Assembly: GCA_937872925.1 (NCBI GenBank)
Contig: CALMUT010000079.1
Location: 1 to 64,000, forward strand
DNA from: an uncultured Myxococcales bacterium
Lineage (GTDB): Bacteria > Myxococcota_A > Polyangia > Polyangiales > Polyangiaceae
Direction of reading: 5' to 3'
Length of the DNA: 64,000 bases
The position numbers were made by a program, and so were the translations under genes. This document shows positions 1 to 64,000 of this stretch, in pieces. A model generated the notes under the pieces. That model saw only the letters and a program-made list of their open reading frames with translations, did not search any database and was not told where the DNA came from. Positions within the stretch are counted from its first letter, which is position 1. Each line of letters opens with the position of its first letter.

Positions 1-104
1 TCGGATCGCCGTCCCGCCGACACAGTGCCCACCCGCGGGGGTGGGAACAAATTTCAAAACGCCGCGCGCAACTCGGATCGCCGTCCTGCCGACACTGGGC
101 CCAC
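1..104. repeat. Two direct copies of a 32-bp sequence
   Basis: Bases 1-32 and 73-104 align without gaps at 29 of 32 positions and both begin TCGGATCGCCGTCC. They lie 72 bp apart, downstream of the leftward gene ending at 115. More copies may lie to the left of the window edge. I see no coding signal here. Confidence 0.6.
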
Positions 105-114
105 GTGCGGGGAA

Positions 115-549
115 CTACCGCCGACGCTTGAGGCTCGATCCAACGAAAAGGCCGCCAGCGAGCACGAGGAGCACGACGCCGGCGGCCGTCAGCCCAGTTG
201 CGAGCCAGGGAAAGTAGGCCGCCTTGATTTGGTTCCGTGTGGGATTGGCCGCGTTGTACTGGACGACGACGGGATCGCCGATCTCGCGTTCGCAGTTGGA
301 GCCCGAGGAGTCGAGGGAGGTCGCAGCATAGCTCTGACCGTCGACTGTAAACGTCGCGTTTAAGCCGCAGCGCGGGTTGCCACCCGACGACATGCCTTGT
401 TCGATTTCGCTGATCGAACCGGTCGTCTCCGAGTCCATGGCGGGGTTGAGACTGATGAACAGCAGGATCGCCCCCGTTAGCAGCAGGCCAAAGCCCAGGA
501 ACAACGGAACGATTGCGATTGGTAGAGTGACCTTCTCCCTAGAGCTCAT
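115..549 (-). CDS. DUF3592-like two-pass membrane protein
   Basis: A 144-residue protein with a membrane helix near residues 7-30, an extracytoplasmic domain of about 80 residues with two cysteines, and a second helix near the C-terminus followed by KRRR. The size and the domain between two helices recall DUF3592 proteins, whose function is unknown. The ATG at 549 is preferred to the upstream TTG because AGGAGG lies about 10 nt before it. It follows the sigma-54 activator gene by 39 nt in the same direction, so it is probably the last gene of that operon. The assignment rests on architecture only. Confidence 0.7.
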   Translation of the reverse strand: MSSREKVTLPIAIVPLFLGFGLLLTGAILLFISLNPAMDSETTGSISEIEQGMSSGGNPRCGLNATFTVDGQSYAATSLDSSGSNCEREIGDPVVVQYNAANPTRNQIKAAYFPWLATGLTAAGVVLLVLAGGLFVGSSLKRRR

Positions 550-588
550 TGACCGCAAGCCTCCTCCCGACGATGTGACGAACCTTGG

Positions 589-1905
589 CTAGGACGAGCG
601 CCTCGCGCGGAGCATGTTGAGGTAGCGACGGGTCACGCCAGCAACCTGAGCGGCTTTCGCGGTGTCGCCATCGTGCAATGCCAGGAGGCGCTCCAAGTAC
701 TGGTGCTCGAATACCTGCAGCGCCTGCTCCCGGGCGACCACCAGTGGACGCGTGGGGTCAAAGGGTACCTCCAAAGAGGCGTTTGCTTTCGCGGGCGATC
801 TGGGAAGCGGCGGAGCCAGTTCTCCGAGGGCCAAGCGGCGCACAACCGCATTTTCCAACTCTCGCACATTGCCGGGCCAGGCGTAGTCTTCCCAGGACTC
901 GAATAGATCCACTGGCAGCGGTAGTTCTGCACCGCCGAGTTTGTCCCAAAAGTGGCGCGCCAGTACCGCAACGTCACCCCGGCGCTCTCGCAGCGGCGGC
1001 AGCTCGAACCTGACCACGTTGAGTCGAAAAAACAGGTCGTCGCGGAATCTCCCGGCCTGAACCTCGCGATCCAGATCCCGCCGCGTCGCCGCCAGCACCC
1101 GAACATTCACGCTCGTGGACCGGGTGCTACCCACGCGTCGCACTTCACTCTGCTGCAGCGCCCGCAGTAGCTTCGGTTGGAGCCCCATTTCCAGGTCACC
1201 GATTTCGTCGATCAGCAGCGTGCCACCGTCTGCCTCCTCAAACACGCCAAGGCGAGAGGCATGTGCGCCGGTAAAGGCGCCACGCTCGTGACCAAAGAGG
1301 GACGCTTCCATCAAGTTGCCGGGAACTGCCGTACAGTCGAACACGACGAACGGACCGTTGCGGCGTGCGCTGCGTTCGTGGAGCGCTTCAGCGGCGATTT
1401 CTTTGCCCGTCCCCGTTTCTCCTTCGATGAGGACCGTAACGTCGGAGCCCGCTACCTTCTCCATCAACGGATATAAGCGGCGCATGGCGGGGCTCGACCC
1501 AATCAGTGGGCCAAAACACTCGGCAGTCGCGGCGCCCACGTTTTCGCTGGCCCTAGCCTCCACGGACAGAGTCGTCTGCCCAACCCGCAAGCGCTCGCCG
1601 CCTCGCAAAAACGCCTCGGCGAAACGCACGCCGTTGACGAAAGTTCCGTTCGTTGACCGAAGGTCTTCGACCCGGAGCTCGGAGCCCAAAACCGACAAGG
1701 CCACATGCCGCCGAGATACCGTTGGGTCAGACAACCGGAGATCCGCCGCGGGCCCAGTACCCACAAGCACGCGGGTTGGCTGTTGTGGGTCCAAATGCAC
1801 CGTCGCTCCGTGGTCGCACTCGCTTGTCACCTGCAGTGAGAAGCCAACGCGCTCCGTGGAAAGAGCAGTCGCGCGCAGCAACGTCTCGGCGTCGTCCTCG
1901 GACAT
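589..1905 (-). CDS. FHA-domain sigma-54-dependent transcriptional activator
   Basis: A 438-residue enhancer-binding protein. Residues 44-110 form an FHA domain (SRRH, then STNGT), which in this family binds phosphothreonine. The AAA+ core has Walker A GETGTGKE at 162-169, the sigma-54-contacting GAFTGA at 209-214 and Walker B LLIDE at 230-234. The last 35 residues form a Fis-type helix-turn-helix. There is no receiver domain, so input is probably through FHA recognition of a kinase product. The ATG at 1905 lies 4 nt after the stop of the upstream kinase gene, which suggests coupling. It would drive sigma-54 promoters when the partner kinase signals (inference). Confidence 0.92.
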   Translation of the reverse strand: MSEDDAETLLRATALSTERVGFSLQVTSECDHGATVHLDPQQPTRVLVGTGPAADLRLSDPTVSRRHVALSVLGSELRVEDLRSTNGTFVNGVRFAEAFLRGGERLRVGQTTLSVEARASENVGAATAECFGPLIGSSPAMRRLYPLMEKVAGSDVTVLIEGETGTGKEIAAEALHERSARRNGPFVVFDCTAVPGNLMEASLFGHERGAFTGAHASRLGVFEEADGGTLLIDEIGDLEMGLQPKLLRALQQSEVRRVGSTRSTSVNVRVLAATRRDLDREVQAGRFRDDLFFRLNVVRFELPPLRERRGDVAVLARHFWDKLGGAELPLPVDLFESWEDYAWPGNVRELENAVVRRLALGELAPPLPRSPAKANASLEVPFDPTRPLVVAREQALQVFEHQYLERLLALHDGDTAKAAQVAGVTRRYLNMLRARRSS

Positions 1906-1909
1906 GGGC

Positions 1910-3292
1910 TCAAAGACACTCTCGTTTGAAAGTGCGCACGCCTCGAGCGTCCACCACAAACGGCGGATCGCAGTTATCGGGTTTTACTCGCACCTTTGCC
2001 TTGACGGGTGCGCGGGGCGGCTGCGGTTTGGCACGCGAAAGCGGCTTGGGCAGAGCCTCCACGCCCCCGCTTGAGCTGGCAGCGGGGGGCACCGCCATTT
2101 GTGGAAATCGCATCGCCTTAAGCGGTGAAACGGCGAGCTGTGGCATGCGCTCCGGGCTCCCAGCAGCGTTCATCGCCACTGCGCCCAACGCCCCGGCGGC
2201 GAGAACGGCACTACCAAAGCCGAGTACCGTCTTTGCCTTGCTGCCACGCGACACCGCGGCGTTGACTGCCGACGGTGTCGATTCCGAGTTGTTGTTGATG
2301 ATGGTCGTTCGGGCCTGCGCGGGCGCTGTTTCGGCTGGTGTTTCCGCAGACGCCACCTTCTCGGCTCGCACAGCCAAAGCGCTGGCCGCACAGTGTTCCA
2401 CCCAGGCCTGGACCTTGGAAGGCGACGCAAAAGGCACGGCTGCCTCGATGGCATCGGCCATATGCTTGGCGGACGGGAATCGCTCGGCAGGATCCCGCCG
2501 GAGTGCCCGCTGCACGATCTTGTCAAACGCGGCGGGCACCCATGAGACCACGCGAGACGGCGGGTCGACATGCCCATGCAGCACTTTGTACATGCTGGCG
2601 GCCTCGTTGTCCCCGGAGAACAGGCGCCTGAGAGTGAGCGCCTCCCATAGGACGACGCCGGCAGCGAAGACGTCCGTACGCGCGTCGATGGGCCCGGCGG
2701 TGACTTGCTCCGGCGCCATGTACGCGGGTTTGCCCTTCACCTGTCCGTCGACCGTGCTTTGCAGCCTGCCCCGCGCCCGCGCCACGCCGAAATCCACCAC
2801 CCGGGGCACGCCGTCCGCGCCAACCATGATGTTCTGGGGCGTAAAGTCGCGGTGCACGATGCCCAGCGGCTCGCCTTGTTCCGAGACTGCGGTGTGGGCG
2901 GCATGCAAACCGTGCAGCGCGCCAACCATGATAGCCGCTACAATCTCCGGAGCGGGCGGCTCTCCCGATCTCTTAGCGGCACCCATGAGCTTCGAGAGCG
3001 ATTCACCGTGTACGTAGTCCATGACGAGGAGAACTTCGTCGTCGGTGCACATCACGTCCAAAACCGACACGACATTGGGGTGCCGCACCCGGCCCGTGAG
3101 CCGAGCCTCGTCGAGGAGCATGGACACGAACTCCGGCTCCTTGGCGAGATGCGGATGGAGGCGCTTTATGGCGACTGTTCTCGCGAAGCCTCCGGGACCT
3201 TGCATCCGCCCCAAATGCACGGTCGCCATGCCACCCTTCGCGATTTCTTCGCGGAGCGCGTAGCGTCCCAGCGCGAGGGATGCGGTGCCCAT
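1910..3292 (-). CDS. Ser/Thr protein kinase, membrane-anchored, with variant catalytic loop
   Basis: A 460-residue Hanks-type kinase. The glycine loop is near residues 17-25, the ATP-binding Lys is K43 in VAIK, DFG is at 167-169 and APEQ at 193-196. The catalytic loop at 147-154 reads HRDFTPQN, so Thr replaces the usual Lys of HRDxKPxN; such Ser/Thr variants are known in myxobacterial kinases and need not mean inactivity. A Pro/Ala-rich linker leads to one membrane helix near 355-375 and a short external tail. The ATG at 3292 is preferred to the upstream start because the kinase fold begins right after it. It sits between the PEGA-like gene and the FHA activator gene, its likely target. Confidence 0.92.
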   Translation of the reverse strand: MGTASLALGRYALREEIAKGGMATVHLGRMQGPGGFARTVAIKRLHPHLAKEPEFVSMLLDEARLTGRVRHPNVVSVLDVMCTDDEVLLVMDYVHGESLSKLMGAAKRSGEPPAPEIVAAIMVGALHGLHAAHTAVSEQGEPLGIVHRDFTPQNIMVGADGVPRVVDFGVARARGRLQSTVDGQVKGKPAYMAPEQVTAGPIDARTDVFAAGVVLWEALTLRRLFSGDNEAASMYKVLHGHVDPPSRVVSWVPAAFDKIVQRALRRDPAERFPSAKHMADAIEAAVPFASPSKVQAWVEHCAASALAVRAEKVASAETPAETAPAQARTTIINNNSESTPSAVNAAVSRGSKAKTVLGFGSAVLAAGALGAVAMNAAGSPERMPQLAVSPLKAMRFPQMAVPPAASSSGGVEALPKPLSRAKPQPPRAPVKAKVRVKPDNCDPPFVVDARGVRTFKRECL

Positions 3293-3346
3293 TGCGCCAA
3301 TAGTACCGCAGATTGCCGAGCGGACGCGCCCCGGCGCGGACAACCC

Positions 3347-4159
3347 TCAAAAGTTGCCTTGCACACCTACCAGCCACGCCTTTTCAGCGCGCTCTGCCGG
3401 GGCAGAGAGCACCAGGTAGCCCCCAACACCAAGCGCGACCGTAGCGGTTCCGCCGACAATGTCCGCGATCAGGAGTTTCCGCCTGGCCGCATCTACACGC
3501 TCCTCGTCGCAGGACGGAGCGCATTCGTCCCGTAATTCGTTCCGGTCCGAAATCGCCGAAAGTGCCAGATAGGCCGCAGTGACAAGCCCAGCAGCGCCGA
3601 CGCCAAGCAGGGCATAGCCCCACGTTTGGCTGGAGCTGTCTTCTATCCTCTCAGGAGTGGGTTCCCTCCTCGGCGACCGACCCAACTGCACCCCAACGGG
3701 GCGGCGCTGCTGCCCAAGGGTTGCCACAAACTTGACGGCTTTGTCCTGCCCTTGTGCTGTGACATCCAAACGATGCTCGCCGGGATTCACCTCCACGGGC
3801 AGGCCTACCCAGCTCGCGCCCAGATCGCGTCCGTCCAGCAATACCTTGGCGGTGCTGCTATCGGCCCCCGCCACCTTCACCGTGATCAGAACGCTCGGGA
3901 TCTCGCGATCCACTTCGGATAGCCACGACGTGCACTGCCGCGCGATAATCGCGGGACAGGTCTCCACCGCGCAGGCCCGCAGGGAGTCCCGGGCGGAAAG
4001 CACATTGCCCACCAGGCGTTGCTCTTGTGCTTGCTTGTGACTCGCGATGCAGGCGTCCACGACTCCGGGTTCTACCGCCGCGGCATGGGGCGACATCCCC
4101 GACAGCGCGAGCGCTAGAGACAGCGCGACCGGCCGAGGAGAAATTGAGCAACGCACCAC
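3347..4159 (-). CDS. PEGA-like secreted protein with C-terminal membrane hairpin
   Basis: A 270-residue protein with an N-terminal signal peptide, a short helical region containing paired cysteines, a PEGA-like beta domain (VLLDGRDLG, then VEVNPGEHRLDV) and two C-terminal hydrophobic helices separated by a charged loop with CxxxC. The same architecture appears in the protein at 58918-59928, which also neighbours a kinase gene. It is the first gene of the kinase/FHA-activator operon, 54 nt before the preferred kinase start. It may present an envelope signal to the kinase (inference). Confidence 0.75.
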   Translation of the reverse strand: MVRCSISPRPVALSLALALSGMSPHAAAVEPGVVDACIASHKQAQEQRLVGNVLSARDSLRACAVETCPAIIARQCTSWLSEVDREIPSVLITVKVAGADSSTAKVLLDGRDLGASWVGLPVEVNPGEHRLDVTAQGQDKAVKFVATLGQQRRPVGVQLGRSPRREPTPERIEDSSSQTWGYALLGVGAAGLVTAAYLALSAISDRNELRDECAPSCDEERVDAARRKLLIADIVGGTATVALGVGGYLVLSAPAERAEKAWLVGVQGNF

Positions 4160-4244
4160 CCGGGATTATCCCAGGTCTCCGCAGCGATGGGAAGGGTGCG
4201 AACAGCCCGCGAACGTCATTGAACACCCGCGCGGACGCTGCGAC

Positions 4245-5750
4245 CTATTGCGTCTTGAGATAGGGTGCCAAGACGTCGAACCAGTGTCCGAAGGTATAGC
4301 CCCAGGCCCACTGTTGTTCGCGTAGCGCGGCGGTCCAATCTTCATTGTTCGATCCGGAGCCACCCTTTGAGTAGCTGTAGTATCCGTGAACGGATTTGTA
4401 TTTTAGATCCGTCATGCCAATGTTCACTCGGCTTGCAATTCCTTTGGTATCAGCACCTGAAAGGCCACCGCATACGAAAGCCGTCAGCGCGTCGAGCATG
4501 ACTCGGGTACCTTTGAAAGAGTAGGACATCGCGCTGCGCTTGCCCCCGCCGTCCACCGTATCAAGCTCGTTTGCCATGCCCATTGCTCCCTTGTTGGGAA
4601 GGCCCGACCCACCATTGATGATCCGGCCACGGGCGACTCCCTTCACAACGATGCCCGCACCTCCGTTAAGTCCCGCGGTGATCTTCTTGTTGAACGCGCC
4701 GTGGGCAATGTCCGTCATCAACTTGCCAGGCTTGTTGATGCCTTCCGAGTTGATGGCCCACTTCCAATTGGTGATGCCCTGCTTCACCTGAGCCGGGGTT
4801 GGCCGTGAGCCATTGGATCCTGCGGAGTGAAAGGTTGCGTACTGGTTGTCGAGTCCGTTGCTTTTGAGCTGCGCGGCGAAGGCCGCTTGGTCGAATCCGT
4901 TCAGGAACGCTGTGACAGCGCCGGCGGAACCCATGAACACACTGCCCGCAATCATGGTGGCAGGCGGCGCCAGCCTGAAGTTCGGCGCGCCCTTCCACCA
5001 CATCTGGGCTCCGCGCAGGTTGTTGATGTTGCTGACGTTCTTCTTGATCTCGAAGTTGTTGATCGACGAAGTATACGCAGCTCCGACGACAAGCCCCTTC
5101 ATGCACAGTTCGATCTTGGTTTTCTCGGCGACCGTAAACTGCTTCCAAATCCGTGGCGTCAGCTTGGCCAGCGCGGCAGCCACGGCAAAACGCAATTCGT
5201 GCTGAGCAACATATCCACCAGCGCCAGAGGGATCGTGGCCGGACTTGATATTGTAGCGCAGCTGCTGCAGCAGCCTCGCGTCCGCGCTGGTGTTGCCGGA
5301 AAAGCTGGCCGTCGCCAACACCACCATCGCCGAGCCGAAGTACGCTGAATTCGTGCCGGCTCCGCTGTAGGAACCAAAGTCGGTAAGCGGACGTGCGATC
5401 GCGTCCTTCACCTGTGCCTGAGGTGCCAGCGGCAGCCCTTTCGCAGTGGGCGGCTGGCCGCCAGTGCTACTTCCAGCGCTGCCAGCGGCCCCGGGGTTGC
5501 CCGCGTAGCCCGCTGCTCCTGCCATGCCGGCACCACCGGCGCTGCCCCCACCGCCCGCCATGCCCGCGTAGCCCGCCGCGTTCGCGCCGCCCGCGGTGCC
5601 TGATCCACCGAAACCGGAATCACCGCCGGAGCCGGAGCCCGCAGCGCCTGCGGCGCCAGGGTCTGGATCTGTGGCACCGCTGTCAACCGAGCAAGCGAGG
5701 AACAGCTGGGCGGTAACGAAGAGAGCGAGGGTTGGACGTCGTAGATTCAT
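4245..5750 (-). CDS. Secreted lipoprotein, possible helical-toroid polysaccharide-degrading protein
   Basis: A 501-residue lipoprotein with signal peptide and lipobox FLACS, then a Gly/Ala/Ser linker to about residue 100. The remainder is rich in helices (WKQFTVAEKTKIEL, MWWKGAPN, QQWAWGYTFGHWFDVL), as in alpha/alpha-toroid lyases, but I cannot place it in a family. The ATG at 5750 is chosen because GGAG lies 8 nt upstream; the ATG two codons earlier leaves too little spacing. It follows the alginate-lyase-like gene by 46 nt and is probably co-transcribed, suggesting work on the same polymer (inference). Confidence 0.7.
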   Translation of the reverse strand: MNLRRPTLALFVTAQLFLACSVDSGATDPDPGAAGAAGSGSGGDSGFGGSGTAGGANAAGYAGMAGGGGSAGGAGMAGAAGYAGNPGAAGSAGSSTGGQPPTAKGLPLAPQAQVKDAIARPLTDFGSYSGAGTNSAYFGSAMVVLATASFSGNTSADARLLQQLRYNIKSGHDPSGAGGYVAQHELRFAVAAALAKLTPRIWKQFTVAEKTKIELCMKGLVVGAAYTSSINNFEIKKNVSNINNLRGAQMWWKGAPNFRLAPPATMIAGSVFMGSAGAVTAFLNGFDQAAFAAQLKSNGLDNQYATFHSAGSNGSRPTPAQVKQGITNWKWAINSEGINKPGKLMTDIAHGAFNKKITAGLNGGAGIVVKGVARGRIINGGSGLPNKGAMGMANELDTVDGGGKRSAMSYSFKGTRVMLDALTAFVCGGLSGADTKGIASRVNIGMTDLKYKSVHGYYSYSKGGSGSNNEDWTAALREQQWAWGYTFGHWFDVLAPYLKTQ

Positions 5751-5796
5751 GTTCATTTCTCCGAGTTGGATGGCAGGAGCAGCGCGTTCAGAGTCC

Positions 5797-7182
5797 TTAA
5801 AGCGGCATGTCCCCCTTAGTGAGAGTCGCGTACTCGTCACGCGGGTTACCCAGGACAGGACGGCTCTTGGCGACGAACTTCTTGAAGTCCGCGCTCATGT
5901 TGTAGCGATTGTTGGCTACTTCCAGGATGTTGTCGTGGTGGTGCCAGTTACGGCGAACGGGCACGCCTGCCGCTTGTTCCTTTAGGTGCAAGTGGAACTC
6001 CTCGTTGAGATAGTTCCAGCGGAACCACTGGTCGATCACCGCCTGGTACCCGACCCCGGCAGGCGTCTTCTTGTTCCACAAGTCCACCCCCGCGTAGCGG
6101 GCCATTTCGAAGGCTTGCACGAGCGACGAGGTGCCGTAGCCCGTGTACATCACGCCCTGAATGAACGTCTTCTTCTTCCTGAGTACGTCCTTCTGAACGA
6201 TGGCAACTACCTTGCCCTTCGGACCGTACGGCGCTTGATGAATCCGCCACGGCCCGATGAAGTACTTCTGTAGTCGGCCGATGATCTCCGTACGAAGCTT
6301 CGCGTCGTCGAACGAAACGGCCGTGGCAAGCATGCAGTTGAGCGCTGCCTCAAGCCAATTGCTGGCGTCCCACTGCTTCGGGTCCGTTCCGGCCATCTTT
6401 TCGTCCACCACCAACCGGCTTTTTGGAAGGATTTCCGCTCGCCACCACTTCTGAAACTTGCCCCGCTCCGTTCCTGACCAGCCGCTGTATCCGTGGAGGA
6501 GGTCATGCGCGTACATGAACGCGACCAAGTAGGAGCCGGAATGAAGTCCCGCATGGGATCCTCCAACCAAAGTGACGCCTACTTGCTGCCACTTCTGCAT
6601 GATGGCCACGGCTTGGTCTGCGAATTTCGCCTGTCCGGTCAGAACGTACGCCAGCGCACAGGCATAAGCCGCCTTGCTGTGTGACGCGAAGATGTCACGC
6701 GCGATTGACGTATTGTCGGGGCCACCGACCAACAAGATCTTCTTGGGCGGCGCCTTGTTGAAAGACAGGAACCCGCCGGCGTCGGCCAGCAGCTTCTGAT
6801 ACGCGCCCCATTGGGGCTGTTGCTTCTGCTTAACGCGGCTGCGGATGACATCGAGTTCAGCAGCGTTGAACACGGTGGCTGGATGCGCATTCACCGGCCC
6901 GGCGCCACCGCTGTTCGCGGAGGCGGCCCCGGCAGTCCCCGCTACTCCCGCTGCAGCCGCCGCGCCCGCCATACCGCCGGCGCCCGCGGTGTTTCCCGCT
7001 TCGCTACCTCCTGCGCCGGAATCGAACGAGCCGCTGCCTGACGTGCCAGCACCCGCCGCCGCGGCACCGCTGCCGGCTGCGCCTCCAGAAGGTCCACCGG
7101 AGTCAACGACGCAGCCGACGACTGCGACGGCAAGCGCCAGGGCGATGGGAACTAGTAGCGTGGAGGCGGTTCGCGGATACAT
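5797..7182 (-). CDS. Alginate-lyase-like secreted lipoprotein
   Basis: A 461-residue lipoprotein (lipobox VVGC, Gly/Ala linker) whose body resembles the alginate lyase fold (PF05426 and relatives). It opens with HPATVFNAAELDVIRSRV, typical of the domain start, and continues with repeated aromatic-rich helices, QWDASNWLEAAL and a histidine cluster HHHDN near residue 430 that may be catalytic. The ATG at 7182 is favoured over a GTG at 7212 because it gives a normal signal peptide. It is upstream of, and probably in an operon with, the lipoprotein ending at 4245. Exact substrate is unknown. Confidence 0.75.
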   Translation of the reverse strand: MYPRTASTLLVPIALALAVAVVGCVVDSGGPSGGAAGSGAAAAGAGTSGSGSFDSGAGGSEAGNTAGAGGMAGAAAAAGVAGTAGAASANSGGAGPVNAHPATVFNAAELDVIRSRVKQKQQPQWGAYQKLLADAGGFLSFNKAPPKKILLVGGPDNTSIARDIFASHSKAAYACALAYVLTGQAKFADQAVAIMQKWQQVGVTLVGGSHAGLHSGSYLVAFMYAHDLLHGYSGWSGTERGKFQKWWRAEILPKSRLVVDEKMAGTDPKQWDASNWLEAALNCMLATAVSFDDAKLRTEIIGRLQKYFIGPWRIHQAPYGPKGKVVAIVQKDVLRKKKTFIQGVMYTGYGTSSLVQAFEMARYAGVDLWNKKTPAGVGYQAVIDQWFRWNYLNEEFHLHLKEQAAGVPVRRNWHHHDNILEVANNRYNMSADFKKFVAKSRPVLGNPRDEYATLTKGDMPL

Positions 7183-7298
7183 GACCCACGTTCTGAGCAG
7201 GGAGCGTGCCACCGGAACGTGGACGCCAAGAACACCGGCGCCAGCGCGAGTTTCGCAACCAGTTCAACCGACGGCGCGCTCCTTCGCGGCCTCTTCGG

Positions 7299-7332
7299 GG
7301 AAGGCAGACTTCCCCGGGGAAGTCTGCCTTCC
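7299..7332. repeat. Perfect 34-bp palindrome between divergent genes
   Basis: Two 17-bp arms, GGAAGGCAGACTTCCCC and its exact reverse complement, abut with no spacer. The palindrome lies between a leftward gene (start 7182) and a rightward gene (start 7394). It could be a dimeric regulator site or a cruciform-forming element. It cannot be a terminator shared by converging genes, because these genes diverge. Confidence 0.85.
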
Positions 7333-7393
7333 TCGGCCAGCAAGACGCGCGCACGTCCCGTGGCCCGACGCCAAACATGCTAAAATCTTTGGC

Positions 7394-8569
7394 ATGTTGG
7401 CAAAGCGCGGTGACCGCTCTACCCTTCGCGTCGGAATGGTCGGCGGCGTCGTGGCGGTGTCCGCGTGCTCCGGCCTGGTGTCCTTCGACGACTTGAGCGG
7501 CCAGCCGAAAGCCGGGATCACCGACGACGCCGGAGCGGACGCAAGCGCTGACGCAGACGCAATCGCCGAAAAGGACGCTACCGCTGAAGCGGACGTCGAG
7601 GTCGACGCTGGAGAGCAGCACTTGTCCGACAGAGGCTGTCACGGCATCGCCATCGCCGACGACGGCACCATTGTTGTGACGCATTTCGCCCTAGACCCAC
7701 CGAAGATACCGACGCTGTCAAAGGTGACGCTCGATCAGGGCCAATGGACGCTCGTCTCTTTCGACGGGACGGCGGGAAATCAGGCGCCTTGGGTGGTGGT
7801 CGATGGCGACGTCGCGTATTCGACCGCGAATGACTATTTGTTTGCCACAAATCTAAAGACAGGATCCACGTTGCCCCTGGTGACACTTCCTGGGAAGCGC
7901 GTTTGGGGCGTTGCCGTGCTCAAGCAATGGGTCTACTTCACCGAGAGTCCCGGGCCTCCCGCCACGGGTTCGCTACGACGCTTCCCGCTCGGTGCCAATG
8001 CTGGCGACTCTGGCGTTGTCGAGATCGTTGTTTCGAATCTCCTCCAGCCGCAGGCACTTTCAGTGCTGGGGGACTGGGTGTACCTCGCAGTCGAGGGCGA
8101 CGAGAGCGCTGGGAAGAACGGCAGCTTGCGCCGAGTGCACGTCGACACTGGCAAAGTCGAGGTCATCCACGGTGAAAGTCCCGAACAGAAGATCTATCCG
8201 TGGGGCCTGGTTGCCGTCGACGACAATGGAAAGACTCGAGTGTACTTCACCCAAGACAAGACGGGTGGTTTGTACATTACAGATCCCGGAGTTGTCACGA
8301 AGTGGAACGCCGTCGACAAGAACGACTCCACGCTCCTCACCAACATGCGCCGAGCTGGTGGTGTTGCAGTAGGTGGCGGCAGGGCGTTCTGGTCCATGCG
8401 GGAGGCGACAAATCAGAACAAGGCCGGAGCATTGTTCACCGACGCGCTCGGTGCGACCGGCAAGGTGGGACCGTGGCTGGACGGGTCATCGACAGTGGGA
8501 CTGGCTTGGCATGATGGCTACCTGTACCGTTGTGCAGAGAGCGGCTTGCATCGCATCAAAGTACCCTGA
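7394..8569 (+). CDS. Propeller-like secreted lipoprotein
   Basis: A 391-residue lipoprotein with lipobox VSACS followed by GLVSFDDLSG, a signature I associate with many myxobacterial surface lipoproteins. An Asp/Ala-rich linker follows. The body has repeated units of 40-50 residues (GIAIADDGTIVVTHF, PWVVVDGDVAYST, VWGVAVLKQWVYFTE, GGVAVGGGRAFWSM), consistent with a beta-propeller. The longer in-frame ORF from 6845 runs antisense through the divergent gene and is rejected. The ATG at 7394 places the lipobox correctly. Ligand unknown. Confidence 0.8.
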   Translation: MLAKRGDRSTLRVGMVGGVVAVSACSGLVSFDDLSGQPKAGITDDAGADASADADAIAEKDATAEADVEVDAGEQHLSDRGCHGIAIADDGTIVVTHFALDPPKIPTLSKVTLDQGQWTLVSFDGTAGNQAPWVVVDGDVAYSTANDYLFATNLKTGSTLPLVTLPGKRVWGVAVLKQWVYFTESPGPPATGSLRRFPLGANAGDSGVVEIVVSNLLQPQALSVLGDWVYLAVEGDESAGKNGSLRRVHVDTGKVEVIHGESPEQKIYPWGLVAVDDNGKTRVYFTQDKTGGLYITDPGVVTKWNAVDKNDSTLLTNMRRAGGVAVGGGRAFWSMREATNQNKAGALFTDALGATGKVGPWLDGSSTVGLAWHDGYLYRCAESGLHRIKVP

Positions 8570-8652
8570 GGCCGACGGCGCGCTAACAGACCGAACTCGG
8601 ATCTCCGAGCACCGATTGCGCGGCTCGCAGCCAGATCCGCTACAGTCCCGCT

Positions 8653-9627
8653 GTGGCAAACACGTCGGCTCTAAAGATTGCTCGCGCGGCACGTGACGAG
8701 CTAACGCGACAGCTGCTGCTCGAGAAGCGCTACGACTACCTGGCCGGCCCTGACGACAATGGGTTGCCGAAAATCGGTAAGTCTGTGACACGCGCTTTGG
8801 CTGGATTCGAATTCGGCGTAACCCTGGAAGGGCGTCTCGACTCTCTGCGCGAAGCTGCGGATCGTGTCTTGGTGCGGGCAGACGGCATGGTGTTCAACGT
8901 CGCGCTGATTGATGTCGTCAAGAAGGATCCGTTGACGGATCGGATTGGCCTGGCCCACCTTGTTGAAATCGGCGAAAGCCTGACAGGCATGACGGGCAAA
9001 GTGGCGGGCAATACGCTACCGGTGACTTTTCAGATCTTCGAGATCTTTCCCCACGGCATCCCCGCAGGCTACGCGGAGCGCACGTCGGGCTACCAGCGGC
9101 GCGGCGTGCAGAGTCCGAAGATCGGCGTCGGAGTCGTGGCCATCGACGCGGCCAGCGGAGCGACTTGGAGCAACTTTCCCGGCTTGGTGCGCTGGGCGCA
9201 CGTCCAGCTGGCTCGGCGTGCGTTACGCGACCGCCACATGGGGCGCGCCGAGCGTGAGGCCATGCTCGAAAACAGCGGGTTCCACCTGGACAAGGCACTC
9301 CTAGCGACCGCAGGCGCGAGCGCACTGGGCAGCTTGGCGCTGTGGGGCATGCTGCAGGCGAAAGTCCAAAGCGGGCAGCTCTACGGGGGCGTTATCGTGA
9401 TTGTCGCGGTCCTCGCGGCGGTGGTTTCGCTGAAACTGTGTCGAGTCGTGCATGCGACTGCGCTCCAGGCCGGCGCCGCGGGCACGGCAACCGCACTGAC
9501 TCTCGCATTAACATCGCTCGGGCTTGGGCTCGGTTTCGGCCTCAGCAGTGTCATCACCTTGGCGGCGGCAAGCTTCATGTCTTTTGCCATCGGCGTGGTC
9601 GACAACCCTCAGGGGCGGCGTCAGTGA
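8653..9627 (+). CDS. Integral membrane protein of unknown function
   Basis: A 324-residue protein starting with GTG. The first about 210 residues are soluble and mixed alpha/beta without a family motif I recognise. The last about 100 residues contain three or four hydrophobic segments (SLALWGMLQA, GGVIVIVAVLAAVVSL, ALTLALTSLGLGLGFGL, ITLAAASFMSFAIGVV). It stands alone between two secreted-protein genes and converges on the gene ending at 9675. No signal peptide is seen, so the N-terminal domain is probably cytoplasmic. Confidence 0.75.
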   Translation: MANTSALKIARAARDELTRQLLLEKRYDYLAGPDDNGLPKIGKSVTRALAGFEFGVTLEGRLDSLREAADRVLVRADGMVFNVALIDVVKKDPLTDRIGLAHLVEIGESLTGMTGKVAGNTLPVTFQIFEIFPHGIPAGYAERTSGYQRRGVQSPKIGVGVVAIDAASGATWSNFPGLVRWAHVQLARRALRDRHMGRAEREAMLENSGFHLDKALLATAGASALGSLALWGMLQAKVQSGQLYGGVIVIVAVLAAVVSLKLCRVVHATALQAGAAGTATALTLALTSLGLGLGFGLSSVITLAAASFMSFAIGVVDNPQGRRQ

Positions 9628-9674
9628 CCACGGTTAGAGGGACGCCGATCGAGCTGCACTGACTTGCGCGCACC

Positions 9675-10277
9675 CTACTCGTCTTGGGAGGTGGCGCAAC
9701 GCAGCAAGTCGGCCGTCTTCCAGCCCTGGGGCGTGCGCACCGCGTCGTCGATGCGAAAGGTGTAGCGACTGTGCCCGCTCTGCACCACGATTGAAATGTC
9801 ATCGCTGGTTTCAACTGGGGCGCCGCAGTCCTCCTTGTCTTCGGTTTCGATGGGCTCAGGGCGCACTTCCACGATCTGGGCTCCGGAAAAGTCGAAGATC
9901 GTCCGGCAGTCGTGAAAGCTCTGCTTGAATTTCCTGCGCAGCTTACCCTCGAACTCCGCCGTGATCCGGTCCCACTTCTCGCTTGCTTGCGCCGCATGCG
10001 GACACATTCTTGTGATGTCCTCTGCGCTGAGCAACAGAGTGTCGGCGGCATGGTCGTCCCCTGTGCGCAGCGTCTCGACCAGGGCGCGCGCAAGCGCTTC
10101 GGGCGTGTTCAGCTCCAGGGAGGGCTCCGTCGTGACGCGGACGGGCACGGCGCCGAGGGGCTCGGGCTTGGATGCCGTCTGCTCCACGCGTAGAGTCGGC
10201 GGCGGCACAGGCGCCCTGTCCGGATTTGCGGCACCACCGCATGCCATCAGGCCGAGGACAGCACTGACCCAGGCCAT
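9675..10277 (-). CDS. Hypothetical lipoprotein
   Basis: A 200-residue lipoprotein with signal MAWVSAVLGLMACGG. After a Pro-rich linker comes an alpha/beta domain of about 140 residues (TPEALARALVETLRTGDD near 60-80; a final segment SRYTFRIDDAVRTPQGWK). The layout recalls small NTF2-like or DUF4878-like domains, but no family is certain. The ATG at 10277 gives the signal peptide; longer in-frame starts only add a charged leader. It lies downstream of the gene starting at 11280 in the same direction. Confidence 0.72.
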   Translation of the reverse strand: MAWVSAVLGLMACGGAANPDRAPVPPPTLRVEQTASKPEPLGAVPVRVTTEPSLELNTPEALARALVETLRTGDDHAADTLLLSAEDITRMCPHAAQASEKWDRITAEFEGKLRRKFKQSFHDCRTIFDFSGAQIVEVRPEPIETEDKEDCGAPVETSDDISIVVQSGHSRYTFRIDDAVRTPQGWKTADLLRCATSQDE

Positions 10278-10356
10278 GCTCCTGCACCGCGCATAGTTGC
10301 CCCGGGCGAGCACTCCGTGCGATGCGCGCCACCCAACGACCTCACTGCCAGCTATG

Positions 10357-11280
10357 TCACTGATAGATAAAACCATCGCTGCCGTCGGTGACCGTGACCA
10401 TCACGATGGTGTCGGCCTTGGTGGCGACCGGCACATTTGGATACGCCTGTTTCAGCGCGTCACGGTGTTGCTCGTTATACGCCAACACATGCAAGATCTG
10501 CTTATGCCAAGCGTCCGCGGGCTGCACACCCTGCGTGCTGGCCATGATGTCGGCAAGCTTGCCATCTAAAAGCCCTTGGGCCTGTGCCACGCTGTAGGTG
10601 CTGCCAGCAGGAAAAGCAAAGGCCCGCGTGACGCTGACGCCGATCTTGTAACCATCAATTTGCACTAGCAGATCGGTCTTCTTGGTAGCCCAGGGTTGGT
10701 ACAGGATCTTGCCTTCGGTCTTCAGCAACCCGGCGAGCTCGCAGCGGTACAAGACCTCGTAGGAGAAGATTTCGGAGTACAGCGAGCTGCCCCCCAGGTT
10801 GCCGTCGTCGTGCACCTGCTTGCCACCTGGCGAAAGCGCGTTGTAGTCAAACGCCATGCTGGCAAAATCGAGGTTGCTCTGAAACACGAAGGGCGCAGGC
10901 GACAAGATTTCCGTGCTGTCGATGGGCCCGCAGTCGCCCTGAATCGAACCGAATCCGGGCAGCGGCACGCTCGGGGAACCTGCGGCGCCAGCGGATCCTG
11001 CCGCGCCGGCATTGGCCCCGCTGCCGGCGGCGCCCGCCGCTGCGGAACTCCCACCGCCGCCGCCTGCTCCGCTGGCTCCGCCAATGCCGCTCGCACCCGC
11101 TGCGCCGCCTGCTCCCGAACTACCAACCGTTCCCCCGCTGCCGCCCGCTGCAACGCCGCCGAGTCCACCCGCCGCGCCAGTCCCCAGGACGCCGCCGCTT
11201 CCCGCAGCGCCCCCGCCGCTACCCCCACTGCCGCAGGCAATAGCCCCGAGTAGCAAAGCCAAGCTTAGCCGAGGCGCCAT
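10357..11280 (-). CDS. Conserved-type secreted lipoprotein with nuclease-like pattern
   Basis: A 307-residue lipoprotein: lipobox AIACG, about 90 residues of Gly/Ala/Ser linker, then a compact 190-residue domain. That domain has a helix with EVLYRCELAGLL, a strand pair KKTDLLVQIDGYKIGVSV followed by TRA, and ends QILHVLAYNEQHRDAL and DTIVMVTVTDGSDGFIY. The E...xD-x-strand-K/S order is reminiscent of PD-(D/E)XK folds, but the match is weak and an exported nuclease-like domain would be unusual. The ATG at 11280 is preferred to a TTG at 11286. Function unknown. Confidence 0.72.
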   Translation of the reverse strand: MAPRLSLALLLGAIACGSGGSGGGAAGSGGVLGTGAAGGLGGVAAGGSGGTVGSSGAGGAAGASGIGGASGAGGGGGSSAAAGAAGSGANAGAAGSAGAAGSPSVPLPGFGSIQGDCGPIDSTEILSPAPFVFQSNLDFASMAFDYNALSPGGKQVHDDGNLGGSSLYSEIFSYEVLYRCELAGLLKTEGKILYQPWATKKTDLLVQIDGYKIGVSVTRAFAFPAGSTYSVAQAQGLLDGKLADIMASTQGVQPADAWHKQILHVLAYNEQHRDALKQAYPNVPVATKADTIVMVTVTDGSDGFIYQ

Positions 11281-11301
11281 GGCCAAAGCCTAACTCGAAT
11301 C

Positions 11302-13197
11302 CTACTTCGCTGGCGCGGTGGCCGGCTCCGGCTGCAGCGTGCGCTGCAAAATGGTGCCTTCCCATCCAGCCGCGAAGGCTTCCGTGCCCGCGGTCCACAC
11401 AGAAGTGAGTACCAACCCGCCGCTTGCCGTCGACGTTCGCCAGCGCTTGCCGTCGTAGTGCAGGATCATGCCGCCGTTGCCCACAGCCCACACATCCCGG
11501 GCGCTCGTGCCCCACAAGCCGTGCAGCAATGCGTTCTTCTTGGCCAGGGCTTCCAGGCCTGCGCCGATCGCCTTCCAGCGCTTGCCGTCATAGTGCAAAG
11601 CGGTTGCGCCGTGGCCCACGGCGAACACGTCTTTTGGTCCGGTGCCCCACACCGCCGTCAGATACTTCTTGGTACCGCTCGCCGCGGCGCTCCAGCTCTT
11701 GCCGTCGTAGTGCAGGATCGTGCCGTCAGCCCCCACCGCAACGGCATGGTCTGCCGCGTGGGACCACAAGCCGAAGAGCGACGCGCGCGTGCCAGAGGCC
11801 TCGGACTTCCATGCCTTGCCGTCGTAACGCAGGATCGTCCCGTCCCTGCCAACGGCGACGGCCATTGACGCGCTGGGCGCGCTGACTGCCGACAAGAGCT
11901 GCTTGGTTCCGCTTTTTTGCGGACTCCACGCCTTGCCGTCGTAGTGCAAGATCAGACCGCCGAGGCCGACCGCGTACACGTCCGCCGGGCCGCTGCCGCT
12001 CAAGCCCGCGATGTACTCCCGTGTCCCTGATGCGCGCTGACGAAACGCTTTGCCATCGTAGTGCAGCAGCGTGCCGTGCCGCCCCCCAAACCACACGTCC
12101 GTTGGCCCCGTGCCCCACGCCGCCAGCAGGCGCGCGTTGGTCGGGCTCGGATTCCCCTTCCAGCGGCCGGACTCCTGGCGAAAGGTCATTCCACCTGGAC
12201 CCGCGACGGTAACGTCACCGTTTTCCGCCTGCCACAGCGCTCCCAGCTCGTCCGAGGGCAAACGACCGGGCGAAGTCCATGCTGCGCCGTCGCTCTGCGC
12301 AACGACGCCAAACTCGCCGGTGGCCCAGACGCTCTTTTCTCCAGTCCCACCGATGGCGCGCAAGGTGTTGTGAGTCGGACCGGGCACACTCGACCAGGCC
12401 TTTCCATCGAAGCGGTAGATCGGGTCCGCGGGGGTGCCGACGGCGAAGACGTTCGTGGGACTGCTACCCCACACGGCGCGCAAGTACGGCGTCTCGGGAA
12501 GGGTGTCACTGGACCAGACATCCCCAACGCCACGCACGACCACTCCGTGCCGTCCCACGGCGAATACCTGGTCGCCCTGCCCCCACACGCCTTTGAGTTC
12601 AGTCTCCGTTCCCGATTTCTTTGTGACACAGGTCCTTTCGCACACCGCGACCAGACCGCCCGGCCCGACGACGACGGCGCGCTTCTCGCTGGCCCACACG
12701 CCATTCAGCTTCTCGGTAAAGGAAGTGCGCAGCAGCCGCCAACCCTTGCCATCAAAGCGCAGCACCGTGCCCTGTGCGCCCACCACCCATAGATCGCTGG
12801 GACTCGTTCCGGAAACCGACATCAAGTCGAGGTCGACGCCGCTTTCCTCACGCAACCAAGTCTTGCCGTCGTGGTGCAGGATAGTGCCGTGTTTGCCAAC
12901 CGCCCAAATGTGGTTGCCCACACCCCACAGGCCATAGATGAAATTGGCTTGGGGCAAGGGGCTCTTCCAGCACCATCCATCCTCGAGACACAGGCTCGGC
13001 GCTTCGAGCAGCCCGACCTGAATGGGGGCTGGAACCGCTGGTGCCGGAGCCGCTGCGGAAGCCGACGGCGCTGATGCGGAAATACCCGGCGCCGCCGACC
13101 CGCTGCCCGCCTTGGGCGCTTCTTTTGACGGACATGCCGTCGCTAGCAGCGCGAGGAACGCGCTGCCGAAGGCGCACAAGCGCAGAGACCGCTCCAT
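11302..13197 (-). CDS. Lipoprotein with 12-13 propeller-type repeats
   Basis: A 631-residue lipoprotein (lipobox LLATACP) made of 12-13 repeats of about 43 residues. Each runs roughly VWGTGPxDVFAVGxxGTILHYDGKxW, for example ILHYDGKAW, ILRYDGKAW and ALHYDGKRW. Repeats in the second half are more alike than those in the first, suggesting recent internal expansion. The family is expected to form one or two beta-propellers at the cell surface. The ATG at 13197 gives the signal peptide; the longer ORF overlaps the upstream gene. It begins 35 nt after the end of the Cys-rich lipoprotein gene at 13233 and may be co-transcribed. Confidence 0.85.
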   Translation of the reverse strand: MERSLRLCAFGSAFLALLATACPSKEAPKAGSGSAAPGISASAPSASAAAPAPAVPAPIQVGLLEAPSLCLEDGWCWKSPLPQANFIYGLWGVGNHIWAVGKHGTILHHDGKTWLREESGVDLDLMSVSGTSPSDLWVVGAQGTVLRFDGKGWRLLRTSFTEKLNGVWASEKRAVVVGPGGLVAVCERTCVTKKSGTETELKGVWGQGDQVFAVGRHGVVVRGVGDVWSSDTLPETPYLRAVWGSSPTNVFAVGTPADPIYRFDGKAWSSVPGPTHNTLRAIGGTGEKSVWATGEFGVVAQSDGAAWTSPGRLPSDELGALWQAENGDVTVAGPGGMTFRQESGRWKGNPSPTNARLLAAWGTGPTDVWFGGRHGTLLHYDGKAFRQRASGTREYIAGLSGSGPADVYAVGLGGLILHYDGKAWSPQKSGTKQLLSAVSAPSASMAVAVGRDGTILRYDGKAWKSEASGTRASLFGLWSHAADHAVAVGADGTILHYDGKSWSAAASGTKKYLTAVWGTGPKDVFAVGHGATALHYDGKRWKAIGAGLEALAKKNALLHGLWGTSARDVWAVGNGGMILHYDGKRWRTSTASGGLVLTSVWTAGTEAFAAGWEGTILQRTLQPEPATAPAK

Positions 13198-13232
13198 ATG
13201 CTTGTGGATGTTGGCGAGTGTGCCCGCGCTGC

Positions 13233-14738
13233 TTAGCGCACGGGCACGTTGTCTTCGCAGCAGCCTTCTTTGCAGTACTGGGCGCCGCCGCAAGCGGGAA
13301 GACCAGGACCGCAGGCTTGCACGCCGTCAGGACAGTTGCCCACGTCATCCTGCAAATCGCCGCCACCTAGCTCGAAGAGGACGGAACCCGATGTCGCCCA
13401 GAAGTGATTGAGAGCACCGAAACCGAACCCTTCGACGGCGGTTGACGTGGTGTCGTCGTACTCGAAGAGCGCTTCCTGGTGCCAACCATCGGCGCGCTTG
13501 ATGTACTGCCCGATGAAGTCCGACGTCATGTCGCTGACGTAGACGAACTGTTCGCCAGTCTTGGGGGACACGACGACCTCCATGCCGTCCATGTGACTGC
13601 CCGCCATGTCCGGATACGCGAACTCCACGACCCAGCTCTTGGTGGGCTCATGGTACGAGTACACCTGACGTTTGCTCTCGTTGGCGGCGTACCAACGCTT
13701 CTCCCAGTGGCCGTAGCCGAAGAAGGACATCGCCGTCGTCGCGGTCGGTTGGATCACCGGCGCATTGGTCTGACCCAGGAAGGTGTATTCCGTGATGGTG
13801 CCGTTGCGGACGGGACCCAGTGAAAGCACCGTGTCATTGGACCACGCGTAGAGTGAAGACACGGACGCTTGTCCCACCGGCGCGTTATCCGCGGTCTTGT
13901 CGTAGGTCTTCACCAACTCGATGGTGCGTTGCTCCATCGGCCCGGTGGCCTTGGGATTGAGCGGGTGCTGGTTGGGCTGGATGGTGCCGTTGTTGTCGGA
14001 ATCCAGGATCCCGATCTTGTACACGTCCAAGTACTTGCCCTGGCGGTTGACGTACACGTACTCGCCGTAGGACGTCACGTCATGGCCACCGAGGAACGCG
14101 GAACCGCCACCGACCTTGAAGATTGCGTATTGGTAGTAAGTACCAGTTGGCGCCGTGCTGCCCGTCGGCGTCACGCTCACGCAAGTGCCCGTCTTCGCGT
14201 CGCAAGTCTGACCGGACGTGGGGCTGCACACCGTCGCCGGGCTCTTGGGGACCCAGGAAGAGGGCGGGCCAGGGTTGCACTGCCGGATCTCATTGCCGTA
14301 GCAGTTGAACTCGCCGGCGACGCAGCCGGTTTTGCAAGCACCGTTGGGGTCACAGCCAAACTCGCAGGGCGTGGGTGGCTGCCAAGCGCCCGCGTTGTCG
14401 CAGGTCTCGAGCAGATCGAGGCTGCATTTGGTGGTGCCCGGTTTGCAGGATCCGACGCAGGCGCCTTGTTCGCAAATGAAGGGGCACTCCGTGCCGCTCT
14501 GCCAGCCCGTAGCCCCGCACGTCTGCGGGATCGCCCCGACGCACTGTTTCGCTCCCGGCGTACAATCGATGACGATCCCGCCACCCGTGCCGGAGGTGCT
14601 GCTATCAGAACCGGAATCCGTCGCGGAGGTGCCACCTGTTGCAAAGCCGTTGTCGGAAACGCCGCTGCCGTCCGCGCCGCACGCGACGAAGGCAAAGGCG
14701 CCCGATGTGATGAGAGCCAGACCAAGGAACTGCTTCAT
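13233..14738 (-). CDS. Cysteine-rich secreted lipoprotein with propeller-like body
   Basis: A 501-residue lipoprotein. After lipobox AFVACG and a Ser/Thr/Gly linker come four short Cys modules of about 35 residues (CTPGAKQCVGAIPQTC, CKPGTTKCSLDLLETC, CVAGEFNCYGNEIRQC), each a probable disulphide knot. A 280-residue beta-rich domain with repeated aromatic strands follows, and a short Cys-rich tail ends CKEGCCEDNVPVR. The ATG at 14738 is supported by GAGGA about 8 nt upstream. Substrate unknown; the modules resemble those of other myxobacterial surface proteins. Confidence 0.8.
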   Translation of the reverse strand: MKQFLGLALITSGAFAFVACGADGSGVSDNGFATGGTSATDSGSDSSTSGTGGGIVIDCTPGAKQCVGAIPQTCGATGWQSGTECPFICEQGACVGSCKPGTTKCSLDLLETCDNAGAWQPPTPCEFGCDPNGACKTGCVAGEFNCYGNEIRQCNPGPPSSWVPKSPATVCSPTSGQTCDAKTGTCVSVTPTGSTAPTGTYYQYAIFKVGGGSAFLGGHDVTSYGEYVYVNRQGKYLDVYKIGILDSDNNGTIQPNQHPLNPKATGPMEQRTIELVKTYDKTADNAPVGQASVSSLYAWSNDTVLSLGPVRNGTITEYTFLGQTNAPVIQPTATTAMSFFGYGHWEKRWYAANESKRQVYSYHEPTKSWVVEFAYPDMAGSHMDGMEVVVSPKTGEQFVYVSDMTSDFIGQYIKRADGWHQEALFEYDDTTSTAVEGFGFGALNHFWATSGSVLFELGGGDLQDDVGNCPDGVQACGPGLPACGGAQYCKEGCCEDNVPVR

Positions 14739-14866
14739 AGGGGGATCCTCCGAGGAACGCCGAAAGTGTAGCACAGCTTTTGGGGGAAGACCGGCGACGG
14801 GCCAGGGCAAAACCCCTTGTGATTTCGGTATTTTGAGTTCCATCACGGCACTGGACCCCCTAGCCT

Positions 14867-15079
14867 ATGCAAATGCTTCGCGCTGGCCTCGTTCTGCTTG
14901 CCGCTGTGTGCATGCTGCCCGCTTGCACGCCCGTCGCAAGCTACGAGCGCGGTCGATTGGCGCACCCGACCATGGATCCAAGCACTCAGACCGGCCCCGG
15001 ACGTGCACACCTGCACGCAGTGCAAGAGGGCGCGGCCGGGGGCAGCGCGACCCGGGCGGGTGGCTGCGGTTGCAACTGA
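14867..15079 (+). CDS. DUF4266 small lipoprotein
   Basis: A 70-residue lipoprotein. The signal ends in lipobox MLPAC, followed by TPVASYERGRLAHPTM and the C-terminal GGCGCN, both hallmarks I recognise for DUF4266. Such proteins usually sit next to DUF3570 outer-membrane proteins, as here. A second ATG two codons in (14873) is an alternative start. It is the first gene of a six-gene rightward run to 18772. Biochemical role unknown; the conserved terminal Cys pair could bind metal or haem, or form a disulphide (inference). Confidence 0.85.
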   Translation: MQMLRAGLVLLAAVCMLPACTPVASYERGRLAHPTMDPSTQTGPGRAHLHAVQEGAAGGSATRAGGCGCN

Positions 15080-15095
15080 CGGGCAGTCGGCCAAG

Positions 15096-16289
15096 GTGTG
15101 CGCCTTGCAGATCCCGACTCACGCGCCGCGATTCCGACGCAGCCACCCCCTAGCGGTAGCGTGCTGCGCGGCGTTGCTGAGCGTTTCTGCAGCGCGGGCT
15201 GACGGCACGCGCTGGGACGGCAACGCGGAGGTCAGCGGTTACTACGACACCGACGCCGTCATGGTGATCACGCCAGCGCTACAAGCCGCAGCGAAAACCG
15301 AGTCCGGGTGGTCCGCCAGTGGCGGCTACTTGGTCGACGTTGTAACCGCAGCGTCCGTCGACATCGTATCAACGGCAAGTCCGCGCTGGACCGAGGTGCG
15401 CCACGCAGGTCAGCTCGGTGCCGGGTACGCTTTCGACGACTTTGGCCTAGCTGTGCACGGGGGTGCGTCCTTCGAACCCGACTACGTGTCCTTTGGCTTG
15501 GGCGGCGAAGGTTCGTACAACTTCGCAAACAAACAAGCGCTACTGACCCTTGGCTACGCTTTCCAGCACGACACGGCGGGGCGCACGGGTACGCCGTTTT
15601 CCGAGTACGCACTGCGCTTCACCCGTCACGAAGTCGACACGCGACTTGAGCTGGTGCTGGACCGCGCGACGACTCTCACTGCCGGCCTAGACGTGATGTT
15701 CGAAGCCGGCCGCCAGGAGAAACCCTATCGCTATCTGCCGCTGTTTGATGCGGACGTCGCGCCCCGAGTGCCGCCGGGTGCATCCGTAGATTTAGTCAAC
15801 CAGCTGCGCTTGCCTGGACGCATGGCGGAGCGCCTGCCAGACACACGAAGGCGCGCGGCCGCCAGTGTGCGGCTGGCTCATCGGTTCAAGACCTCCACCC
15901 TGCAGCTTTGGGACCGAGTCTACTTCGATGGCTGGGGCATGCTCGCCAACACATCGGATGCACGCTGGATCGTGGATCTGTCGCCTAGTTTCTCTCTGTG
16001 GCCCGCGCTCCGCTTCCACAACCAGTCGGCAGTGACGTTCTGGCGCCGCGCTTACGTGGGCCGCTTCCAAGACGGCCGCGTGGACGCGCCTTCGTTTCGC
16101 ACGGGAGATCGCGAGCTTGGGCGGCTTTGGACGGCGAGCGTTGGCGCTGGCGCGGCATGGGCGCTGGCGCGGAACATGCGGGTGAGTCTGGAGCTCGAAG
16201 GCGCGTATACGGAGTTTCCAAACACCTTGTACATCGACCACCGCTGGGCCACGTTTGCTGTAGCCGGCTTCGGCATGAGGTTCGAGTGA
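15096..16289 (+). CDS. DUF3570 outer-membrane beta-barrel protein
   Basis: About 397 residues with an alanine-rich signal peptide ending AARADG and then amphipathic strands throughout (GYYDTDAVMVITPAL, LGAGYAFDDFGLAVHGGAS, RLELVLDRATTLTAG, MRVSLELEGAYTEFPN), as in DUF3570 proteins, which are predicted beta-barrels. The start is uncertain: GTG at 15096 or TTG at 15105, the latter 8 nt after AAGG. Both lie just after the DUF4266 stop. The stop overlaps the next start in ATGA. It probably forms the outer-membrane part of the operon product. Confidence 0.82.
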   Translation: MCALQIPTHAPRFRRSHPLAVACCAALLSVSAARADGTRWDGNAEVSGYYDTDAVMVITPALQAAAKTESGWSASGGYLVDVVTAASVDIVSTASPRWTEVRHAGQLGAGYAFDDFGLAVHGGASFEPDYVSFGLGGEGSYNFANKQALLTLGYAFQHDTAGRTGTPFSEYALRFTRHEVDTRLELVLDRATTLTAGLDVMFEAGRQEKPYRYLPLFDADVAPRVPPGASVDLVNQLRLPGRMAERLPDTRRRAAASVRLAHRFKTSTLQLWDRVYFDGWGMLANTSDARWIVDLSPSFSLWPALRFHNQSAVTFWRRAYVGRFQDGRVDAPSFRTGDRELGRLWTASVGAGAAWALARNMRVSLELEGAYTEFPNTLYIDHRWATFAVAGFGMRFE

Positions 16290-16771
16290 TGCGTGGGTTT
16301 TGGTACGGGCTGTTCGCGATCAGTGTGATGATCGGCTGCAGGGATCCCGTCGCGGACGCCAGGGTCGACTCCCTGGGCCCTGAGCCCGGGCCCTACGAAC
16401 AGGGACCCGATCACCGTCCCGGGCAGCCGTGCACCTGGTGCCACCGGCCGGGCGGCGAAAGTCCGCACTTCGATCTTGCGGGCACGGTGTTCTTGCGTTC
16501 GGATTCCAAAGAGCCAGCCAGGTCCGTCGTGGTGCAGCTCTTCGACAGTTCCGGGCGCACGCGCACGCGAGTGACCGGAGTGTCGGGGAACTTCCACTTC
16601 GAGGAGGACGAACTGGAGCTTGAGTTCCCGCTGTGGGTCCGCCTCGAGTTTGAGGGGCAAGTGCGTGCGATGCACACGCCGATCTTCCGCGAACGCTCCT
16701 GCGGTGCTTGCCATGGGGATCCCGCCAGTCCAAGCAAGGCGGGGCACGTCTTCCTGCTGGAGGACGAATGA
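16289..16771 (+). CDS. Lipoprotein with two CxxCH haem-type motifs
   Basis: A 160-residue lipoprotein (lipobox MIGC). It contains CTWCH near residue 49, a beta-sandwich-like segment (VVVQLFDSSGRTRT, VSGNFHFEEDELEL), and CGACHGDP near the C-terminus. CxxCH is the covalent c-type haem attachment motif, so a di-haem exported protein is likely. The start overlaps the DUF3570 stop (ATGA) and its own stop overlaps the next start (ATGA), so translation is probably coupled. The module from CxxCH-x-x-GG to CxxCHGDP recurs in the next gene. Confidence 0.8.
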   Translation: MRGFWYGLFAISVMIGCRDPVADARVDSLGPEPGPYEQGPDHRPGQPCTWCHRPGGESPHFDLAGTVFLRSDSKEPARSVVVQLFDSSGRTRTRVTGVSGNFHFEEDELELEFPLWVRLEFEGQVRAMHTPIFRERSCGACHGDPASPSKAGHVFLLEDE

Positions 16772-17841
16772 GACGCGCGCTGTGGGTGCTGCTTGCTGGG
16801 GCGTGTTCGGTGAGCACAGATCCCCTGCCCTTCAACGCACCGCCCGAAGAGGACTTCCGCTTTGTTAGTGCCGCGCTAGGCGCACGTTGTGGCAGCCTGG
16901 ATTGTCACGGTGGCATCGGGCGCAACTTGCGGATCTACAGCCGTTTCGGGCTGCGTCTGAACCCAGATGACATTCCTGGCGGCCACCCAGACACAGCGGA
17001 GGAGCATGCCGCCAACTACGCCTCGCTGCTCGCGCTCGAACCGGAGATCATGCAGCGTGTAGTGCAGTCCGGCGGGCAAGCACCCGAGCGTCTCACGCTG
17101 TTTCGAAAAGGGCGTGGGGACGAGGCCCACGTGGGTGGCAGCGCCCTGAACGGGGAAGCCGACGACTGTTTGGTCTCCTGGGTCTCCGCCGCGTTGGATC
17201 GCAAGACCTGCTTCAACGCATCCCAACTCAAGGTGCCACCTGGCTTCAGCGGCAAAGGAGGCACCGGCGGCGGTGGGACCGGCGGTGGCGGCACCGGCGG
17301 CGGTGGAACCGGCGGAGGTGGAACCGGTGGGACCGGGGGTGGCGGAACCGGCGGCGGTGGGACCGGGGGTGGCGGAACCGGCGGCGGTGGAACCGGTGGG
17401 ACCGGCGGCGTGACGTGCGCACCCGGCGACTTCTGGCCCTGCGATTGGGACCCCAACTGCAAGCCGGAAAAAGCGGCCCCCGCGGATCACCTTGCCTTGG
17501 CGGACGAAGACTGCCTGAGCTGCCACAAGGCCGGCGGCAGCGCGGGGCCAGGCCAAGAGTTTTTGTTCGGCGGACGCGTGATTCTGTTCAACACCACCAT
17601 CGGCGACCCCGACGCCGAGATCGGGGTCCGGGATGGCAACCTCTTCTACTACACGTGCGCGGACAACCTCGGCTTCTTCTTCGTGCGAGATATCGGTCAG
17701 CCCAAGCCAAATTGGGATCAAGTGGAAACCCGCGCCCGGGGGGAGTTTGCGGACAAGAGCATGCCCGAGGACAAGGAGCATCGCGCGGACTGCAACAGCT
17801 CCAAGTGCCATGGCGACCCCATCCAGCATATCCATCTTTGA
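16768..17841 (+). CDS. Lipoprotein with three CxnCH haem-type motifs and Gly-rich linker
   Basis: A 357-residue lipoprotein starting MRRALWVLLAGACS. The N-terminal part has CGSLDCHGG (C-x4-CH). A 50-residue GGGGT linker follows, then a C-terminal module with CLSCHKAGG (CxxCH) and CNSSKCHGDP (C-x3-CH). Spacings other than two residues are known in some c-type cytochromes. The C-terminal module matches the one in the preceding gene, so the pair probably arose by duplication. It overlaps the preceding gene by 4 nt. A role in electron transfer at the outer membrane is inferred from the motifs and the DUF3570 neighbour only. Confidence 0.8.
   Translation: MRRALWVLLAGACSVSTDPLPFNAPPEEDFRFVSAALGARCGSLDCHGGIGRNLRIYSRFGLRLNPDDIPGGHPDTAEEHAANYASLLALEPEIMQRVVQSGGQAPERLTLFRKGRGDEAHVGGSALNGEADDCLVSWVSAALDRKTCFNASQLKVPPGFSGKGGTGGGGTGGGGTGGGGTGGGGTGGTGGGGTGGGGTGGGGTGGGGTGGTGGVTCAPGDFWPCDWDPNCKPEKAAPADHLALADEDCLSCHKAGGSAGPGQEFLFGGRVILFNTTIGDPDAEIGVRDGNLFYYTCADNLGFFFVRDIGQPKPNWDQVETRARGEFADKSMPEDKEHRADCNSSKCHGDPIQHIHL
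17257..17409 (+). repeat. In-frame GGGGT-coding tandem repeat
   Basis: Ten or so units of about 15 nt, GGNGGNGGNGGNACC, encode the glycine linker of the haem-motif lipoprotein. The array is in frame and flanked by conserved coding sequence, so it is a length-variable spacer rather than a CRISPR or mobile element. Confidence 0.85.
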
Positions 17842-17953
17842 TATCGGGCGGCAGCGCGCGAGTCCCGCATTCCGGGTAAAATCCGCCGCGATTGCTGATC
17901 CAGAGCGTCCGCGGTAGTAAAGAGTCGGTTTCTTCTCTGACCCACGCCGGGCG

Positions 17954-18424
17954 ATGATCGTCTTCGAGTCCTCCGCGAAGATCTTGCAGTTCTTGCACCT
18001 GCTGGCCGCCGTCACTTCCATCGCGGCGTGCGTGCATTTGATCGTGCGCTTGGTCCGATCTCGCGTTGACCGTCGGATCTACGTGCACGCACGCACGTTG
18101 CTCGTCGCGTATGTGAGCCTCTACGGCTTGGGCTCCGTGGTGTATCCGACCTTTCGCGTGCGGGTGCGCGCCGAATTCCTCGACCGCGCGTACCCGTGGG
18201 CAACCGGGCTCTTCGAGATCAAGGAGCAAGCTGCAACCTTGGCTCTGCTGCCGGTGATTGGCCTGTTCCTGTTGACGCGTCCCGTGTGGAAAGGCGCCGA
18301 GCGCCCGCGCGCCACCCAGCGTGGACACGCGCCACTGCTCTTGGGCTTGAGCTCGATGGTCTTGTTGGTGCTCCTCTTCAACGCCTGCGTGGGGTGGTAC
18401 CTGGGCACGCTCGGGAGCGTGTGA
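17954..18424 (+). CDS. Four-helix integral membrane protein with intramembrane histidines
   Basis: A 156-residue protein with four predicted membrane helices and no signal peptide. The first helix carries two histidines about 13 residues apart (FLHLLAAVTSIAACVHL), a spacing that could coordinate haem b, though this is only suggestive. A polar loop with EIKEQ precedes helix three. It ends 3 nt before the next membrane-protein gene. It follows the haem-lipoprotein gene by 112 nt on the same strand, so operon membership is probable but not certain. Confidence 0.75.
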   Translation: MIVFESSAKILQFLHLLAAVTSIAACVHLIVRLVRSRVDRRIYVHARTLLVAYVSLYGLGSVVYPTFRVRVRAEFLDRAYPWATGLFEIKEQAATLALLPVIGLFLLTRPVWKGAERPRATQRGHAPLLLGLSSMVLLVLLFNACVGWYLGTLGSV

Positions 18425-18427
18425 GGC

Positions 18428-18772
18428 ATGCAACCCAAGGACCGCATCGCGATCGCCATCTGTGCAGCCATTCTGGTTGCCTGTGTGGTGCATCTCGTCG
18501 CGCCACCGAGCTTCATTTATTATCCCCTAGAGCGCAGCTGGCGCTGGGAACGCGCCGAATCCGGTGTCGCCATGTTCTGGTATGGCCGCTCCGCCTGGAC
18601 CCTCGCGGCGGGCGCGGCGGTTTTTGGCATGGGGTATTTCGCTACGGGAAGGATGCGAGGCGAGGCCCCTGCGTGGTTGCCCAAAGCCCTCGCGCTACTC
18701 AGCGTCGGCAGCCTCGTGCTCGCGCTGGGACTGATCGCCCGGCACGAGTGGGCAAGCTGGATGCTGCGCTAG
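18428..18772 (+). CDS. Three-helix small membrane protein
   Basis: A 114-residue membrane protein with hydrophobic helices near residues 6-25, 52-72 and 83-104. The external loop WRWERAESGVAMFWYGRSAW is tryptophan-rich. It starts 3 nt after the stop of the previous membrane-protein gene, so the two products probably act together, perhaps as a small two-subunit membrane complex. No family recognised. Confidence 0.72.
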   Translation: MQPKDRIAIAICAAILVACVVHLVAPPSFIYYPLERSWRWERAESGVAMFWYGRSAWTLAAGAAVFGMGYFATGRMRGEAPAWLPKALALLSVGSLVLALGLIARHEWASWMLR

Positions 18773-18781
18773 GCAAGCGCG

Positions 18782-20125
18782 CTACTTGCTCTTGATCTTG
18801 TACGCGACCACCACCGGCGGATTCGCGTACTGGCCCTGCTCGGTGTCGGCGCCTTGCAGCGTCAGATACAAAAGCCCTGAAGCGGGATCGAAGCTGCCGC
18901 CGCCGATCTCGCCGCTGAACGGCGTGGCGAACTCGCCATGGGCGTGGGGGCGCACGGCGGAGGCGTCGAGCTGTCCGTCTTTGACCTTGACCAAGTCGTT
19001 GACGTCCCAGAACCAGTAGTAGTTGCTGTTGTCGCTGGTGTCGTTGGAACAATAGCCACCGCAGGCTTGGCTCGCGCCCGTAGGCGTACACTTGTAGCAA
19101 ACGCCCGTCTTGTGCCCGCCGCTGCTGCCTAGGGTCACGTAGGAACGCGTGCCCGGCGCAACGAAGCCATAGTTCGCGCGAGAAAGATGCGTCCAGAGGT
19201 CGTTCGTCTTGGTGTCGTTGCTCAGGTCATCGTGCAGGGGCTTTGCCAGGCTGAAGTCGAGTAGCGCCGTCGTAGCGACGCTGCCCGGCGTGGCACTACC
19301 GATAACGTCTGCGGGGTCGAATATGAATGCCGACGGACCGACACTGAGACGGCCAATGATCGGTACGCCGCTCGAAGCGCCGGTGATCGTGGTGCCGCCG
19401 AGAAGCGACTGCCAGACACTGGGAACGGGCGAGACCCAACCCGCCGCGTGCGCTGCGCCACCGAAGGCGTAGAAACCATCGACGCTGGAGCCAGCAAGAT
19501 CCGAAGCGTCGCGCAGCACCAGCGTGGTGTGCGTATTGTCCGCCGGAGCGTCGTAGTACTCGTAAGCGTGCACGAGCAGCTCTTGGCCGCCGGGCCCATC
19601 GAAAAGCGCTAGCCCGCTGATCTGATCAATTGCCTGCGGATTGGCACTGACGCGATCCAGCACGGTGACGAAGCTCTGCATCGGCGGCGCGGCCATGTTC
19701 AGATCCGAAAGCGTGGTGCTGTTCTTGAGCGCCGGCAGCTTGAACTCCGCGATAGCCTGCTGGTGATCATGGCCCACGATGAAGATCGAGTCGTTCTTTG
19801 GGTTGTAGACCAGCGGGCCTTCGGAAAAGTTCAGGGAAGAGACGCCGAACTCTGCCGACGGCAAGCGAAGCGCCCCCTGGTATTCAAGGTCCGTCACCGC
19901 TAGCAGCGGCAGCTTGTCGGGCGAGACTGCACCGCCAGCGCCGCCACTGCCCGCAGCGCCACTCCCTGCGGATCCACCGCTTCCTGCCGCGCCCCCCGAA
20001 GCCCCGGTGCCGGACGCCCCGCTACCCGATGCGCCAGCACTGCCACCCGCGCCATCAGAGCTGCTGCCATCAGAACAACCGGCGACCGTCAAGCACAGAG
20101 CCGCAAATGCGAGATGTCGAAGCAT
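18782..20125 (-). CDS. Propeller-like secreted lipoprotein
   Basis: A 447-residue lipoprotein (lipobox TVAGC, then a Ser/Gly/Ala linker of about 60 residues). The body has beta-rich repeats (LEYQGALRLPS, NPKNDSIFIVGHDH, GSFDPASGLLYLTLQG), suggesting a propeller, and a Cys cluster CYKC...CGGYC that may be a disulphide loop. The ATG at 20125 gives the lipoprotein signal; the ORF extends 36 codons upstream with a very basic leader that does not look translated. It converges on the membrane-protein gene ending at 18772, only 9 nt away. Confidence 0.78.
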   Translation of the reverse strand: MLRHLAFAALCLTVAGCSDGSSSDGAGGSAGASGSGASGTGASGGAAGSGGSAGSGAAGSGGAGGAVSPDKLPLLAVTDLEYQGALRLPSAEFGVSSLNFSEGPLVYNPKNDSIFIVGHDHQQAIAEFKLPALKNSTTLSDLNMAAPPMQSFVTVLDRVSANPQAIDQISGLALFDGPGGQELLVHAYEYYDAPADNTHTTLVLRDASDLAGSSVDGFYAFGGAAHAAGWVSPVPSVWQSLLGGTTITGASSGVPIIGRLSVGPSAFIFDPADVIGSATPGSVATTALLDFSLAKPLHDDLSNDTKTNDLWTHLSRANYGFVAPGTRSYVTLGSSGGHKTGVCYKCTPTGASQACGGYCSNDTSDNSNYYWFWDVNDLVKVKDGQLDASAVRPHAHGEFATPFSGEIGGGSFDPASGLLYLTLQGADTEQGQYANPPVVVAYKIKSK

Positions 20126-20236
20126 CCACAAAAAGTGCCTGCGCCGAAGCCGTGGGTCAAGGCGCCGACAAGCACCACGCTTCTTCTGCGGCTGTCTGCG
20201 CGGGTGCTTCGCGCGCCGCCGCTTTCGATGCACCGT

Positions 20237-20947
20237 CTACAGCAGCTCGTTCTTGGCGCCCGTGGTGCCGTACTTCGCGAGCTCCCAGGTGCGTTTTCCG
20301 TCGTTGCCCTTCACGATCCCGGTGATCGGCACGTCCGGATGGGACCAAAAGGTTGTCTTGTTGCGAGTGCCCTGCCACTTGGTGTCGCCGACCCATTTAT
20401 AGGCGCCCAACAGCTTGCCAGCCGGCACATCCATGTCTTCCTGGGGACCCTTCTCGATAGCGCCAGGGTCCATCTTGATCATGATGCCGTCCGTGGGCCG
20501 ATACTTCGCCGCCATACGCAGCATGCTGCCGCCGATCTCTTGCACGCCGCGGCCAGGCGCCTTGAAACGCATCTTCTCAGGCTGTGCGTCGTTGATGTCC
20601 GCCGCCGTTTTCACTGGCATCAACATTTGCACGACAGCGCCCTGGCCCTTCATGTTGCTGACCATCTGCAACCAGAACGACTCCCCCTCCTTGTCCGTGA
20701 CCGCCCAAGCGTAGCGCTCTGCGCCGCCACCACCTTGCATGCGGTATTCGACGAACTGGCCCACGGCGATGGGCATGAGGGCAAAACCTGCGGGTTTGGC
20801 GGGCTGCGCTGCCGCGGGGGCGGCATTCGATGCCGCGACGGCGGGGTTCGAGGCGCTGGCGGCCCCTGGCTCTTGCTTCTTGTCGCCCCCAAGCATCTTG
20901 CAGCCCAAGAGCACGATCACCAAACCAGCGAGGGAAACTCGACGCAT
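20237..20947 (-). CDS. Hypothetical lipoprotein
   Basis: A 236-residue lipoprotein with signal MRRVSLAGLVIVLLGCK and an Ala/Pro linker. The folded part starts with VGQFVEYRMQGGGGAERY and alternates beta strands with short turns to KRTWELAKYG, the pattern of lipoproteins that bind hydrophobic ligands or of DUF3108-like domains. No family is certain. It lies in a leftward run with its neighbours, which also encode lipoproteins. Confidence 0.75.
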   Translation of the reverse strand: MRRVSLAGLVIVLLGCKMLGGDKKQEPGAASASNPAVAASNAAPAAAQPAKPAGFALMPIAVGQFVEYRMQGGGGAERYAWAVTDKEGESFWLQMVSNMKGQGAVVQMLMPVKTAADINDAQPEKMRFKAPGRGVQEIGGSMLRMAAKYRPTDGIMIKMDPGAIEKGPQEDMDVPAGKLLGAYKWVGDTKWQGTRNKTTFWSHPDVPITGIVKGNDGKRTWELAKYGTTGAKNELL

Positions 20948-21013
20948 AGTGCGAAAGTCGCATCAGCAGTCGAGGATTGCAAGCGCCGGCTACACCGCAA
21001 TACTGCGTTTGCC

Positions 21014-21694
21014 TCAGCACTCCGCTTTGCAGCCTGCGTCAGATCCGCAGCTGACGCAGGGGAACCAGTCGCAGCTGACTTGCGAGCAGAACTGCCACTG
21101 ATCCGGACCGCAGCATCGGTAGTTGCTGCCGTTCTTCCACGCGCATTTGGCGCCGAGCTCGAGCTGGCACTTGGACCAACTGCAGCTGATCGTGCAGCGC
21201 TGCTCCTCACAGGTGTCGTTGCAGAGCGCGGGGCCGAGGGTGCCAGGTTCGCATACACCTTGGTTCTGGCAGATACTCGATCCCCACTGCCCGTTGGCAG
21301 CACAGGTTCGCGTCAACGTGCCGCACTTCGCGCAAGCGCCCAGGACCTGCTGTTGACCCGGCGAACAGCCGCCACCGCTGCCGCCTGCTCCCGTGCCCCC
21401 GGCCCCGGTGCCTCCCGTGCCGCCCGCTCCGGTGCCTCCTGCTCCGGTGCCGCCCGTCGCGCCAATGCCCGAAACGCCTCCGCCGGCCGCAGCCCCGCTC
21501 GCACCGGCGAAACCGCCCGTCAGGCCAAAACCGGCGGCGCCAGAGGGGCCGGCGTCTTGTCCTTGGCCCGCGCCTTGGCCCGCACCGCCCCCGCTGGCTG
21601 CAGTGCCCGCATCCGGGCTTGGCTCTTCCAACGGCGCAAGCTCGAAAGTACAGGCCACGACGCCCAGGGATGCAAATATCCATCTCACGTGCAT
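21014..21694 (-). CDS. Cysteine-rich lipoprotein
   Basis: A 226-residue lipoprotein (lipobox VVAC). The first half is a Gly/Ala/Thr linker. The second half has about 16 cysteines in pairs (CSPGQQQVLGACAKC, CNDTCEEQRCTISC, CGSDAGCKAEC), probably a disulphide-rich surface domain. The alternation of Cys with Trp/Gly recalls other myxobacterial Cys-rich modules, such as that in the protein at 13233. Function unknown. Confidence 0.75.
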   Translation of the reverse strand: MHVRWIFASLGVVACTFELAPLEEPSPDAGTAASGGGAGQGAGQGQDAGPSGAAGFGLTGGFAGASGAAAGGGVSGIGATGGTGAGGTGAGGTGGTGAGGTGAGGSGGGCSPGQQQVLGACAKCGTLTRTCAANGQWGSSICQNQGVCEPGTLGPALCNDTCEEQRCTISCSWSKCQLELGAKCAWKNGSNYRCCGPDQWQFCSQVSCDWFPCVSCGSDAGCKAEC

Positions 21695-21829
21695 GGAGGT
21701 CGTCCGGTGCGTCCCGCCTCGCGAAAGCTAGCACACAGCGAGCGACCTGGCCGCCAGCATCGCGTACAGCGCGCGGTCAGCGCCCTCGCTCGCTTCCGCC
21801 GATGTGTGCAGGCCGGCGCGGTGGGGAGC

Positions 21830-22420
21830 TCAGGCGCTGACAGCGTCCCAGCAAGCTTGCTCGGCGTCGGCAACAACGGCGTCGGTGAGTTCGATTCGAC
21901 CCTCCCAGTGCGCCCGCATGATCCCCACGAACGCACCGAATACGAGTTCCATGAGCACCACCGCGTCCAGGGGTTTGAGCAAGCCGTCTGCTTGCGCGCC
22001 CTGGATCACGCTGCGCGCAAAGGTCTTTGTGTTCCCGTCGACGGTCCGGCTCTCGTCGTCGAGGTAAGAGGCGTGGTTGTGGAGTTCGATAAAGGCAAAG
22101 GCGGCGGGGTTTTCCCGGGCGAAGTCGATGATCTCGTGCCACATCACGCGGAACTGCTCGCGGGGCGCTGCGTCGTAGGGGAACTTCGTGAACACCCGCT
22201 GCGCGACCTCCGTCTTCCAGTGTCGAAACAGGGCGTTGACGAGCGCCTCCTTGCTGTCGAAGTAGCGGTAGATGGTGCCCGCGGCGACGCCGGCGCGCTT
22301 GGCGATTTCCGGGATAGCCGTGCCGTAGAAGCCTCGGTCGACGAAGCACTGCAGTGCCGCAGAAAGGATGTCCGCGCGCCGATCGGAGCGTTCCAGGGGC
22401 CGTCCGCGTTTGTTCGCCAT
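21830..22420 (-). CDS. TetR-family transcriptional repressor
   Basis: A 196-residue TetR/AcrR regulator. The N-terminal helix-turn-helix covers about residues 14-60 (ILSAALQCFVDRGFYGTAI, then VAAGTIYRYFDSKEALV, the family signature). The C-terminal helical domain would bind an inducer. It is divergent from the lipase-like lipoprotein gene at 22560. Palindromic sites TGAATGAA-N2-TTCATTCA lie 5 nt before its own start and in front of the lipase-like gene, so it probably represses both and is released by a lipid-like ligand (inference). No membrane or enzyme domains. Confidence 0.93.
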   Translation of the reverse strand: MANKRGRPLERSDRRADILSAALQCFVDRGFYGTAIPEIAKRAGVAAGTIYRYFDSKEALVNALFRHWKTEVAQRVFTKFPYDAAPREQFRVMWHEIIDFARENPAAFAFIELHNHASYLDDESRTVDGNTKTFARSVIQGAQADGLLKPLDAVVLMELVFGAFVGIMRAHWEGRIELTDAVVADAEQACWDAVSA

Positions 22421-22424
22421 TTGT

Positions 22425-22442
22425 TGAATGAATATTCAAACA
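22425..22442. promoter_or_regulatory. Candidate TetR operator upstream of the regulator gene
   Basis: TGAATGAATATTCAAACA is an imperfect inverted repeat (6 of 8 arm positions pair, 2-bp centre). It matches the perfect palindrome at 22521-22538 in one arm and lies 5 nt before the tetR start codon, overlapping the predicted -10 box. Autorepression is likely. Confidence 0.7.
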
Positions 22443-22460
22443 ATATCGCGAACTTGTCAA
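22432..22460 (-). promoter_or_regulatory. Candidate promoter of the tetR gene
   Basis: On the minus strand, TTGACA (22460-22455) is followed after 17 nt by GAATAT (22437-22432). The -35 box is perfect and the -10 box weak. The -10 lies inside the upstream operator. Confidence 0.5.
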
Positions 22461-22479
22461 TAGCCCGGCAAATATGCCA

Positions 22480-22508
22480 TTGACTGGCCTCAACTTGATG
22501 CCTATTCC
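22480..22508 (+). promoter_or_regulatory. Candidate promoter of the lipase-like gene
   Basis: TTGACT at 22480-22485 and TATTCC at 22503-22508 are separated by 17 nt. The predicted start point falls just before the perfect operator at 22521-22538, where a bound repressor would block transcription. Confidence 0.45.
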
Positions 22509-22520
22509 TTTGGCCGTTCC

Positions 22521-22538
22521 TGAATGAACATTCATTCA
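22521..22538. promoter_or_regulatory. Perfect palindromic TetR operator
   Basis: TGAATGAACATTCATTCA has two perfect 8-bp arms around CA. It lies 21 nt before the ATG at 22560, between the candidate promoter and the gene. TetR-family regulators commonly bind such 16-18-bp palindromes next to their own gene. Confidence 0.8.
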
Positions 22539-22559
22539 ACAATAGCAAAGGGCCTAGAC

Positions 22560-23699
22560 ATGAAGTTCCGAACCGTTCTTGCAACCTCGTTGATGTTCGT
22601 CGCCGCTGTCGGCTGCGACGACTTGCCCCCTGGAAACGTCAAGGATCCGAACTACTGGGGAGATGCGTTCCTCAAGAAGTACGAAAACGAGCTCGTGGTG
22701 GGGCAGCTGGAGGCGGGGCCGGGCAAGCTGGCCACGCCCCGGGTCGTGCTTCTGATCACCGGCGTGACGATCCCGGCCGAATGGTTCAAGCCGATCGAGG
22801 CGCGACTGACTCGCGACGGCTTCATCCCGGTCGTCTACGAGCCGCCGGAGCTTCTGAGCGGGGATCTCGAACAAAATTCCAAGTGGTTGGGCCAAGTAGT
22901 GGAGAAAACCAAGGCCGACTACCAGCAAGACACCATCGACATTCTCGCCGAATGCACTGGCGGCTTGATTGCGCGCCACTACATCCAATCCCTCGGAGGC
23001 GCCAAGAACGTTGCCCGCATGGTCACGTTCATCTCTCCCCAGCACGGCGTCGGCAAAGCACCCATGGCAGCCAGTATCGCGGGTTGGCCCGCGCTCTACG
23101 ATCTGTCGCCCGGCAGCGCCTTCTTGACGGCCGTGAACAATGCGCCACTGCCCAAAGACGTGGCGTTCACCTCCATCTACAGCTGCACCGACGAATACAT
23201 CCAGCCCTATCAGACGTCGATCATCCCCGGCGCCAAGAACATTGGTCTATGCAAAGGCTTCGTCGGGCACTTTGAGTTCTTTTACAACCCCGACATCTAC
23301 AACGTGATGCACGCTGAGCTGGTGGCGCCTGCGCCGAAAGACCCCCCTGCTGGTTCGGGCGGAAGTGGCGCGGGCGGAAGTGGCGCTGGTGGAAGTGGCT
23401 CTGGTGGAAGTGGCGGCATGGGCTCTGCTGCAGGTGCCGGTGCAGGTGGCTTCGGCGGCGCCGCCGGCGATGGGTCTGCGAGCAATGCGGCGGGTGCCGC
23501 CGGGGAAATCGGGCTCGCTGGAGCGCCCGGCGAAAACCCGGGAGGCGCTGGCAACGGCGCGACGGACGTCGGTGAATTCAATCCGGATCCCGGCGACGGC
23601 TGCAGCATGGGCGGCCCCCCGCGCCACAGCGGCGGTCTCTGGCTCACCCTGGGAGCGCTCGGCTTCGCATGGCAGCGGCGTCGCAACGCCGCGAAGTGA
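22560..23699 (+). CDS. Lipase-like alpha/beta-hydrolase lipoprotein with Cys in the nucleophile position
   Basis: A 379-residue lipoprotein (MKFRTVLATSLMFVAAVGC). Residues 55-250 show an alpha/beta-hydrolase order: VVLLITGVTIPAEWF, then FIPVVYEPPE, the nucleophile elbow ILAECTGGLIARHYI and FISPQHGVG. The elbow replaces the usual GxSxG with AECTGG, putting Cys132 (TGC at 22953-22955) where lipases have Ser. Cys is used in PHA synthases. A Gly/Ala linker and a MYXO-CTERM-like tail (DGCSMGG, then a helix and RRR) follow. A start at 22524 lies inside the operator and is rejected. It is divergent from, and probably repressed by, the TetR gene. Confidence 0.85.
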   Translation: MKFRTVLATSLMFVAAVGCDDLPPGNVKDPNYWGDAFLKKYENELVVGQLEAGPGKLATPRVVLLITGVTIPAEWFKPIEARLTRDGFIPVVYEPPELLSGDLEQNSKWLGQVVEKTKADYQQDTIDILAECTGGLIARHYIQSLGGAKNVARMVTFISPQHGVGKAPMAASIAGWPALYDLSPGSAFLTAVNNAPLPKDVAFTSIYSCTDEYIQPYQTSIIPGAKNIGLCKGFVGHFEFFYNPDIYNVMHAELVAPAPKDPPAGSGGSGAGGSGAGGSGSGGSGGMGSAAGAGAGGFGGAAGDGSASNAAGAAGEIGLAGAPGENPGGAGNGATDVGEFNPDPGDGCSMGGPPRHSGGLWLTLGALGFAWQRRRNAAK

Positions 23700-23720
23700 C
23701 GGGCTGCCAAGCTGAAAGCC

Positions 23721-23764
23721 TCACCCGCTGTTGGCGCGTGGCGTCGATGCCCGGCAGCGGGTGA
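23721..23764. terminator. Hairpin between convergent genes, possible bidirectional terminator
   Basis: TCACCCGCTG (23721-23730) pairs perfectly with CAGCGGGTGA (23755-23764) across a GC-rich 24-nt loop. It lies between the end of the lipase-like gene (23699) and the end of the haemerythrin-like gene (23796). No T-run follows on either strand, so intrinsic termination is uncertain. Confidence 0.35.
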
Positions 23765-23795
23765 CGCGCCTCGCGCCGCCGATGCCTGGCGGTGG

Positions 23796-24194
23796 CTACC
23801 AGTCGTCGATGCCCAAATATTGGGCGGCAACTCGATCGGAGGTGCGCTCGTGCCTGCGGAGCCAAACAAGTAGCGTCTCGGCTAGGGCCGCCAAGAGCTC
23901 GCTCTGGAACGCGTTGCATTGGGCGCGCAGGGCTCGAACTCGCATCAAGAACGCCGCGTGCTCCTGCTTGTGCCCTTCGGCCGCCGGATAGTCGCCGAGC
24001 GCCATCAGTTCCTCTTCGTGACTGAAGTGCAGCTCAAACTGATCGATCACACAATCAAAGTCGCTGGCCAGTTGTTCCCAGTTCGCGCCGGCTTCCAGGT
24101 TGCGCTGGATCTGGGCAATGCTGCCGGACAAATGCGAGTGCTGGGCAGCCACGCCATCTGGCATCGTGGTCATTGCGGATCGGGGAGCGTCCAT
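23796..24194 (-). CDS. Haemerythrin-like O2/metal-binding protein
   Basis: About 132 residues from the ATG at 24194; ATGs at 24173 and 24164 are alternatives. Metal-ligand motifs of the four-helix haemerythrin fold appear in order: His near 19-21, HFSHE at 56-60 (HxxxE), HKQEH at 75-79 (HxxxH) and HERTSD at 115-120 (HxxxxD). A di-iron centre binding O2 or sensing it is expected. There is no signal peptide and no fused output domain. It lies downstream of the EF-G paralogue but is separated from it by an intrinsic terminator, so it is probably expressed separately. The longer ORF upstream is not supported. Confidence 0.85.
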   Translation of the reverse strand: MDAPRSAMTTMPDGVAAQHSHLSGSIAQIQRNLEAGANWEQLASDFDCVIDQFELHFSHEEELMALGDYPAAEGHKQEHAAFLMRVRALRAQCNAFQSELLAALAETLLVWLRRHERTSDRVAAQYLGIDDW

Positions 24195-24282
24195 TAACCC
24201 ATGAGGCTGCGACGGATCTTGTCCACACGTCAAACGAAAAACTCCCCGGGTTGGCCTCGGATTGTTCCGGGCTAGGGCGCGC

Positions 24283-24325
24283 AAAAAACGCGCCGCTCCT
24301 CGGCTATTGCGTGTGGAGCGGCGCG
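24283..24325 (-). terminator. Intrinsic terminator of the EF-G paralogue
   Basis: On the minus strand an 11-bp perfect stem (arms 24315-24325 and 24289-24299, CGCGCCGCTCC with its complement) around a 15-nt loop is followed at once by TTTTTT (24288-24283). This is a textbook Rho-independent terminator, starting 12 nt after the EF-G stop. Confidence 0.88.
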
Positions 24326-24336
24326 CGCTATGACGA

Positions 24337-26391
24337 TCAGGCTGCGTATTCTTTGAGAACGCGCGCTGCCACGGATCCGACGACGGCCTGGTACGTTTCG
24401 AATTCCATGTTGAAGGTGCCGCGTCCAGAAGACACGGACCTGAGCGCGCCGGCGTAGCCGAACATTTCGGCGAGGGGCACACTGGCCACGACAACGCGTC
24501 GCACGCCAAGCTCACCAAGGCTCACGACGCGGCCTCGACGAGCGCCGAGATCAGCCAAGACGTCACCCAGGGCCGCCGGTGGCGTCGAGACTTCGAGCCG
24601 CATCACGGGCTCGAGCAAGTGTAGCCCCGCTCGTTTGGCGGCCTCCGCGAAGCACTTGCGTGCCGCGACCTTGAAGGCCAGTTCGCTGGAGTCGTTCACG
24701 TGCGTTGCGCCATCGACCAAGCGCACATGCGCATCGACGATCGGAAAACCTCCGAGCACGCCGATGTTCATGGCCTCTTCGACACCTTGACGGACTCCTG
24801 CCACGAACTCCGCGGGGATTGCGCCACCGCGGATCTCGTTTTCGAAGCACAGCCCAGTGCCAGGGTCAGACGGTGCCACGATCAGAACGACTTGCGCGAA
24901 CTGTCCGGGGCCGCCGGTTTGTTTGGAGTATTTGAATTCATGTTTCACTTCCTGACTCAGCGCCTCGTGGTAGGCGACTCGAGGCTTCCCGACGCGCACT
25001 TTGCAGCGATACTTCGTGCGCAGGTGCTCAATCGCCACTTCGAGATGCAGTTCGCCGAGGCCAGCGAGCAGCGTCTGTCCGGTTTCACGGTCGCTTTCCT
25101 TGCGCAGAGAGGGATCCGCGCTCAGAAGCTTGGCGAGAGCCGGGCCGAGTTGTTCGTGGTCAGCTTGGGTCTTGGCTTCGATGGCCAAACGCACGACCGG
25201 AACCGGCAAGCGCGCGCGAGCTAGGGTCAGCGGACGCTCTGGATCGCAAAGCGTATCGCTGGGCGCCACCTCGACGCCGATCAAACCGACGATGTCGCCG
25301 GCCCTCGCTCGCGTCACGGGCTCGCGGCGATCCGCAAACACGCGCACGAGCCTGCCGATTCGTTCGGTCTTGCCGCTGCGCGTGTTCTTCACACGGTCAC
25401 CCTTCTCTAGAGTGCCGGAGAAGACCCGGAGCAGCGAGAGCTGACCGAAGCCGTCATGCATGACCTTGAACGCCAGCGCCGCAAAGGCGGTCTCCTCGGA
25501 GATCGCATGCACAGCACCAGCCTCATCGGTGACGGAGCACCGATCGGAAGGAGCAGGCAGGTACGCAAGCACCGCGTCCAACAGTTGTTGCACGCCGCGC
25601 TTCTTGTACGCAGACCCACAGCAGGTCGGAACCAGCTTGCGTTCGAGGGTTGCCCGTCGAAGCGCCCGCACCAGTAGCTCCGGCGCCACCGGCGTTTCCG
25701 CCAAATAGGCGTCCGCAAGCTCTTCGTCGAAATCCGCACATTTTTCAATGAGTCGGCCCCGCGCAGCTCCCACGGCTTCCTGCATTGCAGGCGGAATCTC
25801 CACGCTCTCGTAGGCTAGGTCGTCCAGCTTCGGCCAGCGCAGCGCTCGCTCGAAGACAAGATCGACGAGACCACTGAACTCGGCTTCTGAACCCAAGGGC
25901 AACGTGATGACCGCAGGCACCGCGCCGAGGCGCTCCACCATGGAACGCAAGCAGCGCTCGAAGTTGGCCCCCGCGCGATCCAGCTTGTTGATGAAGCAGA
26001 TGCGCGGCAGCTTGTAGCGATCGGCCTGATGCCACACCGCCTCGGTCTGGGACTCGACGCCAGCAACGCCGTCCAGAAGAACGACCGCTCCGTCGAGCAC
26101 CGAAAGCGCGAGCTCCACATCGGCGTTGAAGTCGATGTGACCCGGCGTGTCGATCAAATGCAGCTCGTGATCCTGCCAGTAGCAGGTCACAGTCGCCGAG
26201 TTGATCGTGATGCCCTTCTGTTGCTCTAGGGGATCCGAATCGGTGGTGGTCGATCCATGATGGACCTCTCCCATGCGATGCAGAGCGCCGGCTGCAAAGA
26301 GCAGCCGTTCTGTGAGTGTGGTTTTGCCCGCGTCAACGTGAGCAATGATTCCGAAATTACGAACGTGATGGACTGGATACATCCGGGTCAT
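24337..26391 (-). CDS. Elongation factor G paralogue (translational GTPase)
   Basis: A 684-residue full-length EF-G-type GTPase: G1 AHVDAGKTT near the N-terminus, G2 KGITI, G3 DTPGH, G4 NKLD, then domains II-V ending in the domain IV/V region (FPIVDAHVRLVDG, ARRGRVVSLGE). The switch I segment reads STTTDSDPLEQQ, unlike the DWMEQEQ form of standard FusA, which marks it as a paralogue. It could aid translocation, ribosome recycling or stress translation. The ATG at 26391 is chosen because GGGAG lies 7 nt upstream. No ribosomal protein or tuf genes are adjacent, as would be expected for the main fusA. Confidence 0.9.
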   Translation of the reverse strand: MTRMYPVHHVRNFGIIAHVDAGKTTLTERLLFAAGALHRMGEVHHGSTTTDSDPLEQQKGITINSATVTCYWQDHELHLIDTPGHIDFNADVELALSVLDGAVVLLDGVAGVESQTEAVWHQADRYKLPRICFINKLDRAGANFERCLRSMVERLGAVPAVITLPLGSEAEFSGLVDLVFERALRWPKLDDLAYESVEIPPAMQEAVGAARGRLIEKCADFDEELADAYLAETPVAPELLVRALRRATLERKLVPTCCGSAYKKRGVQQLLDAVLAYLPAPSDRCSVTDEAGAVHAISEETAFAALAFKVMHDGFGQLSLLRVFSGTLEKGDRVKNTRSGKTERIGRLVRVFADRREPVTRARAGDIVGLIGVEVAPSDTLCDPERPLTLARARLPVPVVRLAIEAKTQADHEQLGPALAKLLSADPSLRKESDRETGQTLLAGLGELHLEVAIEHLRTKYRCKVRVGKPRVAYHEALSQEVKHEFKYSKQTGGPGQFAQVVLIVAPSDPGTGLCFENEIRGGAIPAEFVAGVRQGVEEAMNIGVLGGFPIVDAHVRLVDGATHVNDSSELAFKVAARKCFAEAAKRAGLHLLEPVMRLEVSTPPAALGDVLADLGARRGRVVSLGELGVRRVVVASVPLAEMFGYAGALRSVSSGRGTFNMEFETYQAVVGSVAARVLKEYAA

Positions 26392-26628
26392 GAGCTGACT
26401 CCCGGTTACGGAGGACAAACGCGTCCCCTACGCGCGACGACCGCTGCCCAGTTCGGGAGCGAGGCGCTGCGCAAAACGAAGTCGCACCTCTGCCCTGCGG
26501 AGACGCCCACGCGGAGCGCACTTTCAAGCCGAGGTCGAAGGTGAAAGGTCGCCGCGGATAGCACCGCGATCTCGACAAACCCTACAAAATGCGGGGATTC
26601 GCCAGAGTTCGCGAGGCGCTAGCGCGGC

Positions 26629-26766
26629 TTATAGCGATGCCGGCCAGACGCACAGACGGGCGTAGTCCGTAGCCCCGTGCCCCCGATAGAAGTCGATGAC
26701 ACAAAGCACGCCACCCCGCGCGCCGTGAGGCGCGACCAAGATTCCGAAGGGTAGTTCGCGAGTCAT
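26629..26766 (-). CDS. Possible 45-residue protein
   Basis: ATG at 26766 with AGGTGA about 5 nt upstream, running to TAA. The product begins MTRELPFGILVAPHGARGG and continues with VLCVIDFYRGHGATDY, alternating hydrophobic residues as in a beta-rich mini-protein. It has no signal peptide or known motif. It is supported only by the ribosome-binding site and by lying in a region without another gene. Confidence 0.3.
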   Translation of the reverse strand: MTRELPFGILVAPHGARGGVLCVIDFYRGHGATDYARLCVWPASL

Positions 26767-26788
26767 CTCGTTCACCTATGCCCGCGAG

Positions 26789-26794
26789 TATAAT
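26789..26794 (+). promoter_or_regulatory. Candidate -10 box of the RNA-repair operon
   Basis: A consensus TATAAT stands 58 nt before the methyltransferase ATG in very GC-rich DNA. No good -35 hexamer is found at 15-19 nt spacing, so an activator or alternative sigma factor may be needed. Confidence 0.4.
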
Positions 26795-26851
26795 CAAACC
26801 GCATTGCGATGCAAGGAGCCGCGTTGCAGTCTTGGTCCCAACGGCAGCGTC

Positions 26852-27517
26852 ATGTCCTCTGACTCCTTCGACTCAAGCGAATTCAGCCAGCGCTACTTCG
26901 CGCGATTTGCGAGTGCATACTGTCGCGACCGCCTGGGGCTCGACAGCACACCTCCCGAGCTGGAAGTGCTCGAAGCGGGCACGCGGGCCGGTCTGCGTTT
27001 GCACAAGTTCAAACGAAGCGCGGAGCTGCCCCGAGTGCGCCGGGTGCTCGGGATCTTGAAGGGCCTCTCGCCGAAGTCGCTCTTGGACGTCGGCAGCGGC
27101 AAAGGCACGTTCTTGTGGCCATTGTTGGACGCGCTGTCGGGTTTTCCCGTCACCAGTATCGACAAACGCGCGGACCGCGTCGCCGACCTGCAGGCCGTGG
27201 CCCGAGGTGGCGTATCGCGCCTTTCCGCCGTGGAAGCCGATCTGTGCGCGCTGCCCTTCGAAGACGGCGCCTTCGATCTGGTCTGCGCCCTCGAAGTGCT
27301 GGAGCACATTCCGGACGTGCACGCAGCCGCCGCCGAAGCCCTGCGGGTCGCGAAGCGCTGCGTGCTCGTTTCCGTGCCTTCGAAAGCCGACGAAAATCCC
27401 GAGCACATTCACCTATTCAACCAGGCCAGCCTCAGCGAGCTCTTGCTCGGCGCCGGCGCAGCGCGCGTCTCCGTGGAGTACGTGCTCGGGCATATGGTCG
27501 CGGTGGCCCGAAAGTGA
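26852..27517 (+). CDS. Class I SAM-dependent methyltransferase of an RNA-repair operon
   Basis: A 221-residue Rossmann-fold methyltransferase: motif I LLDVGSGKGTF near residues 76-86, acidic post-I residue in VTSIDKRAD, and EVLEHIPDVH in motif IV. A later NPEHIHLFNQ is typical of this fold. The ELxEH-like segment recalls Hen1, which methylates RNA 3' ends, but the full Hen1 His pattern is not evident. Its stop overlaps the ligase start (GTGA). The substrate could be the repaired RNA (inference from context). ATG at 26852 gives the usual N-terminus; an earlier TTG is unlikely. Confidence 0.85.
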   Translation: MSSDSFDSSEFSQRYFARFASAYCRDRLGLDSTPPELEVLEAGTRAGLRLHKFKRSAELPRVRRVLGILKGLSPKSLLDVGSGKGTFLWPLLDALSGFPVTSIDKRADRVADLQAVARGGVSRLSAVEADLCALPFEDGAFDLVCALEVLEHIPDVHAAAAEALRVAKRCVLVSVPSKADENPEHIHLFNQASLSELLLGAGAARVSVEYVLGHMVAVARK

Positions 27518-28311
27518 CGCCGCATATCATCAAGTACCCGCGCACGCAGCATCTGCAAGGTTCCCGGCAGCAACCCGGGGACGAAGACTTGGACGCGGTG
27601 CCCTTCTCCAAGATCGCCGGCTGCAATTTGGTTGTCGAAGAGAAGCTCGATGGCGCCAACGCCGCGGTCTCCTTCGCGGACGACGGCGCGCTCCTATTGC
27701 AAAGCCGCGGCCACTACCTAACCGGCGGGCCGCGCGAGAAACACTTCGCCGTGTTCAAGACCTGGGCCAGCGCACACCAGTCAGCCTTGCGCCTCACGTT
27801 GGGCCAGCGCTTCGTGCTCTACGGCGAATGGCTCTACGCCAAACACACCATCTTCTACGACGCCCTGCCCCACTACTTCATGGAATTCGACGTGCTCGAT
27901 CGCGATAGCGGCGCGTTCTTGTCAACGCCAGCTCGCCGCGCGCTGCTGCAGCACTTGCCTCTTGCACCGGTTCCCGTCGTCAAGTCTGGCGTCTTTCGAA
28001 ATATGAACGCAGTGACATCGCTTGTCGGTTCAGCGCTCTACAAATCCCGGGGCTGGCGCGAGAAGCTCAACGCGCACGCCCTCACCCTTGGACTCGATCC
28101 GGCTCAAGTCAGCCGCGAAACGGATCCCGAGCCCCTGGCCGAAGGGCTGTACATCAAGCATGAAGACGCCGATCGCGTCGTCGCGCGCTACAAATTCGTC
28201 CGCGCGTCCTTCTTGACCCAGGTGGTTGAAAGCGGCTCGCATTGGCTGAACCGACAAATCGTGCCCAATCTGCTTGCACCTGGCGTGGACATCTTCGCGG
28301 AGGCGCTGTGA
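27514..28311 (+). CDS. ATP-dependent RNA ligase (Rnl family)
   Basis: A 265-residue nucleotidyltransferase. Motif I KLDGAN at 44-49 gives the Lys44 that takes AMP. Other motifs follow in order: SRG at 64-66, the YGEWLYAKHTIFY region (motif III), FMEFDVLD (IIIa), EGLYIKHED (IV) and RYKFVR (V). These are the RNA_ligase (PF09414) motifs; there is no BRCT or OB extension of DNA ligases. GTG start overlaps the methyltransferase stop, and its stop overlaps the next start (GTGA). It would seal 5'-phosphate and 3'-OH RNA ends prepared by the HD-Pnk enzyme. Confidence 0.9.
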   Translation: MTPHIIKYPRTQHLQGSRQQPGDEDLDAVPFSKIAGCNLVVEEKLDGANAAVSFADDGALLLQSRGHYLTGGPREKHFAVFKTWASAHQSALRLTLGQRFVLYGEWLYAKHTIFYDALPHYFMEFDVLDRDSGAFLSTPARRALLQHLPLAPVPVVKSGVFRNMNAVTSLVGSALYKSRGWREKLNAHALTLGLDPAQVSRETDPEPLAEGLYIKHEDADRVVARYKFVRASFLTQVVESGSHWLNRQIVPNLLAPGVDIFAEAL

Positions 28312-29423
28312 CGCTGCCTCCCTGTCCTGGTCCGCCGACGTTTTCCGTCGACTGGCAGTCATTGCACGATCAGTACGCGTGGATCCGCGCCATGCAGGGC
28401 GTGCCGCAGAACCCCCTGCATCACGCTGAGGGCGACGTCTGGGTCCACACCAGGTTGGTCTGCGAAGCGCTCTCGCAGCTGCCGGAGTTCCGCGCGCTGC
28501 CCGAAGCGGATCGCAGCACGGCGTTCTGGGCCGCACTTTTGCACGATGTCTCCAAACCAGCCTGCACTCGAGAAGAAGGCGGCAGTCTGACCGCGCGGGG
28601 CCATTCGACGAAAGGCGAGCTTGAGGCACGCTGCATTCTGTTTCAACTCGGCGCCACCATGGCTCAGCGAGAACACGTCGCGCGCCTGGTCCAAGTGCAT
28701 CAGCTGCCCTACTTCGCCATCGACAAACAGCGGCCGGCGCATTCCGTGATCAAGATTTCTCAGGTCGCGCGCTGCGACTTGCTCGCTCTCTTATGCGAAG
28801 CGGACATTCGCGGGCGCGAGTGCGCCGACAAGCAGCGCCTCTTGGACAACGTCGAGCTGTTTCGAGAGCTGTGTCGCGAACAAGGCTGCTTCGACGCGCC
28901 CTTCGCGTTTGCTTCGGCGCAAAGCCGCTTCGAGTACTTCCGCCGTGACGACCGCGACCCGCACTACGCGGCACACGACAGCAGCAAGCTGCGCGTCACC
29001 CTGATGTGCGGGCTGCCCGGTTCGGGCAAAGATACCTGGCTCGCCAACACGGATCCCTCACTGCCAGTCATCTCCCTCGACGCCATCCGCCGAGAGCTCG
29101 GCACGCAACACGGCAAGCGCGAAGGCGAAGTGATCACCCACGCCAAAGAGCGCGCTCGGAAAATGCTCCGCGACCAAACACCGTTCGTCTGGAACGCCAC
29201 CAACCTAACGCGCAAAACACGCCGCCAGCTGATCGACTTGTTCGCCGACTACGACGCCCACATTCGCGTCGTCTACTGCGAAGCGCCCTGGAACCTACTC
29301 CAAAAGCGTAACCGCGAGCGCGCCGCACCCGTTCCTGAACAGGTGCTATCCGCCATGCTCCAGCGCTGGTCCGTTCCCGATCTGACCGAAGCCCACTCCC
29401 TTGTCCTGAACGTGGCTGACTAG
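28308..29423 (+). CDS. HD-Pnk end-healing enzyme (HD phosphoesterase fused to 5'-OH polynucleotide kinase)
   Basis: A 371-residue bifunctional protein. Residues 1-220 form an HD domain with His47, HD at 79-80 (AALLHDVSKP), further His near 100 and 135 (GHSTKG, VQVHQLP) and a late Asp (CEADIRGRE). Residues 228-371 form a P-loop kinase: GLPGSGKDTW near 235-244, ISLDAIRRELG, NATNLTRKTRR as an Arg-rich lid. This matches the HD-Pnk architecture characterised in Runella: 2',3'-phosphoesterase plus 5'-kinase. GTG start overlaps the ligase stop. It heals broken RNA ends for the adjacent ligase. Confidence 0.92.
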   Translation: MTLPPCPGPPTFSVDWQSLHDQYAWIRAMQGVPQNPLHHAEGDVWVHTRLVCEALSQLPEFRALPEADRSTAFWAALLHDVSKPACTREEGGSLTARGHSTKGELEARCILFQLGATMAQREHVARLVQVHQLPYFAIDKQRPAHSVIKISQVARCDLLALLCEADIRGRECADKQRLLDNVELFRELCREQGCFDAPFAFASAQSRFEYFRRDDRDPHYAAHDSSKLRVTLMCGLPGSGKDTWLANTDPSLPVISLDAIRRELGTQHGKREGEVITHAKERARKMLRDQTPFVWNATNLTRKTRRQLIDLFADYDAHIRVVYCEAPWNLLQKRNRERAAPVPEQVLSAMLQRWSVPDLTEAHSLVLNVAD

Positions 29424-29549
29424 GCTTTTGGGTTTGGGTCGGGGCGCTGCCCGGCCCTGGGCCCCTCCTCTCGAGCTGGGCCACGGGATGCGTCATCACG
29501 GCGCGGGCGTCAGTCAAGTCACCAAGCATAGCCGCTTCGTGCTTATCGA

Positions 29550-30158
29550 CTAATTCCCGATGACGCGAAACTTCACCACTTGCTTCGCGGACTCTTTGGC
29601 TGCTGAGGGCGGGATGTTGTGCGTGTACTTCGCGTCAAGCTGCTTGGTGGTCACCGGCACCTTGAAGGCTATCCAGCCCTTGGACTTGTCTCCCTTGGCG
29701 AGGTTCACCGTCTTGAGCATCGGCTGGCAGTCCGTGGCATAGGTCGTCATGCCGGGATAGGTGATGCCTTCGGCGTCGTAGGCTTTCCAGGTGTGTCCGT
29801 GGGCTTGAACGCCATGGTCGACGTAGTCGCCCTCGAAGTAGACCAAGAGGCCAACCAGCTTCTGTCCCGCTTTCTCCAGACCCGTCTGGGAAGACTCGCT
29901 CTCGTATTTGCAGTCTTTGACTTCCGCGACGCGGACTTTGAGGGAATTGAGCTCGGCGGTTGCGCCAATCGCAACGAGCCCCGGCAGCTCCTTTGTATCT
30001 GAAGTGCCCGTAGACTTGCCAGGGTCGGAGCCCGACTGCGACGCGGACGTCGCTCCAGGGTCCGGCGCCTTTTCCTCACCCTTGAAGCGCTTGCACGCCA
30101 GCAGCGCCAGCAGCAATGACAGGCAAATGCCAGACGATGTCGTAACTCCTGCGTTCAT
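29550..30158 (-). CDS. DUF4352-like lipoprotein
   Basis: A 202-residue lipoprotein (LLALLACKR; Ser/Thr/Gly linker). The body is an Ig-like beta-sandwich matching DUF4352: VRVAEVKDC, GQKLVGLLVYFEG, WKAYDAEGITY, GDKSKGWIAFKVP. Proteins of this type sit on the outer face of the envelope; function is usually unknown. The ATG at 30158 yields the signal peptide. It converges on the HD-Pnk gene. Confidence 0.78.
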   Translation of the reverse strand: MNAGVTTSSGICLSLLLALLACKRFKGEEKAPDPGATSASQSGSDPGKSTGTSDTKELPGLVAIGATAELNSLKVRVAEVKDCKYESESSQTGLEKAGQKLVGLLVYFEGDYVDHGVQAHGHTWKAYDAEGITYPGMTTYATDCQPMLKTVNLAKGDKSKGWIAFKVPVTTKQLDAKYTHNIPPSAAKESAKQVVKFRVIGN

Positions 30159-30232
30159 GGTCAGACACCATAACCTATCAGCGCGCCTTGCTGTCTCGCG
30201 GCGGAAATGCTCCCGAATCCCCAGCTTCGAGG

Positions 30233-31417
30233 TCACTTTCGGGCAGCTGCGCCGCGCACCGTCAAGTGATCCGTCGCGGATCCGGATGCCGCAGTCAGCA
30301 CGTCCCCAGTGAGTGACGTGAAGTGCTTGGCACTGAAAAAGATGAAATCGATCTTTCGATCCGGCTTCGACGCCGGAAACGTGAACTCACCCGAGCGGCA
30401 CGCACCGGTGCAGCCCGTGGGCCACCACTTGGGCTCCTCTTGGTCGATTTCAAAGTAGCGGCCTTTGCCCCCGCCGATGGCATACAGAGGATCCAAGTCC
30501 GCGGATTCGGGCTTTGCATTGAGATCGCCGCCGAGAATCGTGGCACTGCCCCCGGACCAACTGAGGGTCAGGTCGGCAACCTTTTGCGCCTGCTGCACCC
30601 GGCAATTGCCGGACTTGTGGGTGAAATGCGTCACGCAGGTAAGCGTGGTCACGCCGTCTATCTTCGGCTCTGCACACAGGAGTTGTCGTTGATTGTAGTC
30701 GTCGCAACTGGGCACGGGCATCAGGTCGGCGATCTGGCGATTTGGCAGCGCGGTGGCGCTATGCGGCGCCACGATGGCCATGCCGAAGCGACGGTCGGTT
30801 CCCCACTTGCCGCACCCAGCCAAGTCAGCATGGGACGAACGCCACACATAACCCCAGCCTGCACCAAGACGCGCGCGCAGATGCGCGAGCTGCCCGTAAC
30901 ACATCTCGGTGAAGAGCGCGGCATCGGTTTTCCAATCCTCCATGCTCTTGCCAACCGTCGCCGCCCACGCCGTCGGTGTCACGCCTGTGTATGGGCAATT
31001 GTTGCCACATAGGTTCAAGGTCATGACGCGCACAGGAGGCGCGGCCTTTACATCGCTCGGGGCCAGGCACCATGCGTTGCCGCTGCACAATTCATAAGCA
31101 GCGCACTTGCCGCACTCGCCCTTGCAGCCGTCGTCCCCGCACTCTCGCTTGCCGCAACTCGGTTTGCACGGGGGCGCGGCGTCCGTCTTGCCAGCGTCCC
31201 CGGGCGCCGTGGCGCCACTGCCCGCAAACCCACCGACCTGGCTGCCCGCCGCGCCGGCATTGCCGCCTGCCCCAGCGTTGCCGCCCTGGCCACTCGCGCC
31301 CGCGACGGCTCCGCTGCCAGGGCTGCCCGCCGCGGAATCGTTGCCCCCGCAGTTCGGAACAGCCACGCCGAGCAACACCAGGCTTGCCGATGCCCACACA
31401 ATTCTGGCGCCGCGCAT
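30233..31417 (-). CDS. Secreted endonuclease/exonuclease/phosphatase-family lipoprotein
   Basis: About 394 residues. After the signal (NCGGND at the lipobox) and a Gly/Ala linker there is a short Cys module (CGKRECGDDGCKGEC) and then an EEP fold. Catalytic motifs in order: VMTLNLCGN, the metal-binding Glu in LFTEMCYG, GGDLNAKPES, RKIDFIFFS and TDHLTV with the terminal His. It could be a DNase, nuclease or lipid phosphatase acting outside the cell. A start at 31435 is an alternative. The neighbours are also secreted proteins. Confidence 0.85.
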   Translation of the reverse strand: MRGARIVWASASLVLLGVAVPNCGGNDSAAGSPGSGAVAGASGQGGNAGAGGNAGAAGSQVGGFAGSGATAPGDAGKTDAAPPCKPSCGKRECGDDGCKGECGKCAAYELCSGNAWCLAPSDVKAAPPVRVMTLNLCGNNCPYTGVTPTAWAATVGKSMEDWKTDAALFTEMCYGQLAHLRARLGAGWGYVWRSSHADLAGCGKWGTDRRFGMAIVAPHSATALPNRQIADLMPVPSCDDYNQRQLLCAEPKIDGVTTLTCVTHFTHKSGNCRVQQAQKVADLTLSWSGGSATILGGDLNAKPESADLDPLYAIGGGKGRYFEIDQEEPKWWPTGCTGACRSGEFTFPASKPDRKIDFIFFSAKHFTSLTGDVLTAASGSATDHLTVRGAAARK

Positions 31418-31506
31418 GGCAAAGGATCGAAACATCGCGGCGCGTTGTCAAGATGCGTCGGGAAGCCTAGAGCATCCTGCGGCTTCTTGTTTGGCGGCAC
31501 TCGTTA

Positions 31507-31686
31507 CTAGTTCGCCGACAAAGCTGACACTTCTTGCGACGCTTTAGGGCGCGGCTGCTGAACGATCAGCCTCAAGTCGGCGATGCGGAAGCCGTGCCCA
31601 CGCGTCGTGCCATCGACGCACTTCTGCGCCGTTCGCAGTCCCTCGGGTTGCTTCCCACATCCTATCGAGCGCCATGCCATAGATGC
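31507..31686 (-). pseudogene. Remnant of a gene related to the lipoprotein at 36437-37354
   Basis: The last about 58 codons of an open frame read GKQPEGLRTAQKCVDG, then GHGFRIADLRLIV. The C-terminus of the protein at 36437-37354 reads GKQPDRLRKAQQRVAG, then VHGFRIDDVTLIV. Bases 31560-31658 align to 36547-36645 without gaps, with 12 mismatches in 99. Upstream of this fragment the similarity stops near the start of a rightward gene. It is therefore probably a truncated duplicate. Confidence 0.65.
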
Positions 31687-31698
31687 TACTCTGGGGCG

Positions 31699-32139
31699 AT
31701 GCAGGTTCGCGGGAAGCGCTGGGTTGCGTTGGTTGCGTTGGTTGCTTTCTCGCCGGCGTGTTCGTCCGAGGAAGGCGGGACTGCGGACGGAAGGGATGCT
31801 GCAGCGGCCGGCGGTGGCGCGGGCACCGGTGCAGCGGCCGGCGCAGGAGGCCTGTACGGGATCAACGGTGCCACAAATCAGCTGTACACGATCAATCCGA
31901 CGACGGGCGCGGCGACGGCGGTGGTTGCGATTACCGGCGTGAGTCTGTTGAATTCGGTTGGCGTCGAGCTGCATCCGGGCAACGGCGTTCTCTACGCCTG
32001 CACTGACGACGCGGTGCTCTATTCCATCAACCCGACGACGGGCGTGGCCACGGCAATTGGTACCGGAATGGGCCACACGCCTCCGTGCAACAACTTGGCT
32101 GCCCCGTGGGTGAAAGTGGCCTGTCTCGACGCACTCTGA
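31699..32139 (+). CDS. Short propeller-repeat lipoprotein, possibly truncated
   Basis: A 146-residue lipoprotein (lipobox SPACS, Gly/Ala linker) with two copies of a unit NQLYTINPTTGAATAV and LYSINPTTGVATAI, typical of secreted propellers that normally have six or more repeats. After the second unit the sequence becomes unrelated and ends VACLDAL, suggesting a frameshift or truncation. The remnant pseudogene lies just upstream on the other strand, so the region has been rearranged. The longer ORF from 31534 is not supported. Confidence 0.6.
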   Translation: MQVRGKRWVALVALVAFSPACSSEEGGTADGRDAAAAGGGAGTGAAAGAGGLYGINGATNQLYTINPTTGAATAVVAITGVSLLNSVGVELHPGNGVLYACTDDAVLYSINPTTGVATAIGTGMGHTPPCNNLAAPWVKVACLDAL

Positions 32140-32223
32140 GTGACGGTCGCGGCAACGCTCGCTTTCGCCGGCAGGGCTGGAGCCCCCGGCCATAGGGCCG
32201 CCGCCCGCTCGGCTGATTTCCGG

Positions 32224-33063
32224 TCAAGGGCCGGTCAATCCAGCAATCACGTTGCCGCTGATCAGCCCGCCGTCCAAGCCGTGAAGCAGGTGATTGAAAT
32301 CCATCGCCAAGTAACTGCAAGTGCCGTTGCCGCTCGCGCCGCATTCGTCTCCGATGGTCTCGATGTAGTTCTCGTTGACGACGGACGGAAACGCGCTCGT
32401 GACGTTCTCGAAGGCGACGTAGTAGCAATGCCCGGCGCGCAGGCGCGGCTCCTTCGCCACCGACGCCAGGGCAGAGTCGCTTTCGAGCTTGGCTACGTCT
32501 GCGTCCCGCACCACGACGAAGGTGAGCGAGCCTCCGCCCTTGGTCCCCAGCGCGATCAGCTTCTTGTTTTCGGCAAACGCGGCATCGCACACCTGATCGG
32601 AGATCCAGGCGACGCCCGCGACGGAGTCGCCGTAGGCAGAAATGCGACCAAAATAGCTGGCGTCCTCCGTCTTGAACTTGACGACCCAAATCCGGTTTTG
32701 AACCCGCGTGAAGCCGAGTCGGCCCGGCGCCTGGTCGGAAAAATAGGTTCCGTCGCCGGTCGCGCTCGGCCCCCAGTCGCGATACATCACTTCACGTCCG
32801 AAGCACGACGTTGGAACCGCCAGCGTTGGGCATGGATCGCTCGCCGCTTCCGGCACCGCACTGTCGCTGCCCGCTTCGGGAGGCGTCACAGAAGCGTCGC
32901 CGCCGGCATCGGACCAGCCGCCCTCGAGGACGCTCACATCGCCGAGACCGGAATCCGCAACGGATCCCCCCCCGTCGGGCCGAGGCCCGCTCGCCGAGTC
33001 GGAGCTGCAACTCGTCAGCACGGCCAGCACTGCGCTCGCCCAGAACTTGCCGTTGCCTCGCAT
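32224..33063 (-). CDS. Hypothetical lipoprotein
   Basis: A 279-residue lipoprotein (lipobox VLTSCS). Residues 20-85 are a Ser/Asp/Gly/Pro-rich linker. The remaining domain has paired cysteines (CPTLAVPTSC, CDAAFAENKK, CGASGNGTC) and several beta strands (RIWVVKFKTEDASYF, SLTFVVVRDADVAKL, HCYYVAFENVTS). I do not recognise a family. The ATG at 33063 begins the signal peptide; upstream codons are rejected. Confidence 0.75.
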   Translation of the reverse strand: MRGNGKFWASAVLAVLTSCSSDSASGPRPDGGGSVADSGLGDVSVLEGGWSDAGGDASVTPPEAGSDSAVPEAASDPCPTLAVPTSCFGREVMYRDWGPSATGDGTYFSDQAPGRLGFTRVQNRIWVVKFKTEDASYFGRISAYGDSVAGVAWISDQVCDAAFAENKKLIALGTKGGGSLTFVVVRDADVAKLESDSALASVAKEPRLRAGHCYYVAFENVTSAFPSVVNENYIETIGDECGASGNGTCSYLAMDFNHLLHGLDGGLISGNVIAGLTGP

Positions 33064-33214
33064 GCTCCCAGTGTACCACTCCCGCAGCCGCCATCCTCTT
33101 GGATGCCAGAACTGCAAGCTACACCTCGGCAGATTGCAAGGCCGGACGCTGGGGGCCGTGGGCGCGACTTCAAGCGCCGCGCCGGCGCGCCTTGCTGCGC
33201 AGCTTGTGCTGAGC

Positions 33215-34387
33215 TCACGGGAGCGCGAGCACGTTCACGGACGTGCGAGTGATTAGATACAGCGTCTTGCCGTCGTGGGAGAAGGCCATTTGCTTGGGTT
33301 GGTCGTCGTTGCTGAGGCGTACGGTCTTTTTGGGATCGGCCAAGTCGACGAGGTGGACGAAGCCGTCCGTGCTTCCGACCGCCGCGCGCTTCGAATCAGG
33401 GGACACGGCCAGCGACGCGAGCAATAGACCTTCCGCTTTCTTGGGCTCGCCCACGAAGGGGACCACGTCGAGTCCGCCGGAGTAGTGGCCGATGAGCAAC
33501 ATTCTCCCGTTGGGCGTGAGGGCGTAGTCGGCAAGTGGGTTCAGGTCCTTCTCAAGCCGCAACAGCTTGCCGTCGGATTGCATGATCACGATCGACGGCG
33601 ACGGCATGACCCACTCGTGGCCCCCGCCCTTCATGGGGCGCTCGAAGGACGGCTCTCCCCGCTGCTGGATGGCAAGCATGGAGCCGTCCGCGCTCATCCG
33701 CACCTCTTGGGGCTGATTGGCGGGGAGCTCGCGCAGCATCTGTTTCGCCTCGGTATCCCACAGCGTGACGCTCCCACCCTGGGCCACGAGCAGCTTGCCG
33801 TTGTCACTCAAGAGCAGGCGGCGTTGCCCATCTGCCTCCTTGCCGAGGCGCCCGTGGATACTCAGCGTTGCTTGATCGTAGAGCCAGATTTCACGACCGT
33901 GGGCAAACTCGTGAGTCACTGCGAGCAAGCTGCCATCTCTGGCAGCGGCCATCGCGCGTACTCCCTTGCCATTGGCGACTACGTTTGCCGTCGTTCGAGC
34001 GGTGTCGGCGCCCGCAGCATCGACCTTCGCGTCCGCGGAGTCGGGCTCTGCCAGTGGAGGTTTGTCGTTGCTGGCTGCGTCTGTTGAGGCGTCCAGCTTC
34101 GCGTTCGCGAGTTCTGACGGAGCCCGCTTGGTCATGCGCCACGGACCCGACGGAACAACGCGCCTCGCTGCGCTGGGTCCCAGGGGGCGCTTTTCCACGC
34201 GGCCGCCCGCCATGGCAACGAACACACCGAGCCTCGACACCGCAAGCGCCACGGGCAGATCCGCCGGATTGGGCGCAGCCCGCGGCCTTGCCGTTGGCGG
34301 GTCGATGGGGCGCGGCGGTGGCTTTTTCTTCTTGCTGCATGCCACGAGCGCGAGCGCAAGGGAAGCAACGGCCAGAATGCGCAGCAT
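33215..34387 (-). CDS. WD40-like propeller lipoprotein
   Basis: A 390-residue lipoprotein with signal MLRILAVASLALALVACSKK. After a Pro/Ala/Asp-rich linker with acidic and basic patches, residues 160-390 contain six or seven repeats of the WD40-like type: LLLSDNGKLLVAQGGSVTL, LAVSPDSKRAAVGSTDG, MAFSHDGKTLYLITRTS. A beta-propeller scaffold on the cell surface or in the periplasm is expected. The ATG at 34387 is the only one giving a proper lipobox. Divergent from the selenoprotein gene. Confidence 0.82.
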   Translation of the reverse strand: MLRILAVASLALALVACSKKKKPPPRPIDPPTARPRAAPNPADLPVALAVSRLGVFVAMAGGRVEKRPLGPSAARRVVPSGPWRMTKRAPSELANAKLDASTDAASNDKPPLAEPDSADAKVDAAGADTARTTANVVANGKGVRAMAAARDGSLLAVTHEFAHGREIWLYDQATLSIHGRLGKEADGQRRLLLSDNGKLLVAQGGSVTLWDTEAKQMLRELPANQPQEVRMSADGSMLAIQQRGEPSFERPMKGGGHEWVMPSPSIVIMQSDGKLLRLEKDLNPLADYALTPNGRMLLIGHYSGGLDVVPFVGEPKKAEGLLLASLAVSPDSKRAAVGSTDGFVHLVDLADPKKTVRLSNDDQPKQMAFSHDGKTLYLITRTSVNVLALP

Positions 34388-34553
34388 GCTCCTACCATAG
34401 GCTCGCTGGCCCACTTTGGGGAATGGTGATGCAGGCAACAGATGCCCTTCTCCTCGGACTGGGTTGGCTGTACGTGGCGCTGAGAGCAATGCACGCCTAC
34501 ATCCACACAGGCGACGCCTTGCGACAACTGGACTGCCGCGTTAGAAGGTTCCC

Positions 34554-35228
34554 ATGACAATGTCGCCTTTGCGACGCACTAGCCTCGCACTGTTGCTGAG
34601 CGCCTTCGCGCTGATCGGCTGCGACGACAAGAAGCCCGCCAGCGAACCCGCGCCCGCCGCGGTAACGCCCGTCGCATCTGCCGCATCTGCCGCAGCGCGG
34701 CCCAGCGCGGCGGAGAAGTCCAAGTTCCCGCCGGAAGCAAGACGTAACTCGGCGCCGAAGGGCATCGCCGAATCAGCGCTGGTTGTGGGCAAGCCTGCGC
34801 CCGCCCTGCAGCAACTCGCCTCCAGCGCGGGACTGTGGAGCCGCAGCGACAAAGTCACGGTGCTCGTCTTCTACCGAGGGCACTGGTGACCCTTCTGTCG
34901 CAAGCAGCTCGGGGAGTTGCAAGGCAAGCTCGCGGAGTTCGAGAAGAGAGGCGCCGAATTGGTCGCACTCAGCGTTGATTCCGTGGAGGATGGCAAAGCG
35001 CTGGCCGAACGGGAGAAACTCTCCCTGACGCTGCTGTCGGATCCCACGCGCAAAGTGATTCAGGCCTTCGGTATCGACGACCCGGGCAACGAAATCTCGT
35101 GGCCGGCGGTGTATGTGCTCGCGCCCGACGGCAGTGTGGCCTGGCGGGCGTTTCTGCAGAGCTACAAAGAGCGCCCGCCGGTAGAGGACATCCTTGCCGC
35201 AGTCGACTCCGCAAAATCCGCCAAGTAG
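34554..35228 (+). CDS. Peroxiredoxin/thioredoxin-like selenoprotein with in-frame UGA (Sec112)
   Basis: One 224-residue gene that conventional calling splits into two ORFs. Residues 1-22 are a lipoprotein signal (ALIGCD), followed by a Pro/Ala linker and an AhpC/TSA-like thioredoxin fold. The codons read FYRGHW, TGA at 34887-34889, then PFCRKQLGEL, and remain in frame to YKERPPVEDIL at the end. Related peroxiredoxin-like proteins have WCPxC here, so UGA sits at the first redox residue, giving UxxC. A hairpin just downstream supports Sec insertion. AGAAGG lies 5 nt before ATG 34554. The protein probably reduces peroxides or disulphides at the envelope. SelA, SelB, SelC and SelD would have to be elsewhere in the genome. 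Confidence 0.85.
34904..34920 (+). promoter_or_regulatory. Candidate bacterial SECIS hairpin
   Basis: Stem GCAGCTC / GAGTTGC (7 bp including one G-U pair) closes a GGG loop at 34911-34913, about 22-24 nt after the UGA. This spacing and a G-rich apical loop resemble the E. coli fdhF element bound by SelB. The bulged U of the E. coli element is not evident. Confidence 0.6.
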
Positions 35229-35326
35229 CTGGCCCTGGACGCGGAGACCGATCCGGAGAGGGGGCGCCCGCGCGCGCGCCCCAGCCGGCAGTTGCCCCGG
35301 ACTTCGGCCTCAACTAGGAATCAGGA

Positions 35327-35575
35327 ATGACGCTTCGACGCATCATTCGGTTGCATCTTCCTCCAGCCATTGCTTTCACCGTCTTGACCGGGGTGCACGT
35401 CGGTGTTGCTTGGGCACAGGACGCTTCGGATGCCGGCGCGGACGCGATGGCCAGTGCCGACGCAGCCACAGACGCAGCGACGGACACCGACGGCGGAACG
35501 GCAGACAATGACGTCGGCTGCGGAGGGTCGGACCCCCAATCTGGCGCGATCTTCATGGGCGCTGGCTGCTGTTGA
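35327..35575 (+). CDS. Signal-peptide-bearing small protein ending in Gly-Cys-Cys, candidate modified peptide precursor
   Basis: An 82-residue protein: Sec signal ending VGVAWA (residues 1-30), an Asp/Ala-rich linker to residue 63, then a short Cys-containing end CGGSDPQSGAIFMGAGCC with Cys65, Cys81 and Cys82. TAGGAA lies 6 nt before the ATG. Its stop overlaps the TTG start of the next gene. That gene carries an RRE-like domain and leads into an EpiD-like flavoprotein region, which in known systems decarboxylates a C-terminal Cys of a peptide. A ribosomally made, modified peptide is therefore possible, though a cleavable export signal would be unusual. Confidence 0.65.
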   Translation: MTLRRIIRLHLPPAIAFTVLTGVHVGVAWAQDASDAGADAMASADAATDAATDTDGGTADNDVGCGGSDPQSGAIFMGAGCC

Positions 35576-35985
35576 CGGCGCGTTTACAACGCGCCGCCTT
35601 CGTGCGGATCTACGAGAGCGACGCGGAGCTGAACGTGATCACTCCGAAGGGTCGCGTGCAGCAGTTCCGCGACGCTTCGGCGGAGCTCACCCGGGCCGTG
35701 CTCGACTTCTTGTGCCAACCGCAGACGCACGAAACGCTGGTGGCGCACATCTCGGAGCTGTCCGGGCAAGACGCTGCAACGGTAGTCGCTGAAACAGTAA
35801 CGGCGCTCCGAGCCGCCGGCGTGGTCGAAGCTGCTCCCGACCCGCGTGCGGCTCGTCCGACACAGTCGCATGCCGGCGCGCAAGTGGTCGTTGCGCTTTG
35901 TTGCTCGCGCGGGGGCTATTCGTTCGAGTTGCCGCGACCGAAAACGCCCTCGCCTTCGTCAGTCCGATGGCGCTTTCGGCACTGA
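35572..35985 (+). CDS. RRE/PqqD-like domain protein, N-terminal half of a disrupted flavoprotein gene
   Basis: 137 residues starting at TTG 35572, overlapping the precursor gene stop. Residues 9-92 resemble a PqqD-like winged helix (FVRIYESDAELNVITPKG, then ELTRAVLDFL, TLVAHISEL, VVAETVTALRAAGVVE), the recognition element that binds leader peptides in modified-peptide pathways. Residues 105-112 (AQVVVALC) look like the first strand of an HFCD flavoprotein, whose continuation lies in another frame from 35898. A short deletion or sequencing error probably separates the halves. The last about 25 residues are therefore likely out of frame. Confidence 0.65.
   Translation: MTARLQRAAFVRIYESDAELNVITPKGRVQQFRDASAELTRAVLDFLCQPQTHETLVAHISELSGQDAATVVAETVTALRAAGVVEAAPDPRAARPTQSHAGAQVVVALCCSRGGYSFELPRPKTPSPSSVRWRFRH
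35576..35596 (+). promoter_or_regulatory. Perfect 9-bp hairpin at a gene junction
   Basis: CGGCGCGTT pairs exactly with AACGCGCCG around a TAC loop, beginning the base after the precursor's stop codon and 1 nt after the TTG start of the next gene. It has no T-run. It could lower read-through into, or translation of, the downstream gene, as seen after precursor genes in some peptide operons. Confidence 0.6.
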
Positions 35986-36416
35986 CGCATCAGTCCGTCG
36001 TCAGCAGCATGCGGTCGGAAGACGCAAGCGAGCCGGCGGTGCACATTGCTTTGGCGGACTGGGCCGACGCAGTCGTGGTGTATCCGGCGACGGCAACGAC
36101 CCTGGCGCGGATCGCCAGCGGAGATTGCTCGACGCTGGTTTCTGCCTTGGCGATCAGCACGCGGGCGCCCGTTCTACTTGTACCCGCCATGAACGAAAAC
36201 ATGTTTCGCTCGCCGTCGGCGCAGCGCAATCTGGGCCAGCTGCGTCAAGACGGCTTTCTGATCGCGCATCCGTCTATGGGCTACGAGATCGCGACAGCGC
36301 CCGAAGACCGCCGGCCAAGCTTCGGTGGGGCGCCCCCCGTGGGCGCGGTGGCGGATATGGTGGAGGCGATCCTTGCTAGCGCTGGCCAAAAAAGCGCTGC
36401 AAGGCCCGGGGATTAG
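35898..36416 (+). CDS. HFCD-family flavoprotein (EpiD/Dfp-like), frame-shifted C-terminal part
   Basis: About 172 residues matching the HFCD flavoprotein fold: RVAATENALAFVSP, HIALADWADAVVVYPATA, LVSALAISTRAPVLLVPAMN near the middle, then NLGQLRQDGFLIAHPSMG. The His of the active-site region (HIALADWAD) and PAMN are present. In Dfp/EpiD-type enzymes they bind FMN and decarboxylate a cysteine. The first strand and FMN-phosphate loop are missing from this frame; the strand sits in the gene at 35572. The order precursor, RRE, HFCD suggests one gene broken by a deletion of about 12-14 codons plus a frame change, or a real pseudogene. Confidence 0.65.
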   Translation: MLLARGLFVRVAATENALAFVSPMALSALTHQSVVSSMRSEDASEPAVHIALADWADAVVVYPATATTLARIASGDCSTLVSALAISTRAPVLLVPAMNENMFRSPSAQRNLGQLRQDGFLIAHPSMGYEIATAPEDRRPSFGGAPPVGAVADMVEAILASAGQKSAARPGD

Positions 36417-36436
36417 TCGGGTTTTCGCACCGGCCT

Positions 36437-37354
36437 TCAATCGCGCTTCGCGCGGCGAACGCGCACGACCGGATGGGCATCTAGCTCGGGCGTGTCGCCG
36501 CTCTCGAATTGCATACGCAGCGCCCAGAACTCACCGCGCGGGTCCCGAACGATCAGCGTCACGTCGTCGATGCGGAAGCCGTGCACCCGCGTCTTGCCAG
36601 CGACGCGCTGCTGCGCCTTTCGCAGTCGATCGGGTTGCTTCCCACTGTTCCGTTCGATTTCCGCGGTCAGCTCGGGGCCAAACAGTTGCTTTTCGGCATC
36701 TCCTAGCCACCATCGGGTCATTCGATCGCCCTGCACGTCCGCTAGGATTTCCTGGGCTAGAGCGTCCACGGGAAGCCAGCTGGGCGCGGGGATCGCATTC
36801 GACACCTGATCGGCTTTGAGCTCGATGATCTTGAGACCGTGCCGCGAAAGGAACAGCGCCAACTCGATGCCGTCCGGCGCGCTACCGCCGGGACCTGAGT
36901 TCGCGCCAGTCCCGCGCGGCCCCAGGGAAAACTCGAGCTCCATGGCAAAGGCGATGAACTCCAGTTCCCGAGGCAGGGCTTCCTTGTCGCCGGAAACGAC
37001 GCGATTTTGATCCCGGATCGCCTCGATGGGAAACGATACCTTCGGGAGCGGGTCACCGCGCAGCGCAGCCTGGACCACTTGGATCAACTCATGGGCCAGC
37101 GGCGTGATTGCGGAATCCGGAAAGGGCCCGCGCGACTGCGGCGTCGGCGCCTCCACGATCGTCGCGACGGGCTGCGGCGACATCGCGCTCGGCGCCGGGG
37201 CGATCACCGTACTGACGGGCTGCGGCGCCGCTGCCGGCTGGCCACCCGCGCCGCAGGCGAGCACCAGCGAGCCCAAAAGCCACGCCCCACTCGGCACACG
37301 ACCGCCAAGAAGCTTCACTGACTTGGGCTGTTTCTGCATGACGACGTCAATCAT
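36437..37354 (-). CDS. Hypothetical lipoprotein
   Basis: A 305-residue lipoprotein (SLVLACGAGG). A Pro/Ala-rich linker covers residues 35-85. The folded part is alpha/beta with HELIQVVQAALRGD, ELEFIAFAMELEFSLG, ELALFLSRHGLKIIEL and a C-terminal segment VHGFRIDDVTLIV. A fragment of a close relative survives on the same strand at 31507-31686, so the family has been duplicated within this window. It follows the single-helix membrane-protein gene by 9 nt and is probably co-transcribed with it. No known family. Confidence 0.75.
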   Translation of the reverse strand: MIDVVMQKQPKSVKLLGGRVPSGAWLLGSLVLACGAGGQPAAAPQPVSTVIAPAPSAMSPQPVATIVEAPTPQSRGPFPDSAITPLAHELIQVVQAALRGDPLPKVSFPIEAIRDQNRVVSGDKEALPRELEFIAFAMELEFSLGPRGTGANSGPGGSAPDGIELALFLSRHGLKIIELKADQVSNAIPAPSWLPVDALAQEILADVQGDRMTRWWLGDAEKQLFGPELTAEIERNSGKQPDRLRKAQQRVAGKTRVHGFRIDDVTLIVRDPRGEFWALRMQFESGDTPELDAHPVVRVRRAKRD

Positions 37355-37363
37355 GACGTCAGC

Positions 37364-37885
37364 TCAATCGGCGATCCAGAGGCGCATTCTGTGTATCCGC
37401 TGCTGACCTGGGCCGCCCGGCGTCATGCGAACCGTTCCGCTGATGGTGACTTCCACGCCCGCGGCGCGTTTGGGCATCTCGAGCAGCAGGTGCCCATCGG
37501 CGACGAGCCGGCTGTCCCCGCTGACGACCACGCTGCGTGTGTGCCCATATTCCACGATGTCTTCGTCGAGCTGCTTGCGCTGGGTGTCGCCACCAGCGCT
37601 GGCCAGGATCTCGCCGTCGATGCGCCCGCAGAAGGTGCAGTCCAGGTCGAGCCAGACGCGGTTGTCGTTGCCGTCGGCGACGTAAGTCAGAGAGAAAGGC
37701 TGGCCCGAAGTGAGGTTCGTTTCGGCGATGGGGGCGCCCGGCGCCGGATAGCGAAATCCGAACACAAAGACCATGATCGTGATGGGTACGAGAATGATCA
37801 CGGCGAGCCCGATCCGGGTCCGGCGCTTCTCGCGGGCGCGCGCTTCAGGTGACGCTGGCGGCACGACCTTGGATCCGGAAGTCAT
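37364..37885 (-). CDS. Single-pass membrane protein with external beta domain
   Basis: A 173-residue protein with a basic N-terminus (EARAREKRRTRIG), a membrane helix near residues 28-48 (LAVIILVPITIMVFVFGF) and an exported domain of about 120 residues. That domain contains DCTFCGRID, a CxxC that could be redox-active or bind metal, and beta-rich ends (SRLVADGHLLLEMP). It is the first gene of a pair with the lipoprotein at 36437-37354. The ATG at 37885 is preferred to earlier starts because it keeps a short cytoplasmic tail. No family. Confidence 0.75.
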   Translation of the reverse strand: MTSGSKVVPPASPEARAREKRRTRIGLAVIILVPITIMVFVFGFRYPAPGAPIAETNLTSGQPFSLTYVADGNDNRVWLDLDCTFCGRIDGEILASAGGDTQRKQLDEDIVEYGHTRSVVVSGDSRLVADGHLLLEMPKRAAGVEVTISGTVRMTPGGPGQQRIHRMRLWIAD

Positions 37886-38163
37886 GGCGAGCTGCATACA
37901 CCTAACCGGGGTGTCAATACGAGGACTCAACGCCGCCGGCGCATGAGTGGCGCGGCGGTCGTCGCCTTGGGACGCGCGCGTCTCCGAGCGCAGTCTTGCG
38001 GACCCTCACGTTGTTCAACGCCGCTGACAGTGTCATGACGGGGCTCGCGGCGTAAGTTCCCACGATCACGCGGAAATTCGGTGGGCATGTGTCAGCGCGT
38101 CCAGCCAGCTTTCCGCGGATCTCCGCAAACCCAGGCGGAACGCTCGTTGCAGTTGGGGCGCGC

Positions 38164-40098
38164 ATGCAACGCCGTGGTGTTCGTTCTCTACTCTGGCTGG
38201 CCGTGCTCACCGCGTCCCTGGCGCTCTGGGCGTGCGGGCCCGCAGAACCTGCCCCCCCGCCACGGGCGCAGCTCACGGGCAGCTCGAAGCTCGTCGCGAT
38301 CTTCCATGAAGCGGAAGCCGCGACCGGCGTGCCCGCGGAAGTCCTGGCAACCGTCGCGTATCTGCAGACGCGCCTCACGGAGTCCTTGCCCGCAGACGAT
38401 CACGACGCATCCGCGCACTCTGCGCCTGCGTACGGGTTGATGGCGATCGGTTCCGGTGGCTTGACCACGCTCCAAGAGGCATCCGCGGTAAGCGGATACT
38501 CCGAAACTGAAGTCGCCCACGACACCGTGAGCAACGTGCGCGCAGCAGCGCTGATGTTGCGAGCACGGCGGGGCGAGGACGCAAGCTATGCCCGGGCCAT
38601 CGCGACGTACGGCGGACCGAGTCTGGCCGAACAAGTGCTGCGGCTGCTGGCAGACGGCTGGAGCAACACGGATGACGCTGGTGAAAGTGTGCAGGTCACG
38701 GGGCATGGAGCGCCCTCGGAATTCAACGACGAAAGCGGCCTTGGCACCGTGCAACAGGCCTTGGGCTACCCCGGCGCGATTTGGAACCCGGCATACAGCG
38801 GGAACTACACAAACGCTTCGCGCGGAGCCGCGCAGATCAACTACGTCGTGATCCACACCACCCAGGGCAGCTATTCCGGCGCTATCAGCTGGTTCAAGAA
38901 TGCATCGTCGAATGTCAGCGCGCATTACGTCGTGCGGTCCAGCGACGGGCAGATCACCCAGAGCGTCGACGATGCCGACATTGCCTGGCACGACGCCTGT
39001 TTCAATTCGCAGTCCATCGGTATCGAACACGAAGGCTACGTTGCGGATCCCGGCAAGTGGTACACGCAGGCGATGTACCAGAGCAGCGCGAAGCTTACGG
39101 CGTGGCTCTGCGATAAATACGGTATTCCGAAGGACCGTAATCACATCCTGGGGCACGGCGAAGCACCGGACTGTTCGGACCACACGGATCCCGGCGGTGG
39201 TTGGAACTGGAACCTGTACATGGATCTGGTCAAGAACGGCGCGTGCAAACCCACGGGTTGTAGCGGCAGCAAATTGGTCAGCAGCTGTGGCCAAGGGGAT
39301 TGTGCGGCCTACGGTGCCACTTGCGTGAACGATAGCCTCGGCCCTCGCTGCGTGAGCGTGTTCTGCCCCGCGAAGGGCACCGCGAAAGCTTGCATCGACG
39401 ATACCAAGATCATCGATTGCAAAGACGGCCAGCCCAGCACGCCCGGGAACTGCGCGGCCTACGGAGCGAAGTGCGTCAGTGACAGCCTGGGCGCGCGTTG
39501 CGTCAGCGTATTCTGCCCGGCAAAGGGCAGCACCAAGGCGTGCATCGACGATACCAAGATCATCGATTGCAAGAACGGTCTGCCGAGCGAGCCCGGCGAC
39601 TGCGGTGCGTTCGCGGCGTTCTGTTCCACAGCGGGCGCCAAGGCTGCGCGCTGTGTGAGCGCGTTCTGCGTGGCGGGGCCGGAGGAAGTCCCAACGGACA
39701 AGGACGTGTGCTTGCCGAACGGCGAGTTGGGGCATTGCGGCGCGGATGCGAGCCTGACCTCGGAAAAATGCCCGGCGAACCAACCCTGTACGCTGACAGC
39801 TCAGGGCGCTCAGTGCGGCGGCGTTCCGGTGGGCTCTGGCGGCAGCGCCGGGTCGGGCAGCGCCGGGACGAGTGGCTCCGCGAATGCCGGTGCGAGTGGG
39901 GACGCGGGAGCGGGCGGCAGTTTAGCGACGGGCGGCAACCCTACGACGCGGCCCGAGCGCTTCGACGACGCCGAAGGCAGCTGTGGTTGCACGGTGCCAG
40001 GACGCGAGCGACAGCCCCCATCGACCCTGGCGCTACTGGCGCTATTGGGTCTCGGTCTTGCGCGTCGCCGGTTTCCATCGCGCGCGAATGCGCATTGA
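38164..40098 (+). CDS. MYXO-CTERM N-acetylmuramoyl-L-alanine amidase
   Basis: A 644-residue lipoprotein or exported enzyme (LALWACGP). Residues 35-155 resemble a helical lytic-transglycosylase-like domain (IFHEAEAATGVPAEVLATVA). Residues 190-360 are an amidase_2 domain: YVVIHTTQGSYSGAISWFK, HYVVRSSDGQITQSV, SIGIEHEG and HILGHGE, DHTDPG with zinc-ligand His residues. Two near-identical Cys-rich modules of 50 residues follow, then a Gly/Ser linker and a MYXO-CTERM-like tail (CGCTVP, hydrophobic helix, RRR). The ATG at 38164 is used. It would cut peptidoglycan, for cell-wall remodelling or killing of prey. Confidence 0.9.
   Translation: MQRRGVRSLLWLAVLTASLALWACGPAEPAPPPRAQLTGSSKLVAIFHEAEAATGVPAEVLATVAYLQTRLTESLPADDHDASAHSAPAYGLMAIGSGGLTTLQEASAVSGYSETEVAHDTVSNVRAAALMLRARRGEDASYARAIATYGGPSLAEQVLRLLADGWSNTDDAGESVQVTGHGAPSEFNDESGLGTVQQALGYPGAIWNPAYSGNYTNASRGAAQINYVVIHTTQGSYSGAISWFKNASSNVSAHYVVRSSDGQITQSVDDADIAWHDACFNSQSIGIEHEGYVADPGKWYTQAMYQSSAKLTAWLCDKYGIPKDRNHILGHGEAPDCSDHTDPGGGWNWNLYMDLVKNGACKPTGCSGSKLVSSCGQGDCAAYGATCVNDSLGPRCVSVFCPAKGTAKACIDDTKIIDCKDGQPSTPGNCAAYGAKCVSDSLGARCVSVFCPAKGSTKACIDDTKIIDCKNGLPSEPGDCGAFAAFCSTAGAKAARCVSAFCVAGPEEVPTDKDVCLPNGELGHCGADASLTSEKCPANQPCTLTAQGAQCGGVPVGSGGSAGSGSAGTSGSANAGASGDAGAGGSLATGGNPTTRPERFDDAEGSCGCTVPGRERQPPSTLALLALLGLGLARRRFPSRANAH
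39303..39582 (+). repeat. Duplicated Cys-rich module within the amidase gene
   Basis: Two in-frame copies 150 bp apart; one 32-bp stretch is identical between 39391-39422 and 39541-39572. It probably reflects a recent tandem duplication of a disulphide module. Confidence 0.85.
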
Positions 40099-40165
40099 TG
40101 CGGCTCGAGTGCGGCACGTATCCAACCTGCTGTGCCTGCAGCGCAGAATGCGGCACACTTGGTGG

Positions 40166-41725
40166 ATGCAACGTCTCATCCAGTCGGTGTTCGTAGCCGC
40201 GACAACGCTGATCAGCGCGACGGCGTTCGCAGCGCCGGTGAGCTCCATCACGCAATACGGAGTGACGTGGACCTTCGACAAGGCCTACGAATCCGGACAG
40301 TTCGTCAGCGGCGACTACTGGGTCGTCGGACCCGTGAACGTCGTTTCGGTGTCGCCTGCGCCGACGGGCACTCGAAACGGGTCCAGCGTGAACCCAAAAG
40401 GCGGCCGGCAGGGGTATGACGATCGCGGCGGCGCCTACGACACCAGCGACAACGTCAGCTTCCCCTACAGTCTGCAGGTGAACGAATCCCTGGTGTCCGC
40501 GGTGAGCAAGCCCGGCTCTGGTGACTTCAAGAACGTGGGCTGCATGCAATCCCAGGCCGTGCTCACAGCCGTTGCTGCTCCGCAGCCGCCGAGCATGCTG
40601 CGCCCCGCCTACGCTGGCAGTGAAAAGAAGTATCTGGACTCCGCCAACATCGACTGGTCCTTGCTGCCGAAGCTACCGCCGCCCAAGTCAGCGCCCAGCG
40701 GCGCGGATCTGCTGGCCATGGCGGATCGTCCCCGCATCGACCACCTGAGCTCGTGGACCATTCAGCACAGCTGCGCTCAGGACAACTGGTACAACGGCTC
40801 GGGCGCACACAATTGCTACGGACGCGAAGTAGGCGCGTTCGTCAGCAGTGCCGCGCTCTACGTCATGCTGGATACGCCTGAGCGCGACGAACTCGCTGTG
40901 TCCATGATCCAACACGGCATCGACAACTACGGAGTGCTGAAGGCCGGCGGAAACTGGGCGCCGAACGGCGGACACCACAACGGTCGCAAGTGGCCCATCG
41001 TATTCGCTGCGCGCCTCTTGGATGATTGCGACATGCTCAAGGTGGGTCAGGACTACGACGACACCCACTTCGGCGAAGACGGTCAAACCTACATCGGGAC
41101 CAACAGCAAAGCGCTCTTCGGTTTCGATTGCGGAGGGCAGGCGCAGTATTTCACCAACGGCTGCTCCGGCAGCGGCGCAAAGGACTGCCGCGACCCAGCC
41201 GGGCTGGTCGACGGCTGCGCGGACTACCGGAATTGCTGCACCAGTGCCTACTGGATCGGCGAGGCGCTCTCGACCCTGTTGCTGCAGTCCAAAGCGATTT
41301 GGGGGCACGACGCTTTCTTCGACTACGTCGAACGTTGGATGAGCGGCGACGTGTCGGGCGGCGGCACGGCCGCAGGCGCCTTCGCTAACGAGATGTGGTC
41401 CGCGCATCGCCAGAACCTGCCGACAGGCAATGCGGCCACCACCGTGTGTGGTGGAGGCAGCGGCGGCAGCAGCGGCAGTGGCAGCGGCGGCACGAGCTCC
41501 GGGGGCGCCGACGCAGGCACCACGGGCGGCAGCAACGCCGGCGGCGCCGGAGGCAGCGCGGGCGGCGGAAGCGCCGGCAAGAGCGGCGCCGCGGCGACCG
41601 AAGACGACAGTGGTTGCGGCTGCCGCACCGCACCGGCGACGCCTGCGCATTCACCGTGGCTTCTGGCGCTGTTGGCTCTTGGCGCAGTGCGCGCGCGCAA
41701 GTCACCGCGGCGGGCGCGCGGGTAG
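40166..41725 (+). CDS. MYXO-CTERM secreted protein, hypothetical
   Basis: A 519-residue exported protein (MQRLIQSVFVAATTLISATAFA). The body has helical, aromatic-rich repeats (VLLLQSKAIWGHDAFFDYVE, HHNGRKWPIVFAARLLDD), suggesting an alpha/alpha-toroid glycosidase- or lyase-type fold, and paired cysteines. It ends in a Ser/Gly linker and a MYXO-CTERM-like tail (DSGCGCRTAP, hydrophobic helix, Arg-rich). Substrate unknown. The start at 40166 follows the amidase gene by 67 nt on the same strand, so co-expression is possible. The longer ORF from 39983 overlaps the amidase and is rejected. Confidence 0.82.
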   Translation: MQRLIQSVFVAATTLISATAFAAPVSSITQYGVTWTFDKAYESGQFVSGDYWVVGPVNVVSVSPAPTGTRNGSSVNPKGGRQGYDDRGGAYDTSDNVSFPYSLQVNESLVSAVSKPGSGDFKNVGCMQSQAVLTAVAAPQPPSMLRPAYAGSEKKYLDSANIDWSLLPKLPPPKSAPSGADLLAMADRPRIDHLSSWTIQHSCAQDNWYNGSGAHNCYGREVGAFVSSAALYVMLDTPERDELAVSMIQHGIDNYGVLKAGGNWAPNGGHHNGRKWPIVFAARLLDDCDMLKVGQDYDDTHFGEDGQTYIGTNSKALFGFDCGGQAQYFTNGCSGSGAKDCRDPAGLVDGCADYRNCCTSAYWIGEALSTLLLQSKAIWGHDAFFDYVERWMSGDVSGGGTAAGAFANEMWSAHRQNLPTGNAATTVCGGGSGGSSGSGSGGTSSGGADAGTTGGSNAGGAGGSAGGGSAGKSGAAATEDDSGCGCRTAPATPAHSPWLLALLALGAVRARKSPRRARG

Positions 41726-41732
41726 CGCCCGG

Positions 41733-42437
41733 CTACTGATAGGAGATGTTCGGATGCACGAGCCTGAGCACCAGGCTGAATGCCGGCCCGGCGATATAGG
41801 AGAACAGCTGCCACGCGACGATGAGTCCGAGCAGTCCCATCATGGGCGTTTCGTTCAGGCGGCGGTAGAAGGATCCCGTCCATCGCGGCAAGGCCCCCTC
41901 GACAACGCCGGCGCCATCTAGCGGCGGGATCGGGATGAGATTGAACAAGCCAAGTAGCACGTTGAGATTCACCATCACGCTCAGCGCCATTGCGGCCGCG
42001 CCCATGGGCGAGCGATAGGTGGGGTCACCAGCCACCGCGACGATGCGGGTGAAGCTCACTTGGGTGGGCGCGTAGAAAACGCCGTTTGCGACCAGGATCT
42101 TGATCACAACCAGGGCCAGCGCCGCCAGAATCAAGTTGGCGGCAGGGCCCGCCAAAGACATCAGCGCTTGCCGGCCCGGGTGCCGCCTGCCCCACTCCGG
42201 ATCGTAGGGAATGGAGGCCCAGCCGATCATCCAACCCATCTGCACGAACGAAATCAACGGCACGAGCACCATGCCGAAAGGCGAACGCATGATGTGCGGG
42301 ATCGGGTCGAGGCTGAGCACGCCCCCTTCGTAGGCCGTGCGGTCGCCGCCCTTGAAGGCAACCAGCGCGTGCGCGTACTCGTGACAGGTCGTCGATAGGA
42401 CGAAAACGAGGTACCAGACGATGAGGTTGGCGATCAT
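41733..42437 (-). CDS. Site-2 protease family (M50) membrane metalloprotease
   Basis: A 234-residue polytopic protein. HEYAH at residues 19-23 in the first helix supplies the HExxH zinc-binding motif, and NLIPIPPLDG near 165-175 contains the second half of the M50 active site (xPxPPLDG). Four to six helices. Minimal members of this family lack a PDZ domain, as here. It cleaves membrane-embedded substrates such as signal-peptide remnants or anti-sigma factors; the substrate is unknown. It converges on the MYXO-CTERM gene, separated by 8 nt. Confidence 0.9.
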   Translation of the reverse strand: MIANLIVWYLVFVLSTTCHEYAHALVAFKGGDRTAYEGGVLSLDPIPHIMRSPFGMVLVPLISFVQMGWMIGWASIPYDPEWGRRHPGRQALMSLAGPAANLILAALALVVIKILVANGVFYAPTQVSFTRIVAVAGDPTYRSPMGAAAMALSVMVNLNVLLGLFNLIPIPPLDGAGVVEGALPRWTGSFYRRLNETPMMGLLGLIVAWQLFSYIAGPAFSLVLRLVHPNISYQ

Positions 42438-42584
42438 GGGTGGGAGACTCGACCCGGGGCGTTCTTAGTCCTGCGCCGCGCCAGGGGCCAGATATTCACC
42501 GGGTTAGCCAGCGTCGAACCACGCGGATCCAGCGGGAGAGTGGGAGGCATCAGGGTGGCGGGCCGGGCGTGCCGAGTGCGGGCT

Positions 42585-43043
42585 TCAACCCTTTTCGCGC
42601 AAGGCGCGGATATGCCCTAGGTAGTCGTCCACGCTGCGGAACGCGCCGACGGGTAGCGGTTTGTTTCGGCCGAGCACGGTCTTCATCTGCTGCGGATCGA
42701 ATTGCGCGCCGATGTTCATATTCTGGGTTTCGGACATGCCGCCCATGGGCTCCGCCAGGGACGCGGGCGCGGTGCCACCGTAGCACTCGACGTACCACTC
42801 CACGGGCGCCGGTGGCGGTGTGGTCAGCGAGGGATCCAGCTCGCCCTTGTCCACTTCCTCCACCCCCAGCACCTTCGCGAAGTCGCTCATGAGATAGGCG
42901 GGAAGCCACTCTCCGAGGCCGGTGTGCCAGAGCAGCACGAAGGCCGGCAAGGCGGCCATCGAAAACGACGCTTGGAGCGCGACGATGCTGGTGAGCTTCG
43001 GCGTTCCGTCACTCTCCGCCCAGTACCATTCGGTGTCGGTCAT
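42585..43043 (-). CDS. GYF-like (DUF4339-type) domain protein
   Basis: A 152-residue protein starting MTDTEWYWAESDG. Residues 6-55 resemble the GYF_2/DUF4339 domain (WYW at the start and a late GEWLPAYL), which binds proline-rich peptides or acts as a scaffold. The rest is a low-complexity linker and a short C-terminal helix. Its start overlaps the stop of the YkgJ-like gene by ATGA, so the two are translationally coupled and probably act together. The match to DUF4339 is moderate. Confidence 0.7.
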   Translation of the reverse strand: MTDTEWYWAESDGTPKLTSIVALQASFSMAALPAFVLLWHTGLGEWLPAYLMSDFAKVLGVEEVDKGELDPSLTTPPPAPVEWYVECYGGTAPASLAEPMGGMSETQNMNIGAQFDPQQMKTVLGRNKPLPVGAFRSVDDYLGHIRALREKG

Positions 43044-43762
43044 AGCTTGGGTTCCTCTACTACCACGCGATCGGTCGGCAATCGATTGCGCGTGAGCCAG
43101 GCGTCCACCACCGCGATGTGCAGCAGCATCTTCTCCCAAAGCTCGCTAGGAACGGGCTGATCGGTCTTTTTGCAATGGGTGGTCACAACCGCGTCGATGT
43201 CGGTCAGACTCGGGGGCTCTTCGGAGTCGTCTTGTGCCGTTGCGGCGTCGTCGGCGTCGGCGTTCCCGTCCACCGGGCTCTGATCCAGAAGCTCGACCAC
43301 GCGCTCCAGGAGTTCATAGTATAGACGCGCCGCCTGCACGTAGGGCGCGACACCCTGCTGTTCAAAGTACTCGGCAACCGTGCCGGTCGTACCGTAGGTG
43401 CCTTCAGTCTCGGGATGCGCCCGCAACTCAACGACTTGTTCGCCACCATCCGGCAGCGCCACGCGACCAAGCGGGTACAGCCGGCAGACCAAAGGCCGAG
43501 CTGCGTGCACGCTGCAGCCCTTTGGCGTCAGGAACGTACAGGCTCCGTCTTCGAAACGTAGATAGCACCCGTCGTCGGTGTACCGTTCAATGAACGCCGT
43601 CGTGGTCAGGGACGACGCTGCGGCCAGCCGTGCGATCTCATACGGCCCTACCTGGATCCGCTTGTCGTGACAGCAGCGATTACAACCGGCGCAGCTGTAT
43701 GAAAACGGCGCATCACGTCCCGTCAACACGCGCAGCGCGTTTTGCTCCGGCGCATGCGCCAT
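43040..43762 (-). CDS. YkgJ-family cysteine-cluster protein
   Basis: A 240-residue protein. CAGCNRCC near residues 24-31, CTFLTPKGC near 75-83 and VCRLYP match the YkgJ/CxxCxxCC family (PF03692), predicted to bind a metal or Fe-S centre. The C-terminal half is helical with an acidic linker. The stop overlaps the start of the GYF-like gene; a Tat-signal protein gene precedes it by 5 nt. Members often sit near enzymes needing metal cofactors. Role uncertain. Confidence 0.85.
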   Translation of the reverse strand: MAHAPEQNALRVLTGRDAPFSYSCAGCNRCCHDKRIQVGPYEIARLAAASSLTTTAFIERYTDDGCYLRFEDGACTFLTPKGCSVHAARPLVCRLYPLGRVALPDGGEQVVELRAHPETEGTYGTTGTVAEYFEQQGVAPYVQAARLYYELLERVVELLDQSPVDGNADADDAATAQDDSEEPPSLTDIDAVVTTHCKKTDQPVPSELWEKMLLHIAVVDAWLTRNRLPTDRVVVEEPKL

Positions 43763-43767
43763 CGGAG

Positions 43768-44094
43768 TCAGCCTCTCTTGAGGAAATTCTCCATCTTGAT
43801 CTGAACGGCGGCAGGCAACCGAAACGCGCCGAGGGAGGCAGCGCGCTCACCGGCGGTGCCGTAGGCGCGAAACGCCAGCTTCGACGCACCGTGTTTGCGA
43901 ATCAGTTCCATGGCTTTCTCGTCCAACGACAGCATCGCAACGGTAACGCCTTCGATCTCTACCTTGAACTGCAGCGCTGAGCCCGGAGCAGCAGAGGCCT
44001 CACGCGCGGATAAATCCACGCCCAAACCAACGGAAAGCGCCGCAGCACTCGACGCCAACTTGAGACTTGCCCTGCGCGAAAGCTTCTTCGACAT
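43768..44094 (-). CDS. Tat-signal small exported protein
   Basis: A 108-residue protein whose N-terminus reads SRRASLKLASSAA near residues 6-18, an RR-x-x-L-K twin-arginine export signal, with a cleavage site near AREASAAP. The mature part is a small alpha/beta domain of about 70 residues without motifs I recognise. The ATG at 44094 is preferred to one at 44112 for the signal. It is the first gene of a three-gene run with the YkgJ- and GYF-like genes. A folded cofactor-containing protein assisted by YkgJ is possible (inference). Confidence 0.75.
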   Translation of the reverse strand: MSKKLSRRASLKLASSAAALSVGLGVDLSAREASAAPGSALQFKVEIEGVTVAMLSLDEKAMELIRKHGASKLAFRAYGTAGERAASLGAFRLPAAVQIKMENFLKRG

Positions 44095-44140
44095 AGCTGC
44101 AGATACTAACACAGCATCCGCAGCATGCTGGCCCTACAAC

Positions 44141-45100
44141 CTACTCCGGCGTCACAATCAGCTCGACTCGGCGGTTGTTGGCTCGGCCTTCGGCTGTGGA
44201 GTTGGGCGCGATAGGCCGGGAAGAGCCAATGCCGATGGACTTGATCTTGCCCGAATCGATGCCGCGAGAGATCAGATGCGCACGCACCGAGTCCGCGCGC
44301 TGGAAGCTCAGAGTTTCGTTCTTCTTCGCGGAGCCGCGCGAGTCGGTATGGCCTTCAACCAGGATGGCTTTGTAGCCCTGGTCCTTCAGCGCTTTCGCCA
44401 CGTCGTCTAGCTTAGATTGCGCGATGGGCAGCAGCGTGTACTTGCCGGACGCAAACAACACTTCGCCCGAGATCGTGATCACGACGCCGCGCTTCTCTTC
44501 TTTGACCTTGGCGATTTCGGCCAGGCTCGCCATGGCCGCGGTCAGCTTTTTCTCGGCGGCAAGGCGCGCCTGCTTCTCGTCTTCGAGCTGCTGCTTGGTC
44601 TTGGCGACTTCCTTTTCTTTCTGAGCCAGCTCCGCTTGTTTTTGCTTGAGCTCCGCTTGCTTTTCGTTGATGTCCTGCTCAGCCTTGCGCTTCTGGTCAG
44701 CCAATTCGGCTTTGGTTTTTTCCAGGTTCTTCTTGGCGCGATCGCCGTCCGCCAGCTGCGCGGCTTGAAGCTCCCGGGCCGCCTGGTCGCGTCGCTGGGT
44801 GGCAGCGGCGATTTCTCCCTGCGCGGCAGCGATGCGCGCTTTGCGCTTCGCGATGTAGGCGAGGGTCAAGGTCGACTCGTCGTCGCCATTTTCTTCGAAG
44901 GATCGGTTCGCGCTGTCTAGCGCCTGCTTGGCGGTATCCAGTTGGGCGGGTGTCATTTTCGCTGCAGGCCCCTGCGCGGCCTCGGTGTAGGCCTCTCGCG
45001 CTTCAAGGAGCGTCTTGGGCGTTGGAGTGGTGCCGCACGCGAAGGCGCCCACGCAGGCGACGAAGACGACGGATGTCAGAGTCTTTTTATGCAGTGCCAT
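44141..45100 (-). CDS. DUF4398/OmpA-family lipoprotein with coiled coil
   Basis: A 319-residue lipoprotein (lipobox GAFACG). Residues 25-85 resemble DUF4398. Residues 90-195 form a long Lys/Glu/Gln-rich coiled coil (KAELADQKRKAEQDINEKQA). Residues 200-319 are an OmpA_C-like domain ending VEGHTDSRGS and AEGRANNRRVELIV, which binds peptidoglycan. It would tether the outer membrane to the wall. The smaller DUF4398 lipoprotein gene lies 22 nt upstream, same direction. Confidence 0.9.
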   Translation of the reverse strand: MALHKKTLTSVVFVACVGAFACGTTPTPKTLLEAREAYTEAAQGPAAKMTPAQLDTAKQALDSANRSFEENGDDESTLTLAYIAKRKARIAAAQGEIAAATQRRDQAARELQAAQLADGDRAKKNLEKTKAELADQKRKAEQDINEKQAELKQKQAELAQKEKEVAKTKQQLEDEKQARLAAEKKLTAAMASLAEIAKVKEEKRGVVITISGEVLFASGKYTLLPIAQSKLDDVAKALKDQGYKAILVEGHTDSRGSAKKNETLSFQRADSVRAHLISRGIDSGKIKSIGIGSSRPIAPNSTAEGRANNRRVELIVTPE

Positions 45101-45122
45101 GATCGTTTCCTTCTCCGTGCCG

Positions 45123-45482
45123 CTACTGGCTCGACTGCTTCTTGTAGGCCGTCACTAGATCAATCGCGGCTTGCGCTTCCGCCTTGGCATAGGCCTCACG
45201 CGCCAGGTTCAACGCCAACTCCGCGTCGGCTTCGGCCCGCTGCAGCTCGAAGTCGGCCGCTTCATTATCGCCGTCGGCGATCAGCGCTTTGGCGCGGGCC
45301 AACCCATCGTTCGCTCGCTTGAGCACTAAGCTGGCCTCGGGATTGCTGGGTGCGCCGCCGACTTCGGCCGCGCGAACGGCGGCGGTGGCGGAAGTGACAC
45401 GTTCGTTGGGCACGGCAGCGCCGCCGCACGCCCCAATGAAAGCGACGAATCCCAGCGTGAACAGTGCGAAGTGTTTGGACAT
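45123..45482 (-). CDS. DUF4398 lipoprotein
   Basis: A 119-residue lipoprotein (lipobox IGACG). The body is a helical hairpin rich in Ala/Glu/Lys (LVLKRANDGLARAKALI, AADFELQRAEADAELAL), as in DUF4398, also found at the start of the larger OmpA-type protein. It is the first gene of the pair. A role in envelope structure or in regulating the OmpA partner is inferred from the shared domain. Confidence 0.85.
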   Translation of the reverse strand: MSKHFALFTLGFVAFIGACGGAAVPNERVTSATAAVRAAEVGGAPSNPEASLVLKRANDGLARAKALIADGDNEAADFELQRAEADAELALNLAREAYAKAEAQAAIDLVTAYKKQSSQ

Positions 45483-45715
45483 ATTCCTCTCCCAAGCTGG
45501 ATGGGATACCGACTATAGCCACGGAGGCGACGCTGACCAATGCGTTCTGGCAAGGCGCCGTCCGGAAAGGCGAGCCCCATGCCCTAACTCCTAGCCATCT
45601 GGGGTTTCGCGGGCAGAATCTGGATGATTTTGATTCAGACGCTACGCCACGCACACGCCGTCGCAAGGTCCGTGCCGCCTTCGTCGTCCGCTGCGATCCG
45701 CGCTACCCTCGCCCC

Positions 45716-47608
45716 ATGCGCAACCGCACCTTTCGCCGGGCCGTCACTGCTGCCGCCCTGTGCAGCGCCACGCTGTATGCCGGCGCAGCGGGCGCGCAGA
45801 GTTTGGTGCCCGGTCCAGGCGAGGCGAATCACGACAGCGCATTGCTGCAGAAGATGGGCGGCTATGAGCGACAGGTGCACGGGATCTTGTCCCTACCCCT
45901 GGGCTGGGGACTCGAAGGTTTCGTGCCGCCAAGTCAGCGCAGCGTGGTGGAGGGCTTCATCAGCACCGGGCAAAGCGACTTCAAAGCAGCCACGGGCAAG
46001 CACCCGTATGAAGTGCTGAGCGACTACGGCGAGTACGGCGATCTGGGCATGTTCGGCGGCGTGCAGGCCGCGGGCGACGCTTTCCGCTACATGGTGCTGC
46101 GCGACTCTGGAGCACCGGCAGCGGAAGTCGACGCCGCACGCAAGGAGCTGCTGCGCGTGATGAAGGGGCTGCATTGGTGCCATCAGATCACTGGCGTCCC
46201 CGGAGTGGTGGTGCGTGGGCTGCGGCGCATCACGCCCGAAGCCGGGGAGCCGCCCTTGCCCGGAGCCGCACCGCAAACGGTGCCCCTTTTCGATGGTAGC
46301 GGCAGTCCACAGCCTGCGAAGAAGGAACCCACATGGCGCGCAGATCAGTCCGGCCAGCTGCCGTTCTTGATCTGGCTGGACGACACCAGCAAGGACCAGA
46401 TCGACGGCTATGTGTTCGCCCTCGGCGCTGCCTACGATGCCGCCAAAGACGATCCCAGCATTCCAAGCAGCGCGCTGCAGCCGTTGATCGACGACGCACG
46501 CGCCATTGGGCACAAGCTCCTCGAAAAACACGAGTTCATCGGCAAAGAGACGGATCTGGTGCTGGTCGACGCGGACGGACGCCCGACGTCGTTTCATGAT
46601 CTGAGCGCAGAGGAAGCCTCACCGGGCTTCGTGCTCGACGATCCGGTCAACGGCTTCAATGCCCTGATGAGTCTGGGCATGATGCGCACTTTTTATCACA
46701 TGACTGGCGACGAGAAGATTGGACGCTTCTATTACGAAGAGATGATCGGCAAGCGCAACTACCTGCAGGTGGCTGAGGACTCCGTCAATCTGATGTACGT
46801 GAAAGAGCAGACCAACTTCTCAAACGTGAACATGGCGTTCGTGGCCGCCTATGGAGTGCTGCGCTACGAGACGGATACCGCACTCGCCGCACACGCCCGG
46901 CGCGTGCTCGAAGACAAGCTATACGCGCCCGGCGTTTCCCGACAGGCCAAGGGGTTGAAGCAGAGCTTCTTCGACTTCATCTACGCGGGCTTCCGCACCG
47001 AAGGGTCCAAGGGCCCAGGCGCCCAAGCTGTGGCCGATGGGCTGGAGACGCTTTCCGAACTGCGCAGCGCGCCGTACTGGGACGACGCTGTCGAAAACTG
47101 CGACGCCGCGGAGATCGCGGCGCTGGCGTGCAAAGGCATCGACGGCACCCCCATCACGCTGTCCGAGAAACCCGGTCGCGGCAACTCCCTAGTCGCCACG
47201 GCGCCGCTGCCCATGCGCATCCGTCCGCCGAGCAACTTCGAGTGGCGATCGGATCCCCACGTCGTCAACGGTGGCGGCAGCACGCGCTTGAACCCGGGCG
47301 CAGAACTTCTGACTGCGTATTGGCTCGGTCGTTTGCTGCGCGCGGGGGATCTCGGCGTCGGCAACATCTCTCCACACGCGCGGCTAAAGCCCGCGGGCTG
47401 GGGCGGCGCCGGTGGTGCGAGCGGCGCCGGTGGTGCGGGCGGCGCCGGTGGGGGTAGCGCGGCTGCCGGCGAGGGCGACAGCGGGTGTGGCTGTCGCACG
47501 GCGACGCAAGGCGGAAGCTCCCTTACCCATCTCAGTGCACTGCTGTTGCTAGCTGCCGGCCTACGCCGCAGGCGCAAGCCAGCGCTCATTCGCGCACGGC
47601 GGCGCTAG
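45716..47608 (+). CDS. MYXO-CTERM secreted protein, hypothetical
   Basis: A 630-residue exported protein (cleavage after YAGAAGAQ). The body is a series of paired helices (YEVLSDYGEYGDLG, LPFLIWLDDTSKDQIDGYVF, MMRTFYHMTGDEKIGRF), compatible with an alpha/alpha-toroid. It ends in a Gly/Ala linker and a MYXO-CTERM-like tail (DSGCGCRTAT, helix, Arg-rich). No catalytic motif is obvious. The start at 45716 is the first ATG before the signal; the ORF extends further but overlaps the divergent DUF4398 gene. Confidence 0.8.
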   Translation: MRNRTFRRAVTAAALCSATLYAGAAGAQSLVPGPGEANHDSALLQKMGGYERQVHGILSLPLGWGLEGFVPPSQRSVVEGFISTGQSDFKAATGKHPYEVLSDYGEYGDLGMFGGVQAAGDAFRYMVLRDSGAPAAEVDAARKELLRVMKGLHWCHQITGVPGVVVRGLRRITPEAGEPPLPGAAPQTVPLFDGSGSPQPAKKEPTWRADQSGQLPFLIWLDDTSKDQIDGYVFALGAAYDAAKDDPSIPSSALQPLIDDARAIGHKLLEKHEFIGKETDLVLVDADGRPTSFHDLSAEEASPGFVLDDPVNGFNALMSLGMMRTFYHMTGDEKIGRFYYEEMIGKRNYLQVAEDSVNLMYVKEQTNFSNVNMAFVAAYGVLRYETDTALAAHARRVLEDKLYAPGVSRQAKGLKQSFFDFIYAGFRTEGSKGPGAQAVADGLETLSELRSAPYWDDAVENCDAAEIAALACKGIDGTPITLSEKPGRGNSLVATAPLPMRIRPPSNFEWRSDPHVVNGGGSTRLNPGAELLTAYWLGRLLRAGDLGVGNISPHARLKPAGWGGAGGASGAGGAGGAGGGSAAAGEGDSGCGCRTATQGGSSLTHLSALLLLAAGLRRRRKPALIRARRR

Positions 47609-47618
47609 GCTCGCGGTG

Positions 47619-48779
47619 ATGAGATCCCGTCTCTCATGCCATGAACGCGCCATTCGACGCGCGAGCAGCGTCGCGGCTCTAGCGCTGACACTTCCCGCTT
47701 GCGCAGCTGTGCCGAATCGAAGCGCACCCCAGGCAGCTTCTGCACCCACCCCCGTCGTCGTGCCCAGCGCGCAAACAGAGCCGGCGGCGCCCGTCCCCGT
47801 GGTTACTTCCGAAGCAGCACCCGGGGACCTGGAGATCCGCGAACCCGATCCGGTCGCTTGCCGCCTCAGTACCGAGACCTTCAGCACGACGCATTTGCGC
47901 TTGAGCCCAGAGGGAGAGCCCTTCGCTTCGGTGACGGATGCGCCTGCCGCGGTGGTCCTGGGCACCGGCGACGCTCCAAAAAGCGCTGTGGCGGTGCTCG
48001 ACGACGGCCGCGTCCTGCTGCGCCTGATGCTCCGGGCCAAGGACACGCGGATTTACACTCGCGCGCCGACACGCTTGTTGGGTTTCCTCTTGCCCGACGC
48101 CAGTCGGTCACTGGACTGGTCCGGTGGGACCCGCGGCTCCCTTCGCCTCGGTGTCGACGCGAGCCTCTTGCTGGTTTCGCCGACGCGCGTGGAAGAAGAC
48201 TTGGCGTGCGACGGGCTCACGATCACCGCGCCGAGCTTCGACGCCCGCGCTTCCGTGACGAAACGCAAGAAGCTCCCGCTTCGTTCGGTTGCCCGTGTCG
48301 GCGCCGAGCTAGCGCTCGAGCCCGGGGGCAAGGCCGTCGCTCGCCTTCGAGACGGCGCAGAGGTTGGTGTGTTGAGCCAGAAAGGCAAGTCCACAAATGT
48401 GCTTTTGGAAGGCAACGAGTACTGGGTCGTGGGCTGGGTGGCGACGAAGGATCTGAGCACGCAGCCCTCCATGCTCGGGAAGTTTGGACGCGGTTACGGA
48501 TCCGGGAGTGGTGCAAAGGCCGGGCGGCAGCTGGGACGAGCCTGCGGGGAAGACGTCGCACTCTATGGCGAGCTCGGCAAGGAGCGGCGTCGCATCGGCA
48601 CCCTGCGCAGAGACACAGCGTTCCTCATCGAGACGCCCAAAGACGCCGAACACGAAGAAAGCGAGCACGTGCAAGTCACCCTGCCCTTGTCCAAGTGGCT
48701 CTGGCTGCGCCAGACCGCGAAGCTCACGGTGTACGCCGCCGACATCCGCGACTGCACAGCGCAAACCGTGAGCTACTGA
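47619..48779 (+). CDS. Hypothetical lipoprotein
   Basis: A 386-residue lipoprotein (ALTLPACAAV). A Pro/Ala/Val linker covers residues 28-65. The rest has many short beta strands (AVVLGTGDAPKSAVAVLDDG, RLLGFLLPDASRSLDWS, NEYWVVGWVATKDL) as in small barrel or SH3-like domains. It begins 10 nt after the stop of the preceding gene on the same strand and is probably co-transcribed with it. ATG 47619 is favoured over GTG 47616. Function unknown. Confidence 0.75.
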   Translation: MRSRLSCHERAIRRASSVAALALTLPACAAVPNRSAPQAASAPTPVVVPSAQTEPAAPVPVVTSEAAPGDLEIREPDPVACRLSTETFSTTHLRLSPEGEPFASVTDAPAAVVLGTGDAPKSAVAVLDDGRVLLRLMLRAKDTRIYTRAPTRLLGFLLPDASRSLDWSGGTRGSLRLGVDASLLLVSPTRVEEDLACDGLTITAPSFDARASVTKRKKLPLRSVARVGAELALEPGGKAVARLRDGAEVGVLSQKGKSTNVLLEGNEYWVVGWVATKDLSTQPSMLGKFGRGYGSGSGAKAGRQLGRACGEDVALYGELGKERRRIGTLRRDTAFLIETPKDAEHEESEHVQVTLPLSKWLWLRQTAKLTVYAADIRDCTAQTVSY

Positions 48780-49025
48780 GCGGCAGAAGCGGCGACGGCG
48801 ACGGCGACTGGGGCAGCGGGTCGCGCGGGATCACGCGGCAACATCGCTAGCGGTGCTCGTGCCGGCCGGGGGCTGCTACTGCGCTCGCAGTCGGGCGGTT
48901 CGAGGGCAGGACGTGCGGTGCTTCGTTTCGCCTGGCTGCCCTCCTTCGAGGGTTCCCATGGGTCGCGGGCGGGTTTGGTGAAACCCGCCGTGCCCCGTCG
49001 GCCTTCGGTGTGTCACAATTGGACC

Positions 49026-50024
49026 ATGGGCGCACGGATGGCACTGCTCGCGGCACTGGTCTTGGTCATGCAGGCATGCGGTGGCGACGAGTTCTCAGAC
49101 GATAATTCCGGGGGCTCCGGAGGCGCAACGGGCGGCAGCTCCGGTAGCGGCGGTAGCTCCGGAGGCACAACGGGCGGAGCTTCGGGGAGTGGCGGCAACA
49201 GCGGAGGCGCAGGGACCGGCGGCTTTGCCGGTGACGCCAGCGCGGGCGACGCCGCGGTCGAGGCGAGCGTGGACGCGGGGCCGCAACCTATCGTGGTGGT
49301 TCAAACATCGCCGACCAAGCTCAGCATGGCCCCCGGCGAGCTGACTTCCACCATCACGCTTTCTACGACTCCCACGGCTGGCAATTCGATCATCGTCGGC
49401 GTGACCTGCATCAGCGACCACGGCGTTGTGGTCGCTGACGGCGGCGGCACGATTACCAACGGCGACTGCCTGATGCCCACAGGTTCCGTCACCGACAACC
49501 GGGGCAACAGCTACACGCAGGTGGTCCAAGGCTCACCCATCAAATCCAGCCACCAAGCAGCGCGCGGCTACATCTTCATTGCGCAGGGCATCGCAGCCCC
49601 CAGCGGCGCCTTCACGATCCAGGTCGACCCGGAAGGCAACTCCGGCGGTCAGGGCATCGCATGGGGCGCCATCGAAGTCTCGGGCTTGAGCGCAGCGCCG
49701 AGCCTGGACGCCACAGGCTACACCGCCTCCGCCAGCGGAACCGCGACGACCGCAGCAACCTTCCAAGCCACCACCCAGGCCAACGAACTCGCCGTCGCGG
49801 TGCTGTCAATCCGGCACAACTCGGTCAACGCGGGCATCACGCACGACAGCACCTGGGTTCCGCGACATCTCCACCAGGACTCGGTCAATGGGCCCCCCGC
49901 GCACTCGATGGTTTCCAAGATCCTGACCAGCACGGGAACCTGCAGCCACGCGTGGACGCACGAAGTGCCAAGCCGGGGCGCGGCGGGTTTGATCGCGACA
50001 TTCAAAGGCGTTGTCACGGACTGA
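49026..50024 (+). CDS. Secreted lipoprotein with beta-sandwich domain
   Basis: A 332-residue lipoprotein (VLVMQACGG). Residues 20-90 form a Gly/Ser/Thr linker. Residues 95-332 are beta-rich (TITLSTTPTAGNSIIVGVTC, DNRGNSYTQVVQG, IAWGAIEVSGLSAAPSL, AAGLIATFKG), resembling the jelly-roll domains of extracellular binding or adhesion proteins. It follows a 245-bp region without genes. The ATG at 49041 is an alternative. Ligand unknown. Confidence 0.78.
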   Translation: MGARMALLAALVLVMQACGGDEFSDDNSGGSGGATGGSSGSGGSSGGTTGGASGSGGNSGGAGTGGFAGDASAGDAAVEASVDAGPQPIVVVQTSPTKLSMAPGELTSTITLSTTPTAGNSIIVGVTCISDHGVVVADGGGTITNGDCLMPTGSVTDNRGNSYTQVVQGSPIKSSHQAARGYIFIAQGIAAPSGAFTIQVDPEGNSGGQGIAWGAIEVSGLSAAPSLDATGYTASASGTATTAATFQATTQANELAVAVLSIRHNSVNAGITHDSTWVPRHLHQDSVNGPPAHSMVSKILTSTGTCSHAWTHEVPSRGAAGLIATFKGVVTD

Positions 50025-50091
50025 AGCGCAAGGCAGCACGCCCACCCCGTAGGTCAAAATTGGCTGCACGCGGGGACCCCGCCGGCGTGCC

Positions 50092-50772
50092 TCAAGGCGC
50101 GAACTGATCGCCGTCCACCACGCTCATGCTGAAGCTTCCGTCCACACTCGTGGGGCAGGTGGCGCCACCGCCAACCGCGGTGAAACCCGTGAATGAGAAG
50201 CTGCCGACTGCCAGGCCACCGATGCCGTCGTACTGGGACAGGGTAACGGAGCCACCGCCCGCGATGCAGTTTCCGCCGGGTCGATTCCAAATCACGCTGG
50301 ACTGCATTGCTCCCAACCCGTGGGGATAATCGCCCGTGGTGACGCCGTTCAAGTTCATGGATACGAAGTTCCCGAACTTCTTGGCGGAAGCATCCCACTC
50401 ATAGTGCAATAGAATGTTGATACCTGGCGCCCCCGTAGTGGCGAAATTCGTATACGCCGCGGCCATGATCTGTGGGTCGCATACCGCTGGGTCGGTCGTG
50501 CTTTGTGTCTCGTGGTAGGAGGTGCCGGCCCAGCTCATGGTGTCGCTGGCCAAGCAGTTCCCCCCGCCAGCTTGACCGGCCGCGCCGGAACCAGCCGCGC
50601 CACCTGTCGCCACGCCGCCAGTGCCACTGCCTGCAACACCGCCAGTGCTTCCCCCTCCGGCGCCCGCACCGCCGGCGTTGCCCCCGGTGCCGGCAGTTCC
50701 CCCGCCGCCACCGTCGCCCCCATCACACGCCACGATGAGCACGAGACTCACCAGCACCAAGGTCTGCTTCAT
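50092..50772 (-). CDS. Hypothetical lipoprotein
   Basis: A 226-residue lipoprotein starting MKQTLVLVSLVLIVACDGG. A Gly/Ala/Thr linker covers residues 18-70. The C-terminal domain is beta-rich with several Gly/Asn turns (INILLHYEWDASAKKF, VSMNLNGVTTGDYPHG) and two cysteine pairs. Fold and function are unknown. The gene is convergent with the lipoprotein at 49026. The longer ORF to 51261 is antisense to the PilZ gene and is rejected. Confidence 0.75.
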   Translation of the reverse strand: MKQTLVLVSLVLIVACDGGDGGGGGTAGTGGNAGGAGAGGGSTGGVAGSGTGGVATGGAAGSGAAGQAGGGNCLASDTMSWAGTSYHETQSTTDPAVCDPQIMAAAYTNFATTGAPGINILLHYEWDASAKKFGNFVSMNLNGVTTGDYPHGLGAMQSSVIWNRPGGNCIAGGGSVTLSQYDGIGGLAVGSFSFTGFTAVGGGATCPTSVDGSFSMSVVDGDQFAP

Positions 50773-50952
50773 GCGAAGTATGATCGCGGTGGCGGCGCTC
50801 CGTGTCAAAAACGCGCGGGGCGAGGCAAATCTTCTTGCCTTGGGCCCTCGCGCCAGGCACCCCGGGCCTCGGGTGCGCGCGCGGCACTCCTCGTGTCGGA
50901 TCCCAATTGCAGTTGGAACCCGCGGCGTCAGTGGTACTCTCGTGCCACTTCC

Positions 50953-51312
50953 ATGAGTGACGAACGCCGACAGGCTGAGAGACACACCGCGTATCTGGGC
51001 GCCGAGCTCGACCTGGGCGATGGCCCGGTGCGCAGCGCCATCACCCACGACGGCAGCTCCACCGGATTGATGCTGCTGACACGCGCCGAGCTGGCTGCCG
51101 ACCAGACGGTCACCATTCGCTGCTTCCTTGGCAAAGGCGAACCCGTTCTGCTCACTGGCAAAGTGGTGCGCCAAGCGCCGCTTAGCGCGGAAGAGAACAG
51201 CTTGTGGCGCTCCAAAGTCGCGGTGCAGCTGGAAGAGGAAAACGCCGAGCTGGCCCAGCACTTTGCCGAGATTGGGCAGCGCCAGGCCGTGACCTACGGC
51301 GAGAAGGTCTGA
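50953..51312 (+). CDS. PilZ-domain protein, candidate c-di-GMP receptor
   Basis: A 119-residue single-domain PilZ protein. RRQAERH near residues 5-11 supplies the RxxxR-type c-di-GMP contact, THDGSSTGLML near 30-40 the D/N-x-S-x-x-G motif, and the rest forms the expected barrel (VTIRCFLGKGEPVLLTG). Such proteins sense c-di-GMP and often regulate motility, secretion or development. The ATG at 50953 is preferred to the much longer upstream ORF. It is 5 nt from a small gene that is probably co-translated. Confidence 0.85.
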   Translation: MSDERRQAERHTAYLGAELDLGDGPVRSAITHDGSSTGLMLLTRAELAADQTVTIRCFLGKGEPVLLTGKVVRQAPLSAEENSLWRSKVAVQLEEENAELAQHFAEIGQRQAVTYGEKV

Positions 51313-51317
51313 AGCGG

Positions 51318-51572
51318 ATGCACGTCAGCGTGACCGTCCAAGTGTACGGACGTGAGGTTCCCATCGACCAAGTCTCCGACAAGAAAGTCGTCGCGGCTCT
51401 GAAGGACTTGGGCAAACAAGTCGAACTCAAGCTCGACGGCCTGAGCTGCAAGACCCACAAGAAGCCTCCGGTCAACGTGCGCGTACACGTCGACGCAAAA
51501 GGCAACGCAGACATCCGCTACGACTCGTGTTGCGACGCGCTCAAAAGTAGCGTGACTGCCGCTCTCGGCTAG
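51318..51572 (+). CDS. Small protein coupled to PilZ gene
   Basis: An 84-residue cytoplasmic protein (MHVSVTVQVYGREVPIDQ) with alternating strands and one helix (DKKVVAALKDLGKQVELK). Three cysteines (LSCKTHKK, DSCCDAL) could bind metal. It starts 5 nt after the PilZ stop, so it is likely part of the same unit; it may be a partner or effector of the PilZ protein. No family recognised. Confidence 0.72.
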   Translation: MHVSVTVQVYGREVPIDQVSDKKVVAALKDLGKQVELKLDGLSCKTHKKPPVNVRVHVDAKGNADIRYDSCCDALKSSVTAALG

Positions 51573-51624
51573 CTCGCGGTGATCAGCGCGGCGCGCAAGA
51601 AGTTCAAGCTGCCTCGAGGAGCCC

Positions 51625-52542
51625 CTAGGGCGTCATGTTCTTGCGAGCCCAATCGGCAAACTTCGTGTATCCGCCCGGCACTGCGCGATTGGCGAGCGCT
51701 ATTTTCTTCTCTGCGTCCGGACCGAAGTAGCTGTAGTCCTCCCAATAGTTCATCATTTCGCGCATCTCGTGAGACACCGGCGGATAGAAACCGTCGTAAA
51801 CCTCATTCGGCACCTGCACCACCTTCAAGTTGTGGCCCAGGCCGTTCAGCGTAGTGACGACGTCGTTCCAGCTCAGCGTCTCGGCGGTCATGGACGCGTA
51901 CTGACCGTTGCCTAGTTCCGACGGCTTCTCGAACGCAGCAGCAACCAATTTACCGAGCTCTCCCACGTCACCCATGTGAATGCACTTCTTCGCCGGGTCC
52001 ATGGGCACCGCCCATCCCTTGCCGCCGTCCGGCAGCGCTTGCGGCGCCATCATGCTCGTCAGGTTTTGGAAGTACATGGGCGCTTCGACAAAGCTGGTGT
52101 GCTCGAAACCAGCTGACTTCACTTCCTCATCGACCAGCGCCTTCCCAGTGAAGTGACCCACGCCGTACTTCCCGCCGGAGATGGCCTTGGAGTTCGGCAG
52201 CGTGGACCACACCAAGTGGCGGACGCCGGCGGCTTTGATCGCGCGCACCGCAGCCTTGCCCTGCTCCGCTTCATTGCCGCCGGTTCCTGGGTCCCAGAAG
52301 TTGGTTACCAAAAACGCGCCGTACGCACCTTGCACAGCGCTCTTGAGGGTGTCTGGCTTGGTGATGTCGGCCGCGACTACTTCGCAGCCCTGCTTTGCGA
52401 GCTCCCGAGCCGGCTCGCTTTCGGGATTGCGCGTGAGTGCGCGAACGCCGAAGTTCTTGTTTTCCAGCAGTGCGCGCACAACCCCGCCTCCTTGCGCCCC
52501 GGTAGCCCCCACGACTGCGATGATCTTCTTTGATTCCGACAT
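51625..52542 (-). CDS. NmrA-like NAD(P)-binding protein
   Basis: A 305-residue Rossmann protein. GATGAQGGGVVRAL at residues 12-25 matches the NmrA GxxGxxG dinucleotide motif, followed by RALTRNPES (NADP-type Arg) and VVAADITKPDTL. It lacks the YxxxK catalytic pair of short-chain dehydrogenases. Members act as redox sensors, repressor partners or quinone/isoflavone reductases. It is alone on its strand with a 350-bp region upstream. Confidence 0.9.
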   Translation of the reverse strand: MSESKKIIAVVGATGAQGGGVVRALLENKNFGVRALTRNPESEPARELAKQGCEVVAADITKPDTLKSAVQGAYGAFLVTNFWDPGTGGNEAEQGKAAVRAIKAAGVRHLVWSTLPNSKAISGGKYGVGHFTGKALVDEEVKSAGFEHTSFVEAPMYFQNLTSMMAPQALPDGGKGWAVPMDPAKKCIHMGDVGELGKLVAAAFEKPSELGNGQYASMTAETLSWNDVVTTLNGLGHNLKVVQVPNEVYDGFYPPVSHEMREMMNYWEDYSYFGPDAEKKIALANRAVPGGYTKFADWARKNMTP

Positions 52543-52893
52543 GCCCGACTTCCTTGTGCCTCAACCTCCGGAAGACAAGGGGGCGGTGCCCTTTTCCTTC
52601 AGCTCGCCGTGTCCTAAGATTGCGATCTTGGCCGCACTACGACAACTTCCCATTCGCTGCGTTGCCGCACATCGCCGCCGCTTGGGCCAACTCGCGCTCG
52701 TCGTCGGTCTCGTTCTCTGCGCGGGCGCAGGGGTGGCGGGCTGCGAAGCGCGAACCATCCCGGAGCCGCGGGCACTGCAGTCCAATTCGGGGGAGTGATG
52801 AGCCGAACCCTCCCAAGCACAAGGTGTCGGTGGCAAGCGGAACCCCCGCACGAAGCTCCGCCGGCCGGGAGCCTGGAAGTCGACGTTTGCGCT
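52543..52893. other. Non-coding region upstream of the NmrA-like gene
   Basis: No convincing gene, structural RNA or repeat is visible. Short open frames here are antisense shadows or have no ribosome-binding site. It probably carries the promoter of the leftward NmrA-like gene. Confidence 0.5.
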
Positions 52894-54447
52894 CTACTCC
52901 TTGGCGCAGGGCTCGATGCAGTTGTCAGTCCCGCCGATGTCGCACACGCCTGTCACGCAGCTCGCATGCGCGACGCAGGGTTGGCCCGTGGCGATTTTCG
53001 GCTCGCATTTGTCCGAAACGCAGCGGTAACCCGCGATGCAGGACGCGACGGCCTTGACGGTGCAGACGCCGCCGGCACTGCCAGGAGCGGTGCACTGTTT
53101 AGTCGTGGCGCTACAGTACCCTTGCGCGCAACTGGTCTGAGAATCTGGGTTGCAGGGTTGACCGAGCGCGCGGGGCAGTTGGCATTCCCAGGACGTGGCC
53201 TGGTTCTGGGCGTCCAACGCCTTGGGTACACAGCGCAGTGCGTCCTCGCAGCGGTGTGGACTGAGCGGAGGAATGACGGCGGGAGAATCGTCGCCGCAGG
53301 CTTCGCCTACTTTGCCAAGAGTCTTGCAAGTGCTCTTGCCTCCGGAAGCGTGGCAGTAGAGTCCGCTTGTGCACCAATTCGAAACGCTGCAGTCCCCGCC
53401 AAGAGGCGCCGGCGCAAAACACTTGTCCTGAAAGCAACCCAGTCCGTCCGCGCACCAACCATTGAGGCACGCCTGTCCGACGCCAGGGTGGGGTTTGCAG
53501 GTACCCGTGATCCCTTGGTCAGTATCGCAGCGTTCTGTTGCGGGACAGCTACCGGTGACACAAGTGCCGCCACTGGGCGACGGCGAGACGCATTGGCCGC
53601 CCAAGCAGACCCCCGGACTGCATTGGGTTGGATACGTGCAACTTTCCCCGGGCTTTTTCAGAGTCACGCAGTGTTGCTGGGTGGCGGATGTGAAAATGCA
53701 AGACAATCCCGGCTCGCATTGGATCGTGGAACACTCGGCGCCCTCGGCCACGTACTTCACGCACTTTCCGTTCTGGCAGTGCGCGATGGTCGGATCGCAC
53801 AGATTGTCGTCGTCGCAATTGCCGCCGAGGGCGACGAATGGAGTGCATTTGCCGGGGCACGCGTCCGCCTTGCAATAGCCAGACGCGCACTCGGTCGCAA
53901 ACTTGTACGGATGGCAGTCGCCGCCGGTCGGCACCGTCCCCTTGAACACGCCGTAGCACGTGCTCTTTTTCGGGGTGGACCAGTGCAAACTCGAAACGTC
54001 GGGGAAGCCATTAGCGCACACGAAGTCCTTGGCGTTGTCCAGGCACGCCGCCGCTTGCACCGGGTCGTAAGTCAGGTGACCTTTGGCGATCGCCGGCTTC
54101 GCCTGGTTGCATATGGCCTGCACGTTCTGAGTGCCCCACCAAGAACCGCAGTCATTGGGGAAGAACGTGCGACACCGCGTGAGCCAGCTGCACATCTCTT
54201 GTTCCAGAGGCGCGCAAAATTCGTCGAGGGTCACACCGGACGGGCCATCTGTCGGTGCATCGTTCGCAGCGTCTGTGCCCGCATCGGTGCCACTGCTGCC
54301 GCCGATGCCGCTGCTTCCGCCGCTACCCGACGCTCCGCTCTGTCCTGCGCCGCCGCCCGTGGCTTTCTTCGTTCCGGAGTCGTCATCCGACGAACAGGCC
54401 GCCACCCCCAACGCAACCACCACCAAGCCCCACGCGATCTTGTGCAT
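52894..54447 (-). CDS. Cysteine-rich Dickkopf-like surface lipoprotein
   Basis: A 517-residue lipoprotein (MHKIAWGLVVVALGVAACSS). After a Gly/Ser/Thr linker, a helical segment (CAPLEQEMCSWLTRC) precedes about ten Cys-rich modules of 30-45 residues (CPGKCTPFVALGGNC, CDPTIAHCQNGKC, CEPGLSC, CPATERCDTDQG), resembling the Dickkopf N-terminal Cys-rich repeats reported for myxobacterial proteins. More than 50 cysteines suggest a rigid disulphide rod. The ATG at 54447 gives the signal peptide. Function unknown, possibly surface adhesion. Confidence 0.85.
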   Translation of the reverse strand: MHKIAWGLVVVALGVAACSSDDDSGTKKATGGGAGQSGASGSGGSSGIGGSSGTDAGTDAANDAPTDGPSGVTLDEFCAPLEQEMCSWLTRCRTFFPNDCGSWWGTQNVQAICNQAKPAIAKGHLTYDPVQAAACLDNAKDFVCANGFPDVSSLHWSTPKKSTCYGVFKGTVPTGGDCHPYKFATECASGYCKADACPGKCTPFVALGGNCDDDNLCDPTIAHCQNGKCVKYVAEGAECSTIQCEPGLSCIFTSATQQHCVTLKKPGESCTYPTQCSPGVCLGGQCVSPSPSGGTCVTGSCPATERCDTDQGITGTCKPHPGVGQACLNGWCADGLGCFQDKCFAPAPLGGDCSVSNWCTSGLYCHASGGKSTCKTLGKVGEACGDDSPAVIPPLSPHRCEDALRCVPKALDAQNQATSWECQLPRALGQPCNPDSQTSCAQGYCSATTKQCTAPGSAGGVCTVKAVASCIAGYRCVSDKCEPKIATGQPCVAHASCVTGVCDIGGTDNCIEPCAKE

Positions 54448-54678
54448 CTTCGCAGAGCTAGCTCTGCGGCATGGCGGCGTCAAAGCGCGTACGATTGACG
54501 TCGCAGCCCGGCGGCCGCAGGCGTGGGCGATGGCAATACCGAAGCTCACCTATTGAAGCGCGCAAGTTCCGGGGTACGCGCGAATCGCGCGGCGACGCCG
54601 TGTGGGTTCTAACCGATGGCGTTGGGCTCAAGCTAGACCACGGCTGGCTATGAGACCCAGTGGTGGTAAAGTCCCGAC

Positions 54679-56868
54679 ATGCAGAAACGGGGAGGTTGGG
54701 CGGCTGCGCTCGCGGTTGGAGTGACCATGCTCGTCGCCTGCGGCGGTGACGATAGCAGTGGCGGCGCCGCAAGTGGCGGCGCGGACGCGGGCGTCGATGC
54801 CGCTGGAGGTGTGAGCGCCACGGGCGGTGCGGCGGGCGGCGGAGGCACCGCGGCCGGCGGTCCAGGCGGAACCGGCGGCGTGAGTGGGAGCAGTGGGGCT
54901 GGTGGAAGCGCCGCTGGCGCTGGCGACGCTGGTGTGGACGCGTCTCTGGGTGGAAGTGCGGGCAGTGGCGGAAGTGCGGGTAGCGGCGGAACGGGCGGAA
55001 GCGCGGGCAGCGGCGGAACGGGCGGAAGCGGTGGAAGCGCGGGCAGCGGCGGGAGCGGGGGCGGCGCACCCGTGAACACGGCGGTTCCCGTGGTGAGCGG
55101 GACGCCGAAAGTATTCGAGACACTGACGAGCACCACCGGCAGCTGGCTGCCGGCGACGGGGCTGAGTTTCACGCGGACGTGGTTGCGCTGCAATGCCAGC
55201 GGGACGGGGTGCGCGCCGCTGCCCGGGGCGTCGGCTGCTAGCTATTTGCTTGAGCGCGACGACTTTGGCAGCACCCTGCGCGTGCGCGTCACCGCTGACG
55301 ATGGTTCGACTCAGGTGTCCGCAGATTCGGCGGCGACGCCCGTCATTACGGCGCCCAACTGCCCCGTTCCAATCACGCTGGCGCTGAAGCCTGCCGGTGC
55401 GATGACTCAGTCCCCGAGTTCGGTGGCTTGGAACAACCCGACGCAGGCAGCCGCTGACGACGGACAGGTTGCCACCGCTGCGGCGATGCTACCGGGGTCG
55501 CGCAGCGACGCTTTATTGATCAAGGGCTTTGGCTTCTCGGTTCCAAAGTGGGCGCAAATGACCGGGGTCAAAGTCGATATCAAGCGCTCCGCGACCGGCG
55601 GGGCTGTTAAGGATCTGCAAGTTCAGATCGTCGGTCCCGGACAGAGCACCTCGAACCTGGCGCTTGGCGCAACGTGGCCGTCGGCCCCCGGCGTGGTGAG
55701 TTACGCCGGGCCCACGACGAATTTTCTCAACGGCTGGCCCGCGGCATCGATCAACGACTCCGAATTCGGCGTGCGACTCATCGCCACCAACACGGGTTCC
55801 GCGCTGGCGACTGCCAACGTGGATTCGGTGCAGATCACGCTGTATTACACGTCCGGTCCTGCCGTCGGTCCCAACTCGCCCTCGACGCTGGCGGATGACA
55901 CAACGGTCGGCAATGTATCCTGGACGAACCACGCCAACGCTTCCGCGCTCGACGGCGTGACTGCCGACTCACCCGTTCTCAGCGGCAGCCAGGCGACCTA
56001 TGGTCTCGCGGCGACCGGCTATGGATTTAGTCTGCCGCCCGGCAAGCAACCCTCCGGCGTCTACGTGGAGGTCACGCGCAAAGGCAGCGGCAGTTTCGCT
56101 AGCTTCATTCAGGACTCGGGCATCACGCTGATGAAGGCCGGCGTGCCCCTCGGTGCCGGCATCAATACGGGTGACAGCTGGCCCAGCGCTTTTGCGACGA
56201 AGTCCTACGGCGGCGCCACGTCTAAGTTCGGAACGACACTCAACGCGGCGGATGTCGCGCACGCGGGTTTCGGGTTTCGGTTCGTTGCTCGGAACTCCAC
56301 CACGTCGCTCAGCGTTGGCCCCGCCAATGTGGACGCCGTGCTGATGTGGGTGGTCTATGACGCAGCTCCGACAAACAGCCCCAAGTTCGCCACGACGGCC
56401 AGCACAAGCGTGCTCGGCAAGAGTTGGACGAACGTGGCCAACGCCGCAGTGGTCGACGGCAATACGGCCTCGGTGTCCTTGTCCGGCCAGAGCGTGAGCG
56501 ACAGTCTACGCTCAGCAAATCACGGGCTCAGTGTGCCCGCGGACGCGTGGGTGCGCGGTCTGGCGCTGCAGGTGGATCGCCGATCGCTCAGCGGGATTGG
56601 TATCGAAGATTCGATGGTCACGCTGCGTTTGGGTGGCCAGAGCTTGCCATCGAACCACGCACTCGCTGGGATTTGGTCGACGAGCGTTGCGCCGATCAGC
56701 TATGGCGGGGCGAACGACTTGTGGGGGCAGAGCGTCGTGGATCCCAGCGACGTGAACGCGCCAAGTTTCGGCTCTGAATTCGTGGCCAAGTACGCGGTCA
56801 CCTCAGGCAACGACATGGCGCACGTCGATGGCGTCTCGGTGGCAGCGACGTATTGCGCACATCCTTAG
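54679..56868 (+). CDS. Lipoprotein with three repeated lectin-like domains
   Basis: A 729-residue lipoprotein (LVACGGDD, then a 115-residue Gly/Ala/Ser linker). An Ig-like segment with paired cysteines follows (TSTTGSWLPATGLSF). The remainder is three copies of a 150-residue beta domain, each running from a WNNP/WTNH-type opening through LLIKGFGFSVP-like and GATWPSAPGVVSYAG-like motifs to DSVQITLYYT- or DAVLMWVVYD-like ends. Such jelly-roll repeats commonly bind carbohydrate or surfaces. The gene is isolated between leftward genes. Confidence 0.82.
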   Translation: MQKRGGWAAALAVGVTMLVACGGDDSSGGAASGGADAGVDAAGGVSATGGAAGGGGTAAGGPGGTGGVSGSSGAGGSAAGAGDAGVDASLGGSAGSGGSAGSGGTGGSAGSGGTGGSGGSAGSGGSGGGAPVNTAVPVVSGTPKVFETLTSTTGSWLPATGLSFTRTWLRCNASGTGCAPLPGASAASYLLERDDFGSTLRVRVTADDGSTQVSADSAATPVITAPNCPVPITLALKPAGAMTQSPSSVAWNNPTQAAADDGQVATAAAMLPGSRSDALLIKGFGFSVPKWAQMTGVKVDIKRSATGGAVKDLQVQIVGPGQSTSNLALGATWPSAPGVVSYAGPTTNFLNGWPAASINDSEFGVRLIATNTGSALATANVDSVQITLYYTSGPAVGPNSPSTLADDTTVGNVSWTNHANASALDGVTADSPVLSGSQATYGLAATGYGFSLPPGKQPSGVYVEVTRKGSGSFASFIQDSGITLMKAGVPLGAGINTGDSWPSAFATKSYGGATSKFGTTLNAADVAHAGFGFRFVARNSTTSLSVGPANVDAVLMWVVYDAAPTNSPKFATTASTSVLGKSWTNVANAAVVDGNTASVSLSGQSVSDSLRSANHGLSVPADAWVRGLALQVDRRSLSGIGIEDSMVTLRLGGQSLPSNHALAGIWSTSVAPISYGGANDLWGQSVVDPSDVNAPSFGSEFVAKYAVTSGNDMAHVDGVSVAATYCAHP

Positions 56869-56888
56869 ATGTTGGTGTGTCGCCGCGC

Positions 56889-57215
56889 CTACCGGAAGAC
56901 ACCCATTGCGCCCAAGCCGAGCGCGCACATCACGAGTCCAATGAGAATGGCCTTCACGGGATCACCGTACTCGCGTTTCAAGTACGGGTTGTCCGCGTCA
57001 GGATTGATCTCTCGGCCTTCCAGCAGCGCGCGCACCGCGTTCACGATGAACAGCGCGCTACCCAGCACAGGGATGATGCCCAGAAATCTGAGCCCCGTGC
57101 CCTGGGCAATGAACAGGAACAGAAAACCCGTGAGCAACCCAACGGCTGCCGTGCTGTCGCGCTGCATCGCGGACGGTCGCTTCACGCGACGCGCGAACTC
57201 TTCCGGGTCGACCAT
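56889..57215 (-). CDS. Small three-helix membrane protein
   Basis: A 108-residue membrane protein. After a basic N-terminus (FARRVKRPSAMQRD), helices span residues 22-40, 45-62 and 88-106 (AILIGLVMCALGLGAMGVF). A short loop (EGREINPDADNPYLKREYG) is polar. No family recognised. The ATG at 57215 is used; the open frame extends upstream without a ribosome-binding site. Confidence 0.72.
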   Translation of the reverse strand: MVDPEEFARRVKRPSAMQRDSTAAVGLLTGFLFLFIAQGTGLRFLGIIPVLGSALFIVNAVRALLEGREINPDADNPYLKREYGDPVKAILIGLVMCALGLGAMGVFR

Positions 57216-57511
57216 GCTCGGACCAGGGTAGCAGGGCGCGGACGCTCTCGTCGAAATCGCGACCCGCTTGACGCCTGTCGCGAGAAACGGAAGCCCCGAG
57301 TGGTCAGCTCCTTCCGCGGCAGCGGGTGAGTGGTTCGTGAGGCGCATGGGCATCGAGCTGGGCCGCAGTCGTCGTTGGGTACAGGTTGGGTACAGGGCGT
57401 CCCACCGGGCTCTCGGCTCGGCCTGGGCGGGCAGGCAGTTTTTTCCAGCGTGGAGGCGTTTGCCCTCGACTTTGCTTGCGGTGGCCGGGGCAAAAGGCGA
57501 AAACTAGACTG

Positions 57512-58921
57512 ATGGGTGAAGCGGCCGCTCCGCAGGCGGGAGACGTCCTAGCGGGCAAGTACCGCGTCGAGCGGGTGCTCGGTGAAGGGGGCATGGGCGT
57601 CGTGGTGGAGGCCACCCACACGGATCTCGATCAACGCGTGGCGTTGAAGTTCATGCATGAAAGCGTGGTCGCGGTCGGACTCGATCGATTCATGCGCGAG
57701 GCCAAGGCCGTCGCCATGCTGAAGAGCGAGCACGTCGCCCGGGTGATGGACGTCGGCCGCCTCGAGGACGGCGCGCCCTACATCGTCATGGAGTTCCTGG
57801 AAGGGGAAGATCTCGGCGACCTGTTGGAGCGTCGCAGCCGGCTGCCCTTGGAAGAAGCCGTGGACTACGTGCTGCAAGCGTCCATCGCCCTCGCTGAAGC
57901 ACACGCTCGCGGGGTCGTCCATCGCGACATCAAGCCGCGCAACCTGTTCTTGACTCGCAAGGCCGACGACACGCCCCTAGTCAAAGTGCTGGATTTCGGC
58001 ATCTCGAAGATCACGAACACCAAGAACCTCGACGACGCCTCGACTCGCACGGGGATGGTTCTCGGCTCGCCCAAGTACATGTCCCCGGAACAGAGTCGAT
58101 CGAGCAAGACGGTCGACGCTCGGACCGACATTTGGTCCCTCGGCGTCGTGCTCTACGAGCTGTACACGGGGCAACCACCGTTCACTGCACAAACGCTGCC
58201 CGACATGTTCGTTGCCATCCTGCACTCCGACTTCGAGCCTGCCAGCAAGCTGGTGCCCGGCTCGCCCGCGGGACTCGACGCGGTGTTCGATCGCTGTTTG
58301 GCGAAAGAACCCGGCGACCGCTATGCCACCATGGCCGAACTCGCCTCCGCGCTGTCGGTGTTCGCGTCGCCGTCGGGCGTGCAGGCCGCGGAGACCGTGC
58401 ACCGGCTGCTGACGGGGCGCACACCTTCCTTGACGCGCCTGTCTCCCGTAGCGCCACGACCCACGGACGGCGCTGGCATCGCGTCGAACACCACGCTCCC
58501 AATTAGCATCAGCACCGTGAGCGTGGGCGCACAACAGCCCAAGCGAAAGATGCTCTGGTATGCCGCCGCCGCGCTGGCAGTGGGAAGCGCCATCAGCGTG
58601 ACCGTCGCGATGTCGAGCCAGGGGTCGAAGGCAGCGCCCAGCGCCGCGGCGTCGGCCGAAGCCGAGCCGCCGAGCGTCCCAGCAGCTGCACCCGCCGCAG
58701 CCTTGCCAACGGACAGCGTCGCGGTACAGCCGCAAGAAGAACCACCCGAGGCTCCGATGCCGAGCGCCTCGCCGTCTGCAGCTCCATCTGCAAGCGTCGC
58801 TTCGGCCCCAGCGCCGACACGCACCCCTCGTCCGAACATCAAACCCAAGCCCGCGACGGAAACCGGCGCTAAGCCCACGCCCAAACCAAAAACCGAAGAT
58901 CCGTTCGGTACGATTCAATGA
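57512..58921 (+). CDS. Ser/Thr protein kinase, membrane-anchored
   Basis: A 469-residue Hanks-type kinase. Glycine loop LGEGGMGVV near 23-31, Lys in VALKF near 45, HRDIKPRN near 137-144 with all catalytic residues, DFG near 160, SPEQ in the activation segment. A membrane helix near 350-370 (LWYAAAALAVGSAISVTVAM) leads to a Pro/Ala/Lys-rich external tail. The ATG at 57512 gives an N-terminus typical of this family. The stop overlaps the PEGA-like start (ATGA), so the products are made together. Unlike the kinase at 1910-3292, its catalytic loop is canonical. Confidence 0.94.
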   Translation: MGEAAAPQAGDVLAGKYRVERVLGEGGMGVVVEATHTDLDQRVALKFMHESVVAVGLDRFMREAKAVAMLKSEHVARVMDVGRLEDGAPYIVMEFLEGEDLGDLLERRSRLPLEEAVDYVLQASIALAEAHARGVVHRDIKPRNLFLTRKADDTPLVKVLDFGISKITNTKNLDDASTRTGMVLGSPKYMSPEQSRSSKTVDARTDIWSLGVVLYELYTGQPPFTAQTLPDMFVAILHSDFEPASKLVPGSPAGLDAVFDRCLAKEPGDRYATMAELASALSVFASPSGVQAAETVHRLLTGRTPSLTRLSPVAPRPTDGAGIASNTTLPISISTVSVGAQQPKRKMLWYAAAALAVGSAISVTVAMSSQGSKAAPSAAASAEAEPPSVPAAAPAAALPTDSVAVQPQEEPPEAPMPSASPSAAPSASVASAPAPTRTPRPNIKPKPATETGAKPTPKPKTEDPFGTIQ

Positions 58922-59928
58922 AAGCCATCCACGTATTAGCCGGACTGCTGCTGTGTGGTGCAGCGCATGCTCAGACTGCCGAGGACCGGGCGGCGGCCCA
59001 GGCGCTGTTCGACGAAGGTCTGCGCCTGCACAACGCAGGCAAGCACGCCGCGGCTTGCCCCAAGTTCGAAGCCAGCTTGAAGCGCTACGATGGACTCGGC
59101 ACCCGCGGAAAGCTCGCCGAGTGCTACGAGAAAAGCGGGCGCGTCGCCAGCGCATGGGCTGCCTATCGCGAGGTGGCAGTGCTAGCGCGCAAAGCTGGCG
59201 AGGGCACCCGCGAACAAGTTGCGACCGAACGCGCGAAGCAGCTCGAAGCGCGGCTCTCCTACCTCGTGATCGAGGTGCCAGCAGCGGCCCGGGTTCCCGG
59301 TCTGCGCGTCCAACGCAACGGTGAGCTCGTCGACGCAGGGGCCTTTGACGTACGCGTCGCAGTGGATCCCGGCAAGTACCACATCGTCGCCAGCGCCGAG
59401 GGCTACACCCCGTGGAACGGGGACGTGGCGGTCGCGGAAAGCGAAAGCCAGCGCGTCGAGATCCCCGCGCTCACCAAGCTGCCGCCCGAGCAGACCGCGC
59501 CGAACCCCACGACAGGGCCGAGCCAGAACACGAATCCACCCGGGCCCCAGGAGCCGCTCGCAGAGCCGGCGTCATCGCCGATGAAGACCGTAGGCATGGT
59601 CGCAGCGGGAGTGGGCGTGGCCAGTTTGGCCGTCGGCGGCTACTTCGGATTGCGCGCCAACTCGAAATGGAACAGTGCCTTCGATGACGGCCACTGCAAA
59701 TCCAACAACGTCTGCACGGCCGAGGGACAAGACCTGACCGACTCGGCACGCAGCGCGGCGGTGCTCGCGAACATCTTCGTCGGTGCAGGAGTGGTGTTGG
59801 TCGGCGGGGGCGCTGCGCTCTACTTCACAGCGCCGAGCCAACAGCCCAGGGCGGCGGCTCGGGGCCTGCACGTCTCGCCGGGAGTGGGTGCCGACGGCCT
59901 CGGCATGTCTCTGTCGGGTCGGTTCTGA
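58918..59928 (+). CDS. PEGA-like secreted protein with TPR-like start and membrane hairpin
   Basis: A 336-residue protein: signal MKAIHVLAGLLLCGAAHAQ, a TPR-like region (AAQALFDEGLRLHNAGK, GKLAECYEKSGRVASAWAAY), a PEGA domain (GLRVQRNGELVDAG, VAVDPGKYHIVASAEGY), a Pro-rich linker and two C-terminal helices around a CxxxxxC loop. It has the same plan as the protein at 3347-4159. It is translationally coupled to the kinase gene by ATGA, so it may be a periplasmic or outer-membrane sensor partner. Confidence 0.88.
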   Translation: MKAIHVLAGLLLCGAAHAQTAEDRAAAQALFDEGLRLHNAGKHAAACPKFEASLKRYDGLGTRGKLAECYEKSGRVASAWAAYREVAVLARKAGEGTREQVATERAKQLEARLSYLVIEVPAAARVPGLRVQRNGELVDAGAFDVRVAVDPGKYHIVASAEGYTPWNGDVAVAESESQRVEIPALTKLPPEQTAPNPTTGPSQNTNPPGPQEPLAEPASSPMKTVGMVAAGVGVASLAVGGYFGLRANSKWNSAFDDGHCKSNNVCTAEGQDLTDSARSAAVLANIFVGAGVVLVGGGAALYFTAPSQQPRAAARGLHVSPGVGADGLGMSLSGRF

Positions 59929-59936
59929 GGCGGGGC

Positions 59937-61760
59937 CTAGTACCAGACGCGACTGACGATGCCGCTGATGGTGTTGAACTGCGCAATGTTGTCGGCGGTC
60001 CCGCCTATCACCAGGCGGTAGACCGCGGGCGTTCCGCTCAGTTGCACCGCGCCCGCGACGATCTTGGCGTTTTGCCCCAGGTTGGGATGAATGACACCGT
60101 ACTCGCCCTGGCTGCCCCAGCTCGGGTCGGCTTGACCGTTGCGCCGCAAGCGCAACGCGGCTGGCCCTGGGTTGTTGCCCCCCGTCGCGTTGCCCAATAC
60201 GACGATGCGCTGATCGGGGAATTGTACAGCGTCCGCAGCCTCGACGGAATTCGCGTTCACGGCCACCGACACGAGTCCGTTCGCACCGAAGGAAGTGTCG
60301 GGCTGACCGTCGGGCAGATAGCGACGCACCCACAAACTCTTGTTGGTGGAACCGGCCACGAGCACCTTGTTGTCCGCTTGAGCGATCACGGTCTTGACCT
60401 TGTCGTCCACGCCGGAAGCGCCATAGGTGACGAAGCCGGTGCCGTTGAATCCGGTGTCAAGAGCCAGGTTGGAGTCGAGGGCCACCAACTTCATGTCGGC
60501 TTTGCCTCCGCCGTCCACGACGGTTCCCGCCATGTACACGCGTCCGTCCGGCGTCGCGGCGAGGGACGAGTGCGTGGAGCCCGTCATGCCGAAGGCCTTG
60601 GCCGACTTTTGCTGAAAGCCTGCGGAACTCAACTGTGCAACGGCGGAGGCGTTGTTGGAGGTCCCGAACGCGAACAAGCGGGTGCCGCTCGTGCCTTCGA
60701 ACGCCGCTACGCCGGTCGACAAGTCCGTGCCGCCCATGTCCAACACCGTGTAGCCGGGTCCCGGACTACCAAAGGCCTGGTCCAGCCCGAGATTCGTCGT
60801 GGAGTTCTTGCTCAGAGCGAAGTCGTTGGTGCGATCCGTCGCGAACAGTGCGTGGCCCGTGGAAAGCACGGCAATGCCCCGGGCGATGCCACCCGGAGAA
60901 CAGGCCGAACAGGGCTTGATCGAGGCTTCGGAATCCACCTTCTTGCCGTCTGCTGCCAGGATGCCGATCAACGGCGCCTGGCTCAAACCGACTTTGTAAC
61001 CGCCGAAGAGGATGCGGGCGTCCCCTGCCACGCCGATGTCGTAGATTTCGACTTCCTTTTGGCCGAAAGACTGCATGTGAATGCCACTAGAGGCGAAGCC
61101 GGTGTCGAGCGAACCGGACTTCTCGGTGATGATAGTGTTGACGCTCGCCTCGTGGTTCAGACTCGCCGAAGTCCCGAGGATCTTCGTCGTGAACGTGCTG
61201 CCCACGGCGAGCGGAGCCTTCGCGCTGAGCTGAAGCTCGCCAAAGGTCTCCCCCGCGACAATCGTGAGGCTTTGCGCCGTCAGCCCCGTGGGCGGTGAGC
61301 CGAGCGTGACATCCACCGCAGCGGTGAACCCAGCTCCGCGCTGGATCTCGACCGGGAGGAAGTGCGTACCACCCAGACCAATCTGCACCTGCGAGGATAG
61401 GATCTGAATGCTGAAGTCGTTGACCAGGCTGCCGTCACTCTCAGCGCTCGCGTCACCTACCGCGCCACCGCTGCCCGCCTGACCGCCCGTTGCGGACCCA
61501 CTGCTGCCTCCGCTGCCACCGGATCCGGCAGATGCGTCGCTGCCACCGGATCCGGCAGATGCGTCGCTACCACCGGATCCGGCAGATGCGCCGACGCCAC
61601 CGGACCCCGATGACGCGCCGACGCCAGCGGAACCTGCGCTCGCACCCGCGCCGCTGGCCCCCTGGACCGAAGTGTCCTCGATGCCGACGATGCCCTGACA
61701 GGCGACCAGCCAGCCGAGAGCCACCAACCCAGATGGGAAGGCAAGTGTCCTGCGAGTCAT
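59937..61760 (-). CDS. Delta-60 repeat lipoprotein
   Basis: A 607-residue lipoprotein (lipobox LVACQ, then GIVGIEDTS, a signature I associate with myxobacterial surface lipoproteins). A 75-residue Gly/Ser/Ala linker includes a 27-bp tandem repeat. The body has an Ig-like part and several delta-60 repeats: SLDTGFASSGIHM, LDTGFNGTGFVTYG, QPDTSFGANGLVSV, QADPSWGSQGEYG, each about 55-60 residues. A propeller is expected. It converges on the PEGA-like gene, 8 nt apart. Confidence 0.88.
   Translation of the reverse strand: MTRRTLAFPSGLVALGWLVACQGIVGIEDTSVQGASGAGASAGSAGVGASSGSGGVGASAGSGGSDASAGSGGSDASAGSGGSGGSSGSATGGQAGSGGAVGDASAESDGSLVNDFSIQILSSQVQIGLGGTHFLPVEIQRGAGFTAAVDVTLGSPPTGLTAQSLTIVAGETFGELQLSAKAPLAVGSTFTTKILGTSASLNHEASVNTIITEKSGSLDTGFASSGIHMQSFGQKEVEIYDIGVAGDARILFGGYKVGLSQAPLIGILAADGKKVDSEASIKPCSACSPGGIARGIAVLSTGHALFATDRTNDFALSKNSTTNLGLDQAFGSPGPGYTVLDMGGTDLSTGVAAFEGTSGTRLFAFGTSNNASAVAQLSSAGFQQKSAKAFGMTGSTHSSLAATPDGRVYMAGTVVDGGGKADMKLVALDSNLALDTGFNGTGFVTYGASGVDDKVKTVIAQADNKVLVAGSTNKSLWVRRYLPDGQPDTSFGANGLVSVAVNANSVEAADAVQFPDQRIVVLGNATGGNNPGPAALRLRRNGQADPSWGSQGEYGVIHPNLGQNAKIVAGAVQLSGTPAVYRLVIGGTADNIAQFNTISGIVSRVWY
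61513..61620. repeat. 27-bp tandem repeat in the lipoprotein linker
   Basis: Copies at 61513-61539 and 61540-61566 are identical. A third at 61567-61593 is nearly so, and a fourth is diverged. In frame they encode GSGGSDASA units. This is a linker-length polymorphism, not a CRISPR. Confidence 0.85.
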
Positions 61761-61862
61761 GGTCCGAGTGTGTACTCCTCACGCATGGTTGAAGGGGCCC
61801 ACAGAAAGCATAGAGGCAGACCTCCTGCCCCCGCAAGCTGGTCCATCGACAACACCCGCACG

Positions 61863-61896
61863 CCCACGCCCGCGCATCGCCCACGCCCGCGCATCG
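61863..61896. repeat. Two adjacent 17-bp direct repeats
   Basis: CCCACGCCCGCGCATCG occurs twice in tandem in the 284-bp region between the delta-60 gene and the gene starting at 62045. Function unknown. Confidence 0.8.
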
Positions 61897-62044
61897 CCCG
61901 CGCCCGGGCGCCTCTGAAGCGCGCTTGCCCTTGGTACGATCCGGCCGCCGTCCTTAGTCAGTCGCACTTCGGGTCGGTCCGAAAACTTTGCTGCCTCGCA
62001 GCCGGGCGTTGACGCGACGCCCGCGTGGTGAGAGTTCGGTGGCC

Positions 62045-64000
62045 ATGGTCAAGCGTTTCAATCCCAAGAAGGCCCGACGCGACGCGCGTGTGGAGTGGGT
62101 GGGTGGAAGATTCTTCACTCGTGAGTTTGTTCGGGGCAGCGATGGGGGCTACCGACCGGAATTGGTGATCTGGGTCGATCCCCGACGCGATGAGATCATT
62201 CACCAAGTGATTTCTGACCCGCAGCACGGGATGGTCGCGGTTGCCGATGCGCTGCAGTGGGCCCTTGAGGAACATGCGGGCCCCAGACCGACGCGCGTGC
62301 GCGTCGCGCACCGGGATGACGCGGCGGAAATCCGTGCGCGTTTCGGCGCCGGGTTGGAAGTTGTGTGCGCGGCCACTCCAGAGATCGAAGACGTGGCGGA
62401 ATATCTCCGCGCCCATGAGCAAGAGTTTGACGAAGCTGCGTGGTTTGACGAACTGCCACCGGGCACTCCGGAAGTGCCGGAAATGTTTCACGCGGCGCGC
62501 GAGTTGCATGAACTAGCGCCCTGGAAGCTGTTGCGCAACGACAGCTGGCTTCGGGTGGACGTGCCCGACCTCGGTGTTGAGGGTGCTTGCCTTGCGGTAC
62601 TCGGGTCTGACGGCGAGTACCATGCCGTCGTCCTGTATCCCTCCTACCAGGCATTTCTCAGTTTCATGGATGCCGTGGCGCACGCGCAGAGCCGCGGCGA
62701 GCGCTGCGAGGATTGCGGAAGCAGCTGGTTCGCGCTGGAGTTTGAAGACAAAGACAGCGTGCCGCCCCAATGGCTACGCAGCCTGAGCCGGCACGGACTA
62801 CCGCTTCTCGGACTCAAAGCGTTCCCGCTGCCCGAATTTAAGCGGCGGGACGGCAGCCCCGCACCCATTTCGATCGAGACGCTGAGGATCCTCACGCCGA
62901 TTGCGTTGGCACTGACCAAGTTCGTGGCTGAACAGAAATCCGCGATTGCGAACGGCACGCCGCTGGCGTTGGAGTTCGAGCATCCGGGCCAGCCAAGGGT
63001 TCGGATATGCCTCCCGTATGAGGCGGGGGCTTCAGAGGATGCGGCGCCCGCTGCTCGGCCGACCACGGACGACGTTCACGTGGTCTCCCGCACCGCGCCC
63101 GGTGAGCGATCGCCGGCACACGAAATCGACGAGCAACTCTCTCCCGCCCTGCTCGCATTCGCTGCGGCAACCTACCCCATGGAGTTGAAAGCGCTGTTCG
63201 CCAAAGTTTTTGACGAGCAAGAGGCACTGGCGGAGTTTGTCACGCCGGTCGCGCTCTACTGTGCGGAATTTGAGGGTCGGCCGGTGTACGAGCACTTTCT
63301 GGAGCAAGAGAGCGAGCGCTTGTCCCCGCCAGAGTTGCGCTGGCTCAAGGCGCAGCGCGAGTCGTGGCTGTCCATCTGGGAGGTGACACACGTCAATGCG
63401 GGTGAAGGCTTGAGCCTGCGGGACTTGCTGAGCGGCGAGCGCCGCGAGGTGGTGGAGCGGATGGCGTCCCGCAGCTTGTCACCCCGGCAAGTAGTGCTCG
63501 GCAGGGTGGCGCAGTACGACGGGGATTCGGTGCTGTGCGGCCTGTATCCGCGAGCGCTAGACCCCGTGCAGGGGGACGCGGCGCTCAAAGCTGCGCGGCG
63601 AAAGCTTCGTCTCAAGGAAGACGAGCTGGTAGGACTTGCGAAGCTACGCGGCGCCAAGCCGAGCCTCGCGCTCGTGAGCATCTGGCGAAAAGCGGTCGCT
63701 GCCGACGACGCACTTCGAGCGGTGCCGCCGATGCTGCAAAATACAGAGGGAGACCCGCTGCTGCTTACGGTCGATCACTATCGCTTCGATGCGAAGCGGC
63801 GGCGTGAAGTCGTGGATGGTCTGCTCAGCATTGATGGGTTGGTTGCGGACGACGCGGACGCGGGCGTGTTTGTCATCCTGTCGGGAAAAGCTGCGGTTGG
63901 CCCGGGGAGCCTAATGGTGGGGCGCGTAGAAGTGCGGGACGCCGCACTTCGGGTGGAGACCAACTCCCTGCGTCGCGCCGACATGTTCCGAAGCGCCGTG
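62045..64000 (+). CDS. Large hypothetical protein, 3' end beyond the window
   Basis: An uninterrupted frame of at least 652 codons from ATG 62045 to the window edge. It begins MVKRFNPKKARRDARVEWVG. Residues 45-110 include strand/turn motifs (LVIWVDPRRDEIIHQVI) and residues 185-215 include YHAVVLYPSYQAFLSFMD, reminiscent of DUF-type domains in bacterial proteins with SEC-C-like Zn ends; CEDCGSSW near 227-234 could bind metal. Later parts are helical with Arg/Glu-rich stretches (EQESERLSPPELRWLKAQRE). No signal peptide. Family not recognised. Confidence 0.8.
   Translation, partial: MVKRFNPKKARRDARVEWVGGRFFTREFVRGSDGGYRPELVIWVDPRRDEIIHQVISDPQHGMVAVADALQWALEEHAGPRPTRVRVAHRDDAAEIRARFGAGLEVVCAATPEIEDVAEYLRAHEQEFDEAAWFDELPPGTPEVPEMFHAARELHELAPWKLLRNDSWLRVDVPDLGVEGACLAVLGSDGEYHAVVLYPSYQAFLSFMDAVAHAQSRGERCEDCGSSWFALEFEDKDSVPPQWLRSLSRHGLPLLGLKAFPLPEFKRRDGSPAPISIETLRILTPIALALTKFVAEQKSAIANGTPLALEFEHPGQPRVRICLPYEAGASEDAAPAARPTTDDVHVVSRTAPGERSPAHEIDEQLSPALLAFAAATYPMELKALFAKVFDEQEALAEFVTPVALYCAEFEGRPVYEHFLEQESERLSPPELRWLKAQRESWLSIWEVTHVNAGEGLSLRDLLSGERREVVERMASRSLSPRQVVLGRVAQYDGDSVLCGLYPRALDPVQGDAALKAARRKLRLKEDELVGLAKLRGAKPSLALVSIWRKAVAADDALRAVPPMLQNTEGDPLLLTVDHYRFDAKRRREVVDGLLSIDGLVADDADAGVFVILSGKAAVGPGSLMVGRVEVRDAALRVETNSLRRADMFRSAV

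Follow-up and report, generated by a model that had tools for sequence, protein, structure and literature searches.

A single gene on the forward strand of the window (the whole 64,000-nucleotide stretch analyzed here, from a soil-type, Polyangia-like bacterium), at positions 34554 to 35228, encodes what we believe with high confidence to be a lipid-anchored, extracytoplasmic selenoprotein in which an in-frame UGA is recoded as selenocysteine (Sec). For the translation part of this explanation, that the UGA is read as Sec, we consider the comparative evidence practically conclusive. One plus-strand frame extends from 34554 to 35225, and its sole interruption is the TGA at 34887 to 34889, which is codon 112 counted from the start ATG at 34554. 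Read as Sec, it gives a protein of 224 residues, from this ATG to the TAG at 35226 to 35228, with a predicted U112-P-F-C115 motif. A possible ribosome-binding site (AGAAGG, 34543 to 34548, plus strand) was noticed in the sequence 5 nt before the ATG. The initial annotation had reported two open reading frames in the same frame, split only by the TGA at 34887, and the peptide FYRGHW-[UGA]-PFCRKQLGEL across it; both descriptions were borne out. The TTG at 34917 is merely the first start codon past the TGA, and homology already resumes at 34890. Ordinary gene callers would nevertheless report two fragments where one enzyme gene exists.

The protein domain and the homologues both span the UGA, in support of the earlier proposal of one gene with Sec at codon 112. 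The match to PF00578 (AhpC/TSA) crosses it, covering residues 94 to 197, and scores 92.1 bits for the joined protein (cut-off, 26); taken apart, the C-terminal half scores 68.3 bits and the N-terminal half gives no match. When the two halves were searched separately against related loci, they were found adjacent in every close homologue, with only the same TGA between them, as in L023, where the N-terminal half occupies 1636 to 1797 and the C-terminal half 1801 to 2106, separated by the 3-nt TGA. Across 145 related genomes, the majority of the best matches contain exactly one in-frame TGA; one of them, L023, has an additional TAG past its C-terminal end. In the loci that were read out, the TGA sits at the same codon as in the window gene. 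A scan of species-representative genomes and the relatives found TGA at this codon in 39 distinct loci and a cysteine codon (TGC/TGT) in 57. The cysteine-containing relatives read FYRGHW-CPxC (e.g., L039, L059, and L070), in agreement with the WCPxC expected for them at the outset. Homology was also claimed to run on after the UGA, and relatives do align on both of its sides; unrelated sequence after the UGA in cysteine-less relatives, which had been named as an argument against a single gene, was not seen among them, the codon being Sec or Cys.

The hosts of the Sec loci belong to the Myxococcota (including Polyangium isolates), Acidobacteriota, Planctomycetota, and Poribacteria. This distribution bears on whether a TGC or TGT codon was turned into TGA by a sequencing or assembly error, as could be suspected of an assembly in 377 contigs whose gene has cysteine-containing relatives. 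However, this TGA recurs in genomes from four phyla that were sequenced independently, Polyangium isolates among them, and is accompanied by tRNA-Sec and SelA. At the family level, an error is already refuted, and we assign it a vanishingly small probability. It is also very improbable that the UGA is a genuine stop, be it in a pseudogene or as a regulated truncation, with the downstream frame as a relict. A standard gene caller would indeed end the open reading frame there, and the N-terminal 111 amino acids could be exported as a stub, but such a stub would be devoid of any recognized domain and of half of the active site. Moreover, dozens of genomes that share this UGA retain the downstream half, which is under purifying selection, dN being much lower than dS both before and after the UGA (seven pairs; dS was near saturation in some). 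In a quick tree, the window gene adjoins L023 amid further Sec loci of the same family. As drawn, this tree needs at least six Sec/Cys changes; its starred branches are compatible with a single origin. A synteny comparison revealed no shared neighboring genes around the window gene in the close homologues examined, and phage records gave distant matches only (28 to 34% identity), one of them annotated as prxU.

Two further arrangements were observed among the homologues. In Candidatus Poribacteria (L081 and L083), two neighboring Prx-like genes both have an in-frame UGA and a hairpin of their own. In an Acidobacteria metagenome-assembled genome (L130, 1794 to 3383), a long C-terminal extension, possibly a fusion, comes after the Sec Prx-like domain, and 446 codons separate the UGA from the next stop.

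Downstream of the UGA, the sequence folds into a hairpin of the bacterial SECIS type (GCAGCUC-GGG-GAGUUGC, 34904 to 34920, plus strand; loop at 34911 to 34913), identified by folding, by comparison with the SECIS model, and by family statistics. The GGG loop lies exactly 22 to 24 nt past the UGA, just where it had been placed by the initial annotation. The bacterial SECIS model calls for a loop of 3 to 9 nt with a G in its first two positions, a stem of 4 to 16 bp, a distance of 16 to 37 nt between UGA and loop, and a minimum free energy of at most -7.5 kcal/mol (PMC13188914, Fig. 2A). The hairpin in the window agrees with the model in every respect, having a stem of 7 bp, a GGG loop separated from the UGA by 21 nt, and minimum free energies of -7.7 kcal/mol for the 17-nt hairpin and -12.1 kcal/mol for the 44-nt region. 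Judged from the window sequence alone, it is not unusual (shuffle z = +0.32; synonymous-recoding p = 0.08), and its significance comes from the family. Because the hairpin overlaps the conserved coding motif QLGEL, synonymous recoding was used as the control: for each gene, 1000 recodings were drawn from the codon usage of that gene. In all 39 Sec genes, the fold was more stable than the average over the gene's own recodings (mean z, -2.04; 18 at p < 0.05), whereas the 57 Cys genes, a partial control in that the peptide at the hairpin site is mostly different, showed on average no excess stability in the same test (mean z, -0.25). Across the alignment of the Sec family, 95% of the stem cells are paired, and one synonymously free pair, in which base 3 of the Gln codon meets base 1 of the Leu codon, is GC in 30 cases, GU in 5, and AU in 3. 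At the family level, the structure is therefore conserved beyond what coding needs. Rfam gave no match in the window, nor around the UGA at a relaxed threshold. Two loci, L040 (genome G067) and L042 (genome G041), combine the motif QLVEL with an AGUUG loop in place of the usual GGN loop, which would represent a natural variant for SelB recognition.

We also searched the window, on both strands, for TGA codons lying between coding-like frames, and only the one at 34887 has both homology and a SECIS-like hairpin. A second candidate, at 60613, has the only other strong hairpin and was discarded as a shadow frame of an opposite-strand gene.

The genome from which the window derives (9.39 Mb, 377 contigs, 95% complete) encodes the whole set of selA, selB, selC, and selD, for which the initial annotation had recommended a search. 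The tRNA-Sec scores 72 bits and has a TCA anticodon, and SelB, SelA, and SelD score 294, 487, and 299 bits, respectively; contig C218 carries selA, selB, and selC (tRNA-Sec) within a span of 14 kb. A genome without SelB and SelC had been named as evidence against Sec, and here both SelB and tRNA-Sec are present. Among the relatives, SelA was found above the cut-off in 18 of the 19 with a close Sec homologue and in 33 of the 126 others (Fisher p ~1e-8, with the 145 genomes taken as independent and no phylogenetic correction). The 19th Sec-bearing relative, G031, has no SelA above the cut-off; since it has a tRNA-Sec (69 bits), a gap in the assembly probably accounts for the absence of selA. UGA is the leakiest of the stop codons, and one might suppose that it is read here by a near-cognate tRNA or by readthrough that inserts Trp or another residue. 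Yet the aligned residue in the relatives is Cys, not Trp, and the SECIS-type hairpin is conserved and the Sec machinery present, which leaves this explanation extremely improbable.

Two other genes of the same genome attracted our attention. Its own SelD is itself apparently a selenoprotein, with an in-frame TGA and the motif GGGUARK (contig C59, 14914 to 15831; L018/L054). In addition, a second Prx-like gene with an in-frame UGA (FFUPYCRKHL; contig C195, 18025 to 18471; L052) is distant kin of the window gene and is without the same hairpin motif.

While the Sec machinery is encoded in the genome, its use at codon 112 is what the family pattern leads us to infer: SelD would activate selenium, SelA would load it, and SelB with Sec-tRNA-Sec, guided by the hairpin 22 to 24 nt downstream, would recode the UGA.

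We then looked at the protein. By inspection of the sequence, it begins with a lipoprotein signal peptide, MTMSPLRRTSLALLLSAFALIGC, with the lipobox LIGC (34554 to 34622, plus strand), and very probably it is exported and anchored as a lipoprotein. A similar lipobox was seen in L023, L025, L029, L034, and L040, and other homologues appear to carry an uncleaved hydrophobic anchor. In the AlphaFold model, a low-confidence linker (pLDDT, 54 to 60) leads from the signal to about residue 68. The AhpC/TSA peroxiredoxin-like domain, delimited by PF00578, pLDDT, and fold match, comprises about residues 73 to 224 (34770 to 35225, plus strand); it is predicted confidently after about residue 70, with pLDDT above 90 for most of it, and U112 stands just before the helix formed by residues 113 to 124. 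The closest solved folds are peroxiredoxins, the best being Mycobacterium tuberculosis AhpE (Z, 23.5; 1.4 Å over 148 residues).

The label "peroxiredoxin-like" given by the initial annotation therefore holds for the fold, to which the predicted structure and the fold matches both conform, but not for the catalytic motif. In the alignment to AhpE and Aeropyrum PrxQ, C115 (TGT, 34896 to 34898, plus strand) falls on the peroxidatic Cys of these true peroxiredoxins and is the putative resolving Cys of the UxxC motif, and P184 (35103 to 35105, plus strand) falls on the catalytic Arg. The canonical PxxxTxxC motif is absent from the window protein, its Pro being replaced by R108 and its Thr (Ser in PrxQ) by U112. 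Likewise, the protein lacks the catalytic Arg of peroxiredoxins (R116 in AhpE), with P184 aligned there; in 4xih, the R116A mutant of AhpE, an Ala occupies exactly the column of P184. Within the family alignment, R108, U112, and C115 are invariant, Sec being counted with Cys, and P184 is nearly so. In thioredoxin folds, CxxC together with a (cis-)Pro is the pattern of thiol:disulfide oxidoreductases. Because UxxC and a Pro are present and the catalytic Pro, Thr, and Arg are replaced, we favor thiol:disulfide-type chemistry on a peroxiredoxin scaffold over canonical peroxidase activity, and regard it as probable from the aligned residues. Sec112 would then attack an oxidized substrate, a disulfide or a peroxide, and Cys115 would resolve the intermediate via a selenenylsulfide, with Pro184 standing where peroxiredoxins have their catalytic Arg. 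The most likely job of such an enzyme would be to reduce disulfides or hydroperoxides outside the cytoplasm. A Sec protein with true peroxidase chemistry would be in keeping with the fold (AhpE Z, 23.5) and with the alignment of C115 to the peroxidatic Cys in AhpE and PrxQ; however, PxxxTxxC is broken at R108 and U112, the catalytic Arg has become P184, and the Sec is off the peroxidatic position, unlike in the TxxU Sec-peroxiredoxins (PMC13188914). We consider it rather unlikely.

Selenoproteins with PF00578 and UxxC are already known as Prx-like thiol:disulfide oxidoreductases (PMC13188914, PMC1794560, PMC2398784), with UxxC or UxxU motifs, e.g., in Geobacter sulfurreducens (PMC13188914, PMC1794560). 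The window protein resembles them in its AhpC/TSA domain, its predicted UxxC, and the bacterial SECIS downstream; unlike them, it and several of its relatives bear lipoprotein signals. By its sequence it belongs to this known UxxC group, being placed there by PF00578 and UxxC as described. The Sec-peroxiredoxin PrxU (TxxU, NF040737) shares the domain superfamily, but in the window protein the Sec falls on the Thr position of PxxxTxxC and not on the peroxidatic position, and the match to NF040737 is 31.6 bits (cut-off, 270). The best NCBIfam match is the SelL-related NF040769 (SelL_rel_redox), at 53.9 bits below its cut-off of 120; both NF040769 and PF00578 match all 31 family members. AhpE, a 1-Cys peroxiredoxin and the closest solved fold, differs in keeping the Pro, Thr, and Arg that are replaced here. 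ResA/TlpA-type extracytoplasmic thiol-disulfide oxidoreductases have a thioredoxin fold whose active site is of the CxxC type. The window protein shares this type of site in kind and gives weak sequence matches to them, but its domain is of the AhpC/TSA type, and Sec would replace the first Cys. No NCBIfam model claims the window protein above its cut-off, and the family may well be misannotated in many genomes for this reason.

Selenoproteins have been listed for one myxobacterium, Anaeromyxobacter (PMC1794560), and our literature search found no paper on selenoproteins in Polyangia, where the present group recurs, often with lipoprotein signals. Tentatively, these proteins might form a subfamily of extracytoplasmic selenoenzymes, anchored in the membrane, in which a peroxiredoxin fold would support thioredoxin-type UxxC-plus-Pro chemistry and which would make up a redox system of the surface or periplasm that depends on selenium; the subfamily would extend across Polyangia, Acidobacteriota, Planctomycetota, and Poribacteria, lack a curated NCBIfam model, and have no description in the literature searched. 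A cultured host, Polyangium fumosum DSM 14668 (L080), makes the family experimentally testable.

Finally, the region that follows the gene (35327 to 36416, plus strand) harbors an 82-amino-acid signal-peptide-like open reading frame ending in GAGCC, a winged-helix-like segment, and an HFCD flavoprotein (PF02441) with a weak match to RiPP peptide-cysteine decarboxylase. The first open reading frame (35327 to 35575, ...GAGCC-TGA) was considered as a second selenoprotein and rejected: further stops lie beyond it and genome G001, of the same genus, has the same ending, indicating an ordinary stop. In G001 (L139), winged helix and flavoprotein form one intact open reading frame of 316 amino acids, preceded by a GAGCC-ending peptide, and in L140, L141, and L144 a small Cys-rich peptide precedes the flavoprotein, which itself extends into a region resembling a methyltransferase. 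The locus is possibly an undescribed RiPP-like cassette. Compared with L139, the flavoprotein gene of the window is frameshifted at about 35890 to 35930 and seems short by about a dozen residues, reflecting either gene decay or an assembly error.
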